Origin: an uncultured Selenomonadales bacterium
Lineage (GTDB): Bacteria > Bacillota > Negativicutes > Selenomonadales > Selenomonadaceae
DNA: 64,000 bases
Reading direction: 5' to 3'
Assembly: GCA_900314765.1 (NCBI GenBank)
Contig: OMWN01000028.1
Location: 1-64,000, forward strand
Position 1 is the first letter of the stretch; every line of letters begins with the position of its first letter. Under the pieces are notes generated by a model. The model did not search any database and had not been told where the DNA came from. It saw only the letters and a program-made list of their open reading frames with translations. The position numbers and the translations under genes were made by a program. Below are positions 1 through 64,000 of this stretch, piece after piece.

Positions 1-78
1 ATTTCTTATGATAAAAAGGAATTCTCTCTTTTTGCAACTAGGAATTTACTACGCTAGGGTATCCCACAACATTTTGCA

Positions 79-1482
79 TTGACCCAATATTTCGACAGAA
101 AGTCAGCGAAAATAAAGCCTTCCGACCTTGCTCCACTTGCTTCAGCTTTTGCTAATGCTGAAGGCGGAACTATTGTCATTGGCATTGACGACAATGCACT
201 CACCATAGAGGGCATAAACGCTGTTGGCGAGGACAAGATAAACGATTTTCTCAATATGGCTAAAGACAATCTCAAGCCAATGCCAGATGTACGTGAGGAA
301 TTCGTTGATGTCATAAACAAAAATGGAAAACCTGACAGGCTTCTTCTTTTGCATATTGGGATAAGCACAGACCGTATCATTTACACCAGCAATGATTCAG
401 TATATCTACGTATTGGCGACAGGACGCGCGAGCTTAAGGGGCAAGATATAAGAATACTTGAATACAGCAAAGGGCTCCGCCGTTATGAGGATGAAGTTAA
501 TACAAATGCAGTGCTCGATGACTTGGACGATTCAATTATTAATCTTTATAAGGAGAAAATCAACGCAAGCAATATTCCCACAGAGCAAGTACTTAAAGCA
601 AGGGGGTTCATCGCAAGACGACATGATACCTTTTATCTGACGCATGCAGCAGTCCTTCTGTTCGCAAAAAGCACATTGCCTTTCTACCCATCCTGTCGCG
701 TCAGGTTCCTTCGCTACGAAGGAATCAAAGCATCAACTGGTGCTAACATGAATTTAGTCAAAGACATCAATATCGAGCTCCCCATTTTGCGCATGATTGA
801 TGAAACGCTGAAAGTCGTCGGCGCCCAACTTCGAGAATTTACTTCACTTAATCCATCCACAGGAAAATTCACTACCTCATCGGAATATCCGCCATTTGCG
901 TGGCAAGAGGGCATAATTAACGCAATAACACACAGGGACTATGCCGTAAGTGGCGATTACATACGGATTTCAATGTACGACGATAGACTTGAAATACAAA
1001 GCCCAGGGAAGCTCCCAAATATAGTCACCGTTGACAACATACGTTATACAAGATTTTCCCGCAACCCTAAAATTGCGAGAGTACTTACCGAATTTGGTTG
1101 GGTGAGAGAACTAAACGAGGGCGTAAAACGCATTTATTCAGATATGCAGGATTATTTTCTTGAGCCTCCGGAATACAAAGAGCCAAGCGGTGCATCCGTA
1201 AAGCTTACATTAAAGAACAATATAAAAGTAAGAGAACTCAGGCACAAAGATATGGCAGAAAAACGAGTTGGCTCAGAGACATGGAATAATCTTGACACAT
1301 TGGAAAGAGATATTCTAGCTTACATGAGCAGTCGAAAAACCGTGACACGGGCTGAATTGCAAAAAATAACAAATAAATCTTCCAGCACAATTACATCCAG
1401 AATAAAACATTTATTACGGCTTAAGATTATCCAACGAAATGGCTCGGCACATGATCCGAAACTAGCATATTCAATTTCATGA
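79..1482 (+). CDS. AlbA_2 (Schlafen-like) / HATPase_c_4 winged-helix regulator
   Basis: This 467-residue protein has the layout of the large AlbA_2 plus HATPase_c_4 family often labelled RecG-like or ATP-binding protein. Residues 1-40 hold the AlbA_2 part (QYFDRKSA, then SAFANAEGGTIVIGI). Residues about 270-340 hold the GHKL-type part (QEGIINAITHRDY, then LEIQSPGKLP). The last 60 residues are a winged helix (VTRAELQKITNKSSSTITSRI). Family members are thought to be DNA-binding regulators and are common on mobile elements. The start is TTG at 79, the only start option close to the conserved region. An in-frame stop lies at 55-57 and no good ribosome site is seen, so the first 10-15 residues usual for the family may be lost. 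The gene is AT-rich compared with the rest of the window, and it lies beside a tRNA fragment, which suggests an acquired element. The cellular role is unknown. Confidence 0.75.
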   Translation: MTQYFDRKSAKIKPSDLAPLASAFANAEGGTIVIGIDDNALTIEGINAVGEDKINDFLNMAKDNLKPMPDVREEFVDVINKNGKPDRLLLLHIGISTDRIIYTSNDSVYLRIGDRTRELKGQDIRILEYSKGLRRYEDEVNTNAVLDDLDDSIINLYKEKINASNIPTEQVLKARGFIARRHDTFYLTHAAVLLFAKSTLPFYPSCRVRFLRYEGIKASTGANMNLVKDINIELPILRMIDETLKVVGAQLREFTSLNPSTGKFTTSSEYPPFAWQEGIINAITHRDYAVSGDYIRISMYDDRLEIQSPGKLPNIVTVDNIRYTRFSRNPKIARVLTEFGWVRELNEGVKRIYSDMQDYFLEPPEYKEPSGASVKLTLKNNIKVRELRHKDMAEKRVGSETWNNLDTLERDILAYMSSRKTVTRAELQKITNKSSSTITSRIKHLLRLKIIQRNGSAHDPKLAYSIS

Positions 1483-1546
1483 AGTTACAGTCCACGCTAA
1501 AGCACTTTAATTATCATCAAATGATTACTGATTTAAGTTGCTTGCC

Positions 1547-1590
1547 GAACTTAACGAACTTCACAAAAAAATGCGAAGCTCGTTAAGTTC
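1547..1590. repeat. 16-bp inverted repeat hairpin downstream of the AlbA_2 gene
   Basis: Arms 1547-1562 and 1575-1590 match at 15 of 16 positions around a 12-base A-rich loop. No T-run follows, so it is a weak candidate for an intrinsic terminator. Its place between the AlbA_2 gene and the tRNA fragment would also suit a recombinase recognition site at the end of an integrated element. The remaining bases of the 1483-1846 gap are the tRNA fragment and two terminators listed separately. Confidence 0.6.
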
Positions 1591-1665
1591 CCTAGGCATG
1601 ATAAGACATTGATTTAGCTGCTAATGAAGAGCTTTCATGCAGCAGTGATTTTGGAGCTAGCATAC

Positions 1666-1711
1666 GCTTCCCAAGCTTTAGAAGTGGGTTCGACTCCCAT
1701 TGCCCGCTCCA
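1666..1711 (+). other. 3' fragment of a tRNA-Gly gene (probable attachment site)
   Basis: The segment contains an anticodon loop TTCCCAA (CCC anticodon, Gly), a normal T-arm (GTGGG, TTCGACT, CCCAT), the acceptor 3' strand TGCCCGC and an encoded TCCA end. The matching 5' acceptor GCGGGCA, the D-arm and a proper anticodon 5' stem are missing: bases upstream of 1666 do not fit a tRNA. Integrases that target tRNA 3' ends leave exactly this kind of duplicate at the far end of the inserted element. The intact gene and an integrase would then lie outside the window on the left. Confidence 0.65.
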
Positions 1712-1719
1712 AAAATTAC

Positions 1720-1750
1720 GGGGATTGCATATCGCAATCCCCCTTTTTTT
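1720..1750 (+). terminator. Intrinsic terminator after the tRNA fragment
   Basis: A 9-bp stem GGGGATTGC/GCAATCCCC (1720-1728 and 1734-1742) is followed by a run of T. It was probably the terminator of the original tRNA-Gly gene, carried along with its 3' end. Confidence 0.75.
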
Positions 1751-1790
1751 CGCGCAAAATTTATCAATCGTGAATGATATCATCAAACAC

Positions 1791-1830
1791 AAAAAGCCAT
1801 GAGCGATTCAAAAATTGCTCATGGCTTTTT
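1791..1830 (-). terminator. Bidirectional terminator behind tpsA
   Basis: A 14-bp stem (AAAAAGCCATGAGC and its complement) with A-run and T-run on either side. It ends the tpsB-tpsA transcript on the minus strand and could also stop plus-strand transcription from the left. Confidence 0.8.
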
Positions 1831-1846
1831 ATCTTATTTGTACGTC

Positions 1847-3736
1847 TTACTCGACTATCACAGGCTCTTCATTTATATCGCTGCCCGTTATCGCTGTTTC
1901 CGTTGATGCAGCAACGACATCGCTTGTCTCTGATTTTGATTTTTCAGATGTTGCTTCCTGAGAGGATGCCACTGTATTTTTTGTCGTATCCTGCGCGACC
2001 CTCGTCGGTGTGAATGCTTGCGTTGCCGCTGTCATGAGTTCGGATTTCTCCGCTTCATCGAGGTCGCTCTCTTTTATTGCCTGCATTGCCCCAGAGAATT
2101 GCGCTGCTTTTGCACGGTCAGTGCCATTGGCGTCGTTGAGTTTTTCGACAAAATCTATTGTTGCCGCCTGTTTTGCTTCAGCCGATGCATTGTTTTCTAT
2201 GATGACATTCATGCTGTCGCCGCCAGCGTCAATATTCTTTTTGTCATCCTCGCTGAGAACAGGCTTCGGTGTGTCCGGTGTATCTGGTGTCGGGTCAGGC
2301 GTTGGCTCAGGTGTAGGATCGACGGCTGTTCCGCTGGCTGTCAATTTGCCATTTTGATAATTAATGCTTTTGCCCGAAACAACGGTTGCATCTGCTCCAG
2401 CAGGTATAACACCATCAGCTATATCCACTTTGCCGCCCGCTACATAAATCTTACCAGCGCTCCTAAATTCTGTGGTTGAATCCATTGTGACTTTATTTGC
2501 CGTCGTGTTGTTACCGCTCTTGCTTCCGCTGCTCGTAGCACCGGTAATCCACGTTGTCGGCGCGCTTATCATTGCATCCTTCATGTCAACAGCTCCGCCG
2601 CGCACCGCCACAACGCCATTTTCTGCTCCTTGAGATACCAATCCCGCCGATGTAATATTTATCGCATTGTCGGCACTAGCAGATTTTACGGCATTCTGTC
2701 CATCCGCATTTGGGCTATGCGCAATTTTCTCGCCTGCCAGTACGGTCACATTGCCAGCGTACAAATCCGTATTTGCGTTAATGTCGACAGCACCGCCCAT
2801 TACTATGACATTCTTAGCTTCGATATTTACATTATTGCTACCATCAGCTTTACCAATCGTAACTTTGTTTTCAGGTGTTGCATATACGAGTCCATCCTTG
2901 AATTGATTTCCTGCAACAACTCTAAACTTGCCCAAATCGCCCTCTCCATCTCTTGCTTGATCTGGTTTGCCGCCGAATATGTCTATCTTGCCACCATTCA
3001 GATAAAGGTTCGTACCCGCTGCCACGCCCTCAAACGACAACGTATTTGACGGATCTGCCTCAAACTCCGAGCGCTCACTGCTTATCGTTACAGCATTTGC
3101 GGCAAACATGCTGGTATTAGCCTTTATATCATTAATATCGGATACTGATGTTGCAGGGGCAATCTGCACTCCGTCCGCAATCTCTATCGTCCCACCAAAC
3201 ACCTTGAATGCATCACCGACTTTTATCGTGCCGCCATTTATTTTTACTGCTGCTTTTTCTTTGCCACTTGGCGTCACAAAACTTCCAATAACGTTATTTT
3301 TGCTGCCAGTGAAGGAATATCCGTCAGCCACATCAAGCGTTGAAAGCACGAGATTTGTCGCATTGATTTGTGCGCCATTGCCGACCACTATGCCATTTGG
3401 ATTTATGATGAGCATCTGATTGGCACCCGTCTGATTGAGAATGCCCATGAGCTCCGACACGCCCGCGCCCGTGACCCTGTTAAGCAGCGCCCCGCCCGCC
3501 GTGTTTACATTCAGCGTCTCACCGCTCAATATGCCAAATGCATCCCAATTTATGACGGAATTGCCATCCGTCACAGTCAGTGTGCCACCACTCGCCACAG
3601 TGCCATAGACAATACCATCGACACCGCCGCTTATAACATTGCCGCCCGACGGCATCGCAAATGCCGTTGATGCTGACAGCGCCAAGCACACAGCCGCCGT
3701 CAGTGCCTTTTTGTGCAGTTTTTCAATCCATTTCAT
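1847..3736 (-). CDS. TpsA-type exoprotein with filamentous haemagglutinin N-terminal domain
   Basis: A 629-residue secreted protein, the likely passenger of the TpsB pore encoded just upstream. A Sec signal peptide (residues 1-28, ending STAFA) is followed by a TPS domain with GGNVISGG, NRVTG and the diagnostic NPNGI motif (about residues 30-165). Next come beta-helix-like segments, then a Pro-Thr-Asp linker (PEPTPDPTPDTPDTPKP, about residues 475-495). The C-terminal tail is acidic and probably helical. The start at 3736 has an AAAGGAG site 8 bases upstream; a GTG three codons earlier lies in the spacer. It is far shorter than classic haemagglutinins and has no evident toxin domain. Adhesion or surface display is an inference. 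Confidence 0.85.
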   Translation of the reverse strand: MKWIEKLHKKALTAAVCLALSASTAFAMPSGGNVISGGVDGIVYGTVASGGTLTVTDGNSVINWDAFGILSGETLNVNTAGGALLNRVTGAGVSELMGILNQTGANQMLIINPNGIVVGNGAQINATNLVLSTLDVADGYSFTGSKNNVIGSFVTPSGKEKAAVKINGGTIKVGDAFKVFGGTIEIADGVQIAPATSVSDINDIKANTSMFAANAVTISSERSEFEADPSNTLSFEGVAAGTNLYLNGGKIDIFGGKPDQARDGEGDLGKFRVVAGNQFKDGLVYATPENKVTIGKADGSNNVNIEAKNVIVMGGAVDINANTDLYAGNVTVLAGEKIAHSPNADGQNAVKSASADNAINITSAGLVSQGAENGVVAVRGGAVDMKDAMISAPTTWITGATSSGSKSGNNTTANKVTMDSTTEFRSAGKIYVAGGKVDIADGVIPAGADATVVSGKSINYQNGKLTASGTAVDPTPEPTPDPTPDTPDTPKPVLSEDDKKNIDAGGDSMNVIIENNASAEAKQAATIDFVEKLNDANGTDRAKAAQFSGAMQAIKESDLDEAEKSELMTAATQAFTPTRVAQDTTKNTVASSQEATSEKSKSETSDVVAASTETAITGSDINEEPVIVE

Positions 3737-3755
3737 TTTATACACTCCTTTGTCA

Positions 3756-5222
3756 TTAGAAAGAATAGCTCAACGACATGTTCCATCTCTTGTGGCCACG
3801 CTCGCCAAGGTCACGATGGTCAATGTCGCTCGCTGGTATCGCATAATCCACCGCCAACGAAATGCCATCCGCTATGTCATTCAGCCTGTAGCCAATGCCA
3901 TAAGAAGAAAGCGTCCTCGTGTAGAGTGACGAATAGCTGTTATTGTTGAAAAGCTTTGCCGCATCATAGAACAGCACAAAACGCGAGTTCTTCATCACTT
4001 GTGGCGTGTAGATTTCGAGGCTGCCCATATAGCCGTAGTCCGAGCTGATGACACGCTCATCAAATCCGCGCACGCTGCTCTGTCCTCCCGCGCCGAATTG
4101 CTCCATAGACACAATATTGTTGTTCGTGTACTGGCCATACGCCCTCGCACCGATGATCCAGTCGCTCGGCGTCTTGTACTGATAGCTCGCGCCCGCCTTC
4201 CATATATTGAAGCGATGGTCGCTGCCCGGCGTCGCCTTTTCGTAATCCTCTTTGCTGCCATCAAGGTTTGTCGCATAGCCCAGCGTATACGTGAACGAGT
4301 CGTGCTCGCTCCTGTTATTGTGTATGAACGCAAGAGAAAGCATATCTGTATGATAATCATACGACGTATTGCTTAGGTATTGGCTGCGCCAATCGTAGTC
4401 GTTGTCGCTTCTGCGATAATCTATTCCCACGTCCCAGATATCTTTCTCACGCGACGTATACGCAAGATTGTACTGATAGTGCATGCCAACTGTCGCGCCT
4501 GTGCCGCTCGCGTTCAAATCAAAAAGGCCCGCATAGCTTGAGACGCTGCCGAGGCTGACATCCGAATAGCTCGCTCCAAATACTATGCTGCTCGATGCCT
4601 TCGGCAGCAAGCGACGATACGAGAATGCTGCCTGCTTGACATCGCTCCAGTGAGCAGGCGATGTGACATAAGCCAATCCAATCGTATCTGCATTTTGCGA
4701 CGCATTCGTGTTTATGTAGCTCAGCGACGTGCGCCAGTTGCCTGTGTACTCGTTGCCCGTATTGCTGACGCCAATGATAAATTTGTCTGGATCCTTTTCC
4801 TCAACATTTACAGTGACGTCATAGCCGCCCTCAGCATTCGGCGTGAATACTGTTTTCATGGACAGCGCACCTGTGTCGTTTGCCATCTGTATCTGCTTTG
4901 AAAGCATCCTCACATTTGCCGTCTCTTTGGACAGCTCTGGCAAAAGATCGAGTATCCTCTTTTCTCCCATCGAGTGATTGCCGACCACTTTCACACTATT
5001 TATTTTCAGATTGAGGCTGGCTGTGTCGATGGATGCATTCGTCTTTGACGCCTCATCCCTTACCGCGCGCTCATTATCACGCACAGTATTCGCCGCCTGA
5101 TTGCTCGCATTCAGTGCCGTGTCCACCTTGCTGGCAGCGTATGCATCGGGCGTACCGAGCATCCACGCTGCAGTCACGCCCGCCGCCATCATGACGGCCA
5201 ATTTCCCTTTGAGTTTCCTCAT
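3756..5222 (-). CDS. TpsB outer-membrane transporter (ShlB/FhaC family), single POTRA
   Basis: Outer-membrane beta-barrel predicted to export the TpsA protein encoded 19 bases downstream. Residues 1-29 are a signal peptide (ending PDAYA). A helical linker follows, then one POTRA-like domain (about 68-145, LKINSVKVVGNHSMGEKR...). A barrel of about 340 residues ends in SLSYSF with a terminal Phe, the usual barrel signature. The VRGF motif of the pore loop is present (about residue 390). Classic FhaC/ShlB proteins are about 550-580 residues with two POTRA domains; this one has 488 residues and room for only one. Start: ATG with GGGAG 8 bases upstream. The tpsB-tpsA order is typical of two-partner secretion operons. 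Confidence 0.85.
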   Translation of the reverse strand: MRKLKGKLAVMMAAGVTAAWMLGTPDAYAASKVDTALNASNQAANTVRDNERAVRDEASKTNASIDTASLNLKINSVKVVGNHSMGEKRILDLLPELSKETANVRMLSKQIQMANDTGALSMKTVFTPNAEGGYDVTVNVEEKDPDKFIIGVSNTGNEYTGNWRTSLSYINTNASQNADTIGLAYVTSPAHWSDVKQAAFSYRRLLPKASSSIVFGASYSDVSLGSVSSYAGLFDLNASGTGATVGMHYQYNLAYTSREKDIWDVGIDYRRSDNDYDWRSQYLSNTSYDYHTDMLSLAFIHNNRSEHDSFTYTLGYATNLDGSKEDYEKATPGSDHRFNIWKAGASYQYKTPSDWIIGARAYGQYTNNNIVSMEQFGAGGQSSVRGFDERVISSDYGYMGSLEIYTPQVMKNSRFVLFYDAAKLFNNNSYSSLYTRTLSSYGIGYRLNDIADGISLAVDYAIPASDIDHRDLGERGHKRWNMSLSYSF

Positions 5223-5244
5223 TAGATCAACTCCCTAAAATTAA

Positions 5245-5272
5245 ATTATAAGTTCATAACAGCCTTTGTCTA
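5245..5272 (-). promoter_or_regulatory. Probable promoter of tpsB-tpsA
   Basis: On the minus strand, TAGACA (5267-5272) and a perfect TATAAT (5245-5250) are 16 bases apart and 22 bases upstream of the tpsB start. The rest of the gap up to 5720 shows only a run of seven C at 5291-5297, AT-rich DNA and the terminator at 5581. Confidence 0.55.
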
Positions 5273-5580
5273 CCATAATAGCACTCACTTCCCCCCCGTA
5301 AAGACTAAATATGAAATAAATTTAAAATTCACCATAAATATTTTATACAGGCTAAATAGTGACTGTACAATAATACCAATAATCAAATTCTGCCCTCGAC
5401 AAAAGCCGCTTTCATGTTCAATCGGATTATCTGACGCTGGGCGGACTAAAACACACAATGTCAGAACGTGTATATGGGCTGCGTTTACCTAATCACGAAG
5501 TATCCTTATTCATTTGAAAATCTTCTGAGCGCGTATGCAGCATCTGCCAACCCAGCGGAACAGCGTAAACATTTGCATCA

Positions 5581-5613
5581 AAAAAGGCCTCGATTTCATT
5601 GTCGAGGTCTTTT
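5581..5613 (-). terminator. Terminator behind the glycosyltransferase gene
   Basis: AAAAGGCCTCGA and TCGAGGTCTTTT pair at 11 of 12 positions around an 8-base loop, with T-runs in both directions. It lies about 110 bases beyond the stop of the minus-strand glycosyltransferase gene. Confidence 0.65.
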
Positions 5614-5720
5614 CATTGGGAATCTTTTGTGCCATTTTGATTCCACTTCATTATTCTTTTTCATTATATCTTTGCTCAATCATGTGACCGTCTTCGCTCG
5701 ATGTCACTTATTAAGCTGTT

Positions 5721-6689
5721 TTATATTCTCCCGCCAACTGCTGATGGGCCATCATTTTCTTCGTCTTTTGGTTTGCCGCGCGCTATGAGGTAGAGCGGGC
5801 GGCCTTTCGTTTCTTCGAATATGCGGCCGACGTATTCGCCGAGGACGCCGAGCACAAGGAGCTGCATGCCGCCAAAAAAGAGCAGGCACGTGAGTATCGT
5901 CGCCCAGCCAGCCACGGCATCGTTCTCGATATATTTCTCATAGAGCACGTGCATGAAGAGGATGACGCTGACGATGCTGCTCAGTATGCCCGCGTAGAAG
6001 CTGAATTTGAGCGGCACGGTCGAGAACGCGAGTATGCCGTCGACGGCGAGGCGAAACATTTTCTTTATCGAGAATTTCGATTTGCCCGCAAATCTCGGCG
6101 GCGCGACGAATTCGATTTTCTTTTGCCTGTAGCCCATCGCGCCGATCATGCCTCGAATGAAGCGTGCGTGCTCGCGGCAGCGACGAAACGCCTTCACGAC
6201 GATTTTGTCCATGAGCCTGAAGTCCGAGCCGCCCGGCTGCACAGGCACGGTCGAGATGAGGTTGAGCATCTTGTAGTAGAGCGCGCTCGTCGCCTTCTTC
6301 AGCACGGACACGCCTTCCGTCGTCACGCGTATCGTCTGCACGACCTCAAAGCCCGCCTCCCACTCTTTTATGAGTGTTGGTATCATCTCGGGCGGGTGCT
6401 GCATGTCTCCGTCCATCGTGATGACGGCGTCGCCGTCGGCAAAGTCAAGCCCACACGTGAGCGCGAGCTGATGGCCGAAATTGCGCGCGAGAAAAATCGG
6501 CTGAACGCGCACGTCGCTCCGCTCGAGCTCATGCAGAATCTCGCGGCTCCTGTCTTTTGACCCGTCGTCGACGAATATGATTTCATAATCGTAATCGAGC
6601 GTCGCCATCACATCGCGCACGGCCTCATAAAAATGCTGTATGTTCGCCTCTTCGTTGAACACAGGCACAACGATTGAAATGAGTTTCAT
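5721..6689 (-). CDS. GtrB-like family 2 glycosyltransferase
   Basis: A 322-residue membrane enzyme of the GtrB/DPM1-like group. Such enzymes move a sugar from a nucleotide donor to a polyprenyl phosphate on the inner face of the membrane, for later use in surface polysaccharide decoration. The GT-A fold is clear: SIVVPVFNEEANI at the N-terminus, VDDGSKDRS (about 40-50), ARNFGHQLA, then the donor-binding TMDGDMQHPPEM (about 90-103). Two transmembrane helices lie at about 228-250 and 262-285. It is followed by RIFEETKGRPLY, typical of GtrB. The 6-base gap to the bacteriohemerythrin gene suggests cotranscription. The sugar is not predictable. The nearby O-acetylation genes fit a shared role in envelope glycan modification. 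Confidence 0.88.
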   Translation of the reverse strand: MKLISIVVPVFNEEANIQHFYEAVRDVMATLDYDYEIIFVDDGSKDRSREILHELERSDVRVQPIFLARNFGHQLALTCGLDFADGDAVITMDGDMQHPPEMIPTLIKEWEAGFEVVQTIRVTTEGVSVLKKATSALYYKMLNLISTVPVQPGGSDFRLMDKIVVKAFRRCREHARFIRGMIGAMGYRQKKIEFVAPPRFAGKSKFSIKKMFRLAVDGILAFSTVPLKFSFYAGILSSIVSVILFMHVLYEKYIENDAVAGWATILTCLLFFGGMQLLVLGVLGEYVGRIFEETKGRPLYLIARGKPKDEENDGPSAVGGRI

Positions 6690-6695
6690 CGGGAA

Positions 6696-7097
6696 TTACT
6701 TTTCCTCCGCAGGGATTTTCGTGTCCATTCCCTTTATATGACGCGTGAGCCACGTCGCGAGGAAATCGACAAGCTCGAGGAGCGACTGCTGCTGCGTGTC
6801 GTCAATTTTCTCGAGGTTCACCGCGTCGAGGCGCTCGATGAATTTCTTATGCTGAATCTTTTGGCTCCAGATTTTGCTGTAATTGATGCGCTCCATGTAC
6901 TCTTCCTCGTGCGCGAAGTGCGTCTTCGTGTAATCGACGAGCTCCTTGAGTATCGTCACAATCTCGTCGTATTTGTCGAGCACAAACTGATTGTTCAAAA
7001 GCTCATACGCCTCATTCGCTATCTCAAAAAGATGACGATGCTCCGCATCAATGAACTCTATGCCCGTGAGAAAGTCATCAGTGAATTCATATTGCAT
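6696..7097 (-). CDS. Bacteriohemerythrin
   Basis: A 133-residue soluble O2-binding di-iron protein. The full ligand set is visible: H in IDAEHRHLFE, H and E in THFAHEEEYM, H in QHKKF, and H and D in TRHIKGMD. Start ATG at 7097 is chosen because GGAGGG lies 7 bases upstream and the product then begins MQYEFTDDF, as in the family; a longer reading frame to 7124 would put the ribosome site inside the gene. In an anaerobe it probably scavenges or senses oxygen. Its link with the downstream glycosyltransferase is only positional. The gap 7098-7322 holds the MBOAT promoter and otherwise AT-rich DNA. Confidence 0.92.
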   Translation of the reverse strand: MQYEFTDDFLTGIEFIDAEHRHLFEIANEAYELLNNQFVLDKYDEIVTILKELVDYTKTHFAHEEEYMERINYSKIWSQKIQHKKFIERLDAVNLEKIDDTQQQSLLELVDFLATWLTRHIKGMDTKIPAEEK

Positions 7098-7250
7098 TTC
7101 CAATCCCTCCAACATCGTATGCACATCATAAATATAATGTAAGAAACATTATACCACTAAAAATGTTTTATTACTGTAAAAACCAGATATATTTCCTATG
7201 TGGCACTAAAATAATCAGCGTCATAAAAAAAGCATGACCGCGAAAAAAAT

Positions 7251-7279
7251 TTTATTTCGTTACTAAATTATGATATACT
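7251..7279 (+). promoter_or_regulatory. Extended -10 promoter of the O-acetylation pair
   Basis: TGATATACT (7271-7279) is an extended -10 element (TGN plus TATACT). A weak -35 (TTTATT, 7251-7256) lies 17 bases upstream. GGAGG at 7308-7312 then precedes the TTG start at 7323. Confidence 0.5.
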
Positions 7280-7322
7280 GAAATCCAAGTTTTGCTTAAT
7301 ATCTCACGGAGGTTTTTATAAA

Positions 7323-8724
7323 TTGGTTTTCTCATCGACTGTTTTTCTTTGCGGTTTTCTTCCCATCATCATGTCCATTTATTACACACTTATGCGCTCC
7401 AAGGGGGGGGCGTTGGCTTAACCCGTTCCTTCTTGGTTCCAGTCTTATCTTCTACGCATGGGGCGAGCCCGTTTTCGTTTTCCTCATGGTCTTCTCCATC
7501 TTTTTCACGTGGAAGTTTGGCCTCATAATATCAAAAAGAAGCAGTTCATCACGAAAGGACTGCCTTTTCATTGGCATTTCTTTCCATGTCCTGCTTCTTT
7601 TTGTGTTCAAATATCTGACGTTCCTTGCCTCGGAGCTTGGCCGCGTGTCAGGCTATGACTTTTCCTTCATTCATTTGGAACTCCCTATCGGCATCTCATT
7701 CTTCACGTTCCAGTGCATGTCTTATCTTTTCGATGTTTACCGCGAGAAAGTCGAGGCACAGAAAAAATTCGTCATCGTCGCGCTCTATGTCTCGCTTTTC
7801 CCTCAGCTGATTGCCGGACCAATCGTCAGGTACAGCGATATCGAAAAAGAGCTGGTTAATCGAGCGGTCACGATCAATGACTTTTCTGACGGTATGCTTC
7901 GATTCATATATGGCCTCTCGAAAAAAATTCTCGTTGCAAACTACATGGCACAGATTGCCGATGGAATTTTTGACATGGAGGCAGGCGAGATTTCGGTTGC
8001 ATTGTCGTGGCTCGGTGCCGTGGCATACACGCTTCAAATTTACTTCGATTTCTCTGGATACTCCGACATGGCAATCGGCCTCGGCCGTATGCTTGGGTTT
8101 CATTTCCCCGAGAATTTTAATTACCCATACATCGCGAGAAGTGTCACTGATTTCTGGCGCCGCTGGCACATGACGCTCACCGGATGGTTCCGTGACTATG
8201 TGTATATACCGTTGGGCGGCAACCGCGTCGCGCTGCCACGATGGATATTGAACATGGCGGTCGTATGGACATTGACGGGAATATGGCACGGCGCGAACTG
8301 GACGTTCATGATGTGGGGGCTCATTTACTTCGTATTGCAAATCATCGAGAAGCTCACGGGATTCACGAAACACCTCGGTCCTCTCGCGCACGTCTACACG
8401 CTCGTCATCGTCTCAATGGCTTGGGTGATATTCCGCTCGCCTGACATCTCATACGGCGTTTCGTACATCTGCACAATGCTAGGACTCACGAATGCGCAGC
8501 TTGATCAGCCGATATTCTGGCTTTACCTTGACAGCGCGAAAATAATCGTACCGATAGCGACGATACTCTCGACGCCGATTTACCCATGGCTTTTGAATAA
8601 GCTCGCCCCCCATCCAGCCGCCGCTGACAAAGTGGAGGCGCTCATAGCGCTTGTGCTTTTTGTTTTCGCGTACACAGGCGTCTTTGGCGCAGCATGGAAT
8701 CCGTTCATCTATTTCAATTTCTGA
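7323..8724 (+). CDS. MBOAT O-acyltransferase (AlgI/DltB-like), frameshifted at a G8 tract
   Basis: Multi-pass membrane O-acyltransferase that would pass acetyl groups from a cytoplasmic donor across the membrane. Translation from TTG 7323 (GGAGG 10 bases upstream) gives a normal hydrophobic MBOAT N-terminus but stops at 7419-7421. At 7403-7410 there are eight G. With seven, the frame runs without a break through WLNPFLLGSSLIFYAWGEP into the remaining 440 residues, for a total of 466, the usual size. Downstream motifs are intact: DFWRRWHMTL, VYIPLGGNR and the catalytic-His region GIWHGANW (about residue 320). As read, the gene is off, or would start late at 7486 and lack its first two helices. 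Phase variation or a sequencing error are both possible. It lies 13 bases from its DHHW partner. Confidence 0.88.
7403..7410. repeat. G8 homopolymer inside the MBOAT gene
   Basis: Eight consecutive G at codons 27-30 of the MBOAT frame. Seven G would keep the frame open. Runs of this kind change length by slipped-strand pairing and act as on/off switches of surface-modifying genes in many bacteria. Confidence 0.9.
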
Positions 8725-8737
8725 GGGGGCGAGCGTA

Positions 8738-10129
8738 ATGGAGAATACATCAAATAGAAAATGGACAACGCGCGTAATGGTGTTATGCGGAGTGATGATA
8801 GTAGTATTGTGCTTTTTAACATTCTTCCGACATATGGCCAGTATAGTCATCGTGAGACAACTTGGAATTGACAATGCGATGGTGAGAGCGACGCTTATAG
8901 ATGTCGATAAATACCTAAAGGATTACAAAAGAAAGCATACAAAAAATAGCGATGGTGGTAATTCAGAAAATCAAAAAATAAATTTTAAAGAGCTATACCC
9001 TTTCCCCGTGGATGAAGCAAACTCTAAACAAAGCAACTCTAAACAAAGCAAAACATTTTCCTTATATCAATGGAACAACATGGCGAAAGCATCGCTTTCA
9101 AAGCGATGGGAACGGCAATCTACTATTATACCCTTAAAATCTAATTTTATTGAAATAAGCAAAGCGTATAATTTAATGACTGATTGGAATCTGACTGCTC
9201 CTCAAGCATACAATGCCGTCATAGAAATGCCCGACTGTAAAAATTATTGGATTACACTTTCGCCAAGAAACCATGCGTTAGCGATTAAAAATGCAGCACT
9301 ATTGAATGATTTCAATAATTATCTAAAGAAAAATAATATACATTTCATGTATATACAACAACCATCAAAAGTCAGCAAAGTTTGGGATAAAAACATCGAC
9401 GGAATAACAGATTTCAAAAACGAAACCGCTGATATATTCCTAGATGAGCTAAAAAAATACGATGTGCCATTCATCGACTTGCGTGATGAATTTAACAAAT
9501 TAACGCGTGAAGAGTATCATAATTTGTTCTTTAACACAGATCACCATTGGAAACCTGACACTGCTCGCCAAGCTGCAAAACTCGTTTTCCAACAGTTGAA
9601 CAGGTGCTATGATTTTAATATTGATACATCATGCATTGATAAAGAGAAATTCACAGAGGAAATATACGAAAACCATTTTTTGGGAAGCCAAGGCAAAAAG
9701 GTTACTTTAACCCTCGCCAAGCCTGATGATTTTTCTCTTTATTATCCAAAAGATAAATATAAAATTCATTATGTTATACCCGACCTCAGCATAGACAAGA
9801 CTGGCAATATGGAAATCATGTATGAGATGAGTATTCTCGATGAAGGTATATATAACAGAAATGATTATGGAATATATGGGTACAGCGACAGGCCCCTTAT
9901 CCAGATTGAAAATGAGTCAGCAAATAATAATCATCGCTTGCTGCTGATTAAAGATTCATTTACAAATGCTGAAGCTATATTCATGTCGTTGGCTGTGAGG
10001 CGAATAGACATTATTGACCCACGTGATTTTGATGGCAGTATTCGCACCTTTATCGAAAAGGAAAAGCCCGATATGGTCATAGTGCAATATTACACGAACT
10101 ATGGTGAGAAACAATTTTCGCTAAAATAG
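8738..10129 (+). CDS. DHHW/AlgX-like O-acetyltransferase partner protein
   Basis: A 463-residue membrane-anchored protein with one N-terminal transmembrane helix (about 13-40) and an extracytoplasmic SGNH-like domain. The family-defining NTDHHW motif is at about residue 267, and a C-terminal LLIKDSF block carries the likely nucleophile Ser. In alginate and other polysaccharide acetylation systems, such proteins take acetyl groups delivered by an MBOAT protein and transfer them to the glycan. The gene directly upstream fits that role. Start ATG 8738 with GAGGGGG upstream. The gene is clearly more AT-rich than its neighbours, which suggests a separate origin. A 15-bp direct repeat at about 9019-9048 duplicates the residues NSKQS in frame. 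The acceptor glycan is unknown. Confidence 0.82.
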   Translation: MENTSNRKWTTRVMVLCGVMIVVLCFLTFFRHMASIVIVRQLGIDNAMVRATLIDVDKYLKDYKRKHTKNSDGGNSENQKINFKELYPFPVDEANSKQSNSKQSKTFSLYQWNNMAKASLSKRWERQSTIIPLKSNFIEISKAYNLMTDWNLTAPQAYNAVIEMPDCKNYWITLSPRNHALAIKNAALLNDFNNYLKKNNIHFMYIQQPSKVSKVWDKNIDGITDFKNETADIFLDELKKYDVPFIDLRDEFNKLTREEYHNLFFNTDHHWKPDTARQAAKLVFQQLNRCYDFNIDTSCIDKEKFTEEIYENHFLGSQGKKVTLTLAKPDDFSLYYPKDKYKIHYVIPDLSIDKTGNMEIMYEMSILDEGIYNRNDYGIYGYSDRPLIQIENESANNNHRLLLIKDSFTNAEAIFMSLAVRRIDIIDPRDFDGSIRTFIEKEKPDMVIVQYYTNYGEKQFSLK

Positions 10130-10146
10130 GTTAACCATATGCCGCT

Positions 10147-10194
10147 TGAATCAAAAAGAGCATGACCATTTGCGGCCATGCTCTTTTTGATTCA
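10147..10194. terminator. Bidirectional terminator between convergent genes
   Basis: A perfect 18-bp inverted repeat (10147-10164 and 10177-10194) contains AAAAAGAGCATG and CATGCTCTTTTT. It serves both the plus-strand acetylation pair and minus-strand lysS. Confidence 0.9.
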
Positions 10195-10205
10195 AATTTA
10201 TTTTA

Positions 10206-12146
<1,941 letters not shown>

Positions 12147-12156
12147 CTATTGCTCC

Positions 12157-12633
12157 TTATTTTACGATTTTCACGATTTTGTACTTTATGATGCCCGCAG
12201 GCGCCAATACGTCGACGACCGTGCCGACCTTCTTGCCGAGGATGGCCTCGCCAACAGGTGACTCGTTCGAGATGCGGCCTTCCATCGGGTCTGCCTCAGC
12301 GGAGCCCACGATTGTGTACTCCTCCTCCTCGTCCTCCTCGATGTCGCGCACGACAACATGGCTGCCCATCTGCACGACGGATTTTGATTTGTTCTCGTCG
12401 GAGATGACCTCGACATTGCGAAGCTTCACAGTGAGCTCCTGTATGCGTCCCTCGATGAAAGCCTGCTCATTTTTCGCGTCGTCATACTCAGAGTTCTCTG
12501 AGAGGTCGCCGAGCGCGATGGCCTCTTTGAGACGTTCAGCCACTTCCTTGCGCCGCACAGTTTTGAGATTTTCGAGCTCGTCCTGCATTTTTTTGAGGCC
12601 GTCTTTAGTCAGAATGATTTTCTTTTCTTCCAT
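12157..12633 (-). CDS. greA: Transcription elongation factor GreA
   Basis: Rescues backtracked RNA polymerase by stimulating cleavage of the RNA 3' end. The 158-residue product is full length. The N-terminal coiled coil carries [19 protein letters not shown] (about 42-60), with the acidic tip residues D and E that reach the active site. The C-terminal domain ends [17 protein letters not shown]. Ribosome site AAGGAG lies 9 bases before the ATG. It is the first gene of the greA-lysS pair. Confidence 0.97.
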
Positions 12634-12700
12634 CGTTGTCTCTCCTTAAATCTTTTATGGGCGCCGACAGATTTTTGCATTAATCAATCGTCGCTCCCTT

Positions 12701-12732
12701 TAATAAAACGAGTGTCAGGAAGCTCCTGACAC
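12701..12732 (-). terminator. Hairpin with T-run between cobC and greA
   Basis: GTGTCAGGA (12712-12720) pairs with TCCTGACAC (12724-12732), and the minus strand then reads TCGTTTTATTA. It probably ends the cobalamin operon transcript before greA. The gap 12634-12881 also holds the repeat at 12791. Confidence 0.6.
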
Positions 12733-12790
12733 CCGAATTTGTCATCGCATTAGATTATATACTATATCGTCTATTTTTGCCACTATTTTA

Positions 12791-12896
12791 TTAAGGAAGC
12801 GCTGATTAATTGAAGTAGGAGATATACGGAAAAAAGTCCATCAGCAGGGCTACTGAAATAATCCGCATTTCTTTAAAATAATCAGCGCATCCTTAA
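12791..12896. repeat. Small inverted-repeat element overlapping the end of cobC
   Basis: TTAAGGAAGCGCTGATTA (12791-12808) and its near-exact complement (12879-12896, 17 of 18) bound about 106 bases. The right arm supplies the stop codon and last four or five codons of cobC. Related ends occur at 39190-39258 and partly at 18278-18336, so it is probably a miniature mobile element. Confidence 0.6.
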
Positions 12897-13502
12897 ATGC
12901 TCCGTGCTGTTTATGAGCTCGATGCCGACGTATCCTGCGTCGAAATTTATCACGTTGACGGCGGTGTTGCCCTGCTGAATCGCCCAGAGATAATGCAGCG
13001 GAATGTGCATGAGCGTCGCGAGCATCGTCTTTATGATGGCGCCGTGCGCGAATATGGCAATCGACTCGTGCCCCATGACGTCGCTCATCGTGATGATTTC
13101 GTTGAGTCGTGCCATCGCGCGCTCCTGCAGCATCGTGAAGCTCTCGCCGTTTGGGATTTGAAGCTTCTCCGGCGCACCGAAAAAATTCGCGCCCTCATCT
13201 GGCCACTTGTCCATGATGTCTTTATACGTCGAGCCCTCCCAATCGCCGAAGTCGAGCTCGCGAAACGCGGTCTCTTTCTGCGGCACGAGGCCGTAGCGCT
13301 TCGCGACGCCCTCTGCCGTGCTGTACGCGCGCTTTAAGTCGCTTGCGTATACGGCATCGAGCTTTTTCGCAGGGAAATGCTCAGCGAGCCGCTTCGCCTG
13401 CTCCTCGCCGATGGGCGAAAGCGCGATGTCAGACTGTCCCTGATATTTGCCGAGCTCGTTCCACTCAGTCCTGCCATGACGGACGAGGTAAAGCCTCACC
13501 AT
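12882..13502 (-). CDS. cobC: Histidine phosphatase, probable alpha-ribazole phosphatase CobC
   Basis: A 206-residue phosphoglycerate-mutase-type phosphatase with the catalytic RHG motif (LVRHGRTEWN, residues 5-14), the acid residue region FRELDFGDWEG (about 80) and the second His in FAHGAIIKT (about 152). Position at the end of the cobalamin operon points to CobC, which removes the phosphate from alpha-ribazole-5'-phosphate or the cobalamin phosphate in nucleotide loop assembly. The family is functionally mixed, so this rests partly on context. Start ATG 13502 is preferred over an ATG at 13514 that touches the GAGGGAG ribosome site. Its last codons come from an inserted repeat. Confidence 0.78.
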   Translation of the reverse strand: MVRLYLVRHGRTEWNELGKYQGQSDIALSPIGEEQAKRLAEHFPAKKLDAVYASDLKRAYSTAEGVAKRYGLVPQKETAFRELDFGDWEGSTYKDIMDKWPDEGANFFGAPEKLQIPNGESFTMLQERAMARLNEIITMSDVMGHESIAIFAHGAIIKTMLATLMHIPLHYLWAIQQGNTAVNVINFDAGYVGIELINSTEHLRMR

Positions 13503-13556
13503 AAAACAATGCATCTCCCTCGATTAATGTTATATAAAAACGTTAAGTCTTGCATG

Positions 13557-13810
13557 ACCCTCTCCGCCTCGCATTCGCTCGGCACCTCCCCCATTGGGGA
13601 GGCTGGCTTCACAGATGCTAAAATTATTTACACAATCTGAAGCGGTTCATTAATTAAGCGTAACTTCGCATTTCCATAGAATTAAAAATCATGCAATTTG
13701 CATATCTGTAAAATGAATAGCTGACATTAAACATTTTATCATATTGTTCAATAGAGGCTCTGCATGCCTCCCACTCTGGGGGAGGTGGCCCCGCAGGGGC
13801 CGGAGAGGGT
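13557..13810. repeat. Large palindromic repeat element, copy A
   Basis: A 254-bp element with inverted ends ACCCTCTCCG and GGAGAGGGT. Just inside each end is a strong hairpin (CTCCCCCATTGGGGAG on the left; CTCCCACTCTGGGGGAG and GGCCCCGCAGGGGCC on the right). The AT-rich centre resembles the reversed centres of copies at 31122 and 40370. It fills most of the gap between cobC and cobD and has no believable ORF. Confidence 0.75.
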
Positions 13811-13851
13811 CGCTTGCTGATAATTTTCCATTTGTTGAGTGGGCAAGCCTG

Positions 13852-14955
13852 TCACGAAATCGTTTTATCATTTCCCTGCGCAATCGACTTCAGCGCGTCC
13901 ACGAGCGCTTCATTTTCTTCGCGCGTCTTCACGGCGACGCGCACAAAGCGTTCGTCGAGTCCGACGTAGTTTGCGCAGTCGCGAATGAGAAAGCCTTTTC
14001 CTTTCATTTTCACGCAGAGCTTCTCCGATGTGCCCCAGAGCTTTTTGTCGAGGCGCAGCAATATGAAATTCACAGACGGCTCGAATGGCTCAATGCCATC
14101 GAGCGCGCCGAGCATCTCATAAAGCGCGTCTTTTTCGCGCGCGACGACATCGCGCGCTTGCTCTTGATACGCTGTGTCAGCGAGAGCCGCGACGCCCGCA
14201 TGCTGCGCGAGGAGATTCACGTTCCACGGGTCTTTGCCCTCGTCCATCCTCGCGCCAATGACGCTCGGCGCGATGGCAAAGCCAAGCCGCAGCCCCGGTA
14301 TCGCGTAGAACTTCGTCATCGACTCGACGACGATGAGATTTTCGTGCGACGATACGAGTTCGCGCGCCGTGTATTCATCCGCGTCGTTTCTGAAATCGAT
14401 GAACGATTCATCGACGATGACGAGCGTCTCGTACTCCGCCGCGACCTTCGCGATTTTCTCGACGTCGCCCTTTTTGACGAGCCTGCCCGTCGGATTGTTC
14501 GGATTGCCAAAAATCACGGCGTCGATATTTTTTGTTTCTATTATATGAATCAATTCGTCCACATCGAGCGCGAATTGATTTTCCTCGCTCATCGTGAACC
14601 AATCAATCTCTGCCTCAGCCGAGAGCGCCGCGCGCTCGTACTCCGAAAACGACGGCATCGGTATGAGCACTCGCCGCGGGCGCATCACATGAAACAGCAC
14701 GTAGAAAAGCTCCGCCGCGCCGTTGCCGAGCACGATGCTGTCCGCCGCGATACCGTAGTGCGACGATATGGCCGCCCTGAGCTCCGCGGCTGTCGTGTCG
14801 GGATAGTGGATGATGTCGCCGACGTGGCTCACGATGTCGTCTTTGACGCTTGGCGCGAGGCCGAGCGGATTGATATTCGCGCTGAAATCGTGCCAGCCGC
14901 CAAAAGGCGCGCCCCCGTCGTAGACGTTGCCGCCATGCGCAAATCTATCGTTCAT
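13852..14955 (-). CDS. cobD: Threonine-phosphate decarboxylase CobD (PLP enzyme)
   Basis: Fold-type I PLP enzyme, 367 residues, that converts L-threonine-O-3-phosphate to (R)-1-amino-2-propanol phosphate, the linker of the cobalamin nucleotide loop. Typical features are FSANINPLG (about 25), GNGAAELFY, FGNPNNPTG (about 150), VIVDESFIDF and the PLP lysine in ESMTKFYAIPGLRLGFA (about 215). HisC-like enzymes look similar; the position between cobS and cobC decides for CobD. ATG 14955 has GAGGA 6 bases upstream. It lies 19 bases after cobS. Confidence 0.9.
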   Translation of the reverse strand: MNDRFAHGGNVYDGGAPFGGWHDFSANINPLGLAPSVKDDIVSHVGDIIHYPDTTAAELRAAISSHYGIAADSIVLGNGAAELFYVLFHVMRPRRVLIPMPSFSEYERAALSAEAEIDWFTMSEENQFALDVDELIHIIETKNIDAVIFGNPNNPTGRLVKKGDVEKIAKVAAEYETLVIVDESFIDFRNDADEYTARELVSSHENLIVVESMTKFYAIPGLRLGFAIAPSVIGARMDEGKDPWNVNLLAQHAGVAALADTAYQEQARDVVAREKDALYEMLGALDGIEPFEPSVNFILLRLDKKLWGTSEKLCVKMKGKGFLIRDCANYVGLDERFVRVAVKTREENEALVDALKSIAQGNDKTIS

Positions 14956-14974
14956 CAAAATTCCTCATTTCATA

Positions 14975-15748
14975 TCATAATCCAGCCGCGTGGCCAAAGA
15001 GAAACACGAGCATCACAAGCCCTTCGTTCAGTGTGTTGATGGCACCATAGACGTCGCCCGTGAGCCCGCCGAGCTTTTTCGTGACGAAACGCGCGAAGAA
15101 CATCGTGAACAGCAGACACACGATATACGAGAGCCATGCGAGCCGCCCCCACGGCACGACGAAAATGAGCGCCATCACCGTCGCGAATACGAGCGATTTT
15201 CGATTCGCCATGTCGGAGAAAAATTTGCCAAGGCCTTTCTTGCGCGCGTACGGGTAGCACTCAATGCCGATTGTCATCATCATCATGGCGATGACGGGGC
15301 GCACGAAGAACGCGGGCAAAAGTATAGACGCGTCCATGTCGAGAAGGATGCCGTACTCGAAAATCATCAGCACGACAAACGAAAAGACCGCGTTGGAGCC
15401 AACGCGGCTGTCCTTCATGATTTCAAGCATGCGCTCGCGCTCGCGCCCCGAGAAGACGCCGTCCATCGTGTCCATGAAGCCGTCGCAGAAAAGGCCGCCC
15501 GTCATGAGCGGCGGCAGGACGAGCATGAACGCCATGAGAAAGTGATGCGGCACGATGACGCCATGCGCGGGCAGGAGCGTGAGAAAAATATAGATGAACG
15601 CGGCGTATATGAGCCCAAGCACCGCGCCCACGAGCGGAAAAAATTTGACGCTTTTGCCGAAGTCTTCCTCCGTCCAGTTGTCCTGATGGACGATTGACAG
15701 GCGCGTGAGGAATTGAAGGGCAATAAAAAACGGTCTCATTAAAATCAT
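14975..15748 (-). CDS. cobS: Adenosylcobinamide-GDP ribazoletransferase CobS
   Basis: Integral membrane enzyme of 257 residues that joins adenosylcobinamide-GDP to alpha-ribazole (or its phosphate) in the last assembly step of cobalamin. It has the CobS hallmarks FLTRL near the N-terminus, the metal-binding GGLFCDGFMDTMDGVFSG stretch (about 83-100), KDSRVGSNA and the C-terminal LGGLTGDVYGA (about 225), with several transmembrane helices between. The start may be ATG 15748 or the ATG three codons later; no strong ribosome site helps. It begins 9 bases after cbiB, so translation is probably coupled. Confidence 0.95.
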   Translation of the reverse strand: MILMRPFFIALQFLTRLSIVHQDNWTEEDFGKSVKFFPLVGAVLGLIYAAFIYIFLTLLPAHGVIVPHHFLMAFMLVLPPLMTGGLFCDGFMDTMDGVFSGRERERMLEIMKDSRVGSNAVFSFVVLMIFEYGILLDMDASILLPAFFVRPVIAMMMMTIGIECYPYARKKGLGKFFSDMANRKSLVFATVMALIFVVPWGRLAWLSYIVCLLFTMFFARFVTKKLGGLTGDVYGAINTLNEGLVMLVFLFGHAAGL

Positions 15749-15757
15749 CAAATCCCA

Positions 15758-16723
15758 TCAAAAGAAATAGAGGATTACAGCGGACGCAATCGCGATGAAA
15801 AGCACGGTCGCGCCGTACATCATGCGTATGGCCTGCGTGATGTGCACGGGGCCGAGCTCATTGATTGGGTCGCCCATGTACGTGCGAAACGACGGCTTGC
15901 CGAAGTAGTAGTTCAACCCGCCGAGGCGAATGTCGAGCGCGCCCGCGACCGTGGCCTCCGTGTAGCCGCCGTTCGGGCTCGGGTGCTTCTTCGCGTCGCG
16001 CACCATCATGCGCCATGCGTTTCGCCAATCGTAGCCGAGCACAGCCGCGACGACGACGAGCATGACACCCGTGATGCGCGCAGGGATGTAGTTCCACGCG
16101 TCGTCACAGCGAGCGGCGACGCGGCCGAAAAACATGTATTTGTCGTTTTTGTAGCCAATCATCGAGTCCATCGTGTTCGCGGCGCGATAGAGGACCGCGA
16201 GCGGCAGTCCGCCGATGAAGAAGAAGAACAGCGGCGATATGATGCCGTCGACCGTGTTCTCCGATATGGTCTCGACCGTCGCGCGCGTCGCCTCGCCGAC
16301 CGTGAGGTTCTCCGTGTCGCGGCCGACAATCCAGCCGACTTTGAAGCGTGCGTTTTTTATATCGCCCGCCACGAGGTAGTCGCGTATCTCGCGCCCCGCC
16401 TCGGAGAGACTCCTCGGCGAAATCATGAAGCTCAAAAATATCGCCTCGACCGCTATGAGCACGTATCGGCTATGAGCCATCTCCGCGAGATAGACGACGC
16501 CGACCGAGACCCAGTAGCATACGGCGAGCACGCATATCATGAGCAGCGCGCCGTCGAAAAATTTCTTCCTGTCTGAGCTTTTCTCATCGTACAGCCAATT
16601 CTCAAAAAAAGAAATCAGCTTGCCAATCAGCACGACGGGATGAATCGCCGCGCGCGGATCTCCTAGAACGCAGTCAATCACAAACGCCAAGACCGCCGCT
16701 ATGGCTGTGTCTTCCGCCGTCAT
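15758..16723 (-). CDS. cbiB: Adenosylcobinamide-phosphate synthase CbiB
   Basis: Membrane enzyme of 321 residues that attaches aminopropanol (phosphate) to adenosylcobyric acid, giving adenosylcobinamide phosphate. Family motifs: FVIDCVLGDPRAAIHPVVLIGK near the N-terminus (shown in parts VIDCVLGDP and HPVVLIGK), ETISENTVDGIISPL (about 148), RAANTMDSMIGYKN and HPSPNGGYTEATVAGAL (about 245). The start overlaps the cobQ stop in an ATGA arrangement, a sign of coupled translation. Its substrate comes from CobQ and its product goes to CobU. Confidence 0.96.
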   Translation of the reverse strand: MTAEDTAIAAVLAFVIDCVLGDPRAAIHPVVLIGKLISFFENWLYDEKSSDRKKFFDGALLMICVLAVCYWVSVGVVYLAEMAHSRYVLIAVEAIFLSFMISPRSLSEAGREIRDYLVAGDIKNARFKVGWIVGRDTENLTVGEATRATVETISENTVDGIISPLFFFFIGGLPLAVLYRAANTMDSMIGYKNDKYMFFGRVAARCDDAWNYIPARITGVMLVVVAAVLGYDWRNAWRMMVRDAKKHPSPNGGYTEATVAGALDIRLGGLNYYFGKPSFRTYMGDPINELGPVHITQAIRMMYGATVLFIAIASAVILYFF

Positions 16724-18249
16724 TTCTCTAATCCCATGATCTCGCGCACTTTTTTCATGTCGAGATGCTTTCTCACGGTGTCGGCGAGCGCGTTATACGC
16801 GTGCTCCTTCTCGACGCGGACATTGCGCGTGTTTTCCTTCGGCGGGAGGCCCTTGTGCTCGCGAATGGCGTTCAAGACGGCGCGGCGGAAATCGTCGTGG
16901 TCAAAAATGCCGTGGATATACGTGCCGAACACGAGGCCATCGTTTCTTTGCGTGCCCTCGACGATGTCGGTCTTCTCATTCGCGCGCTCCGTGATGCGCA
17001 ACGGGTGCTTGTCGTCGTCGTTCGTGAACACGGTCTCGCCCATGTGTATCTCATAGCCTTTGAGATTGTTCGCGGAAATTTTCTTGCCGAGAAATTCGAG
17101 TTCGTGGCAATCCGCCGTGACTTGGCTCGTGAGTTTTTCCGCGCTGAACGTCGTTGTCATCTCGAGCAGGCCAAGCCCTTGCGTGCCGTCCTTGTTTGAC
17201 TCCGTGTGATGCGGGTCGCGTATCTCCTCGCCGAGCATCTGATAGCCGCCGCAGATGCCGATGAGCGGCACGCCTGCCTTCACGCGCTCCTTGATTTTCG
17301 CCTCAAGTCCCGACTCACGAAGATATATCATGTCCTCCGTCGTGTTCTTGCTGCCCGGCAGCATGATGAGGTCCGGCGCACCAAACGACTCGACGCTGTC
17401 AACGTAGTAGAGCGCGACGTCCTCCTCGCCCGCAAGGCAATCGAAGTCCGTGAAGTTTGAAATCTTCGGCGTGCGAATGACGGCAATCGTCACGTCATTA
17501 TATTGCGGCTTTTCGTTTTTGTCTTCGAGCGAAACAGAGTCCTCGTCGTCGATGCCCATGTGCTCGATGTGCGGAATGATGCCGAGGACGGGCTTGCCCG
17601 TCTTTTCTTCGAGAAACTTCACGGCAGGCTCGAGAAGCGTCACGTCGCCACGGAATTTATTGATGATGAGTCCTTTGACGAGGTCACGTTCCTCGGGCGT
17701 CAAAAGCTCGAGCGTGCCGACGAGCGACGCGAGCGCACCGCCGCGGTCGATGTCCGCAATCAAAAGCACCGGCGCACCCAAATATTTCGCGACGCGCATG
17801 TTGACGATGTCGTTGTCGTGGAGATTGACCTCGGCAGGGCTGCCCGCGCCCTCGATGACGACGACCTCGTAGTCATCGCTGAGGCGGCCGAGTGCGCCTT
17901 TCACCGTGTCAAACAGCTTTATCGAGTAGCCTTTGTGATAGTCGCGCGCCGACATATTGCCGACAGGCTTTCCCATCAGCACGACTTGCGACGACTGATT
18001 GCCCGTTGGCTTCAAAAGCACCGGGTTCATATCGACCATCGGCTCGAGCCCCGCCGCCTCCGCCTGCGCCACCTGTGCGCGGCCCATTTCCTTGCCGTCA
18101 CGCGTCACATATGAGTTCAGCGCCATGTTCTGCGCCTTGAAAGGCACGACATGAAGCCCGTCCTGATAGAAGATGCGGCAGAGCGCCGTCACGAGTATGC
18201 TTTTGCCGACATGAGAGCTCGTGCCCTGCATCATGATGTATTTTGCCAT
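16720..18249 (-). CDS. cobQ: Cobyric acid synthase CobQ/CbiP
   Basis: Glutamine-dependent amidotransferase of 509 residues that amidates side chains b, d, e and g of adenosylcobyrinic acid a,c-diamide. The N-terminal ATP-binding part has MMQGTSSHVGKS (residues 6-17) and KAQNMALNSYVT. The C-terminal class I glutaminase-like part has the nucleophile in PLIGICGGYQMLG (about 335) and the conserved His in YIHGIFDH (about 435). It follows cobU by 63 bases, a gap with part of a small inverted repeat. Confidence 0.96.
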   Translation of the reverse strand: MAKYIMMQGTSSHVGKSILVTALCRIFYQDGLHVVPFKAQNMALNSYVTRDGKEMGRAQVAQAEAAGLEPMVDMNPVLLKPTGNQSSQVVLMGKPVGNMSARDYHKGYSIKLFDTVKGALGRLSDDYEVVVIEGAGSPAEVNLHDNDIVNMRVAKYLGAPVLLIADIDRGGALASLVGTLELLTPEERDLVKGLIINKFRGDVTLLEPAVKFLEEKTGKPVLGIIPHIEHMGIDDEDSVSLEDKNEKPQYNDVTIAVIRTPKISNFTDFDCLAGEEDVALYYVDSVESFGAPDLIMLPGSKNTTEDMIYLRESGLEAKIKERVKAGVPLIGICGGYQMLGEEIRDPHHTESNKDGTQGLGLLEMTTTFSAEKLTSQVTADCHELEFLGKKISANNLKGYEIHMGETVFTNDDDKHPLRITERANEKTDIVEGTQRNDGLVFGTYIHGIFDHDDFRRAVLNAIREHKGLPPKENTRNVRVEKEHAYNALADTVRKHLDMKKVREIMGLEK

Positions 18250-18277
18250 AAAGATTACACCTACTAGAAAATATTAC

Positions 18278-18336
18278 GAGGCGCTGATTAAATTGAGCCA
18301 TTCACGATTACGTCAAAGCTCATATTTCAGCGCTTT
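18278..18336. repeat. Partial inverted-repeat element between cobU and cobQ
   Basis: GGCGCTGATTA (18280-18290) and TTTCAGCGCTTT (18325-18336) resemble the ends of the repeat at 12791-12896. The right side again reaches into the 3' end of a coding sequence (cobU). It is degenerate, and membership in the family is uncertain. Confidence 0.35.
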
Positions 18337-18873
18337 TATATTGACCGGTATGCCACACGAAACGAGATAGACTTCCTCGGCTGCGGCGCCGACCCATTGA
18401 TTGACGATGCCCGCGACGTCGCGGTACTCACGCGACAGATGATTCTCCGGCACGATGCCGCTGCCGACCTCATTCGTCACGAAAATGACCGTGCCGTCAA
18501 AGCGCCGTGCCGCATCTAGCAGCGCATCGATTTTTTCACGCGCGACGGCGTAATTTCTATGCGAGTCCTCGATGGAATCGAGCGAGCAGAGGATATTGCT
18601 GACGTAGAGCGTGAGGCAATCGAAAAGAATCATGTCGCACGACGCGGCGCCTGCCTTGTCGATGGCGAGGTGTGCATCGCTCGGCGCCTCGAATGTCTGC
18701 CAGTCATGAGGGCGACGCTCTCGGTGAAGCTTCACGCGAAACGCCATCTCATCGTCGTACACCTCCGCCGTCGCTATGTACGCGACGCGCTTGCCGAATT
18801 TCGCCGCGTACTGCTCGGCGAAACGGCTCTTTCCGCTCCTAGCGCCGCCAGTCACCAGTACGATTTTCCCCAT
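18313..18873 (-). CDS. cobU: Bifunctional adenosylcobinamide kinase/guanylyltransferase CobU
   Basis: A 186-residue enzyme that phosphorylates adenosylcobinamide and then forms adenosylcobinamide-GDP. The P-loop TGGARSGKSRFAE is at residues 8-20, the guanylylation-site region HRERRPHDWQTFE at about 50, FDCLTLYVSN at about 84, and TNEVGSGIVPEN at about 132. All match CobU rather than the archaeal CobY type. It lies 46 bases after cbiA. Confidence 0.96.
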   Translation of the reverse strand: MGKIVLVTGGARSGKSRFAEQYAAKFGKRVAYIATAEVYDDEMAFRVKLHRERRPHDWQTFEAPSDAHLAIDKAGAASCDMILFDCLTLYVSNILCSLDSIEDSHRNYAVAREKIDALLDAARRFDGTVIFVTNEVGSGIVPENHLSREYRDVAGIVNQWVGAAAEEVYLVSCGIPVNIKALKYEL

Positions 18874-18919
18874 CGTTTCACAACCTGTCCATTGACGAAG
18901 CGCGAAAACGCCTCGTCAT

Positions 18920-20311
18920 TTATTTTTGCTGTTCTTTCTTATTCTTATAATCGAGTGCTGCCTCGATGAAATGCTTTGCGGCATCGACGGAGCCAGCGAA
19001 ATGTATGTGAAGATACGAGCCGAGGATGTTGTCCTTCGCGTAGCCCGCGAGATACGGCTCCTTCTTGCGCATTTTCTTGAACGAATACGCGCGCGGATAG
19101 TCCTCGCCAGGATTGGGGTCGCACTCCGATGAGAAATGGAACTCGTGGCCGTGGAGCACCGTGCCCTTCGGGCCAAGAATGGTGTCGCGCATCATCGTCG
19201 CCTCGACGTAGCCGACGGTCTGCAGGTTTCTGTTCATCGTGACCTCGCCCGGCACGATGCCGAGCATCGGGTACGCACTGCCACGGAAATTGATGAGCTG
19301 CCTCATGAGGTACATGAAGCCGCCGCACTCCGCGTAGATAGGCATGCCGTTCGCCGCCGCTTTTTTGATGTCGTCCATCATGATGTTGTTCGCGTTTAGC
19401 TTCTCGGCAAACATCTCAGGGAAGCCGCCGCCGAACATGAGCGCGTCCACATCGGGCACTGCCCAGTCGTGAAGCGGGCTGAACGTCACAATCTCGGCGC
19501 CGAGGCGCTCGAGCACCGCGAGGCTGGCTGGATAGTAGAACGAGAACGCCTCATCATGAGCGACGCCGATGCGCACGCGCTTCTCCGTTGTGGCCGTAGC
19601 CTCGTCGTCCGTCTCGATGGGCGGCGCCGTTTTCGCGAGCCCATACACTCTGTCCACATCGACTTCAGCCGCGACGTGCTTGCCGATTTCCGCGACGACG
19701 CGCTTGTCCTCGGCATTTTCCTCCACAGGCAGGAGCCCCAAGTGACGCTCCGGCATGTGCATTGCCTCGTTGCGCATGATGGCGCCGTACGTGTCAATGC
19801 CGAGCTTTTTGAGCGCCTCGACGATCATCTCCTTGTGCGTCTCGGAGCCAAGGCGATTGACGATGACGCCCGCGATGTTCACAGTCGGGTCGTATTCCTT
19901 AAAGCCGAGCGCGAGTGCCGCAGCCGACTCGCCCATCGATTTCGCGTTTATTACGAGCAGCACGGGCGCATCGAGGAGCTTTGCAAGCTCTGCCGTCGAG
20001 CTGATGCCACCCTTGCCGCCGTCGTAGAGACCCATGACTCCCTCTATGATGCAGACATCGGCATCGCCCGCTGTCTTGCACATGAGGTCACGTATTTTTT
20101 CTTTCGGCACGAGCCACGTGTCGAGATTGTGCGCGTATCTGCCGCTCGCGAGCCTATGATAGCCCGGGTCGATGTAGTCGGGGCCGATTTTGTACGACTG
20201 AACATTGAGCCCTTTGGCGCGCAGCGCCGCGAGAAGCCCCGTCACGATTGTCGTCTTGCCCGACCCACTCTGCGTCGCCGCAATGACGACGCGTGGAATA
20301 TTTTTTTGCAT
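18920..20311 (-). CDS. cbiA: Cobyrinic acid a,c-diamide synthase CbiA
   Basis: Glutamine-dependent enzyme of 463 residues that amidates side chains a and c of cobyrinic acid. The ATP-binding domain has AATQSGSGKTT (residues 12-22), YKIGPDYIDPGYH (about 42) and EGVMGLYDG (about 95). The glutaminase-like domain has the catalytic Cys in YAECGGFMYL (about 335) and a His in LHIHFAG near the end. It is separated from cbiC by 262 bases with a palindromic repeat, the only large break in the operon besides that before cobC, so a second promoter there cannot be excluded. Confidence 0.96.
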   Translation of the reverse strand: MQKNIPRVVIAATQSGSGKTTIVTGLLAALRAKGLNVQSYKIGPDYIDPGYHRLASGRYAHNLDTWLVPKEKIRDLMCKTAGDADVCIIEGVMGLYDGGKGGISSTAELAKLLDAPVLLVINAKSMGESAAALALGFKEYDPTVNIAGVIVNRLGSETHKEMIVEALKKLGIDTYGAIMRNEAMHMPERHLGLLPVEENAEDKRVVAEIGKHVAAEVDVDRVYGLAKTAPPIETDDEATATTEKRVRIGVAHDEAFSFYYPASLAVLERLGAEIVTFSPLHDWAVPDVDALMFGGGFPEMFAEKLNANNIMMDDIKKAAANGMPIYAECGGFMYLMRQLINFRGSAYPMLGIVPGEVTMNRNLQTVGYVEATMMRDTILGPKGTVLHGHEFHFSSECDPNPGEDYPRAYSFKKMRKKEPYLAGYAKDNILGSYLHIHFAGSVDAAKHFIEAALDYKNKKEQQK

Positions 20312-20353
20312 AATGCCTCACCTGTTAAAAATATAATTTTATAGTTTCGTAAA

Positions 20354-20456
20354 GTCACCCCACCACCGCCTACGGCGGTCCCCCGCCACCGACTTCGCTG
20401 GATGTGAGAGAGTAAGCGCTAAAGCACTAACTCTCTCATCACCTCAAGGGGCGGAC
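20354..20456. repeat. Palindromic repeat E with a nested hairpin
   Basis: Outer parts match the simple repeat at 59493-59540 (GTCACCCCACCACCGCC, GGCGGTCCCC, AAGGGGCGGAC). Here about 55 extra bases sit between the CCCC and GGGG arms. They form their own hairpin, TGAGAGAGT/ACTCTCTCA with an inner stem of AAGCGC/GCACT type. The rest of the gap 20457-20573 is AT-rich with no clear signal. Confidence 0.7.
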
Positions 20457-20573
20457 TGAAAACGCTAAAGCTCAAACTTTGCAACGTTTAAAGGGTGAAA
20501 TTATTCGTAAAATTATATTCAAATATTTTAAATTAACGCATCGACAATAACATCCGCTTGTAACTGCTTACAA

Positions 20574-21215
20574 TCAATCGCGTCTGTTGTCGAGGAGATA
20601 CATGATGGCGTTCACGGCGGAGGCCGCTATCGGGCTGCCGCCCTTCGTGCCCTCAACCGTGATGTACGGCACGACGCCATTTTCCGCGAGCGCTTTCTTC
20701 GAGTCAGCCGCGCCGACGAATCCGACAGGAATGCCGATGATGACGGCTGGCAGTATGTGTTCCTCTTTCGCGAGGCGCAACACCTCAAAAAGCGCGGTCG
20801 GCGCGTTGCCGATGGCGATGATGGAGCCCTCGAGGTCTTTGCCGAACGAGCGCATCGCGGCCATCGAGCGCGTGATGCCCTGCTCCTTCGCGATTTTCGC
20901 AATCTCTGGGTCAGACACGCGGCACTCAATCTTTCCGCCGTAGCGATTGAATGACGCCTTGTGAATGCCCGTGCGCACCATTTCGACGTCCGTGTAGATA
21001 TTCGCGCCGCGCTTGAGTGCCGCCTGCGTCGCCTCGATTGCCTTCGGGTGAATGCGAATGACATCTGCATAGCCGACGTCGCCCGACGCGTGAATCATGC
21101 GCGAATAGACTTTCGTCTCCGCCTCCGAGAGATTGAGACCCTCAAGATGCGGCGCGATGATTTCCATGCTGCGGTTCTCAATCGCCATTGGCTGCTTTAT
21201 GAAATCAATGTCCAT
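20574..21215 (-). CDS. cbiC: Cobalt-precorrin-8 methylmutase CbiC
   Basis: Moves the C11 methyl group to C12 to give cobyrinic acid. The 213-residue protein has the catalytic His in SRMIHASGDVGYADVI (about residue 48), DVEMVRTGIH (about 78) and the glycine-rich GNAPTALFEVLRL and GIPVGFVGAADSK stretches of the family. It begins 21 bases after cbiJ. Confidence 0.96.
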   Translation of the reverse strand: MDIDFIKQPMAIENRSMEIIAPHLEGLNLSEAETKVYSRMIHASGDVGYADVIRIHPKAIEATQAALKRGANIYTDVEMVRTGIHKASFNRYGGKIECRVSDPEIAKIAKEQGITRSMAAMRSFGKDLEGSIIAIGNAPTALFEVLRLAKEEHILPAVIIGIPVGFVGAADSKKALAENGVVPYITVEGTKGGSPIAASAVNAIMYLLDNRRD

Positions 21216-21236
21216 GAATGATACCTCATTTCTAAA

Positions 21237-22001
21237 TCATTTACTATTTCCTTTTATGAATTTCAGCACATCGTCAAACGTGTAGACAATGTTGTCGTAT
21301 TTCAGTCTAGGCCTGTCAATCATGACGACAGGCAAATTGATTTTCGCCGCCGCCGTGAGCTTCGTATCCGTGCCGCCAATCTCGCCGCTGTTCTTCGTCA
21401 CGACGACGTCGGCGTGATACTGACGATAGAGCGCGATGTTGAGCTCCTCGGAGAATGGTCCCTGCATCGCGACGATGTTTTTCGGCGTGATGCCGAGCTC
21501 CGTCACCTCGGCGATGACCTTGGCCGTCGGCAATATGCGCGCCGTGATGACGTGGTCCTTAAGATACGGCGACGTCGTGAACGTCTTCACGTTGCGGCTG
21601 CCCGTCGTGAGGAAGACGTTGCGCCCGAGCTCGCCCGCCTTTTTTGCCGCCTCATCGTACGACTCGACAATGTGCACATTGTCGTACAGTATCGGCACGG
21701 CCTCGCGCTCATAGCGCACATACGGAACGCTCATCGCGCGGCATGCGTCCATCGCGTTCTGCGAGACGTTGGCCGCGTACGGATGACTCGCGTCGACGAA
21801 AATCTCGACGCCATTTTCCTTTATGAATGAAATCAGGCCGTCGCGGTCGAGCGGCTTGTCATTGATTTTTATATGCGGGTAGCGCTCGAGCAGCGTCTTG
21901 CCATAGCTGCTGACGACGGACGCCGTCACATCGTAGCCAGCCTCGAGTATCGCCCCCGCGAGCTCACGCCCGTCCTGCGTGCCCGCCGCTACAAATATCA
22001 T
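21237..22001 (-). CDS. cbiJ: Cobalt-precorrin-6A reductase CbiJ/CobK
   Basis: NAD(P)H-dependent reductase of 254 residues that reduces the C18-C19 bond of the corrin precursor. Family features are the N-terminal FVAAGTQDGRELA, DKPLDRDGL (about 52), FVDASHPYAANVSQNA (about 70-85), TTGSRNVKTF (about 130) and KNSGEIGGTDTKLTAA (about 200). The start overlaps the cbiH stop as ATGA. Confidence 0.94.
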   Translation of the reverse strand: MIFVAAGTQDGRELAGAILEAGYDVTASVVSSYGKTLLERYPHIKINDKPLDRDGLISFIKENGVEIFVDASHPYAANVSQNAMDACRAMSVPYVRYEREAVPILYDNVHIVESYDEAAKKAGELGRNVFLTTGSRNVKTFTTSPYLKDHVITARILPTAKVIAEVTELGITPKNIVAMQGPFSEELNIALYRQYHADVVVTKNSGEIGGTDTKLTAAAKINLPVVMIDRPRLKYDNIVYTFDDVLKFIKGNSK

Positions 22002-22735
22002 ATCTTATACCCTCTCGGCGTCACCATCACGCCATCCTTCACGAACGTCTTGCTGTTGCCGATGATGACGATGCTGAACATGTCGATTTCCTCTTTCGTG
22101 AAATCACGCAGATTCGTGATGACTTTGCGCTCGTCCTCGCGCGACGCGCTACGCACGATGCCGACGGGCGTCTCCGGCGATTTGTACTGCATGAGGATAT
22201 CGTGAATTTCCTCGATGTTCTTAACGCGCGATTTACTCTTCGGATTGTAGAGCGCAATGACGAAGTCGCCCTGCGCCGCGAGCATGGCGCGCTTTTTGAT
22301 GAGTCCCCACGGCGTGAGGCGATCCGACAGGCTGATGACGGCGAAATCGTGCATGAGCGGCGCACCGAGCACAGCCGCCGCGCCATTCACGGCGGAGATG
22401 CCCGCGATGATCTCGACCTCCGGCCGCTCGCTCACCTCATACTCGAACGCGATTTCGTAGACGAGACCCGCCATGCCGTAGATGCCCGCGTCGCCGCTCG
22501 ACACCATGACGACATTCCTGCCGTCGGCCGCCGCCTTCACGGCGAGCCTGCAGCGATCGACCTCCTGCATCATGCCCGTGCCGATGACCTCTTTGTCGCC
22601 GATGATGCTCTTTATGAATTTGATGTACGTTGTGAATCCCGCGACGACGTCAGCCGCGTCGATTGCCGCGCGCGCTTTCGGCGTCATCTGGTCGAGATTG
22701 CCCGGCCCAATGCCGATTACCGTTATTTTTCCCAT
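21998..22735 (-). CDS. cbiH: Cobalt-precorrin-3 C17-methyltransferase CbiH/CobJ
   Basis: SAM-dependent enzyme of 245 residues that methylates C17 and drives ring contraction. It begins GKITVIGIGPGNLDQMTPKA, then has SSGDAGIYGMAGL (about 78), GISAVNGAAAVLGAPL (about 105) and FVIALYNPKSKSR (about 150). The start is set at ATG 22735 because the product then begins at the conserved strand; a longer frame to 22783 adds 16 unrelated residues. It overlaps the end of cbiG by 13 bases. Confidence 0.95.
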   Translation of the reverse strand: MGKITVIGIGPGNLDQMTPKARAAIDAADVVAGFTTYIKFIKSIIGDKEVIGTGMMQEVDRCRLAVKAAADGRNVVMVSSGDAGIYGMAGLVYEIAFEYEVSERPEVEIIAGISAVNGAAAVLGAPLMHDFAVISLSDRLTPWGLIKKRAMLAAQGDFVIALYNPKSKSRVKNIEEIHDILMQYKSPETPVGIVRSASREDERKVITNLRDFTKEEIDMFSIVIIGNSKTFVKDGVMVTPRGYKI

Positions 22736-23811
22736 AGTAGTGCCACCGTCACTTTCGCGTATTTTGCCTTGCCCATGGCCCATCGGCCACCTTTTTCGCC
22801 AGCCGCAGAGAGCGCCGCCGCCTCACAGACATTGCCGATGCCAATATTTTTTTTGACAAATGATGATTCATTTAAGTGATATTTGTCTATCGTTTCCTGC
22901 ATTATGTCGTTCTCGAAAAATTTTATATCAATGCCGAGCGACTTCGCGAGCTCAAGGAGCCCCGCCTCATCGCTTTTCTTCGTCGTGCTCGCCATCTCCG
23001 AGACCGCCGCCACGTCCTGCCCGATGCTCTCCACGGCATCGATGAGCGCCGCGCGAATCTCGTCCATCGTCGCGCCCCTGCGGCAGCCGATGCCCGCAAT
23101 GAGTCTTCGCGGCACCATAAAAAGCACGCCATCCATTTTCATGCGCTCGTCGTCCGTGATGAGCACCGCTGGCGCGTCGGGCGCGAATGACGAGACATCG
23201 ACGACGTCCGCCGCGATGCCATATCGCGCGAGCTTCGTCCTAAAAAATTCGCGTCGCTTCATGCGGCTGTCGATGTACCACGCGACTATTTTCTTCTCCA
23301 AAATCGCGCCGTTCACGACCTCAATCATCGGCTTTGGCGTCGGTCTGAGCCCGAGCATCGGCGCAAGTGAGTCGGGCGCGATGAGGTTGTTGACATCCGT
23401 CGCCGTCGTGATGATGGGCTCATTTTTGAGCGCGTCCGCGATCTTGAGCGTCAGCGCATTCGCGCCGCCGACGTGACCCGACAATATGCTCACGGTGTGG
23501 CCGCCGCGCTCATCGATTTCGATGACGGCAGGGTCGCTGAGCTTGCTCTTTATGTGCGGCGCAATCATGCGCACCGCTATGCCGATTGCCGTGATGAAGA
23601 TAAGCGCGTCATAGCTTTTGAATGTTTCCGCCACAGCCTGTGCGAGTGTGCCATACGTGCGCATGGCCGCACGCTCGCTCTCATTCATGTCGCTCGGCAA
23701 TATACGCGTCTTTTTCACGAAGATGTCGATGCTGTCGCCCGAAAGATTCGCAAAGAGCTGCCGCGCGATTTCAAGCCCGCCGTCCGTCACGACGAATACA
23801 GCGCATCTCAT
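22723..23811 (-). CDS. cbiG: Cobalt-precorrin-5A hydrolase CbiG
   Basis: Opens the delta-lactone of the corrin precursor and releases C20 as acetaldehyde. The 362-residue product has the N-terminal part with LIFITAIGIAVRMIAPHI (about 72-90), GGHTVSILSGHVGGAN (about 105-120) and TATDVNN. The C-terminal part has AGIGCRRG (about 240) and GIGNVCEAAAL near the end. ATG 23811 overlaps the cbiF stop as ATGA; a longer frame to 23886 would lie inside cbiF and adds unrelated residues. Confidence 0.95.
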   Translation of the reverse strand: MRCAVFVVTDGGLEIARQLFANLSGDSIDIFVKKTRILPSDMNESERAAMRTYGTLAQAVAETFKSYDALIFITAIGIAVRMIAPHIKSKLSDPAVIEIDERGGHTVSILSGHVGGANALTLKIADALKNEPIITTATDVNNLIAPDSLAPMLGLRPTPKPMIEVVNGAILEKKIVAWYIDSRMKRREFFRTKLARYGIAADVVDVSSFAPDAPAVLITDDERMKMDGVLFMVPRRLIAGIGCRRGATMDEIRAALIDAVESIGQDVAAVSEMASTTKKSDEAGLLELAKSLGIDIKFFENDIMQETIDKYHLNESSFVKKNIGIGNVCEAAALSAAGEKGGRWAMGKAKYAKVTVALLWEK

Positions 23812-24566
23812 TCGCTCGCCTTGCGGAACATGTGACTGAACTCCGGCGCATAGAGGCGCGAGAGCGAGTAATCCGTATCGAGGCAATGGCCGACGACAAT
23901 CATCGCCGTGCGCGTGATGCCTTCTTCCTTTATCTTGTCAACGATTGTGTTGAGCGTCGCGCGGACGATTTTCTGCTCCGGCCACGATGCCTTGTGCACG
24001 ATGGCAATCGGCGTGTCCGGCTCGTAGCCGCCCGCGATGAGCTCATTGACGACATCAGACAGCATGTGCACGGAGAGGAATATGCACATCGTCGCCTTGT
24101 GCGCGGCGAGCGACCTCAGACTCTCGCGCCCCGGCACAGGGGTGCGTCCCTCGTTTCTCGTGATGATGACCGTCTGCGATATGTCAGGCAGCGTGTACTC
24201 CTGCTTCAGAGCGGCCGCCGTCGCGAGGAACGACGAGACGCCCGGCACGACCTCGAAATCGATGTCGTGCTTTTTGAGCTCGTCCATCTGCTCCTGTATC
24301 GCGCCGTAGATGGCGGGGTCACCCGTATGGAGACGCACGACCACCTTGCCGGCCTTCACCGACTCGATGATTTTGTCGATGACCTCCGGCAGCGTCATCG
24401 TCGCGGAATTGTAAATGTCAGCGCCCTCCTTGCACCATTTCAGCACATCGGGGTTGACAAGCGAGCCCGCGTATATGACGACATCAGCCTCGCGCAGTAG
24501 CCTCTGCCCCTTGACAGTGATAAGCTCGGGGTCTCCAGGACCGGCTCCAACGATAAATACCTGCAT
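23808..24566 (-). CDS. cbiF: Cobalt-precorrin-4 C11-methyltransferase CbiF
   Basis: SAM-dependent enzyme of 252 residues methylating C11. It begins QVFIVGAGPGDPELITVKG, with YAGSLVNPDVL (about 40), RLHTGDPAIYGAIQEQ (about 82) and EVVPGVSSFLATAAAL (about 105). ATG 24566 has GGGAGGATATATCA upstream, a clear ribosome site, and matches family starts; a frame to 24656 is longer but not supported. The 104-base gap to cbiT is AT-rich and is the only sizeable gap in the first half of the operon. Confidence 0.95.
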   Translation of the reverse strand: MQVFIVGAGPGDPELITVKGQRLLREADVVIYAGSLVNPDVLKWCKEGADIYNSATMTLPEVIDKIIESVKAGKVVVRLHTGDPAIYGAIQEQMDELKKHDIDFEVVPGVSSFLATAAALKQEYTLPDISQTVIITRNEGRTPVPGRESLRSLAAHKATMCIFLSVHMLSDVVNELIAGGYEPDTPIAIVHKASWPEQKIVRATLNTIVDKIKEEGITRTAMIVVGHCLDTDYSLSRLYAPEFSHMFRKASE

Positions 24567-24670
24567 TGATATATCCTCCCGTAAATAAAAATGATTTAAA
24601 AACCATATATTATTGGAAACGAGAGCCATAATGTCTCGTGTCCATTGCTCACACAATTATAATTTTAAAT

Positions 24671-25264
24671 TTATTTTTTCACGCACGTGACGATGTAAAT
24701 CGGGTTGATGGCCTTTGCCATCTCGTATGGGCCAATCGTCTGCAAGCGGTTGACCTGCACCTGTATGGCCTCGTATTCAAACGTTTTTTTGTGCTCGCGC
24801 ATGTACTGAAGGCACGACGACAGCGTCTGTATCGTGATGCAGTTCAGCACGATGCGGCCATTTGATTTCATATGCTCAGAGATGACGTCGAGTATCGGCG
24901 CGAGGTGACGGCCGCTGCCGCCGATGATGACGACGTCCGGGTCAGGGAGCCCCTCGAGTGCAGCGGGCGCCTCGCCCTCGACCGTCTCGATATTTGTCAC
25001 GCCGAATTTCTCGGCGTTGCGCTTTATGAGGCTGATGCCCTCGCTGTTGCGCTCTATGGAAAGCACTTTGCCTCCTTTCGCCTGCATGGCCGCCTCTATC
25101 GATATGGAGCCCGTGCCCGCGCCGACGTCCCACACCGTGTCGCTCGGCTTTATCCGCGCTTTCGCAATCGTGAGCACGCGTATCTCCTGCTTCGTCATCG
25201 GCACGTCGCCGCGAATGAACTCCGCGTCGTCTATGCCGACGCCGCCAATACGATTAACCGTCAT
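24671..25264 (-). CDS. cbiT: Cobalt-precorrin-6B C15-methyltransferase (decarboxylating) CbiT
   Basis: Class I SAM methyltransferase of 197 residues that methylates C15 and removes the C12 acetate carboxyl. Motifs are DVPMTKQEIR (about 20), the SAM loop WDVGAGTGSISIEAA (about 45), LSIERN and GGSGRHL (about 115). ATG 25264 overlaps the cbiE stop as ATGA. In many organisms CbiE and CbiT are one protein (CobL); here they are separate but coupled. Confidence 0.95.
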   Translation of the reverse strand: MTVNRIGGVGIDDAEFIRGDVPMTKQEIRVLTIAKARIKPSDTVWDVGAGTGSISIEAAMQAKGGKVLSIERNSEGISLIKRNAEKFGVTNIETVEGEAPAALEGLPDPDVVIIGGSGRHLAPILDVISEHMKSNGRIVLNCITIQTLSSCLQYMREHKKTFEYEAIQVQVNRLQTIGPYEMAKAINPIYIVTCVKK

Positions 25265-25926
25265 AAAGAAGTCACCACCAATACACAGTCTGTCGTCTCG
25301 TCCACATCCGCCGCGCCCGCGAGCGTCGTCTCCACGATGCGCTCGTCGCTGTACGAGAGGCGAGACGCTATATAGAGGCGCGCATCGCCCGGCCATCCCA
25401 TTTCCATGAGAATCGTCGGTATCGTGCGCGATGTATATTTCCTGTCGGTCAGCATGCCAATCTTGCGCCCCGGTATAAACTTCAGCGCCTCGTCCGATGG
25501 CCGCCTGCCGTGAAAGCTCAAGAATTCCGCGTCATGCCACGGCAGTGCGAGCCGCGCGAATGCGAACTGTATAGAGCTGATGCCCGGTATCACGCTGATG
25601 ACATCGGCAGGGAACTCGCGGCGAATGGCGTCTAAGAGCGAAAAATAGCCTGGGTCGCCAGAGACCATCACGACGACGTCGCTCGACGTGAGCTCATCGC
25701 GAATGAACGTCATCACGGCGGCGATGTCGCGCTTTATCGTCATCGTACGCTGCTCGCCGTCGTGCTTTGCGTAGTCGGCGAGCACGCGCGAGCCGCCGAC
25801 GAGCACGTTTGCCTCATCTATGGCTTTGCGCGCCGCCGGCAGCATGTAGTCGGGATTGCCTGGCCCTATGCCCGCGACGATGATTTTATGATTATCCATC
25901 TTATCTGTATTTGTCATTTCTTTCAT
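25261..25926 (-). CDS. cbiE: Cobalt-precorrin-7 C5-methyltransferase CbiE
   Basis: SAM-dependent uroporphyrin-III-methylase-like enzyme of 221 residues that methylates C5. It has IIVAGIGPGNPDYM near the N-terminus, VMVSGDPGYFSLLDAI (about 86), VIPGISSIQFAFARL (about 108) and LSFHGR (about 135). The ATG at 25926 overlaps the cbiD stop as ATGA; in-frame ATGs at codons 4 and 10 are possible alternatives. Confidence 0.93.
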   Translation of the reverse strand: MKEMTNTDKMDNHKIIVAGIGPGNPDYMLPAARKAIDEANVLVGGSRVLADYAKHDGEQRTMTIKRDIAAVMTFIRDELTSSDVVVMVSGDPGYFSLLDAIRREFPADVISVIPGISSIQFAFARLALPWHDAEFLSFHGRRPSDEALKFIPGRKIGMLTDRKYTSRTIPTILMEMGWPGDARLYIASRLSYSDERIVETTLAGAADVDETTDCVLVVTSL

Positions 25927-27032
25927 TTCAGCTTATCGAGCTCCCAATGAAGATCTTTTCCTATCGCGCGCGCCGTGTCGTCCATGCCGAGTATGCGCCC
26001 TTGAAGCGTCGAGAGCACCGTCCCGACCTTCATTGCGCCGAACACGTAGCGCTCGGAGCGCATGCTCGCGCGCGCCGCTATGATGTCATAGACGCGCTCG
26101 AGTCCCGCCTGCTCGATGACCGGCATCGCGTCCTCCGTCGTCGTGGCATCGAGGATGCGTCTCACGCCCTCGGCGGGGAGCCCCTCGGCCGCAGCGTACG
26201 CCGCCATCACTTCAAGCCTGCCGTCGCCGATGCGATTGTGCGTGTAGAATGTGCCACCCGCCACCTTCGCGAGCTTCCCGATGTGGCCGAGCAGCATTAC
26301 GCGCTCGACGTGTCTGTCCGCTGCTGCTTTCAGCATAAAGCCGATGAAATTGCTCGTCTGCACGATGGCCTGACGCGGCAATCCGCACTTCATGGCGATG
26401 TTCTCTCCGATTTTGCCCGGCACGAAAATTTGTGATTTATAGCCCGTCGCCATCGCCACATCAATCTGCGGGAGCAGTGAATTTTTGAATCCCTCTTCGG
26501 ACATCGGGCGAAGCACGCCCGTCGTCCCGACAATCGAGAGACCACCGACGACGCCGAGCACAGGGTTCAGCGTCTTTTTCGCGAGCTCGACGCCCGCCGG
26601 TATTGACACCGTCACCTCGAGGTCACCGTCGTCGTGCAGTTCATCGACGACGCTCTTCACGAGCTTTCGCGGCCCGGGATTGATGGACGGCTCACCCGGC
26701 GGCACGGAGAGCCCCGGCTTCGTCACCATGCCGATGCCGTAGCCCGCCTTGAAGACGAGGCCCGCGCCTTTTTCGAGGCGGCGCGTCGTCGTGAAGACCG
26801 ACGTGCCGTTCGTGATGTCGGGATCGTCGCCCGACTCCTTCACGATTTCGACAGTCACATCATCGCCGTCGGCCTTTATGCCCTTCACTTTGATATGGAG
26901 CGGCGTCCCGTCGAGCGCGATGAGCGTGAGCTGATTCATGTACTCGCCGCGCCAATAGAGCAGTGCCGCCTTCACTCCTGCGGCCATGCACGCGCCTGTC
27001 GTGTAGCCGCCCTTGAGTTCCTTTTCTGCCAA
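25923..27032 (-). CDS. cbiD: Cobalt-precorrin-5B C1-methyltransferase CbiD
   Basis: Methylates C1 of the corrin precursor, the methyltransferase specific to the anaerobic route. The 369-residue protein has LKGGYTTGACMAAGVKAAL (residues 6-24), SVPPGEPSINPGPR (about 130), GGLSIVGTTGV (about 185) and HIGKLAKVAGG (about 255). The start is TTG 27032: it gives AEKELKGGYTTG as in the family and follows AGGGGG by 7 bases. That ribosome site is part of a hairpin, so start and terminator overlap. First gene of the operon, under the B12 riboswitch. Confidence 0.95.
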   Translation of the reverse strand: MAEKELKGGYTTGACMAAGVKAALLYWRGEYMNQLTLIALDGTPLHIKVKGIKADGDDVTVEIVKESGDDPDITNGTSVFTTTRRLEKGAGLVFKAGYGIGMVTKPGLSVPPGEPSINPGPRKLVKSVVDELHDDGDLEVTVSIPAGVELAKKTLNPVLGVVGGLSIVGTTGVLRPMSEEGFKNSLLPQIDVAMATGYKSQIFVPGKIGENIAMKCGLPRQAIVQTSNFIGFMLKAAADRHVERVMLLGHIGKLAKVAGGTFYTHNRIGDGRLEVMAAYAAAEGLPAEGVRRILDATTTEDAMPVIEQAGLERVYDIIAARASMRSERYVFGAMKVGTVLSTLQGRILGMDDTARAIGKDLHWELDKLK

Positions 27033-27061
27033 AAATAAACCCCCTGCAAAATGACAGGGGG
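27030..27061 (-). promoter_or_regulatory. Riboswitch expression platform: terminator hairpin over the cbiD ribosome site
   Basis: On the minus strand CCCCCTG (27055-27061) pairs with CAGGGGG (27040-27046) and is followed by TTTATTTTT. The 3' arm is also the ribosome site of cbiD, and its TTG start lies in the T-run. One hairpin could thus stop transcription and mask translation. Confidence 0.75.
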
Positions 27062-27134
27062 ACAAATATTGCGTCGAAAACCGCGCCCCTGCCTATCAAC
27101 CGTAGGACAACGCGCAAAATGCGCGAGACGATAT

Positions 27135-27290
27135 CGAAAAGGCAGGTCTCCTGGCTAAACTCATCGCGCCCGCACGCCTTCCCGAAAATCAGTGGCAGAG
27201 GGACAAACCCATCATGGCGAGCACTCATTCATACAGTGGCGGGACCGCGCCGGGATGCACCGGACTTCCCTTTTAAGCAAATGCGCCTTT
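27135..27290 (-). promoter_or_regulatory. Cobalamin (B12) riboswitch
   Basis: The minus strand shows the conserved parts in order: AAAAGGGAAGTCCGGTG (27258-27274), GGTCCCGCCACTGTATG (27230-27246), GCCACTGATTTTCGGGAAGG (27175-27195) and the B12 box AGCCAGGAGACCTGCC (27141-27156). These define the adenosylcobalamin-binding aptamer. It stands about 100 bases before cbiD and should shut off the whole 14-kb operon when B12 is plentiful. Confidence 0.95.
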
Positions 27291-27301
27291 TCACGGGTTA
27301 T

Positions 27302-27330
27302 ATTATAACGCAATCATTCACAATTTGCCA
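27302..27330 (-). promoter_or_regulatory. Promoter of the cobalamin operon
   Basis: A perfect TATAAT on the minus strand (27302-27307), with a weak TGGCAA (27325-27330) 17 bases upstream. The implied transcript begins just before the riboswitch. Confidence 0.55.
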
Positions 27331-27471
27331 CAGAAAAATATCATCGCGATTTGTTTTCGCGACGCGCAAATGCTGTCATGCAAAAAATTTTTGCGCGCAA
27401 AATTTTCGCTGAAATGTGAAATTGATTCGGCGAGACAACCATCGTCGTTCATCACAATCACCGAGCGCAAC

Positions 27472-27519
27472 AAAAAATGCCAGCCGAAACTTTATATTCA
27501 CTGTAAGTCTCGACTGGCA
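27472..27519 (-). terminator. Terminator behind the DEAD-box helicase gene
   Basis: Arms 27478-27492 and 27505-27519 form a 15-bp stem with wobble pairs (TGCCAGTCGAGACTT and its partner), followed on the minus strand by six T. It insulates the helicase gene from the B12 operon. Confidence 0.8.
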
Positions 27520-27535
27520 CTCTTCAATTTGAATT

Positions 27536-28909
27536 TTATTTTTTCTTTTTCGTCAGCGCCATTTTCTTCGCGAATTTCTTTTTCGCGTTTGGCTTGTTGT
27601 TGAATTTCGCGCCGAATTTTTTGCGATCGATTTTTATCTCGGGCTCTGCACTGCCCTTGCCTTTATTTTTTCCGCGCGCGAATTTTTTGCCGCCTTTCGC
27701 GAATGAGCCCGCTGCTTTCTTCTGATTCACCGCGTCTTTTTCGCTTTTTTCAATACGCCTTGACGCGACTCTCGCCTTCGCGCCTGCGACGTGACGTTTT
27801 TTCTCCTGTCGCTGGCGCGCGATGTGCGTCTTGAGCCCCGCCTCGATTTTTCTCAGGTGCTCATACTGGCGGCTGTTCACGAAAGTGATGGCCTCGCCTT
27901 CGCGTCCCGCTCTGCCCGTGCGGCCGATGCGATGAATGTAGTCCGTCGTGTCGCGCGGCAAGTCGTAATTCACGACATGCGTCACGCCCTCTATGTCGAG
28001 GCCGCGCGCCGCGATGTCCGTCGTCACCAGTATCTGAAGCTTCGCCTCGCGGAAATTTTTCAGCACGTGGTTCCTCTGCGTCTGCGTGAGCTCGCCGTGC
28101 AGCTCATCGACGAGGTAGCCGCGCTTCGCGAGCTCCATCATCACATAGTGCACCTTGCCGCGCGTCATGCAGAACACCATCATGAGATACGGCTGGCGCT
28201 CGTTGATAATCTCACACAGCTTGTCGAGCTTCGTCTCCTCGCTCGTGTCGACGACCGTCTGATGAATCGTGTCGAGCGTCACATGCGGCGCCTCGATCTT
28301 TATCTCCTGTGGGCGCATCATGTGCCGATGCGCGAGCGACCTGATGCGCTCCGGCATCGTCGCCGAGAAAAGCAGCAGCTGCCTGTCGGACGCGAGCGCC
28401 GTGATGAGCGTCTCAACGTCCTCGAGAAAACCGCGCTTCATCATCTCGTCCGCCTCGTCGAGCACGACCTTGTTTGCGTGCGAGAGGTCAATCGTCTTGT
28501 GGCGCATGTGGTCGAGGAGTCGCCCCGGCGTCGCTATGATGAGCTGCGGGTGCTGATGAATTTTCTCTTTCTGCTGAAAAATGTCCTCACCGCCTAGTAT
28601 CGCGAGTGGGCGAATGCCGTACGCGGGACAAATCGTGCGCGCCACTTTCGCTGTCTGCAGCGTGAGCTCGCGCGTCGGCGTCACGATGACCGTCTGCACG
28701 ATGTCAACGCTCGGCTTCATGCGCTCCAAGAGCGGCAGTAAAAATGCGAGCGTCTTGCCCGTGCCCGTCGGCGCCTCGACGATGGCATCGCTGCCGCTTT
28801 TCACGACGGGGATGGCCGCTTCCTGCACCGGCGTCATCTCGTCAATGCCGTGGCGATGAAGGATATTCACTGCATCTTCTTTTATATTTGATTCTCGAAA
28901 TGATTTCAT
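27536..28909 (-). CDS. DEAD-box RNA helicase
   Basis: ATP-dependent RNA helicase of 457 residues. All core motifs are present: Q motif (FRESNI... MTPVQEAAIP), Walker A APTGTGKT (about 45), PTRELTLQ, TPGRLLDH, DEAD as VLDEADEM (about 148), SAT, ARGLD and HRIGRTGRAGR (about 325). The last 100 residues are rich in Lys, Arg and Gly and end in a lysine run, a nonspecific RNA-binding tail like those of CshA/DbpA-type proteins. Start ATG 28909 shares one base with the stop of the methionine aminopeptidase gene (TGATG), so translation is coupled. Likely roles are ribosome assembly or cold-time RNA unfolding. Confidence 0.93.
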   Translation of the reverse strand: MKSFRESNIKEDAVNILHRHGIDEMTPVQEAAIPVVKSGSDAIVEAPTGTGKTLAFLLPLLERMKPSVDIVQTVIVTPTRELTLQTAKVARTICPAYGIRPLAILGGEDIFQQKEKIHQHPQLIIATPGRLLDHMRHKTIDLSHANKVVLDEADEMMKRGFLEDVETLITALASDRQLLLFSATMPERIRSLAHRHMMRPQEIKIEAPHVTLDTIHQTVVDTSEETKLDKLCEIINERQPYLMMVFCMTRGKVHYVMMELAKRGYLVDELHGELTQTQRNHVLKNFREAKLQILVTTDIAARGLDIEGVTHVVNYDLPRDTTDYIHRIGRTGRAGREGEAITFVNSRQYEHLRKIEAGLKTHIARQRQEKKRHVAGAKARVASRRIEKSEKDAVNQKKAAGSFAKGGKKFARGKNKGKGSAEPEIKIDRKKFGAKFNNKPNAKKKFAKKMALTKKKK

Positions 28910-29781
28910 CAGCTTGACAAAACCTCCGTGCCCGTCTCCGTGATGAGGATCGTGTTCTCCCACTGCGCCGAGAGCTTGTGGTCCTTCGTGCGGACCGTCC
29001 AGCCGTCCTTCTCATCCGTCGTCACTTTGTACGTGCCCTCGTTTATCATCGGCTCGACCGTGATGACCATGCCGGGCACGAGCAACATGCCCGTGCCCGC
29101 TTTCGCGTTGTGCGGCACATACGGCTCCATGTGGAAATCCTTGCCGACGCCGTGGCCGCCGAGGTCCGTCACGACGGAGTAGCCGTTCTTGTGCGCGTGC
29201 GCCGCGCATGCAGCGCCGATGTCGCCGAGGAAATGCCACGGCTTTGCGGCCGCTATGCCGAGCTCCATGCACTCCTTCGTGACTTTGACGAGACGCGCCG
29301 CGTTGAGCGGCACGTCGCCTATCATGAACATGCGCGACGCATCGGCGTAGTATTTGCCCACGCGCGTCGTGATGTCCACATTCACGATGTCACCGCTCTT
29401 GAGTATCGTGTCGCGCGACGGGATGCCGTGGCACACGACATCATTTATCGATATGCAGACATTCCTCGGATAGCCCTCGTAGCCGCGGTCCGCCGACACG
29501 CCGCCGTTCTTCTCGAGATAATCGCCGATGGCGTCGTCGAGCGTCAGCGTGTCGATGCCTTCCCTGATAATGCCGCTCACGAGGTCAAGCGCGCCGTCGT
29601 TCACGACGCTCGCCTTCTTTATGCCCGCTATGTCTTCCTCATTGTTGATGATGCGATGAGGCGGGCGCACCTGTCCCTTGAAAAAATCAAATTTCATTTC
29701 ATTGATGCGCTCGTCCATGGCAAGATGGCAATGCTTGTATTTTTTGCCACTGCCGCACCAGCAAAGTTCATTACGATTCAT
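28909..29781 (-). CDS. map: Methionine aminopeptidase type I with N-terminal SEC-C zinc motif
   Basis: Removes the N-terminal Met from new proteins. Residues 1-20 form a SEC-C motif (ELCWCGSGKKYKHCH), a zinc site that in SecA binds SecB or the ribosome. The catalytic domain has all metal ligands: D in VNVDITT and DASRMF, H in GGHGVGKDFH, E in ITVEPMI and E in WENTILIT; the substrate His is in VCHGIPS. Length 290 fits the SEC-C-bearing MetAP subgroup seen in many Clostridia and Negativicutes. The gene is not in the usual ribosomal secY-adk-map context and is coupled to a helicase gene. Confidence 0.95.
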   Translation of the reverse strand: MNRNELCWCGSGKKYKHCHLAMDERINEMKFDFFKGQVRPPHRIINNEEDIAGIKKASVVNDGALDLVSGIIREGIDTLTLDDAIGDYLEKNGGVSADRGYEGYPRNVCISINDVVCHGIPSRDTILKSGDIVNVDITTRVGKYYADASRMFMIGDVPLNAARLVKVTKECMELGIAAAKPWHFLGDIGAACAAHAHKNGYSVVTDLGGHGVGKDFHMEPYVPHNAKAGTGMLLVPGMVITVEPMINEGTYKVTTDEKDGWTVRTKDHKLSAQWENTILITETGTEVLSS

Positions 29782-29895
29782 ACTCTCGCTCCTTCATTTA
29801 TACAATGTGGATAATTATACCATAAGTGCAGAAATTTGACATGAACATTTTTCTCATTTGTCATCGCTATCCTCTCTGAAACACGCTCGCATAGA

Positions 29896-29924
29896 TTGAC
29901 TACGGCCGCGTTTTGGCGTATTAT
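29896..29924 (+). promoter_or_regulatory. Promoter of corA
   Basis: TTGACT (29896-29901) and TATTAT (29919-29924) are 17 bases apart. The implied transcript has a leader of about 185 bases before corA. Confidence 0.75.
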
Positions 29925-29971
29925 GATGGGTGGTCTTGATTTATCTTTATTTTGAAAGGAAGTGGGCATTG

Positions 29972-30067
29972 ATGGACGGCGATCACCCTAGTTTATGTCA
30001 TAGGTCGCTAACTTTAAATCGGACCGCGCCTCGTCATGCCCGTCACGCGTTTTCACGCATTTCGTGA
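29972..30067 (+). CDS. Possible corA leader peptide (31 codons)
   Basis: ATG 29972 to TGA 30065-30067 encodes 31 residues, with GAAAGGA upstream at 29954-29960. It lies wholly inside the transcribed leader and ends inside the structured part, covering the 5' arm of the main stem. The product has no recognisable domain. The codons are rich in Arg, His and Leu. A regulatory uORF is an inference; it may be a chance frame. Confidence 0.3.
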   Translation: MDGDHPSLCHRSLTLNRTAPRHARHAFSRIS

Positions 30068-30103
30068 TGAGCTTTTCAGCTGAGGCGCGGCTCATGAAAG
30101 GAG
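30024..30103 (+). promoter_or_regulatory. Structured corA leader with alternative stems
   Basis: CCGCGCCTC (30024-30032) pairs perfectly with GAGGCGCGG (30082-30090). A competing stem ATGAGC (30067-30072) with GCTCAT (30090-30095) lies directly before the ribosome site AAAGGAG (30097-30103). The two cannot easily form together. It does not match the M-box Mg2+ riboswitch in its conserved parts. Control by metal level or leader translation is an inference. Confidence 0.5.
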
Positions 30104-30115
30104 AAACGCCTGAAA

Positions 30116-31069
30116 ATGCTGAAAATCTACAAGTCCGACGAGGACGGCACGCTAAATGAGCTCACGATCGACAACATCAGCAAAGGCGCGTGGATATGCC
30201 TCATTGATCCGTCGCCGTACGAGCTCAAGACGATAGGCACGCTCACGAACGTGGAGCCGAATTTCCTGCGCGCCGCGCTCGATGAAGAGGAGCGCTCACA
30301 CACGGACGTCGAGGACACGGGCATCCTCGTCCTCACGAACGTGCCGATACTGCGCTCGGCTGACGCGTACGACACGCTGCCGCTCGGCACTATCATCACG
30401 CACGACTACATCATCACGGTCTGCCTCGAGGAAAACGACGTGCTCGAGGAATTCTCGCCGAAGCGCGCGAAATTCTTCCGCACATTCAAGAAGACACGAT
30501 TTCTTTTCCAAATTCTTTACAAATCCGCCACATATTACCTGAAATATCTGCGCCAGATCAGCCACATCTCCGATGAAATAGAGGACAGGCTGCGCGATTC
30601 GATGGAAAACAAGGAAATACTCAGGCTCCTCGAGATGTCGAAAGGCCTCACGTATTTCAATGCAGCACTGCGCTCCGACGGCGCCGTGCTCGACAAACTG
30701 CTGCGCCTGCGCTCTAATCAATCCGTCGCGCCGATGCTCAAGATGTACGAGGAAGACGAGGACCTGCTCGAGGACGTCATCATCGAGAACAAGCAGGCGC
30801 GCGAAATGGTCGAGATGTACAGCGCCATACTTTCACGCATGGCCGACACATTCTCGTCCATCATCTCGAACAACCAGAACAGCGTCATGAAATTTTTCGC
30901 GGCGATGACCATCATCCTCGCGATACCGACAGTCATATCGAGCTTCTTCGGCATGAATGTCCCCGTGCCGCTCGCCTCTGCGCATGACGCCTTCATCGCC
31001 ATCGCATTCCTCTCGGCGGCCATAGCGGGCTTTGCCTCGTACGTGCTCTGGCGTCATCGAATGTTTTGA
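30116..31069 (+). CDS. corA: CorA-family Mg2+/Co2+ transporter
   Basis: A 317-residue member of the CorA family: a large N-terminal cytoplasmic domain with a long helical stalk (about 150-255), then two transmembrane helices at the C-terminus. The signature GMN ends the first helix (SSFFGMNVPVP, about 280), as in Mg2+ and Co2+ channels. The C-terminal end is basic (WRHRMF). It is a single gene between the map/helicase pair and yebC. The leader upstream is unusually structured. Cobalt uptake would suit the nearby B12 operon, but Mg2+ is the default substrate. Confidence 0.93.
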   Translation: MLKIYKSDEDGTLNELTIDNISKGAWICLIDPSPYELKTIGTLTNVEPNFLRAALDEEERSHTDVEDTGILVLTNVPILRSADAYDTLPLGTIITHDYIITVCLEENDVLEEFSPKRAKFFRTFKKTRFLFQILYKSATYYLKYLRQISHISDEIEDRLRDSMENKEILRLLEMSKGLTYFNAALRSDGAVLDKLLRLRSNQSVAPMLKMYEEDEDLLEDVIIENKQAREMVEMYSAILSRMADTFSSIISNNQNSVMKFFAAMTIILAIPTVISSFFGMNVPVPLASAHDAFIAIAFLSAAIAGFASYVLWRHRMF

Positions 31070-31121
31070 CGATGATTTGAAACGCGAAACTCTCACATCC
31101 TAACAATATCACTTCAACACA

Positions 31122-31397
31122 ACCCTCTCCGCCCCCTGCGGGGGCACCTCCCCCAGAGTGGGAGGCATAGCGAAAGCAGTCCTTAACGATATGATAAAGA
31201 TTAAACGCAACCTCTCACTTTACAGAATAAAACAAGCTACATGACTTTAATTACGATGAGAATTTGTAGTTACGCTTTTGCTAGTGAATCGATTCAACTA
31301 GTGCAAATAATCATAGAATCTGTGACGCCAGCCTCCCCAATGGGGGGCAAACATGCCAGTGGCATGTTTGCGCGAGCGAATGCGAGGCGGAGAGGGT
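31122..31397. repeat. Large palindromic repeat element, copy B
   Basis: A 276-bp element, reversed relative to copy A at 13557. Ends are ACCCTCTCCGCC and GGCGGAGAGGGT, with terminal hairpins (GCCCCCTGCGGGGGC; CTCCCCAATGGGG). The AT-rich centre shares blocks with the other copies, such as AATCTGTG next to the right hairpin. It carries a nested palindrome at 31348-31370. No gene is seen in the gap 31070-31498. Confidence 0.75.
31348..31370. repeat. Nested 23-bp palindrome in repeat copy B
   Basis: CAAACATGCCA and TGGCATGTTTG flank a single G. The same palindrome, with T-A instead of C-G at its outer pair, sits in the corresponding place in the element at 58224-58470. Confidence 0.75.
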
Positions 31398-31424
31398 TAC
31401 TGCCAAACATGATATTTTAACATT

Positions 31425-31466
31425 AAAAAAATGGTATGCACACGCATTTGTGAGCATACCATTTTT
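31425..31466. terminator. Bidirectional terminator behind yebC
   Basis: AAAAAATGGTATGC and GCATACCATTTTT form a 13-bp stem. It ends minus-strand yebC transcription and would also stop readthrough from corA. Confidence 0.85.
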
Positions 31467-31498
31467 GATTCCACCTTTAATTTTAATGCCGCTCGATA

Positions 31499-32236
31499 TT
31501 ACTCGGCTTCGTCGCCAATCTCGTAGTTTGCGTAGACATTCTGCACATCGTCCGACTCCTCAAGGTCGTCGACGAGGTTCATCATCTTCTCCGCGTCCTT
31601 GCCCTCGAGGTGCACCGTCGTGTCTGGCACCATCGTGATTTCTGCTGACGACGTCTCTATGCCTTTTTCGCCGAGCGCTTTCTCGATGGCGTCGTAGTCA
31701 GCAGGGTCAGCCGTGATTTCAAACGACGTCTCATCCGACGTCATGTCCTCTGCGCCCGCGTCCATGACGAGCTCGAGCAGCGCGTCCTCGTCGTCGTACG
31801 TCTCCTTCTCGACGACGAACACGGCCTTCTTGTTGAACATCCAGCCGACGCAGCCCGTCTCACCGAGATTGCCGCCGTGCTTGCTGAACATGTGGCGCAC
31901 CTCAGCGGCCGCGCGGTTGCGATTGTCCGTCATGATGTCAAGCATGACAGCGACGCCGCCCGGGCCGTAGCCCTCGTATGTGAATTCCTCGTAGTTTGCG
32001 CCGTCGGACGCGCCGAGACCCTTCTGGATAGCGCGCTTGATGTTGTCCTTCGGGATGTTGTTCGCCTTCGCCTTCGACAGCGCGAGCTTGAGGCGCATAT
32101 TGCCCGTTGGGTCAGCACCGCCGAGACGCACAGCGACCGTGATCTCACGGCCAATCTTCGTCGTGACCGCGCCACGGATGGCATCATTCGCGCCCTTCTT
32201 GCGCTTGATATTCGCCCATTTGGAATGACCTGACAT
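31499..32236 (-). CDS. yebC: YebC/PmpR-family protein
   Basis: A 245-residue member of a universal family, with the signature N-terminus SGHSKWANIKRKKGA, EYEGYGPGG-type motif (YEGYGPGGVAV, about 92) and NRAAAEVRHMFSKHGGNLGETG (seen as NRAAAEVRH and SKHGGNLGE). Members have been described as DNA-binding regulators; some newer work links YebC to translation of proline-rich stretches. The gene is not next to ruvCAB, its frequent partner, but 66 bases after a flippase-like gene and followed by a strong terminator. Confidence 0.95.
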   Translation of the reverse strand: MSGHSKWANIKRKKGANDAIRGAVTTKIGREITVAVRLGGADPTGNMRLKLALSKAKANNIPKDNIKRAIQKGLGASDGANYEEFTYEGYGPGGVAVMLDIMTDNRNRAAAEVRHMFSKHGGNLGETGCVGWMFNKKAVFVVEKETYDDEDALLELVMDAGAEDMTSDETSFEITADPADYDAIEKALGEKGIETSSAEITMVPDTTVHLEGKDAEKMMNLVDDLEESDDVQNVYANYEIGDEAE

Positions 32237-32302
32237 AAAAATACCGCTCCTTTAAATCAAAAAAATTAACTTGTTAATCATAACACTTTTATTTAATATT
32301 TT

Positions 32303-33334
32303 CTACTTTTTCTTTTCAATTTCAATCGCGTTCGCCATTTTTGCTTCCTTCATCTCGCGGCGGCTCAAGAAGTCGGTGCCGAATACTTTCACCGTGTAAT
32401 AGAAGCCAATCAAGAACGGCAGATACTCCGCTATGAGCCGCCAGCTCACGGCGACGATTCCGACGGTGCCCGCCGGCACGGTGTCGCTGAACAGCCAGAC
32501 GAAGCCGCCCTCTGCGATGCCCGAGCCGCCCGGCGTCGGCATGAAGTAAAGCAGCATGTTGAGGAATATCATGCGGCCCATCACTTGATACCAGTCCGTG
32601 TCCGTCACGCCGAGGCCGAAAAAGAGACACGGCACGACGGCGTAGATGCACATGAGCGAGAGACCCGACTCCGCGAACGCGATCATCATCTGCAGTGGCG
32701 ACGACGCGAGCAGCTTTGTCGCTTGGTGCGTGTCGCGAAAGACTTTGATGAACGCGCGCCTGTATTTCGACGGCAACTTGCGCGCGATGTAGACGGCGAG
32801 GTGATTGAAGAAATTTTTCTTGATGCCCACGATGACGAGCACGATGACGAGGACAATCGTCAGCGTGATGACGAGCAGGTGCGCGTTCGAGAGGCCCGGC
32901 AAAATGTGCTCGTCGTGCATGAAAATGAACGGGCAGCAGAGCATGAGGAACAGTATCGACACAATCGTGCGCACGAGCACGACGACGGTCGCCTTGCCCA
33001 CGGGCACGCCCGCATGCTTCAGGAACATGAGCTGCGCCACGGCGCCGCCCGTCATGCCCGGCGTCAAAAGCGCGAGAAAATAATTGCCGAAAACGACCTG
33101 CACCGCCTCGCTGAGCTTTATGTTCTCATGCGATATGTGCACAAGGCGCATGAGCCGCGTGCCGTCGAGGAACAGCCCGACACCCACGAAGAAAATCGCG
33201 AGCGCGAGCGACTCCGGCTTGAAAATCGTGAGATTTTTTATCGTATTGATGTCAACGGTGAAATAGATGACCGCGCTCGAGATGGCGAGCACGAACACTA
33301 TGAGCAACGCGAGTCTCTTATAAAATTTTTTCAT
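32303..33334 (-). CDS. YbhN/LPG-synthase-TM family membrane protein
   Basis: A 343-residue protein with about eight transmembrane helices, of the family of the MprF flippase domain (UPF0104/YbhN). Family marks are GLFLDGTRLMRL (about 50), LTPGMTGGAVAQ (about 95) and FMPTPGGSGIAEGGF (about 255). Such proteins are thought to flip lipids or to support lipid modification. The aminoacyl-transfer domain of MprF is absent. Start ATG 33334 with GAGGAG 9 bases upstream. It probably belongs to the folE2 transcript (117-base gap). Confidence 0.85.
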   Translation of the reverse strand: MKKFYKRLALLIVFVLAISSAVIYFTVDINTIKNLTIFKPESLALAIFFVGVGLFLDGTRLMRLVHISHENIKLSEAVQVVFGNYFLALLTPGMTGGAVAQLMFLKHAGVPVGKATVVVLVRTIVSILFLMLCCPFIFMHDEHILPGLSNAHLLVITLTIVLVIVLVIVGIKKNFFNHLAVYIARKLPSKYRRAFIKVFRDTHQATKLLASSPLQMMIAFAESGLSLMCIYAVVPCLFFGLGVTDTDWYQVMGRMIFLNMLLYFMPTPGGSGIAEGGFVWLFSDTVPAGTVGIVAVSWRLIAEYLPFLIGFYYTVKVFGTDFLSRREMKEAKMANAIEIEKKK

Positions 33335-33451
33335 GAAAGACCGCTCCTCACCCATCCCCTCTGACGCGCCTTCAATTCAATTTAAATACGCGACAAAATC
33401 CGATTGCTTAATTTCATCACTAAACAATTTCGAGAGGGGCAATTTCAAAAT

Positions 33452-34246
33452 TTATTTTCTTATCACAAACTCCTCGTGGCTTGCAAAGGCGTTGTGATTG
33501 TGAATGGACTCATAATTTTCGCACTCTATGGCAAACCACGCGATGCCATCAATGCCGCGGAACGCGAGCACGAGGTCGCGCAGTACGTCCTCAACGAATT
33601 TCGGATTGTCGTACGCGCGCTCCGTCACGTATTTCTCATCCTCGCGCTTTAAGAGCGGATAAATCGGGCACGACGCCTCGCCCTCCATGAGCGCGACGAG
33701 GTCCTCGATGTATATGCACTCATAGCCTTCATTAAAGCGCACCCGCGCGCGCATGACGCTCCTTTGGTTGTGCGCGCCGTACGCCGAGATGGCCTTGCTG
33801 CACGGGCAGAGCGACGTGTACGGCACGTTGACGCCGAGCTCGAACGAAAACGGCTCGCCGACTTTTTTCTTGCCGATGAACGCGCAGTCGATGTCGAGCA
33901 CGGATTTCTGTCCGCTGACGGGGGCGACGCGCGGGATGAAATATTTGAATCGTATCGAGAGCTCCGCCGATTTCGCGTCGAGCTTTTTGAGCGCCTCGTC
34001 GAGTATCGACTCCATCTCTGGCTCCGCCACGGGGCGCTCGCTCCACGGGTTCAGTATGCCGAGAAAACGCGACATGTGCGTGCCCTTGAATTCCTGCGGC
34101 AGCGACACCGTGAAGCGTATGCGCGCCGTGACCTGCTGAAAGCTCCCGCCCTTCGTCTTGATGAGGAACGGCAGATAGACGTCATTGATGCCGACGCGCT
34201 GTATGTCGATGCCGCGCCTGTCACGGCTCATTTGTATATCCTGCAT
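33452..34246 (-). CDS. folE2: GTP cyclohydrolase FolE2 (type IB)
   Basis: Makes 7,8-dihydroneopterin triphosphate from GTP, the shared first step of folate and queuosine synthesis. The 264-residue protein has the FolE2 marks VGINDVYLPF near the N-terminus, TVSLPQEFKGTHMSRF (about 50), the catalytic-Cys region SLCPCSKAISAYGAHNQRS (about 140-158) and HNHNAFA near the end. ATG 34246 has GGGAG 8 bases upstream and begins 5 bases after queC; a longer frame to 34342 lies inside queC. Type IB enzymes use Mn2+ or other metals when zinc is short. Pairing with queC points to queuosine supply. Confidence 0.95.
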   Translation of the reverse strand: MQDIQMSRDRRGIDIQRVGINDVYLPFLIKTKGGSFQQVTARIRFTVSLPQEFKGTHMSRFLGILNPWSERPVAEPEMESILDEALKKLDAKSAELSIRFKYFIPRVAPVSGQKSVLDIDCAFIGKKKVGEPFSFELGVNVPYTSLCPCSKAISAYGAHNQRSVMRARVRFNEGYECIYIEDLVALMEGEASCPIYPLLKREDEKYVTERAYDNPKFVEDVLRDLVLAFRGIDGIAWFAIECENYESIHNHNAFASHEEFVIRK

Positions 34247-34251
34247 GACGT

Positions 34252-34950
34252 TCACTCCCGCGTCGCGTACGCTATCGGGTCCTCGATGCCCGCCTCTTTG
34301 AATCCCCTGAGCCTCAGCCTGCAGCTGTCGCACACGCCGCACGCGACATCGCCGCCCTTGTAGCAGCTTCGCGTGAGCTCGAGCGGCGCATGAAGCTTCG
34401 TGCCGAGAAGCACGATGTCTTTTTTCGAGAGATGCTGAAGCGGCGTCTCGATTTTTATGTTATTGCCATCGACCGCCGTCGTCTTTGTCGCAAAATCCGC
34501 GAGGCTCTGGAATTTCTCTATGAACTCGGGACGGCAATCGGGATATCCCGAATAATCGACGGCATTGACGCCGATGAACACGGCCGACGCGCCGATGACC
34601 TCCGCATAGCCGAGCGCGTAGCTGAGGAATATGAGATTGCGCGCCGGCACGTATGTCGGCGGCACATCGTCACGGTCGGGGTCGCCCTCGGGAACGTCGA
34701 TGGATTTGTCCGTGAGCGCCGAGCCGCCAATCATGTCCATGTTCGTCTCTATGATGAGATGCTTCTTCACGTGATAATGAGCCGCGACATTTTTCGCACT
34801 CTGGAGCTCAATGATGTGGCGCTGATGATAATTGAAGCTGATAGGGTAAAGCTCATACCCCTCGTCATTCGCGACGGCCATGCACGTCGTCGAGTCGAGG
34901 CCGCCCGAGAGCAGCACGACTGCCTTTTTCTTCTGATTCATTTCTTCCAT
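34252..34950 (-). CDS. queC: 7-cyano-7-deazaguanine synthase QueC
   Basis: Converts 7-carboxy-7-deazaguanine to preQ0 with ATP and ammonia, in the queuosine tRNA-modification route. The 232-residue protein has the PP-loop LLSGGLDSTT (about 14), YVPARNLIFLSYA (about 100), and the zinc-binding cysteines at the C-terminus (CYKGGDVACGVCDSCRLR, about 195-212). It begins 5 bases after rpe. queD, queE and queF are not in the window. Ribosome site AGAGG 9 bases upstream. Confidence 0.96.
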   Translation of the reverse strand: MEEMNQKKKAVVLLSGGLDSTTCMAVANDEGYELYPISFNYHQRHIIELQSAKNVAAHYHVKKHLIIETNMDMIGGSALTDKSIDVPEGDPDRDDVPPTYVPARNLIFLSYALGYAEVIGASAVFIGVNAVDYSGYPDCRPEFIEKFQSLADFATKTTAVDGNNIKIETPLQHLSKKDIVLLGTKLHAPLELTRSCYKGGDVACGVCDSCRLRLRGFKEAGIEDPIAYATRE

Positions 34951-34955
34951 ATATG

Positions 34956-35600
34956 TTATCCTCTCAGACTTTCTATAGCTTTTTTCACGTCGTCCGCGCC
35001 GTAGACGTACGAGCCCGCGACGAGCACATTCGCGCCGGCCTTTATCGCCTCGCGCGACGTCTTGTCATTTATGCCGCCGTCGACCTCTATGTCGAGGTCG
35101 AGGCCACAGCGCTCCGCCATCTCGCGCACGGCTTTTACTTTTCTCATCATAGACGGGATGAATTTCTGCCCGCCAAATCCTGGGTTCACCGTCATCACGA
35201 GCACCATGTCGACATCCTCGATGACGGGCTCGACCATCACGGCAGGCGTGCCCGGGTTCAGCGCGATGCCCGCCTTCATGCCCATCGATTTTATTGACTG
35301 AATGAGCCTGTGCGCGTGGTGCGTCGCCTCGGCGTGAAACGTGACGATGTCGGCGCCCGCGTTTTTGAACGCCTCGAACGTCGCCTCCGGCGTCTCAATC
35401 ATGAGATGCACGTCGAAAATTTTCTTCGTCAATGGCCTCACGCACTTCACAATCGGCGCGCCGAGCGTGAGGTTTGGCACGAACTGGCCGTCCATGACGT
35501 CGATATGAATATATTCGGCGCCTGCCTCATCGACTTTTTTTATCTCGTCGCCGAGGCGTGAGAAATCCGCTGAAAGAATAGATGGTGCGATTTTTATCAT
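34956..35600 (-). CDS. rpe: Ribulose-phosphate 3-epimerase
   Basis: Interconverts ribulose-5-phosphate and xylulose-5-phosphate in the pentose phosphate pathway. The 214-residue TIM barrel has [14 protein letters not shown] (N-terminus), [14 protein letters not shown] (about 33-46), DVHLMI (about 65) and DIEVDGGI (about 173), including the metal-binding His and Asp residues. In Firmicutes rpe often follows prkC and rsgA; here rsgA is absent and rpe follows prkC by 40 bases. Confidence 0.96.
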
Positions 35601-35640
35601 GAAATTAATCTCCTGTTTCTATGTTCAATATCAAATCACA

Positions 35641-37359
35641 TTATTTCGACTTGCCGCTGTCGTTGCCGCGGCTCGGCGTCGAGCCCTGTGATGATGAGCC
35701 ACTGCTTGTGCCGCTCGGTTTGCTGCTCGAGCGGCTCTCGGCGACGACGAAATCGACCTCTGAGCCCGCCTCTGCCGTCGAGCCGCCCGACGGCGTCTGC
35801 CCGATGATGGTGCCGGGCGTCGCTGAGCTCGTGCTCTTCGTGACGCTTCCGACCGAGAGGCCGAGCGAGTTGAGGCTTGTCTTCGCAGAGCTTACGGTGC
35901 TGCCCGTGAAGTCTGGCACCGTCACCATCTTTACGGCCTTGCCCTTGCTGATCGTTATGTCGACGGATTTGCCTTGGTCGATTTTATTGCCCGGCGATGG
36001 CTCCTGCCCTATGACCGTGCCTTGATCCGCATCGGATTCTTTTTCGTAGACGGTGCCGATTTTGAGCCCCATTTTTTCGAGCTTATCGACGGCCGCTGAC
36101 TTCGAGAGTCCCTTCACGTCCGGCATCGTCATTTCCTGTCCGCCTCGGCTGACCTCTATCGTGACGACGCGGTTCTCCTTGACGCGCGAATTCGCCTCTG
36201 GGTCCTGCTTGACGACGTGGCCTGCTGGCACCTTCGCGTCGTACACCTCCGACACATTCACTCTGAGGTGCGCCGACTCGAGTATCTCCTTCGCGAGCGC
36301 CATCTGCTTTCCCTTGACGTCCGGCACGGTGACCTCGCTCTTGCCGAGCATGCCGCCGAAAGCGAAGAATATGCCGAACGCGAAGCCGAGCACGAGGAGC
36401 GCCGCTATCACAATCAAATATTTGCGTTTCTTCGAGCCACCGCTTTTTTCCTCAACTCCATCGTCCTCGATGTCCTCATCGGAAATGGCGGGCATCATGC
36501 GCGTCGCGAATGGGTCGTTCGACGCCTCGAGCACAGAGTAGCCGAGCATGCGCTCCGCTTGGCGAATGTCCTCTATCATCTCGCGCGCCGTGAAGCGCTC
36601 GTCCGCGTTCTTCGCCATTGCCTTCAGCACGATGGACTCGACGATGGGCGGTATGTCGGGATTGAGCTCACGCGGCGGCACGGGCTCCTCCTGCAAATGC
36701 TTCAACGCGACGCTGACCGTCGTCTCGCCCGTGAACGGCAAGTGTCCCGTCAGCATCTCATACATCACGACGCCGAGCGAATAAATATCCGACTTCGGCG
36801 TTATCTGCGTGCCCTTCGCCTGCTCCGGCGAGAAATAATGAACAGAGCCGACAACATTGCCGTTGTACGTCATCGTGGACTGCGTGACGGCGCGCGCGAT
36901 GCCGAAGTCTGCGACTTTCACGCGGCCATCGCGCATCACGAGTATGTTGTGCGGCTTTATGTCGCAATGGACGAGATTATTCGCGTGGGCGTCGGCCAGC
37001 GCACTCGCTATCTCGCGGGCAATGCGCAGCGACTCCTCGACGGGGAGCCTGCCCTCGCGGTCGATGAGGCTCTTCAACGTCTCGCCCGCCGCGTACTCCA
37101 TTATGATGAAATGGTCGTCACCGTCCGTGCCGACATCGTATATATTGACAATATTGGGGTGAGAAAGCCTCGCCGCCGCCTGTGCCTCCTGCTGAAAGCG
37201 CTCCAAGAAGCTCCTGTCACGTGCCAGCTGTGGATGAAGTATCTTCACCGCCACGACACGGTCGAGAACCTTGTCGTGCGCCTTGTACACATCCGCCATG
37301 CCACCCCCGCCGACGTGCTCAAGAATCTCATACCGATTCCCTAGTACACCGCGTTCCAT
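35641..37359 (-). CDS. prkC: PASTA-domain Ser/Thr protein kinase PrkC
   Basis: Membrane sensor kinase of 572 residues that reads cell-wall fragments. Kinase domain (about 10-270): GGGGMADVYKA loop, VAVKIL lysine, DFGIA, and a Thr-rich activation segment TQSTMTYNGNVVGS. The catalytic loop reads HCDIKPHN instead of the usual HRDIKPHN, so the RD arginine is Cys. One transmembrane helix (about 312-335) is followed by three extracellular PASTA repeats beginning VPDVKGK, MPDVKGL and VPDFTGS, then a Ser-Gly-rich tail. Start ATG 37359 with AGGAGG 8 bases upstream. It is the last of the fhaA-stp-prkC set. Confidence 0.95.
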   Translation of the reverse strand: MERGVLGNRYEILEHVGGGGMADVYKAHDKVLDRVVAVKILHPQLARDRSFLERFQQEAQAAARLSHPNIVNIYDVGTDGDDHFIIMEYAAGETLKSLIDREGRLPVEESLRIAREIASALADAHANNLVHCDIKPHNILVMRDGRVKVADFGIARAVTQSTMTYNGNVVGSVHYFSPEQAKGTQITPKSDIYSLGVVMYEMLTGHLPFTGETTVSVALKHLQEEPVPPRELNPDIPPIVESIVLKAMAKNADERFTAREMIEDIRQAERMLGYSVLEASNDPFATRMMPAISDEDIEDDGVEEKSGGSKKRKYLIVIAALLVLGFAFGIFFAFGGMLGKSEVTVPDVKGKQMALAKEILESAHLRVNVSEVYDAKVPAGHVVKQDPEANSRVKENRVVTIEVSRGGQEMTMPDVKGLSKSAAVDKLEKMGLKIGTVYEKESDADQGTVIGQEPSPGNKIDQGKSVDITISKGKAVKMVTVPDFTGSTVSSAKTSLNSLGLSVGSVTKSTSSATPGTIIGQTPSGGSTAEAGSEVDFVVAESRSSSKPSGTSSGSSSQGSTPSRGNDSGKSK

Positions 37360-37527
37360 GGTCATTTCCTCCTTACAAAGCATTGCTGCCCTCGCCGCCC
37401 TTGGCGGCAATTTAGGCTGTTATTCATTGTGTATTATATGCAAATCACGCAAATCGTATTCTTGCAAATTTTGCGACTGACAATTAATTTATTTGCTTGA
37501 TACTTATAAGCTAATGACTATCCACGA

Positions 37528-37669
37528 GGTGATGCCAGCACGAAGTAACTTAGCAATTTCCTTACAGGCTCTTTGGTTGGCTCCGAAGCGGCGTGTTTTC
37601 GCTTTTGCCGCGAGGAGTCCAGCACTAGAGCCTGTCAAAATTGCGCAGTGGATGAGGGCTGGCCTCACC
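37528..37669. repeat. Long-hairpin element, copy 1 (between stp and prkC)
   Basis: A 142-bp imperfect palindrome with nested stems: GGTGATGCCAG/CTGGCCTCACC (37528-37538, 37659-37669), GCAATTT/AAATTGC, ACAGGCTCT/AGAGCCTGT (37564-37572, 37627-37635) and GCGGC/GCCGC at the tip. A closely related copy in the opposite orientation lies at 46739-46879. It splits the stp-prkC gap; a frame of 74 codons over it has no family features. Nothing else is seen in 37360-37703. Confidence 0.8.
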
Positions 37670-37703
37670 GAGTTGTTTCCCACTGCTTTTAAAAATAATA
37701 ATC

Positions 37704-38420
37704 CTAATAATCAATGACAATCGCCGAGATATTGTCGTGGCTGTCATTTTTGAGCGCCGCATCGACAAGCGCCTGCGCGCGATTTTCGACAGCTCTGTCG
37801 CCAATGATGCGGGCTATCTCCTCATCCGTCACGACGGAGTGAACACCGTCGCTCATGAGCGCGATCGTGTCGCCCTCGGCGACATCAAACGTGCCCGTGT
37901 CGACGATGAGATTTTCGTCGACGCCGACGGCCCTCATAAGCACGTTGCGCTGCGGGTGGACACGCGCCTCCTCCGCTGTGATTTTGCCCTTCTCCACAAG
38001 GTCATTCACATACGAATGGTCGCGCGTCACTTGACGAAGCTCGCCGCCGCGCAGCACATAGAGCCGCGTGTCGCCGACATGCGCGAAGTAGCCTTTGCCG
38101 CCTTCCTCATGAAACAGCGTCGCCGTCGTGCCCATGCCCTTGTATTCCGGATGATTGCTCACATGCTCGAGAATTTTTTCGTTGGCGCCCGTTATGATTT
38201 TTTTCAGCGAAATCTCGCTGACGCCGAGGCTCGCCTCATCGCGGAGCACTGCCTCTGCCATGTCGATGACAGCCGTGCTCGCGACCTCGCCCGCCACATG
38301 GCCGCCCATGCCGTCCGCCACGATGAATGTGTCCGGCGCGATTTTCGCGACCCTGTCCTCATTGTTCGGACGCGTTGGGCCTATGTCCGTCGCAAGAGAG
38401 GCATTTTTTATTTTTAGCAC
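37704..38420 (-). CDS. stp: PP2C-type Ser/Thr phosphatase Stp
   Basis: Partner phosphatase of PrkC, 238 residues, metal-dependent PP2C fold. Motifs include TRPNNEDRV (about 16), VADGMGGHVAGEVAS (about 35-50), HVGDTRLYVLR (about 120), TRDHSYVNDLV and ALMSDGVH (about 190), and DNISAIVI at the end. The start is GTG 38420 with GGTGA upstream, one base after the fhaA stop. In other Firmicutes stp and prkC overlap or adjoin; here 344 bases with a hairpin element separate them. Confidence 0.95.
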   Translation of the reverse strand: MLKIKNASLATDIGPTRPNNEDRVAKIAPDTFIVADGMGGHVAGEVASTAVIDMAEAVLRDEASLGVSEISLKKIITGANEKILEHVSNHPEYKGMGTTATLFHEEGGKGYFAHVGDTRLYVLRGGELRQVTRDHSYVNDLVEKGKITAEEARVHPQRNVLMRAVGVDENLIVDTGTFDVAEGDTIALMSDGVHSVVTDEEIARIIGDRAVENRAQALVDAALKNDSHDNISAIVIDY

Positions 38421-38421
38421 T

Positions 38422-39165
38422 CTATATCACCTCATAGCGGATTACGGTGCTGCCGAGCCTGACCTCGTCGCCGTCGCTTAAGCAGGCCGACTTCACGAGC
38501 TCGCCGTTCACGAATGTGCCGTTCAGACTGTCCGCGTCGTATATGACGTGGCGATGACGCTCATACTCGACGTACGCATGAAGCCGCGACGCATTGAGGT
38601 CACTGAGGACAAGCTCATTCTTGTCGCGTCGCCCGATGTATATCTTTCGCTCGCCGAATTCGAGCGTCTTGTCCATGTCTGGCCCATCGATGACGCGCAT
38701 GACGACGAATTTCCGCGCGGGCGGCAGATTGAGCGGCACCTCATAGCCGAGGCGCGCGAGCACGAGCGTGCCGCCGTCCGCGCCGTCGACCTCGTCCTCT
38801 TCTCGCTCATCCTCGAAGCACGAGCTCACGTCGCACTCGCCCTCCGTCATGTCGAACGACTCCGAGAGCTTCACGTCGAGCGGACCGTCCATGAAGCTAT
38901 CAGAGAGAATGACCTCGCGCTCGATGAACATGTTTATTTCTTCGATGAAGCGGCGCGATGACAGCCGATGATAATCATCGACGCAGAGCGACACCTCGAA
39001 CGAGTTTGGCAAAAGCGCGCCGCGCGAGAGCTTTCTTCTGCTTTTTTTGAGCTCTTCGCCGAGCGCGAGCTCCACGTCGTCGGGCGTAAGCTCATTTCTG
39101 ATGCCCCGATGAAAAAGGCCGCCGATATGTTTTTCAAAAAGTGAGCCGATTTTTGGAAATTTCAA
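38422..39165 (-). CDS. FhaA-like FHA-domain protein (DUF3662 plus FHA)
   Basis: A 247-residue phosphothreonine-reading adaptor. The N-terminal DUF3662 domain (about 1-110) is like that of mycobacterial FhaA. It is joined by an acidic linker (EDEREEDEVDG) to a C-terminal FHA domain with IYIGRRDKNELVLSD (about 172), SRLHAYVEYE (about 192) and DSLNGTFVNGE (about 213). FhaA-type proteins bind phosphorylated PrkC/PknB targets in cell-wall control, so the fhaA-stp-prkC order makes functional sense. Confidence 0.9.
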   Translation of the reverse strand: MKFPKIGSLFEKHIGGLFHRGIRNELTPDDVELALGEELKKSRRKLSRGALLPNSFEVSLCVDDYHRLSSRRFIEEINMFIEREVILSDSFMDGPLDVKLSESFDMTEGECDVSSCFEDEREEDEVDGADGGTLVLARLGYEVPLNLPPARKFVVMRVIDGPDMDKTLEFGERKIYIGRRDKNELVLSDLNASRLHAYVEYERHRHVIYDADSLNGTFVNGELVKSACLSDGDEVRLGSTVIRYEVI

Positions 39166-39189
39166 ATCGAATCCCCCTCGATGATGCCG

Positions 39190-39258
39190 AAGGAAACACT
39201 GATTATTTCAGCGAAAAAATCTCTCGTCAATACTACAGCTTTAATTAATCAGCGCTTC
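39190..39258. repeat. Small inverted-repeat element between rlmN and fhaA
   Basis: AAGGAAACACTGATTA (39190-39205) and TAATCAGCGCTTC (39246-39258) bound 69 bases. The arms match the ends of the element at 12791-12896, with a shared CTGATTATTT stretch next to one arm. Confidence 0.5.
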
Positions 39259-39268
39259 AATAAAAATT

Positions 39269-40312
39269 TTACTTCTCTATGTGCTGATTGCGCAGTTGGC
39301 CGCATGCCGCAGCAATGTCCGTTCCCATCTCGCGCCGTACCGTCGCCGCAATGTGTCGCTCCGTCAAAATTTGCAGGAATTTTTCTATTCGCGCTGATGA
39401 CGGTCGCTTAAAATCACGCTCCGTCACGGGATTGAGCGGAATGAGATTGACGCTCGCGAGCTGACCGCGAATGAGGCGCGCGAGCTCCTTCGCGTTGTCG
39501 TCGCTGTCATTGACACCCGCAATCAAAAGATACTCGTACGTCACGCGCCGCTTTGTCGTGTCGCCATAGCGCTTGCCCGCCGCGACGACGGCGGCAATGC
39601 CGTATTTTTTATTGATGGGCATGAGCTCTGAGCGTATGTCGTCGTTCGGCGCGTGAAGCGATATGGCGAGCGACACGGGTATCTCCTCCGCCGCGAGACG
39701 GTCGATGCCCTCGACGATGCCCGCCGTTGAGAGCGTGATGCTCCTGTACGATATGCCGAGCGTGTACGGCTCATGAACGAGGCGCATGAACTTCACGACA
39801 TTCTCGTAGTTCATCATCGGCTCGCCCGAGCCCATGAGCACCATCGTGTCCACTTTCTTGTCCTCGTTCTGCCTCAGATAATCGTCGATGAACAGCACCT
39901 CCGCGAGCATCTCGCCCGACGTGAGATTGCGCTCGACGCCGTGCACCGTCGACGCGCAGAACGCGCAGCCCATCGCGCAGCCCGCCTGCGTCGATATGCA
40001 GATGCTCGAGCCGTAGTTGTGGCGCATGAGCACGGACTCGACGGCGACGCCATCGCCAAAGCCCAAGAGAAACTTCGTCGTCTCGCCGTCTGATGAATCC
40101 CATTTCTCGATGAGCGTCGGGCGCTGAATGACGAAATGCTCGCTGAGCGTCTCCTGCATCGCCTTGCCGATGTTCGTCATCTCAGCGAACGACGACGCGC
40201 CTTTTTTGTACATCCAATCGGCTATCTGCTTCGCACGAAATTTTTGCAGCTTCAGCGCCGTGATTTTCTGTTCAATTTCCGCCAGTGTCAATCCATAAAT
40301 ATTCTCAAGCAT
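39269..40312 (-). CDS. rlmN: Dual-specificity RNA methyltransferase RlmN
   Basis: Radical-SAM enzyme of 347 residues that makes 2-methyladenosine at A2503 of 23S rRNA and A37 of some tRNAs. The cluster motif CAMGCAFC (about 112-119) and the second catalytic Cys in AAACGQL near the C-terminus are both present, with GSGEPMMNYENV (about 160) and STAGIV. Its place after rsmB is usual in Firmicutes, although a 349-base gap with a repeat now separates them. Confidence 0.96.
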   Translation of the reverse strand: MLENIYGLTLAEIEQKITALKLQKFRAKQIADWMYKKGASSFAEMTNIGKAMQETLSEHFVIQRPTLIEKWDSSDGETTKFLLGFGDGVAVESVLMRHNYGSSICISTQAGCAMGCAFCASTVHGVERNLTSGEMLAEVLFIDDYLRQNEDKKVDTMVLMGSGEPMMNYENVVKFMRLVHEPYTLGISYRSITLSTAGIVEGIDRLAAEEIPVSLAISLHAPNDDIRSELMPINKKYGIAAVVAAGKRYGDTTKRRVTYEYLLIAGVNDSDDNAKELARLIRGQLASVNLIPLNPVTERDFKRPSSARIEKFLQILTERHIAATVRREMGTDIAAACGQLRNQHIEK

Positions 40313-40369
40313 CTTATTTCCTTTATATGAGATTCAAGAAAAACTGCTCATCCTAATTGGGCTGTGCAA

Positions 40370-40571
40370 ACCCTCTCCGGCCCCTACGGGGCCACCTCCC
40401 CCAAAGGGGGAGGCAAAATTCGAGAATTTTTGTGTTTAAACTTAAACTACGAAACCATCGATTTCACGCTTTCATTAGTCGATCATTCGGCTAGCGTAAA
40501 TAATTTCAGAATCTGTGGGGTCAGCCTCCCCCTCTGGGGGAGGTGCCGAGCGAATGCGAGGCGGAGAGGGT
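40370..40571. repeat. Large palindromic repeat element, copy C
   Basis: A 202-bp element with ends ACCCTCTCCGG and GGCGGAGAGGGT, and hairpins GGCCCCTACGGGGCC, CTCCCCCAAAGGGGGAG and CTCCCCCTCTGGGGGAG just inside. Same orientation as copy B. It occupies most of the gap 40313-40661 inside the rsmB-rlmN run. Confidence 0.8.
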
Positions 40572-40661
40572 CACGCAACCGAGTCATTTTACATCTGATT
40601 TCATAATGCATTAAAACATGAAAAACGAAATTCAAAAACACAGCGTTTTTATAAATTCACC

Positions 40662-42008
40662 TTACACTTTTCGCCTCATGCGCGCTATGAAAAATCCGTC
40701 GACGCCGTCGCGCTGCGGATATAGCTGTATCATTTCCTCGTCGCGTTTCTTTATCGGGAGCAGTTGCCCCGCGTTCTCGAGCGCAAATTCATCGTGGCGC
40801 GCGAGGAACGCGCGCACGACGTCCTCATTCTCTGCGTGATTCATCGTGCACGTGCTGTAGACGATGACGCCACCCGCCTTCACCGCGCGCGCCGCGCTCT
40901 CGAGTATCTCGCTTTGGAGCTTCGGCAGTTTGTTTATCTCCGACAGCCTTTTTCGCCATCGCGCGTCGGGGCGACGCCTCAGCACGCCGAGCCCCGAGCA
41001 CGGCGCATCAATCAGCACGCGGTCTGCCATCGCCTCATATTCCTCGCCGATTTCCCGCGCGTCCATATTAATCGTCTCTACAATGTCGATGCCAAGCCGC
41101 GCGGCGTTCTCCTCGACCGTCTTTAGCTTCGCCTCGTATATGTCTGCCGCTATGACGCGCCCATCATTTTTCATCATGGCCGCAATGTGCGTCGTCTTGC
41201 CGCCCGGCGCACTGCACGCATCGATAACGAGCTCTCCGGGCTTCGGCTCAAGGATATGCGCGACCATCATCGAGCTCTCGTCCTGCGCTTGCCAGAGTCC
41301 ATCTGCCAGCGACTTCATCGTGTCCATATTGCCGTGCTTCGTGCACAGTATGCCCTCCGTCGCCCATTTCGACGACTCGACCGTCGCGCCCTCGTTCTCC
41401 ATGATCATCATGAGCTCGTTGCGGCTCGTCTTCAGCGTGTTCGCGCGTATCGAGAGCACTGCGGGCTCATTGTCAAACGCGCAGAGTTTTTTCGTCTCGT
41501 CCACGCCAAATTCGCCAATCCATCGCTTCACGAGCCACCTTGGGTGCATCATCGTGAGCGCGATGCTGTCGGCATCGTCATCTTCCGCCGATGGAAACTT
41601 CGCGCGCTCGGGCTCGCGCACCGCCGTCCGCAGCACGGCGTTCACATATTTCGATGCGCCGATGCGCTTCTCATGCTTTTTCACGAGCTCGACCATCTCA
41701 TTGACAGCCGCAGACGGCGGCACCTTGTCGAGGAAAAACAGTTGATAGACACCGAGCCTCAGTGCCGCGCGCACGATGGGCGACAGCTTTTTTACGAGCT
41801 TAGTCGAATATTTTTTTATGATCCAATCGAGCGTGTCGCCCGCCTTCACGGCGCCGTAGACGAGCTCCGTCGCAAATCGCCTGTCTATGTCCTTTATGTC
41901 GGGCGATTTTTTGAGCTCGCGCGCGAGCGACACATTCGCGTACGCGTCGTTCTCGTGCACGTCCATGAGCACGAGCATCGCGATTTCACGCGCCTTATCC
42001 ATTTTCAT
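40662..42008 (-). CDS. rsmB: 16S rRNA m5C967 methyltransferase RsmB
   Basis: A 448-residue SAM-dependent enzyme. An N-terminal NusB-like RNA-binding domain (about 1-140) precedes the Rossmann methyltransferase with DACSAPGGKTTHIA (about 262), the two catalytic cysteines in LIDAPCSGLGVLRRRPD (about 333) and YSTCTMNHAENE (about 395). Its start lies inside the end of the DUF116 gene (14-base overlap), so the two are translated together. Confidence 0.96.
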   Translation of the reverse strand: MKMDKAREIAMLVLMDVHENDAYANVSLARELKKSPDIKDIDRRFATELVYGAVKAGDTLDWIIKKYSTKLVKKLSPIVRAALRLGVYQLFFLDKVPPSAAVNEMVELVKKHEKRIGASKYVNAVLRTAVREPERAKFPSAEDDDADSIALTMMHPRWLVKRWIGEFGVDETKKLCAFDNEPAVLSIRANTLKTSRNELMMIMENEGATVESSKWATEGILCTKHGNMDTMKSLADGLWQAQDESSMMVAHILEPKPGELVIDACSAPGGKTTHIAAMMKNDGRVIAADIYEAKLKTVEENAARLGIDIVETINMDAREIGEEYEAMADRVLIDAPCSGLGVLRRRPDARWRKRLSEINKLPKLQSEILESAARAVKAGGVIVYSTCTMNHAENEDVVRAFLARHDEFALENAGQLLPIKKRDEEMIQLYPQRDGVDGFFIARMRRKV

Positions 42009-42798
42009 TGTCCTTTTCGTCGTGGATGAGCATTCTCTCTATCTCCTCGCGCACGAGATTTATGTCGACGTGCGTGTTGTAGCATGGCCCATTCGGGCGA
42101 ATATTCATGACGCCGACCGCTGGCAGTGGGTAGACGTCCTGTATGCCGCTCGTGAGGTCGCGCTCACAGGCAATGGCCAGCACCGCCCGCGGGCGAATTT
42201 TCTTCACGGTCTGACGCGCGAGCGTGCCGCCCGTCACGACGAAGAAATGAAAGCCCATCTCCTCAGCGAGCGTCACGAGCGCGCCGATATCACAGCCGCC
42301 GCAGCGCTTGCAGTTCGCCATCGGATCACGCGTGATTTTGTGCGGGCAGCTCGCGAGCTGCAGGCAATGCGGCGTGACGACGAGCAGCTCATTAGCGTGC
42401 ACCTTTATATGCTGCTGGTGAATGATTTGGTTGCTGACCGCGACGAATGACCGCTCTATGCGACGACGACTCACGCCGAAAATCTTGCCGAGCAACACCG
42501 CTATCGGAAAAAGCGCATTGATGAGGGCGTACGTCCTGCGCTGAAAAAGCGAGAAGAACGGCAGCCCCATGATTGCACCAACGATGCTGACGATGCCGAG
42601 CCCCGTGACGATGATGACCGCCGCGAAAAGCCCGCCGATGATGCCCGGCAAGTACTCCGAAATCTCGCGAAGGCCGAGGTAGCTCACGCGCCAGACGCCG
42701 TAGCCGATGGCCGCGACAATGACGAGAGAGAGCGACATGAGGGCGATGAAAAGCCTCTTGCGCGGCCTCTCAAGGCCCAGTTCCAGTGTATCTGCCAT
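41995..42798 (-). CDS. DUF116 membrane protein
   Basis: A 267-residue protein with two or three N-terminal transmembrane helices (about 15-85) and a cytoplasmic Cys-rich domain. The conserved part has PHCLQLASCP (about 143) and NCKRCGGCDIG (about 160-170), which could hold a metal or Fe-S cluster. A later AIACERDL stretch adds another Cys. The family is of unknown function but is regularly found between fmt and rsmB in Firmicutes, as here. Confidence 0.88.
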   Translation of the reverse strand: MADTLELGLERPRKRLFIALMSLSLVIVAAIGYGVWRVSYLGLREISEYLPGIIGGLFAAVIIVTGLGIVSIVGAIMGLPFFSLFQRRTYALINALFPIAVLLGKIFGVSRRRIERSFVAVSNQIIHQQHIKVHANELLVVTPHCLQLASCPHKITRDPMANCKRCGGCDIGALVTLAEEMGFHFFVVTGGTLARQTVKKIRPRAVLAIACERDLTSGIQDVYPLPAVGVMNIRPNGPCYNTHVDINLVREEIERMLIHDEKDNENG

Positions 42799-42846
42799 AT
42801 ATAATGAACCTCTTATGAATCCATTAAATCCAGTATTTTAGAATTT

Positions 42847-43812
42847 TTACTCAAACTTGCTGCCAACGGTAATGGCGTGACCCCTCAAATAGTCGGCGGC
42901 GCTCATGCGCTTCTTGCCCGGCGCCTGTATCTCCGTGATGGTAATGACGCCGTCGCCCGTCGCTACATCTATGCCGTCTTTGCCGACCGCAACGATCTCT
43001 CCCGCCACGCTTGCGCCGTCAGATGCCACGACGCTCACTTTCGTGCGCCATATCTTATACTTTTTGCCGTCCATTGACGAATAGGCGCCGGGCCACGAGT
43101 CGAGCGCGCGCACGAGGTCGTGAATGCTTTTCGCGCTCTTCGTCCAATCGATATGACCCGTCTCACTCGTGAGCATCGGCGAATAGCGCGCGTTTTCCTT
43201 GACGCCCGTGTCGTCCTGCTTCTCGCGCTTTGCCGTACCGTCGATGAGCGCGTTCACCGTCGAGACGAGGAGTCGCGCGCCCATCTTTGAGAGCGCATCG
43301 TGAAGCTCCTCGAGCGTCATGTCGGGCGTGATCTCTATCTCGTCGCGCTCGAGCATGTCGCCCGTGTCGAGCCCCACGTCCATCATCATCGTCGTGACGC
43401 CTGTCTTTGTCTCGCCGTTTATGATGCACCACTGCATCGGCGCCGCCCCACGATACGACGGCAGGAGCGACGCGTGCACATTCACGCAGCCGAGGCGCGG
43501 CACATCGAGCAGCGCCTTCGACAGTATTTGCCCGAATGCGACGACGACAATGATGTCCGGCGCTATCTTTTTCAGCGTCGTGACAAATTCGTCCGTCTTC
43601 ACGCGCTCAGGCTGATACACATCGATGCCGCGCTCGACGGCGAATGATTTCACAGGCGACGGCGTGAGCTTATGGCCACGACCACGCGGCCTGTCGGGCT
43701 GCGTCACGACGCCGACGACATCGACGCGCTCCATTTCCGTGAGCGCTTTCAGACACGGCACCGCGAAATCCGGCGTGCCCATGAAGACGGCCTTTATCGT
43801 TTTATTCGTCAT
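42847..43812 (-). CDS. fmt: Methionyl-tRNA formyltransferase
   Basis: Formylates Met-tRNAfMet for translation initiation. The 321-residue protein has FMGTPDFAVPCL (N-terminus), the catalytic region NVHASLLPSYRGAAPMQW (about 107-124) with Asn, His and later Asp in DVGLDTGDML (about 140), and a C-terminal OB-like domain. The start lies in the end of def (11-base overlap), the classic def-fmt pairing. Confidence 0.97.
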   Translation of the reverse strand: MTNKTIKAVFMGTPDFAVPCLKALTEMERVDVVGVVTQPDRPRGRGHKLTPSPVKSFAVERGIDVYQPERVKTDEFVTTLKKIAPDIIVVVAFGQILSKALLDVPRLGCVNVHASLLPSYRGAAPMQWCIINGETKTGVTTMMMDVGLDTGDMLERDEIEITPDMTLEELHDALSKMGARLLVSTVNALIDGTAKREKQDDTGVKENARYSPMLTSETGHIDWTKSAKSIHDLVRALDSWPGAYSSMDGKKYKIWRTKVSVVASDGASVAGEIVAVGKDGIDVATGDGVITITEIQAPGKKRMSAADYLRGHAITVGSKFE

Positions 43813-44272
43813 CGTCTCCCGTCTCCCGCCTCAAGTTCTTCGCAATGTCGATGAAGAGAATGCCGTCTAGGTGGTCGCACTCGTGCTGAATGCAGCGCGC
43901 GAGCAGCTTCTCTGCGGCGAGCTTCCTGCGCTTGCCGTAGCGCGTCGTATACTCGACCTCTATCTTCGCCGCGCGCTCGACGTCGCCGTATATGTCCGGC
44001 ACGGAGAGGCAGCCCTCCGAGTCAATCGCGCTGCCATCGCGCATCGTTATCACAGGGTTGATGAGTTCGAGAATGCCGTCACCTATGTCTATGACGACCG
44101 CTCGCATCGAGACGCCCACCTGCGGCGCCGCGATGCCTATGCCGTTGAATTTATACATCGTCTCAGCCATGTCATCGAGAAGATGCCTGAGCTTTGCGTC
44201 CACCTTTTTCACGGGCGCGCACTTCGTCTTGAGCACGGGCGCACCGGCCTTCATGATATTGAGTATTGCCAT
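43802..44272 (-). CDS. def: Peptide deformylase
   Basis: Removes the formyl group from new proteins. The 156-residue metalloenzyme has all three motifs: GIGIAAPQVG (about 43), EGCLSVP (about 86) and QHECDHLDG (about 130). ATG 44272 is chosen for its match to family starts (AILNIMKAGAPVLK) and GGCAGGA just upstream; a frame to 44299 adds nine unlikely residues. The 5' region 44273-44364 is AT-rich. Confidence 0.97.
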   Translation of the reverse strand: MAILNIMKAGAPVLKTKCAPVKKVDAKLRHLLDDMAETMYKFNGIGIAAPQVGVSMRAVVIDIGDGILELINPVITMRDGSAIDSEGCLSVPDIYGDVERAAKIEVEYTTRYGKRRKLAAEKLLARCIQHECDHLDGILFIDIAKNLRRETGDDDE

Positions 44273-44364
44273 ATCCTGCCTTCTTTCTATATTTTTCAAT
44301 CATTACATTATATCACACATAATAATAAAGACTAGCAAAAATATTTTTAACCAGCTTTATACAT

Positions 44365-44398
44365 ACAAATAAAGCCACCACAAAAACTGTGATGGCTT
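44365..44398 (-). terminator. Terminator of tmRNA
   Basis: On the minus strand AAGCCATCACA pairs with TGTGGTGGCTT around a T-rich loop, followed by TTATTTG. It lies just after the tmRNA CCA end. Confidence 0.8.
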
Positions 44399-44408
44399 GG
44401 GTTATTAC

Positions 44409-44757
44409 TGGTGGAGATGAGGAGAATTGAACTCCTGTCCGAAGGTGTCGTTTCACGGGTTTCTCCGAGCGAAGCCTGTGTTTTGCTTTAAGGTCTCAGG
44501 CGTCCGCAGGCAGACTCAAAAGACCCGATCTCGATGAAGTTCTCCACCAATCTCCGAGAATTGACGATGGAACAGCCCACGGCTGTCCTCTATCCTACCC
44601 GCGTGGGCTCAGATAAGTAGAGGCTGGCGTTAAGCCGCCAGAGCGTAATCTTCGTTTGCTTTTATGTTTAGATAAAAGTTTCACCTTGCTGACGGGATGG
44701 TGACCCCCGGCTCGCTGCCCATGCACCGTCCGCCCCCGTCGAGACCATTGCATCCCC
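44409..44757 (-). ncRNA. ssrA: tmRNA (ssrA), tag ANEDYALAA
   Basis: A 349-base trans-translation RNA. The 5' end GGGGATG (44751-44757) pairs with CATCTCC before the encoded ACCA (44409-44412), and the T-arm reads TTCAATTC. The tag frame at 44630-44659 begins GCAAACGAA and ends GCGGCTTAA, giving ANEDYALAA, preceded by the usual A-rich stretch after a pseudoknot. It rescues stalled ribosomes and marks products for proteolysis. Confidence 0.97.
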
Positions 44758-44794
44758 GATGAGGCACATTGCGTGCATGACTTTCACTGTGTTT

Positions 44795-44823
44795 ATTCTA
44801 CAATAACGAGCAGTCTTCGTCAA
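44795..44823 (-). promoter_or_regulatory. Promoter of tmRNA
   Basis: On the minus strand TTGACG (44818-44823) and TAGAAT (44795-44800, preceded by TG) are 17 bases apart, about 38 bases before the mature 5' end. Confidence 0.75.
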
Positions 44824-44892
44824 GGTCATCGCTGAACCATGAGTTCAAAACAAAATCACACGCCACACGCACTAATGCCTCATCATTGTCTA

Positions 44893-44921
44893 TTGACTGA
44901 AAATAAAACGGTCGATAAAAT
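44893..44921 (+). promoter_or_regulatory. Promoter of the HTH-SGNH gene pair
   Basis: TTGACT (44893-44898) and TAAAAT (44916-44921) are 17 bases apart. AGAGAGG at about 44951-44957 then precedes the first gene. Confidence 0.65.
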
Positions 44922-44969
44922 AATAATGAAACTTTTATCAATTCAAAACCAGAGAGGTCTTTTACATTG

Positions 44970-45212
44970 ATGAACCGCGTAACACAATACAGGATACAGG
45001 CGGGCTGGTCGCCTAATGAGCTCTCGAGCATTTTCAAGGTGCCGGCGGGCATCGTGAACAAATGGGAGCACGGCGAGCTCGAACCGCCCGCGTGGATAGA
45101 GGAGCGCATTCGCGCGAAGATGATGGAGGAACAGAAAAAACGATTCTCGAAGAAAAAGCGTCGCCCAAATCCTTTGACGAGCGGCGACCCGACGCGCAGG
45201 TGGCATCCATGA
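44970..45212 (+). CDS. Small HTH (XRE-like) protein
   Basis: An 80-residue basic protein. Residues about 5-45 look like a Cro/C1-type helix-turn-helix (YRIQAGWSPNELSSIFKV, then IVNKWEHGELEPP), followed by a highly charged tail (KKRFSKKKRRP). The start may be ATG 44970 or the TTG directly before it. Its stop overlaps the ATG of the secreted SGNH hydrolase (ATGA). It may regulate that gene, or be a DNA-binding remnant kept for translational coupling. No close family is recognised. Confidence 0.65.
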   Translation: MNRVTQYRIQAGWSPNELSSIFKVPAGIVNKWEHGELEPPAWIEERIRAKMMEEQKKRFSKKKRRPNPLTSGDPTRRWHP

Positions 45213-46636
45213 ATCATTCACGTATTTCTTTCAATGAAAAAATTGCGCGTCTCACGAAAAAAGTGATGGGACTCGTCACGGCATCGCTCATATCATTTTC
45301 ATGCACGCCATCTTTAGCGCAGGCAAATGAATCGAGCGCGGCGAAGACGACCGAGGTGGCGGAGTTCACTGACCCCGCACCGACAAATCTCACGATGACG
45401 ACAGCAGACGCGCCGCTATCGCTCTCGCCCATCATTCGATGGAGCAAGGACACGAACGCCGTCTCATACGAGCTCGAGCTCTTCAGCAAAAAGCCGAAGA
45501 AAATTTCGCGCGAGAACGCGAGCAAAAAAGCCATCTATCGCACGAGCGACATATACGCAAATGCAGTCAACATCCCGATTGACGAAATCGTCGGCGAAAA
45601 CGTGACACGTCAGCCGCTGTGGTGGCGCGTGCGCGCAAAAAATCTCGCGGGCGAGCCCATCAGCCCATTCAGCGACCTCGCGCCGCTATACACGAATGCG
45701 GAGCTGCCGAGGACGAATGCGCCCGTGCCGAACGAGATGCCCGAGGACGAGCTCGGCGCGCGTCTCCTCTACCCAGTGTACAGCTGGGTGCGGCCACACG
45801 ATGCGGCGGGCTTTACGATAGAGCTATACGACACGGACCCCGACACGACCGATGACGCCGTGCCCATCGACACATTCACGTCGCCGATTGCCGAGTTCTA
45901 CGACCCGTCGCCGCGCCTCTCCGAAGAGCCATTCTACTGGCGCGTGCGCTCGACCGATGAAAACGGCGCACCGATTGGCGAGTGGTCGAGCGTGTCGTCA
46001 TTCACGACGTCGCCGAGCGAGCAATGGGACATCGGCGTCATGGGCGACAGCATCAGCCACGGCGGCGGCCATCTCTCGTATGGCCCCGAGGACCTCGAGT
46101 TCAGCTGGCTTCACTATCTCGATTTCCCCGCAATCAACCTGTCGCAGAGCGGCAACGTGACAGCTGACCTCGTTGAACGTTTCGAGCGCGACGTGCTGCC
46201 ATTCCGCCCGCACTATCTCATCATCATGGCGGGCTCAAACGACCTGCGTTCCGATGAATTCACAACGGCTGAGGCCATAGACAACATAAAGGCGCTGACG
46301 ATAAAATGCATCGCTCGCGGCATCAGCCCGATTTTTCTGACGTTGCCGCCCGTCAACGCCGCATCGATTCGGCGCGCGTTCGACGAGCCAACGGACCCCG
46401 ATTGGCAGAGAAAATTCGCGGAATACAATGATTTCCTGCGCACGCTGCCGCACATAGACGTCGCGAGCTCGTTTGAGGCGTACAGCCTCGACGATGGCAG
46501 CCTGCCTGAATGGATGGGACTCGACGGGCTCCATGAGGACGTCATCGGCAAGCAGCTCATCGCTGCTCGCGTCAACGCCGATTGGGACAGGGCCGCTGCC
46601 GAGGCTGACAAAATCAAGCTTGAAATAAGGCCATAA
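45209..46636 (+). CDS. Secreted SGNH/GDSL hydrolase with Fn3-like domains
   Basis: A 475-residue exported protein. A signal peptide with a longish N-region ends near SCTPSLAQA (about 33). Two Fn3-like domains follow (about 50-150, SPIIRWSKDTNAVSYELEL...; about 175-270, PVYSWVRPHDAAGFTIELY... FYWRVRSTDENG). The catalytic SGNH domain covers about 275-475: GDSISHGGG (Ser), LSQSGNV (Gly), MAGSNDLR (Asn), and DGLHEDVIG (Asp and His). Enzymes of this class remove acyl groups from glycans, peptidoglycan or lipids. In a diderm host it probably acts in the periplasm or on the surface. Coupled to the HTH gene by an ATGA overlap. Confidence 0.82.
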   Translation: MNHSRISFNEKIARLTKKVMGLVTASLISFSCTPSLAQANESSAAKTTEVAEFTDPAPTNLTMTTADAPLSLSPIIRWSKDTNAVSYELELFSKKPKKISRENASKKAIYRTSDIYANAVNIPIDEIVGENVTRQPLWWRVRAKNLAGEPISPFSDLAPLYTNAELPRTNAPVPNEMPEDELGARLLYPVYSWVRPHDAAGFTIELYDTDPDTTDDAVPIDTFTSPIAEFYDPSPRLSEEPFYWRVRSTDENGAPIGEWSSVSSFTTSPSEQWDIGVMGDSISHGGGHLSYGPEDLEFSWLHYLDFPAINLSQSGNVTADLVERFERDVLPFRPHYLIIMAGSNDLRSDEFTTAEAIDNIKALTIKCIARGISPIFLTLPPVNAASIRRAFDEPTDPDWQRKFAEYNDFLRTLPHIDVASSFEAYSLDDGSLPEWMGLDGLHEDVIGKQLIAARVNADWDRAAAEADKIKLEIRP

Positions 46637-46738
46637 GATGATATAATCACCTATAAACAGGGATTATCGTGATGATATTTGAAAACTTAAGGAAATATCT
46701 TATATCATGAGTTCGTAAAATTATAGAGAACGTAACTC

Positions 46739-46879
46739 GGCGACGCCAGTCCTCATCCACTGCGCAATTTCAACAGGCTCTACCACTGGCTTCCTCGCGG
46801 CAAAAGCGAAAACACGCCGCTTCGGAGCCAGCTTAAGAGCCTGTAGGAAATTGCTAAGCTACTTCAGACTGGCATCGCC
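46739..46879. repeat. Long-hairpin element, copy 2
   Basis: A 141-bp copy, in the opposite orientation, of the element at 37528-37669, with the same nested stems. The outer stem reads GGCGACGCCAGT/ACTGGCATCGCC; relative to copy 1 a T-A pair has become C-G, so the stem is kept. It lies between the SGNH gene and the flavodiiron gene. The rest of 46637-46925 is AT-rich. Confidence 0.8.
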
Positions 46880-46925
46880 TCGAGAATATTTACAAATTCA
46901 TATAAATATGAAAGGGGACATGAAT

Positions 46926-48092
46926 ATGAAGGCTGTTCAAATCAAGCCCAACATCTACTGGGTAGGCGCCATAGACTGGTCGATGAGGACGTTTCACGGC
47001 TACTCGACGGGCCGCGGCTCATCGTACAACGCGTATCTCATCATCGATGACAAGGTGACGCTCATCGACACGGTGAAGGCGCCGTTCTACGAGGAAATGC
47101 TCGCGCGCATCTCGTCCGTCATTGACCCCGCGAAAATCGACGTCATCGTCTCGAACCACGTGGAGCCCGACCACTCGGGAAGCCTCGCGCTCCTCTGCCA
47201 TCACGCCGCGACGCACGCGACCGTCGTCACGAGCAATCCGCAGGGGCTCAAGGGGCTCACTGCGAGATATGGCAATCTCAATTATCAGCCTGTAAAATCG
47301 GGCGAGGAAATCAGCATCGGCAAGCGCACGCTCAAATTCGTTGCGACACCGATGCTCCATTGGCCGGACAGCATGGTCACGTATTGCCCAGAGGAAAAGA
47401 TTCTTTTCTCGAACGACGCATTCGGCCAGCACCTCGCCGCGAACAAGAGATTTGACGACGAGAATGATCTCCACGTCATCATGGAGGAAGCGCGCAAATA
47501 TTACGCGAACATCCTCATGCTCTACGGCAAGCAGGCACAAGGTGCGCTCAAGGCGCTGTCGTCGCTCGACATCGAGATGATAGCCGTCGGCCACGGCATC
47601 ATCTGGCGCAAGCACATCCTCGACATCCTCGCCGCGTACGAGAAATGGAGCGAGGGCGAGGTCGATGACACAAAGGCCGTCGTCGCGTTCGACACGATGT
47701 GGGGCTCGACCGAGAAGCTCGCGCGTGAAATCACGGATGCGTTCACCGAGCGCGGCATAAAAGTCTCGTATTTCGACCTCAGATGCGACCACATCTCGGA
47801 TGTCGTGACGGCCGTGCTCACGAGCAAATACGTCGCCATCGGCTCGCCGACAATCAATAATCAGATGATGCCGCCCGTGGCCGCGCTGCTCTGCTATCTC
47901 AAAGGCTTCAAGCCAACAGGCAGGAAAGCCATCGCGTTCGGCTCGTACGGCTGGGGCGGCCAGAGCGTGAAGCTCGTCGAGGACGAACTCAAAGCGGCGG
48001 GATTTGAAATCGCGGCGGACATGATACGCGTCGCAAACGTCCCGACTCAGGCCGACCTTGACGACGTAAGAGAAAAAATAAAAGCGATGTAA
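46926..48092 (+). CDS. Flavodiiron protein (A-type flavoprotein, O2/NO reductase)
   Basis: A 388-residue cytoplasmic enzyme that reduces O2 to water, or NO to N2O, in anaerobes. The N-terminal beta-lactamase-like domain has the di-iron ligands in NHVEPDHSG (about 80-88), HWPDS (about 147), NDAFGQH (about 165) and GHGIIWR (about 225). The C-terminal flavodoxin domain (about 255-385) binds FMN, with DTMWGSTEKLA, GSPTINN and SYGWGGQS. Start ATG 46926 with AAAGGGG 8 bases upstream. Together with bacteriohemerythrin it forms an oxygen-defence theme. Confidence 0.95.
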   Translation: MKAVQIKPNIYWVGAIDWSMRTFHGYSTGRGSSYNAYLIIDDKVTLIDTVKAPFYEEMLARISSVIDPAKIDVIVSNHVEPDHSGSLALLCHHAATHATVVTSNPQGLKGLTARYGNLNYQPVKSGEEISIGKRTLKFVATPMLHWPDSMVTYCPEEKILFSNDAFGQHLAANKRFDDENDLHVIMEEARKYYANILMLYGKQAQGALKALSSLDIEMIAVGHGIIWRKHILDILAAYEKWSEGEVDDTKAVVAFDTMWGSTEKLAREITDAFTERGIKVSYFDLRCDHISDVVTAVLTSKYVAIGSPTINNQMMPPVAALLCYLKGFKPTGRKAIAFGSYGWGGQSVKLVEDELKAAGFEIAADMIRVANVPTQADLDDVREKIKAM

Positions 48093-48124
48093 ATTGTAAG
48101 CAATTTACATTAAATCACAAAAAT

Positions 48125-48175
48125 AGGCTGCTATTGATAAGCAATGTTTCCGCTTATCATAGCAGCCTTTTCTGT
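48125..48175 (+). terminator. Terminator of the flavodiiron gene
   Basis: AGGCTGCTAT plus GATAAGC pairs with GCTTATC plus ATAGCAGCCT, a stem of about 17 bp, followed by TTTTCTGTTTC. Confidence 0.85.
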
Positions 48176-48240
48176 TTCATGAGAATAATTTGCGATTTTG
48201 GCAATATTTCCCCACAGCACGAATATAAATTTTTACAAAA

Positions 48241-48287
48241 GAAAACCACCGCAAACCGAATTTTTCGATTCACGGTGGTTTTTTTCT
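48241..48287 (-). terminator. Terminator of rpoBC
   Basis: AAAACCACCG (48242-48251) pairs with CGGTGGTTTT, with A/T runs on both sides, about 155 bases beyond the rpoC stop. It may act in both directions. Confidence 0.7.
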
Positions 48288-48330
48288 CTTGCTTATATTG
48301 CTATGGAAATCTCACGTCTGCTGCTTTACA

Positions 48331-48379
48331 ACCCTCTCCGCCTCGCATTCGCTCGGCACCTCCCCCATTGGGGGAGGCT
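48331..48379. repeat. Half copy of the ACCCTCTCCG repeat (copy D)
   Basis: Only the left end is present: ACCCTCTCCGCC, CGCATTCGCTCGGCA and the CTCCCCCATTGGGGGAG hairpin, nearly identical to the left end of copy A at 13557. The other end is missing. With two terminators this accounts for most of the gap 48093-48439. Confidence 0.75.
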
Positions 48380-48439
48380 CGGGTATGTTTGAGGGATTTT
48401 CGTTTATCGTGGCATCGTTAAGGCGTGACAATTTTACGC

Positions 48440-51400
48440 TTATGCCTTCACTGGCTCATCTTTCGTTTCAGTCTCAGCCTCTGCCGATTCTTCAGCGATT
48501 TCGGCGAACTTGCCTTTCGCGTCCGGATCGACGACGTTGATATTGCGATAGCGCCCCATGCCTGTGCCGGCTGGGATGAGCTTGCCGATGATGACATTTT
48601 CCTTGAGACCAATCAGCGGATCGACCTTGCCCTTGATTGCGGCATCGGTCAGCACGCGCGTCGTCTCTTGGAACGACGCTGCCGAGAGGAAGGAATCCGT
48701 AGCGAGCGATGCCTTCGTGATGCCGAGCAGTATCGGCTTTGCAACTGCCGGCTCCTTCATCGCCTCTATGACCTTCGCGTTCGCGGCCTCGAAAGAGTTG
48801 ATGTCGACGAACTCGCCTGGCAGGAAATCCGTGTCGCCCGACTCCTCAATCTTGACCTTGTGAAGCATCTGGCGAACCATGACTTCAAGGTGCTTGTCGT
48901 TGATTTCAACACCCTGTGACTTGTAGACCTTTTGGACTTCGCGGACGATGTAGTTCTGCGTCTCGCGCAGGCCATTGATGCGCAGAATATCATGCGGGTT
49001 GATGGAGCCCTCCGTAATCCTGTCGCCGGCCTCTATATGAGCGCCGTCGATGACGGTCTTCACCATGCGAGCGCCGTACGGCACGGAGTACTCGCGAGCT
49101 TCGCCCTCATCCGGCGTTATGACGACGCGGCGCATGCCGTTCTCGTTGAATATGGACACAGTGCCCGCAATCTCGGAGACGATAGCGTGATGCTTCGGCT
49201 TTCTGGCCTCGAAAAGCTCCTCGACGCGCGGCAGACCAGACGTGATGTCGCCGCCTGCGACGCCGCCCGAGTGGAACGTACGCATCGTGAGCTGAGTGCC
49301 CGGCTCGCCGATGGACTGAGCTGCGATGATGCCGACTGCCTCGCCGACATCGACTTCCGTCGCATTTGCGAGGTCACGGCCATAGCACTTGACGCAGACG
49401 CCATACTGCGATTTGCACGTGAGGACGGAGCGAACTTTGACCTTCTCGCGCACGGCGCAAATCTTGTCTGCGAGATCATCATCAATCATCTGATTGAGCG
49501 AAGCTATCTTCTCATTCGTCTCTGGATCGTAGACATCCTCGGCGAGATTGCGGCCGACGATGCGGTCCTTCAAAGGCTCGAGGACGCTGTTGCCCTCGCG
49601 AATGGCCTCCATCTCGACGCCGCGAACATTGTTGTTGCGGACTTTTATGACAGGCGCATTGCTGTCGAGCACTGCCTCAGCGAGTTCCTCTGTCAGCATC
49701 GTGTCCGCTGGGACGATGATGTTGCCACCATCGTCGACGACGGCGTCTGTCGACTGCCTGCCGACCATCTCGCGCACGATGGTGCTCTTTATTTTCGTGC
49801 GCTCTTCCTCCGTCGGCGCACCGAGCTGCACCGTCTCGGAAATCATCGCGTTGCTGATGACAGCCTCGCTGAGCGCGAGCGAGCCACGCACGGTAACTTC
49901 CGGCAAATTGTATTCGCCCATGAGGTCGAGGTCAGACTCGTTGAGCACCGTGTCGTGCGGCAACAGGAGCTCGCCCGTGCTCGGGTCATTCACGTCAGCA
50001 CCGAGCACGCGGCCAACGAGGAGACCCTTCAAAATATTGACGGCATCCTTCGACGACGCGGCATAGCGAGCGCGCGCCCTCATGAGATTTATCGTGACAA
50101 CATCGCAGTCGTCCTCGCGCACGATGACATCCTGCGCGACATCGACGAGGCGGCGCGTGAGGTAGCCCGAGTCCGCCGTACGAAGGGCGGTATCAGCGAG
50201 GCCTTTGCGGGCACCGTGCGATGAAATGAAGTAATCGGAAACGGTGAGTCCTTCACGGAAATTCGCCGTGATAGGAACGTCGATTGTCTTGCCCGACGGG
50301 TCAGCCATGAGGCCGCGCATGCCGGCGAGCTGACGCATCTGCTGTCTGTTGCCTCGAGCGCCGGAGTCAGCCATCATGAATATCGGGTTGAACGGATCCA
50401 TGTTTTCCATCATGGCGTCGCCGACGTCGTCCGTCGTCTTCGACCAGAGCTCGACGACACGCTGATAGCGCTCTTCCTCCGTCACAAGACCACGGTTGAA
50501 TTTTTTCTCTATCTTATCGACTTTCTTCTTCGTCTCGTCGATGATTTCCCATTTGTTTGGCGGCACGATGACGTCGGAGACAGCTATCGAGATGCCCGCG
50601 AGGCAAGCGTAGTGATAGCCAAGGTTTTTGACGTTGTCGATGACGATGGCCGTCTTGCCCGCGCCGAAATGCTTGAAGCAGTTTGCGACGAGCTTGCCCA
50701 TCTCCTTCTTGTCGATGCGGATGCCGTACTCCCACTGTCCCGTCTCTTTGTCCTTGCGGAAATAGCGAATCTCTGGCGGCAGCACTTCGTTGAAAATCAT
50801 GCGGCCAAGAGACGTCTTGACCATGCCGTAGCCCTCGATGCGCGTCTGTATCTCCGCCTGCAGGTCGAGCGCGTGATGCTCGTGCGCGATGAGTCCCTCG
50901 GCAATGTCCGTGATGAACTTGCCTTCGCCTGTCGCGCCTGGGCGCAAAATCGTGAGGTAGTACGAGCCGAGTATCATGTCCTGCGTCGGCACGATGATTG
51001 GCTTGCCATCCTTCGGCGCGAGGATGTGGTTCGCGGCGAGCATGAGGATGCGCGCCTCGGCCTGTGCCTCGACGGAGAGCGGCAGATGGATAGCCATCTG
51101 GTCGCCATCGAAGTCAGCGTTGTACGCCGTGCAGGCGAGCGGATGGAGCTTCAGCGCGCGGCCCTCTGTGAGCACCGGCTCGAATGCCTGTATGCCGAGA
51201 CGGTGAAGCGTCGGCGCGCGGTTGAGGAGCACTGGATGCTCTTTTATGACTTCCTCGAGGACATCCCAGACTTCCGGCTTCAGACGCTCGACCATGCGCT
51301 TCGCGGCTTTTATGTTGCCCGCGACGTTGCTGTTGACGAGTTTCTTCATGACGAACGGCTTGAAGAGCTCGAGCGCCATTTCCTTCGGCACGCCGCACTG

Positions 51401-52459
51401 ATGAAGCTTCAGCTCTGGTCCGACAACGATGACGGAGCGGCCGGAGTAGTCAACGCGCTTGCCGAGAAGATTCTGACGGAAGCGGCCCTGCTTGCCTTTC
51501 AGCATGTCGGAGAGCGACTTCAGTGGCCTGTTGCCCGGGCCCGTGACAGGGCGACCACGACGGCCATTGTCTATGAGCGCATCGACGGCCTCCTGCAGCA
51601 TGCGTTTCTCATTTCTGACGATGATGTCAGGCGCACCGAGGTCGAGGAGCCTCTTGAGTCGATTATTTCTGTTGATGACGCGGCGATAGAGGTCATTGAG
51701 GTCGCTCGTCGCGAAGCGGCCGCCGTCGAGCTGAACCATTGGACGAAGCTCCGGCGGAATGACCGGCACGACATCGAGAACCATCCACGATGGCTGATTG
51801 CCGGATTTTCTGAATGCCTCGACGACCTCAAGGCGACGAATCGCGCGGATGCGTTTCTGGCCGCTGACCGTCGCGAGCTCACCTCTGAGCTCCTCGCTCA
51901 TCTCGTCGAGGTCGAGCTCCATCAAAAGCTCCTTTATGGCCTCGGCGCCCATGCCCACTCTGAATTTGCTGCCGTATTTCTCGCGGTACTCATGGTACTC
52001 GCTCTCGGACAGAAGCTGCTTTTTGATGAGCGGCGTGTCCGCCGGGTCGAGCACGATGTACGACGCGAAGTAGAGGACTTTCTCAAGTGAGCGCGGGGAA
52101 ACGTCGAGAATGAGTCCCATGCGGCTCGGGATGCCCTTGAAATACCATATGTGAGACACCGGCGCAGCGAGCTCAATATGTCCCATGCGCTCGCGGCGAA
52201 CCTTCGAGCGCGTGACCTCGACACCGCAGCGGTCGCAGATGATGCCCTTGTAGCGTATGCGCTTGTATTTGCCGCAGTGGCACTCCCAGTCGCGCGTAGG
52301 GCCAAATATGCGCTCGCAGAAAAGGCCATCACGCTCTGGCTTCAGAGTACGATAATTTATCGTCTCCGGCTTTTTTACTTCGCCATAGGACCACTCGCGG
52401 ATTTTGTCTGGCGACGCCAGTCCAATGCGCATTGAATCAAAATTATTTACATCGAGCAA
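48440..52459 (-). CDS. rpoC: RNA polymerase beta' subunit
   Basis: Catalytic subunit of RNA polymerase, 1339 residues. The N-terminus [22 protein letters not shown] and the zinc site [20 protein letters not shown] (about 60-80) are typical of Firmicutes. The active-site [12 protein letters not shown] lies at about 450, and the second zinc site [11 protein letters not shown] at about 1010. The start is TTG 52459, supported by GGGAG 10 bases upstream and by the conserved N-terminus. It follows rpoB by 18 bases. Confidence 0.98.
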
Positions 52460-52477
52460 GGGGTCACAACTCCCTTC

Positions 52478-56239
<3,762 letters not shown>

Positions 56240-56345
56240 TAAATCCTTCACTCCTTAGCCTTTACTGATTGGGAAATATGATTTCTTTCTATGCTAAACA
56301 GATATATGAACAGCGAAAAAAGCGGAAAAAGCGAAAAACTAACGC

Positions 56346-56384
56346 AAAAAAGGCAAGGCTCAAACCAATATCAAACCTTGCCCC
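56346..56384 (-). terminator. Attenuator-like terminator in the rpoB leader
   Basis: On the minus strand GGCAAGG and CCTTGCC enclose a 17-base loop and are followed by TTTTTT. It lies between the rpoB promoter (56501-56529) and the rpoB start, so rpoBC transcription must pass it. A second hairpin, GCAGA/TCTGC, lies earlier in the leader (about 56457-56485). Confidence 0.65.
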
Positions 56385-56500
56385 TTTCCTTCACTTATTC
56401 CGTCTCATCGCACGATTTTTCATGTCAAATTGATCCACGCGACCACCAAAAACAAGCAGAAGGAGACACTTCCCCCATATCTGCAATTCTGCAATTTGAT

Positions 56501-56529
56501 ATTGTAGCATACAGCAAAGTGCCTGTCAA
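56501..56529 (-). promoter_or_regulatory. Strong promoter of rpoBC
   Basis: On the minus strand a perfect TTGACA (56524-56529) and TACAAT (56501-56506) are 17 bases apart, giving a leader of about 255 bases. Confidence 0.8.
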
Positions 56530-56581
56530 TTATTTATTTTTGATTCAAATTTTATTTGCGGCTACGATTTTGTCATTTGCG

Positions 56582-57361
56582 TCATTTGCCTTGAAATTTT
56601 GGCGCTCTCTTTTCCCTGAACGCGAGCACGCCTTCCTTGAAATCATCCGTGCCGAGGAGCGACGACGATGCGAGGCTCTCAAACGTGAGCGTGTCGTCGA
56701 GGCTCGCTGAATAGTTGTTGACGGCCTTCTTCGTCATCGCGACCGCGAGCGGCGCGACGGACGCGATGCGCTCCGCCACCTTCATGACATTCGTCTCGAG
56801 CTCATCGTCTGGGAATACGTCGTTCACTATGCCGAGCGCCTTTGCCTCAGCCGCAGGCACGGGACGCGCCGTCATCATGAGCTCCTTCGCCTTCGCCATG
56901 CCGACTGTCTTCGCGAGGAAATAAAAGCCGCCGCAGTCCGGCGAGAGGCCGACATTCACGAAGCTCTGTATGAACTTCACGCTCTCGCCCGCGTACGCGA
57001 GATCGCATGAAAGCGCAAGGTTGAAGCCCGCGCCCGCCGCGACGCCGTTCACCATCGCGATGACGGGCTTTTCCATCATGTAAATCATCTTCACCATCAT
57101 GCCGACCTTCACGATGAAGCGTCTACGCTCGTCCGTCGTCGTGAGCGCGTCGAGCGAGCCGAGGTCGCCGCCCGCGGAAAAAGCCCTGCCCGCGCCCGTC
57201 AGCACGATGACGCGGACGCTCGCGTCGTGCTCTGCCTCATGAAGCCTCGCGACGCAGCCCTCGACGAGATCAGCACTCATCGAGTTGAGACTCTTCGGGC
57301 GATTGAGCGTGATGACGGCGACGCTCCCCTTCTTATTATAGAGTACTGCTTCCTCTGCCAT
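56582..57361 (-). CDS. Enoyl-CoA hydratase/isomerase family protein
   Basis: Crotonase-fold enzyme of 259 residues acting on an acyl-CoA. It has ITLNRPKSLNSMS (about 16), the oxyanion-hole strand GRAFSAGGDL (about 57-66), and VNGVAAGAGFNLALSCD (about 100-116). At the catalytic positions the sequence reads NVGLSPDCGGFYFL (about 133), with Asp but no clear Glu pair as in classic hydratases, so an isomerase or other activity is possible. ATG 57361 with AAAGG upstream. No other fatty-acid genes are nearby. It takes the place usually held by rplL before rpoB. Confidence 0.88.
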   Translation of the reverse strand: MAEEAVLYNKKGSVAVITLNRPKSLNSMSADLVEGCVARLHEAEHDASVRVIVLTGAGRAFSAGGDLGSLDALTTTDERRRFIVKVGMMVKMIYMMEKPVIAMVNGVAAGAGFNLALSCDLAYAGESVKFIQSFVNVGLSPDCGGFYFLAKTVGMAKAKELMMTARPVPAAEAKALGIVNDVFPDDELETNVMKVAERIASVAPLAVAMTKKAVNNYSASLDDTLTFESLASSSLLGTDDFKEGVLAFREKRAPKFQGK

Positions 57362-57619
57362 GAAAATCATCCTTTCAAAATTATTTTAATGAACACATTT
57401 AAATCCGTTATAAAATTCGATGGGCTCATATTTTTCTCTGCAACGAAAATCAGTCGCCTCAAATTTTTGCGCGACGCTGAATTTCATTCACAATGATTTA
57501 TATTCGACATCAAAATCGAAAATCCTTTAAAAATTTCGCTTAAGAAATTTCAAAATTTGACGATATACTCTATAGAGGAAAACTCAATGAAGCATCAACA
57601 CCACCAATAAGGAGTGAGC

Positions 57620-58126
57620 ATGATGGCCATCGAAAAAATCTCATCGCTCTCAGCGCTGAACGTCGAGAGCGACAACAAGAAGAAAAAGAACGCCAAAAGC
57701 GGCACGGACTTCAAAGCGCTGCTGGCTGACACGATCGGCAGAAACATAAAGAGCTTCGAGGAGACGGGACTCACGCCGTCGGATCAGCTCGTGAAATCAT
57801 ACGGCGGCGACAACGCACTCGAGGCAAAGCATGAGCTTCAAAGGGAGCACGACGATGACGAGGAAAAGAGCGACGACGCGAAAGGCGCAGCCTCGGGCAC
57901 GGCGTCGAAGAGCGCGGGCATCGAGACGATAAAAAAATATATGCCCGACGGCTCCATACTCGTCGTCACGACGGAGAACGGCAGGACGATAGACCAGTAC
58001 AGAAAAAAGCCGCACATGGTCGAGCGCCCCGACTACTCGCGCCCGATGAAAGTAGAAAACGGCACACTCAAGCCGCAGACAAAACTCGTGCCAAAGCAAA
58101 ACTTGAGCGAACTCTTTGAGATGTAA
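57620..58126 (+). CDS. Uncharacterised hydrophilic 168-residue protein
   Basis: A charged, probably largely disordered cytoplasmic protein with no signal peptide. Residues 15-25 are Lys-rich (NKKKKNAKSG), residues 65-85 acidic (EHDDDEEKSDDAKG), and the C-terminal half holds GIETIKKYMPDGSILVVTTENGRTIDQYRKKPHM, seen in parts as YMPDGSILVVTTENG and IDQYRKKP, the only part that looks folded. AAGGAG at 57609-57614 is 5 bases before ATG 57620 and 8 before the next ATG. I do not recognise the family. It stands alone, facing away from the enoyl-CoA hydratase gene, and is not followed closely by any gene. Confidence 0.7.
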   Translation: MMAIEKISSLSALNVESDNKKKKNAKSGTDFKALLADTIGRNIKSFEETGLTPSDQLVKSYGGDNALEAKHELQREHDDDEEKSDDAKGAASGTASKSAGIETIKKYMPDGSILVVTTENGRTIDQYRKKPHMVERPDYSRPMKVENGTLKPQTKLVPKQNLSELFEM

Positions 58127-58223
58127 GACGAAGTCAAAACAAAAAAGTCGATCGACTACGCAACGCATTATTCTGGAGTGATTAAGCTATCTCTATTGTA
58201 CAAACTTGTGAATCTGTGAAACG

Positions 58224-58470
58224 AAGGCTCTGCTTGCCCTCCCTGTCAAGGGAGGGAGAACCGCCGTAGGCGGTGGGAGGGTTCGCTTTTAATTGACGAA
58301 TCTGTGAGATTTACACTTGATTAATGTTTTCAATTAATCTCGTCCGAGAGAATAATCATTCATTGTGCAACGTAACAGCCGTCATAAATCGATGGAAATC
58401 GAACCCCTCCGCCTCGCTGCGCTCGCGTAAACATGCCACTGGCATGTTTACCCCCTTGACAGGGGAGGCT
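58224..58470. repeat. Palindromic repeat element, copy F
   Basis: Left hairpins CCCTCCCTGTCAAGGGAGGG and ACCGCCGTAGGCGGT lead to GGGAGGGTTCG. The right end has CGAACCCCTCCGCCTCGC and a broken CCCCCTTGACAGGGG hairpin, with a nested palindrome at 58428-58450. It belongs to the same broad family as copies A-D but with other loop bases. It fills most of the gap 58127-58618. Confidence 0.7.
58428..58450. repeat. Nested 23-bp palindrome in repeat copy F
   Basis: TAAACATGCCA and TGGCATGTTTA flank a single C. It is the counterpart of the palindrome at 31348-31370, with the outer C-G pair replaced by T-A. Confidence 0.75.
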
Positions 58471-58527
58471 AAACCATTTCACCCTTTGCATTATCATATA
58501 AATCTATAACACATTTCATCACAAAAC

Positions 58528-58573
58528 AAAAAGCCGAACGACACATCATTTTCGATGTGCCGCTCGGCTTTTT
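58528..58573. terminator. Bidirectional terminator behind the MBL-fold gene
   Basis: AAAAAGCCGA and CGACACATC pair with GATGTGCCG and TCGGCTTTTT to make a long stem with T-runs on both strands. Confidence 0.85.
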
Positions 58574-58618
58574 ATTTTGCGCGAAATCTATTCAGCTTTA
58601 TCCAACATCAATATCATT

Positions 58619-59440
58619 TCAAATCAGCTCAATGACTTCCAAATCATCAGGCACTCTGACGTCGCCCGAAAAATATTTTTTCGCGTCCCTCGTGTATTTC
58701 TCTTTCCTGTTGGCGAGGTCGGTGTCCTCCGTATGATACAGCACGAGGTGCTTTGCGCCAATCTCCTCAGCCGCCTCCGCAGCCTCCTTCGTCGTCGCGT
58801 GGCTTTTCGCGTACGGATCGAACTGAGCCCTGTCGTCGAACGCGCAGAACGCCTCTGAAATCAGCCAGTCCGCGCCCTCCACATATTTATGGCAACGACG
58901 ATTATACGGCTCGTCGCCGAGACACACAAGCGCTCGACGCGGCGCAAATCGCAATCGATACGCAAACTGCTTCGTCTTCGTCGAACGAATGTCGAACGCC
59001 GTGAGCTGCATGTCGAGGAGCTTCACCGTCTCGCCGTCCTCCATCACGTGAAAGTGAATGCGGTGCCCGAGCTCCGCGAGCTCGGCGCGCTGCATCAAAA
59101 GCTCGGCGAGCGTCCTCATGATGTAGCACGACGCGTCATGACCGTATATGTGAAGCTCGCCATCGTATTTGCCCTTTATCATGAGCCGCGCGATGCGGCG
59201 CACGATCCAAACGGAGCCGAGTATGTGGTCGCTGTGACCGTGCGTGACGAAAATATAATGAAGGCGTTTGAAATCGAGCCCCGCATGCTTCATCTGTCTG
59301 ATGATGCCATTGCCGCCGCCCGTGTCCGTCATGAAAAGTTCGCCGTCTGGCCGCTCGATGACAAACGACGCATTATAGCACTCCGTCGCGAATGCCGCGC
59401 CCGTGCCCAAGAATATGAGCCGCGATTTTTTTGTGCGCAT
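58619..59440 (-). CDS. MBL-fold hydrolase (RNase Z-like group)
   Basis: A 273-residue metallo-beta-lactamase-fold protein. It has FLGTGAAFATE at the N-terminus, the zinc motif THGHSDHILG (about 66-75), further ligands in CLGDEPYNRR (about 178) and a C-terminal LVLYHTED (about 235). The layout is like RNase Z and arylsulfatase-type members, but the family is broad and substrate cannot be told. ATG 59440 with AAAGGTGA upstream is preferred to GTG/ATG four or three codons earlier. It is a single gene. Confidence 0.82.
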   Translation of the reverse strand: MRTKKSRLIFLGTGAAFATECYNASFVIERPDGELFMTDTGGGNGIIRQMKHAGLDFKRLHYIFVTHGHSDHILGSVWIVRRIARLMIKGKYDGELHIYGHDASCYIMRTLAELLMQRAELAELGHRIHFHVMEDGETVKLLDMQLTAFDIRSTKTKQFAYRLRFAPRRALVCLGDEPYNRRCHKYVEGADWLISEAFCAFDDRAQFDPYAKSHATTKEAAEAAEEIGAKHLVLYHTEDTDLANRKEKYTRDAKKYFSGDVRVPDDLEVIELI

Positions 59441-59492
59441 GAATTTCATCACCTTTGAAAAAATTTATATATCGATCATTATATCACGCTTT

Positions 59493-59540
59493 GTCACCCC
59501 ACCACCGCCTGCGGCGGTCCCCGCCCCTCAAGGGGCGGAC
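59493..59540. repeat. Short GC-rich palindromic repeat (copy G)
   Basis: GTCACCCCACCACCGCC, GGCGG and a CCCCTCAAGGGG hairpin ending GCGGAC. It is the uninterrupted form of the repeat at 20354-20456. Confidence 0.7.
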
Positions 59541-59600
59541 AAAATACACAACCGTACAGACAACAGATAAAGCGCAACGCACAACCAGCAATTCCCCCAC

Positions 59601-59637
59601 AAAAAAAGAAGCCGCCGTGATGGCAGCTTCTTTTTTT
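59601..59637 (-). terminator. Terminator of the RND efflux operon
   Basis: AAAAAAAGAAGC (59601-59612) pairs with GCTTCTTTTTTT (59626-59637), with an inner GCC/GGC stem, 8 bases beyond the stop codon. Confidence 0.85.
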
Positions 59638-59645
59638 ATACTCTT

Positions 59646-62600
59646 TTATGCCTCAGCTGATGGTGCGACATCTTTCTCAATCTTGTCTTTCTTGCCCTTT
59701 ATCATCGCCGCGACTTTCTCGACGATGACGAAGAACGCTGGGATGAGGAATATGCCGAATGCCGTCGCGAATGTGAGGCCGCCGCAGACGGCGATGCCCA
59801 TGTTGTTACGCGCGGCAGCACCCGCGCCGCTTGCTATGGCGAGCGGCAGGCAGCCGATGATGAACGCGAATGACGTCATGAGTATCGGGCGCAGTCGCAG
59901 CTTTGCAGCATCGATTGCCGCCTTTATCGGGTCTTCGCCCTTGTCGACGAAGCCTTTCGCGAACTCGACAATCAGTATCGCGTTTTTCGCGGCGAGACCG
60001 ATGATCATGATGATACCGATCTGCATGTAGAGGCTGTTGTACTGGTTGAACACGTACTCGCAGAGGAACGCGCCGAACACGCCTGTCGGGACCGTGAGGA
60101 GCACGGCGAACGGCACGGACCAGCTCTCATAGAGAGCAGCGAGGCACAGGAACACGAACACGAGCGACATCGCGAGGACTTGGCCCGTCTTTGAGCCCGA
60201 TGTCTTTTCCTCGCGGCTCTGGCCGGACCAGTCAACATTGAATCCCGCTGGCGCCGTCGTCTTGACGACGTCCTCCATGGCGGCGATTGCCTGGCCGGAG
60301 CTATATCCATCGGCCGGATTGCCCTGTATGTTTATGTTTCTGACCGCATTGAAACGCGTGATGACAGCGGCATTCGTGTTGACTTTTGGCTTCAGCACGG
60401 TATCGAGCGGCACGAGGCTACCCGTATTGCTCTTGACGAAGACGAATTTCGACGCCTCTGCCTCTTTGCGGTATGTCGTATCGGACTGCATGATGACGCG
60501 GTACGAGCGACCGAATCTGTTGAAGTCATTGACCTCATAGCCGCCGAAATTGACCTGCAATGCCGTGAACACATCTGAAAGCTGAACGCCAAGGTTCTTG
60601 ACCTTCTCGCGGTCAACCTCAAAATCGTATATCGGTGAGTTGACGTTGAACGTCGTGTAGACGCCTCGAAGCTCTGGGCGCGCATTCGCCGCCTTGACGA
60701 TGTTCTGAGAAATTTCCTTGAGCTCAGCATCCGTGTGGCCCGTCATGTCCATGAGCTGCATCGAGAAGCCGCCGACCATGCCGAGACCTGGGAGTGACGG
60801 CGGGTTGAACGCGATGACGGACGCCTCAGGTGTCACTTGTGCGCCGATGCCGAACGCCTCGCCGATCTTCGCATTAACAGACAAATCTTTCGATTTGCGC
60901 TCCGACCAATCCTTCAAGCGGACATAGACAAGTCCCGAATTTGATTTCAGTGCGTTCGACATGATGTCAACGCCGGAAACTGTCATGACATGCTCTATGC
61001 CCTTCGCCTGACGAAGTGCCGCACCGAAACGCTCCATTGATTCATTCGTGCGGTTCAGCGATGTGCCCTCAGGGAGTGACAGGGACGCAACGAAATAGCC
61101 CTGATCCTCGTCCGGCACGAATGTCGTCGGCACGAGTTTGCTGAGGAACGACATGAACACCACAATGACGGCGAGTATGATGATGGCGAGCTTTGCATGG
61201 TGAACGATGAAATCAACGCCATGCGTGTAGCGCTCGAGCGTATTTTCATACCATTTGTTGAACCAGTTGAAGAATTTCGCGATTGGTCCCCTGCCGACCG
61301 TCTCGCCTTCCTTTTTCGGCTTGAGCATGAGGCCGCAAAGCGCAGGCGTCAGCGTCAGCGCAATGAATGCCGACAGTGCCATCGACACGGCTATCGTCAG
61401 CGCGAACTGGCGATAGAGGACGCCCATCATTCCGCCGAGGAACGCGACAGGCACGAACACGGCCGCGAGCACGAACGCGATGGCGACGACTGGGCCTTGC
61501 ACCTCGTCCATGGCGATTTCCGTTGCCTCGACTGGGCCGATGTGGCGCTCGTCCATATTGCGCTCGACGTTCTCGATGACGACGATCGCATCATCGACGA
61601 CGAGGCCGATGGCGAGCACCATCGCGAACAGCGTCAGCGTATTGATCGTAAATCCGAGAAGCAGGAACGCGCCGAACGTCGCGACGAGCGAAACTGGGAC
61701 GGCTATCATCGGTATCAGCGTTGAGCGCCAGTTCTGCAGGAATATGTAGACGATGATTGCGACGAGCGCGAGCGCCTCGAAGAACGTGTGCGCAACCTCT
61801 GTGAGCGACGCCGTGATGAAGTCCGTGTTATCGACGATTTCCGTGTAGACAAGCCCCGGTGGGAAGTAAATGCTCGAGTCGTTGATGATCTTTTTGACCG
61901 CCTTTACGACGTCCATTGCGTTCGCATCGTTCGTCATGTTTATGCCGAACATTATCGATGTGCTGCCATCTGTTTCTGCCTTGACATCATTCGTGCGCGG
62001 GCCCGTCTCTATGCGGGCGATGTCCTTGAGGCGCAGGAACGAGCCGTTTTCCGCCGAGCGGACAATGACGTCCTCAAAGTCCTCGACCGTCGCGAGGCGG
62101 CCTTCGACTTTGCCGGTGTACTGCTTTTCCTGAGACGCCGGCGCAGGCATCGAGCCGACAGTGCCGGCAGGCGCCTGGATATTCTGCTCAGTTATGGCGC
62201 GCTGCACGTCTGACACCGTGATGCCGAGCTCCGCCATGCGGTCAGGATTGAGCCAAATGCGCATCGCGTAGTCAGGGCCGTACACGGAAACGTCGCCGAC
62301 GCCCTTGACGCGCTTTATCTGGTCTATGAAGTAAATATCCGCGTAGTTTTTGAGGTATTCCTCTGAGTAGGTGCCGTCTGGCGACGAAAGCGAGCCGACG
62401 AGCACCATGTCCGGTGAAGATTTTTTCGTCGTGACGCCGTACGTCTGGACATCTGTCGGCAAGCTCGCCGTCGCGATGGAGACGTTGTTCTGCGTCTTGA
62501 CGGAGTCCATATCGGCATCCGTGTCGAGCGTGAACACGACGGACAGACTGTACTGGCCCGTGCTCGACGAATGCGACGACATGTAGTCCATGCCCTGCGT

Positions 62601-62813
62601 GCCGTTGACTTCCTTCTCTATGATCTGCGCGACCGTCTCATTGACGACGGACGCATTCGCGCCGACATACGTCGTCGAGACATCGATCGTCGGCGGCGAG
62701 ATCTGCGGGTACTGCGCTATCGGCAGGGAAAATCCCGCGAGCGTGCCGAGTATGAGGAGCATCAAAGCTATGACGATTGCAAATACCGGCCTGTGTATGA
62801 AAAATCGTGACAA
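59646..62813 (-). CDS. RND multidrug efflux pump, HAE1/AcrB type
   Basis: Inner-membrane proton-driven transporter of 1055 residues with twelve transmembrane helices and two large periplasmic loops. It begins SRFFIHRPVFAIVIAL, as in AcrB. The proton-relay region GLVVDDAIVVIENVER is at about 400, and GPIAKFFNWFNKWYE precedes the second half. The second-half AKNAILIVEFAKG lies near 960. Start is TTG 62813 with GGGGG upstream. Being an RND pump, it implies an outer membrane. It follows the adaptor gene by 14 bases. No TolC-like gene or regulator is in the window. Substrates cannot be predicted. Confidence 0.96.
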   Translation of the reverse strand: MSRFFIHRPVFAIVIALMLLILGTLAGFSLPIAQYPQISPPTIDVSTTYVGANASVVNETVAQIIEKEVNGTQGMDYMSSHSSSTGQYSLSVVFTLDTDADMDSVKTQNNVSIATASLPTDVQTYGVTTKKSSPDMVLVGSLSSPDGTYSEEYLKNYADIYFIDQIKRVKGVGDVSVYGPDYAMRIWLNPDRMAELGITVSDVQRAITEQNIQAPAGTVGSMPAPASQEKQYTGKVEGRLATVEDFEDVIVRSAENGSFLRLKDIARIETGPRTNDVKAETDGSTSIMFGINMTNDANAMDVVKAVKKIINDSSIYFPPGLVYTEIVDNTDFITASLTEVAHTFFEALALVAIIVYIFLQNWRSTLIPMIAVPVSLVATFGAFLLLGFTINTLTLFAMVLAIGLVVDDAIVVIENVERNMDERHIGPVEATEIAMDEVQGPVVAIAFVLAAVFVPVAFLGGMMGVLYRQFALTIAVSMALSAFIALTLTPALCGLMLKPKKEGETVGRGPIAKFFNWFNKWYENTLERYTHGVDFIVHHAKLAIIILAVIVVFMSFLSKLVPTTFVPDEDQGYFVASLSLPEGTSLNRTNESMERFGAALRQAKGIEHVMTVSGVDIMSNALKSNSGLVYVRLKDWSERKSKDLSVNAKIGEAFGIGAQVTPEASVIAFNPPSLPGLGMVGGFSMQLMDMTGHTDAELKEISQNIVKAANARPELRGVYTTFNVNSPIYDFEVDREKVKNLGVQLSDVFTALQVNFGGYEVNDFNRFGRSYRVIMQSDTTYRKEAEASKFVFVKSNTGSLVPLDTVLKPKVNTNAAVITRFNAVRNINIQGNPADGYSSGQAIAAMEDVVKTTAPAGFNVDWSGQSREEKTSGSKTGQVLAMSLVFVFLCLAALYESWSVPFAVLLTVPTGVFGAFLCEYVFNQYNSLYMQIGIIMIIGLAAKNAILIVEFAKGFVDKGEDPIKAAIDAAKLRLRPILMTSFAFIIGCLPLAIASGAGAAARNNMGIAVCGGLTFATAFGIFLIPAFFVIVEKVAAMIKGKKDKIEKDVAPSAEA

Positions 62814-62827
62814 AGCTCACCGCCCCC

Positions 62828-64000
62828 TTACTTCGCTGTTCCGCCGAGTGAGCTTGATGTAGCGGAGTTTGTATCAGCAGAGCCCATTGTCGCCTTCTCG
62901 GTCTCGTTGCTGAACGTGAAGCCCATCTGATCGCCCGTGACCTCCGTGACGCTGAGGTCCATGCCGGCCTGGAGCTTCGTGAGGCCCTCGACGACGACGT
63001 TGTCGCCAGCCGAGACGCCCTTCGTGATGATGTAGTAGCTGCCGACCTTCTCGCCGAGCGTGACAGGCGCGACCTTCGACTTGCCGTCCTCGCCAACAAC
63101 AATGACAAACGCCGCATCAAGCACCTGCTGTATCGCGCGCTGCGGCACGAGTATCGCATTCGGCACCGTCTCGCCGCTGAGCTTGACGCGTGCGAACATG
63201 CCCGGGAGCAGTATGCCCCGTGGATTTGGGAAAAGCGCCTTGACAGCGAGCGTGCCCGTGCCCTCTGAGAGCGCACGGTCCGCCTGCACGAGCTTGCCGC
63301 TCAATGGATACTCCCTGCCATCGGAAAGCGTGATTGTGACGATGGCGTTGTCTGCCGAGCCGCTGTTGAGCTCATGGAGGTGCAGGAACTTCAAATATTC
63401 CGTCTCGGAAATGCTGAACTGCACATAGACAGGATCGACGGAGCCGACCGTCATGAGCACGGTCTGGCCCGCATTCGCGTACGTGCCGACAGACACGTCG
63501 TTCACGTCGACGCGCCCGTCCATCGGCGAGTAGACGACCGTATCGTCGAGATCTTCCTGCGCTTTTTTGAGCAGTGCCGCATTCGCGTCCACGAGTGCCT
63601 GATACTGTCTCACCTGCGCGCGCTGCGTCGTCACTGTCTGCTCAGCGATTGCCGCCGACGCGAGCAGCGACTCATCACGCTGCAAATCTATGATGGCGTT
63701 GTTGAGCGTTGCCTCCGACTGCGCGAGATTTGCCTGCGCCGTCAGCACTGCCGACTCATATTTTCGAGAGTCTATCTTGTAAAGCGGCTGACCCTCCCTG
63801 ACGAACTGGCCGCCCTCTACGTATTTCTCCATGATTGTGCCGGAGACGCGCGGCAGCACCTTGACCTCCTGCAGGCCCTTTATCTGGCCGGCGTAGTCGC
63901 TAGAAAGCGGCGTATTCTGCTGTATCGCGTACATCGCTTTTACCTGCGTTGCCTGCTGCTGCACTTGTGCACTTTTATTGCCACAGCCCCCGAGGAATAT
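62828..64000 (-). CDS. RND efflux adaptor lipoprotein (AcrA-like), 5' end outside window
   Basis: Periplasmic adaptor that links the RND pump to an outer-membrane channel. The frame stays open to the window edge; the first visible residues include the lipobox FLGGC (Cys at about 63983-63985), so the true start lies beyond 64000. Next come the lipoyl-like segment VLPRVSGTIMEKYVEGGQFV, a helical hairpin (SEATLNNAIIDLQRDESLL), VYSPMDGRVDV, and a beta-barrel with LLPGMFARVKLSG. It ends in a Thr/Ser-rich tail. The adaptor-pump order is standard. Confidence 0.94.
   Translation of the reverse strand: MFLGGCGNKSAQVQQQATQVKAMYAIQQNTPLSSDYAGQIKGLQEVKVLPRVSGTIMEKYVEGGQFVREGQPLYKIDSRKYESAVLTAQANLAQSEATLNNAIIDLQRDESLLASAAIAEQTVTTQRAQVRQYQALVDANAALLKKAQEDLDDTVVYSPMDGRVDVNDVSVGTYANAGQTVLMTVGSVDPVYVQFSISETEYLKFLHLHELNSGSADNAIVTITLSDGREYPLSGKLVQADRALSEGTGTLAVKALFPNPRGILLPGMFARVKLSGETVPNAILVPQRAIQQVLDAAFVIVVGEDGKSKVAPVTLGEKVGSYYIITKGVSAGDNVVVEGLTKLQAGMDLSVTEVTGDQMGFTFSNETEKATMGSADTNSATSSSLGGTAK

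Follow-up and report, generated by a model that had tools for sequence, protein, structure and literature searches.

The two long hairpins in a 64,000-nucleotide stretch of contig OMWN01000028.1 from an uncultured Selenomonadales bacterium (hereafter, the window) are best read as copies of a species-private, non-autonomous, transposon-like palindromic repeat—that is, a MITE-like element—whose fold is constrained, a reading that we hold with a probability of roughly 0.78 from comparison of the sequences. The 2.33-Mb genome carries at least 60 copies of this family, which is apparently undescribed; a literature search found no such repeat reported for Selenomonas or Negativicutes. Two of its features stand out: decay of the element's ends is uncoupled from conservation of its core, and pairing within the core is biased towards one strand.

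The original prediction held that the window contains two homologous hairpins in opposite orientation, and the alignments bear this out, with arms at 37558-37674 and 46734-46850 that are 87% complementary and arms at 37519-37562 and 46845-46888 that are 84% complementary. Each copy folds into a single long stem with interruptions (z = -4.4 and -9.5 for copies 1 and 2 against dinucleotide shuffles, element + strand), and the GCAATTT/AAATTGC arms, the ACAGGCTCT/AGAGCCTGT arms, and the GCGGC tip were all present as described. The compensating change in the outer stem was likewise found, with GGTGA/TCACC in copy 1 and GGCGA/TCGCC in copy 2 (U-A to C-G). The homology of the hairpins thus stands, but the limits first given for them do not: the element is longer, with a conserved core that spans CGAGG to CCGAG (147 nt in the comparison across copies) and a total size, ends included, of about 195 bp. 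Copy 2 is full length (46707-46901, ~195 bp) with both ends present, and the ends of copy 1 are remnants only, with no recognisable right terminal repeat. The parts of the two copies are as follows:

37506-37518, + strand: left terminal repeat of copy 1, decayed (ATAAGCTAATGAC), with 5 mismatches in 13 positions, 6 nt from the core
37525-37672, + strand: hairpin core of copy 1, 148 nt, one extra base relative to the 147-nt consensus
46707-46719, + strand: right terminal inverted repeat of copy 2, ATGAGTTCGTAAA (read on the + strand), 16 nt from the core
46736-46882, - strand: hairpin core of copy 2, 147 nt
46889-46901, - strand: left terminal inverted repeat of copy 2, ATGAATTTGTAAA (read on the - strand), 6 nt from the core

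Both are members of a much larger family. When the window's own genome was searched with blastn, at least 40 copies were among the matches listed, and a covariance model trained on 31 copies produced 110 matches on both strands, corresponding to about 54 strong places and some weaker ones. From these searches and from sequence stretches of the genome we compiled a set of 60 copies, 52 of them uninterrupted and eight interrupted by a nested, unrelated second MITE of 158 bp with ends AGGAAACACTGATTA; short deletion derivatives that lack the inner stem also exist (for example, in L089). Among the better-preserved copies the architecture is fixed—an inverted ATGAGTTTGTRAA end, 6 nt, the 147-nt core, 15-16 nt, and a second inverted end. 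The family therefore resembles MITEs both in being small (~195 bp), dispersed, and multi-copy and in having terminal inverted repeats at a fixed position. One of the explanations first offered, a structured miniature mobile element, agrees well with these dispersed copies, inverted ends at fixed spacing, and the covarying body described below.

The terminal repeats are not confined to the hairpin. Near-exact ATGAGTTTGTRAA motifs occur 39 times genome-wide and not once in the control; counted by hand, 20 adjoin the hairpin, eight adjoin a ACCCTCTCCG repeat, five adjoin a GTCACCCCACCACC repeat, and six adjoin none of them, such that the ends of the hairpin are common to two other repeat families of this genome. 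In a relative, an empty site is provided by the spacer between the genes that here border copy 1:

35641-37359, - strand: prkC, encoding a Ser/Thr kinase that has PASTA domains; it lies downstream of copy 1 (open reading frame as listed, 35641-37410; the likely start is the ATG at 37359, after GGAGGAAATGACC)
37704-38420, - strand: stp, PP2C-type phosphatase gene, located in the operon ahead of copy 1, with 31 nt between its stop codon and the core

Copy 1 does lie between stp and prkC, as first stated, where it might conceivably affect kinase relative to phosphatase levels, in a spacer of 344 nt; read directly from the sequence, the same spacer measures 33 nt and lacks the element in G001, a member of the same genus, though this comparison concerns a single site and a distant genome (about 70% DNA identity). 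Inverted ends at a fixed distance, ends common to other families, and the short spacer in G001 together point to insertion, in which case the hairpin between stp and prkC would be a repeat that landed there rather than a dedicated regulator of the operon. TA is found at both ends of two complete family-c elements and of several hairpin copies, with TG or other bases at the right end elsewhere, and a TA target-site duplication is suggested.

We propose that a transposase supplied in trans and recognising the shared terminal repeats would have spread the element, and that this enzyme has since been lost or is missing from the draft. Three candidates were considered and rejected. Two DDE_Tnp_1 genes (PF01609) are present, both without matching ends, and Y1 (RAYT) and IS630-type DDE_3 enzymes were set aside because neither the Y1_Tnp (PF01797) nor the DDE_3 (PF13358) domain was found in the draft genome, which is 98% complete and consists of 103 contigs. 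A multi-copy transposon may be absent from such a fragmented assembly. The same searches bear on whether the hairpins are REPIN-like elements moved as single-stranded hairpins by a Y1 (RAYT-type) transposase. REPINs too are non-autonomous, palindromic, and extragenic, with compensatory changes (PMC3116915), and the strand-asymmetric pairing reported below would suit a single-stranded intermediate; however, REPINs need RAYT, for which this genome has no gene, and a 147-nt core with 13-nt inverted ends differs from a REP doublet, at the base of which is a conserved 16-mer. We regard this explanation as unlikely. A further comparison is with RUP of pneumococcus, a small element with terminal inverted repeats at TA sites that is presumed to be mobilised in trans by an insertion sequence (PMC2229807), although RUP ends match IS630-Spn1, and an IS630-type transposase (PF13358) is what this genome lacks.

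Copies had been expected in related Selenomonadales genomes, and this expectation failed: a covariance-model search of 60 relatives recovered none (1 of 61 genomes, our own), and a search of 188 other genomes of the family was equally empty (1 of 189, again our own), with strict filters that could miss very divergent forms. Nor did an exact-pattern scan find a match in GTDB contigs or viral contigs, or similarity searches any similar sequence in plasmid and phage collections. Relatives yield no copies because the hairpin family is private to this genome, and the informative copies are those within the genome itself.

Among the 52 uninterrupted copies, paired bases change together, as the original prediction had it. 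Two-sided changes affected 19 pairs (6.2 in shuffles) and 48 cells (13.5 in shuffles), and 96.0% of cells were paired, against 94.5% in shuffles; none of 500 shuffles reached the observed value for paired cells, pairs, or two-sided cells, and the signal disappeared when the partner was shifted by 1-3 columns. In seven of ten pairs the partner columns showed r2 values of 0.12-0.39, compared to a mean of about 0.03 elsewhere. Four two-sided changes are unique to one copy (numbered in core positions: A41G/T108C in L075, G63A/C86T in L076, C64T/G85A in L068, and C67T/G82A in L074). A stable fold with covariation would also be expected from a family of independent small RNA genes, yet there is no Rfam match to the hairpins (tmRNA and a cobalamin riboswitch are the sole matches in the window), what is conserved just ahead of the core is the inverted end common to other repeats rather than a recognisable promoter, and 60 copies occur in one species with none elsewhere among the relatives searched. 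The distinct small RNA once suggested at copy 1 fares no better, its promoter matches amounting to two weak ones, and we consider small RNA genes very improbable.

In this family, the decay of the ends can be set against the conservation of the body within each copy, which offers a clean natural test of fold-based retention. Terminal repeats now average 31% mismatch, over a continuous range, whereas core divergence averages 6%. Divergence of the core was 6.2% in copies with intact ends (n = 17) and 5.5% in those with erased ends (n = 16), and end decay and core divergence were uncorrelated across copies (Spearman -0.08, p = 0.57). Because the ends decay while the core does not, the hairpin is no freely decaying insert, and its core must be either selected or homogenised; an original lack of ends in some copies is harder to reconcile with end mismatches that vary continuously. 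In the mechanism that we propose, the ends would be free to decay after insertion, and the core would be held since its fold matters on one strand.

Homogenisation without selection deserves weight as an alternative. If the hairpins were a neutral MITE, the core would be conserved via copy-to-copy conversion and arm-to-arm correction (template switching), and several observations fit: 436 of 770 site pairs (57%) failed the four-gamete test, indicating variants that are nearly unlinked and not tree-like, such that gene conversion could account in part for the homogeneity of the core; the private double changes lack intermediates, as arm-to-arm correction predicts; and unpaired and paired core columns are conserved to a similar degree (7.1% and 5.8% divergence, respectively). 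The claim of selection on structure therefore holds in part, in that pairs are preserved, a pattern which selection and correction between arms or copies both fit. On the contrary, arm-to-arm correction predicts no strand asymmetry, and an asymmetry is what shared variants display, with 17 G.U against 2 A.C on the element + strand among variants found in at least two copies (p = 0.0007) and no matching mutation bias in unpaired columns. We judge the neutral explanation to be possible, at about one chance in four. A FastTree/Fitch count of pair changes (65 Watson-Crick to G.U and 17 Watson-Crick to A.C) was given no weight, as the variants are not tree-like.

The strand bias extends to stability: regardless of how the genes are oriented, the element + strand has the more stable fold in 51 of 52 copies. 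Selection acting on whichever strand the local mRNA carries was rejected as the cause of the bias, since copies split by gene orientation showed the G.U excess alike (50:8 and 11:2). Private variants, in turn, show no G.U preference (4 G.U and 7 A.C), and selection after insertion is thus not demonstrated. The bias of shared variants and the better folding of the + strand together suggest that, in the lineage that spread, the fold of one strand was under constraint, and we infer that a single-stranded form, RNA or DNA, was important to propagation. Whether the conserved form is RNA or single-stranded DNA is the question that this bias raises; it might be a single-stranded replication or transposition intermediate, or an RNA. 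More speculatively, the core could have outlived its transposon as a folded nucleic acid specific to one strand, with some 60 relics now serving as RNA elements of 3' ends or operon spacers, or with the folded + strand as the copying intermediate in a mode of movement that needs no ends, an idea to which we give perhaps a quarter of our belief.

The positions of copies relative to genes, obtained with gene calls from a simple codon-usage script, bear on a further alternative. The central palindrome of the family is intergenic, and copies lie mostly downstream of stop codons, which are mostly 20-60 nt from the core; the side from which genes run in is the right for 44 copies but the left for 21 (p = 0.006), and copies between co-oriented genes split 27 to 9 by orientation (p = 0.004). 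The two window copies share this layout. Such placement, along with the constraint on cores that have lost their ends and the private two-sided changes, would be expected of a domesticated cis-acting RNA element, in which the host benefits from a hairpin in 3' untranslated regions or spacers (3'-end protection, processing, or insulation of neighbours). However, most mRNAs would carry the - strand, while it is the + strand that is better paired, and neither the equal G.U excess in both gene contexts nor the lack of G.U preference among private variants agrees with such a role, leaving domestication rather doubtful, at perhaps one chance in five.

Set against known families, our MITE-like repeat is of the same kind as the Rickettsia palindromic elements; its construction resembles that of the palindromic mobile repeats to which ERIC and Correia belong, and by this analogy it probably works as they do. 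Internal deletions and internal insertions occur in ERIC as well, and we know of no transposase for it. ERIC (IRU, RU-1) is an imperfect palindrome of ~130 bp, intergenic and present in tens to hundreds of copies, that is co-transcribed with its neighbours, and ERIC RNA that follows a gene changes how stable the upstream mRNA is, depending on its orientation (PMC2229807, PMC10969869). Compared by description and not by alignment, the window's family is ERIC-like in being an imperfect palindrome, intergenic, and multi-copy, but unlike ERIC it has ends of 13 nt (7 bp are listed for ERIC; PMC2229807), is private to one species, and shares its ends with two other repeat families. Correia elements (NEMIS) of Neisseria, at about 100-160 bp, have terminal inverted repeats and give hairpin transcripts that are cleaved by RNase III (PMC2229807, PMC10969869). 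There, the 24-bp ends are the cleaved part, whereas in our family it is the inner hairpin that is conserved while the ends decay, and no promoter motif was recognised in its core.

Around copy 1 the gene order on the minus strand is FHA-domain protein, Stp, copy 1, PrkC, and Rpe. In an operon spacer such as this, a long hairpin would enter the mRNA just past a stop codon, where its most plausible role would be in RNase processing or message stability, a role that experiments have established for ERIC and Correia elements. A bidirectional or intrinsic terminator might be imagined instead, given the long stem, the TCATTTT that follows the + strand core, and some copies that adjoin terminators. 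Against this, neither window copy scores as a terminator (the sole match, 37402-37422, lies outside the core), the stem lacks a direct T-run, copy 1 sits within an operon, and the preferred orientation places the T-poor side downstream; a terminator family is accordingly very unlikely.

Copy 2 has the corresponding layout on the plus strand, in the order GDSL hydrolase, copy 2, and FprA-like flavodiiron protein:

45062-46636, + strand: GDSL-like hydrolase gene, upstream of copy 2, with its stop codon 99 nt from the core
46920-48092, + strand: gene for an FprA-like flavodiiron protein, lying downstream of copy 2, with its ATG at 46920 after AAAGGGG (mechanical open reading frame start, 46851)

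A promoter-like site at 46620-46647 has 11 of 12 matches, and since copy 2 is located between that site and the FprA-like gene, it may form part of the 5' leader of that gene.

Among copies of the hairpin element, a MITE-like palindromic repeat, those in stretches L076 and L078 of the source genome carry a short block exchanged on both arms (about columns 54-57 and 94-98 of A2, the alignment of copies), the left arm changing from GCTGGC to GCCAGC and the right from GCCAGC to GCTGGC. The copy in L029 shows the swap in this block on the right arm only, and its sequence resembles a caught intermediate. At L023, L028, L063, and L080, an apparent intrinsic terminator with its T-run lies in the left flank and the hairpin copy follows directly—as if, judging by this placement, terminators were a preferred target of the element.

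The hairpin element is frequently adjoined by members of a second family of palindromic repeats (ACCCTCTCCG...CACCTCCCCCA), which often occur as inverted pairs with ~170-230 bp between them. This family had 257 matches in the source genome and 12 in one relative, G014, with none across the 39 other relatives. Several of its copies bear ATGAGTTTGTRAA ends, and the same inverted ends border a third family, c (GTCACCCCACCACC...GGGGCGGAC), in which TA is present at each end of two complete elements of ~300 bp. One hairpin copy and one family-c element each carry the terminal repeat as a tandem pair, 16 bp apart. Finally, a 158-bp MITE with ends AGGAAACACTGATTA / TAATCAGCGTTTCCT has inserted repeatedly, in both orientations, into the hairpin element close to one particular inner loop, and is also found outside this element.

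Repeats and structured RNAs (L, source-genome stretches)
Window 13557-13810, 31122-31397, 40370-40571, 48331-48367, and genome-wide: second palindromic family
Window 20354 and 59493; L109 1201-1500; L115 1564-1864: family c
G000:C93:12362-12392 (source genome), left flank of the hairpin copy at L079 4951-5097: tandem terminal repeat
L115 1564-1594: tandem terminal repeat, family-c element
L079, L081, L083-L088; also L047, L089, L116: 158-bp MITE
Window 27124-27305, minus strand: cobalamin riboswitch
Window 44409-44757, minus strand: tmRNA
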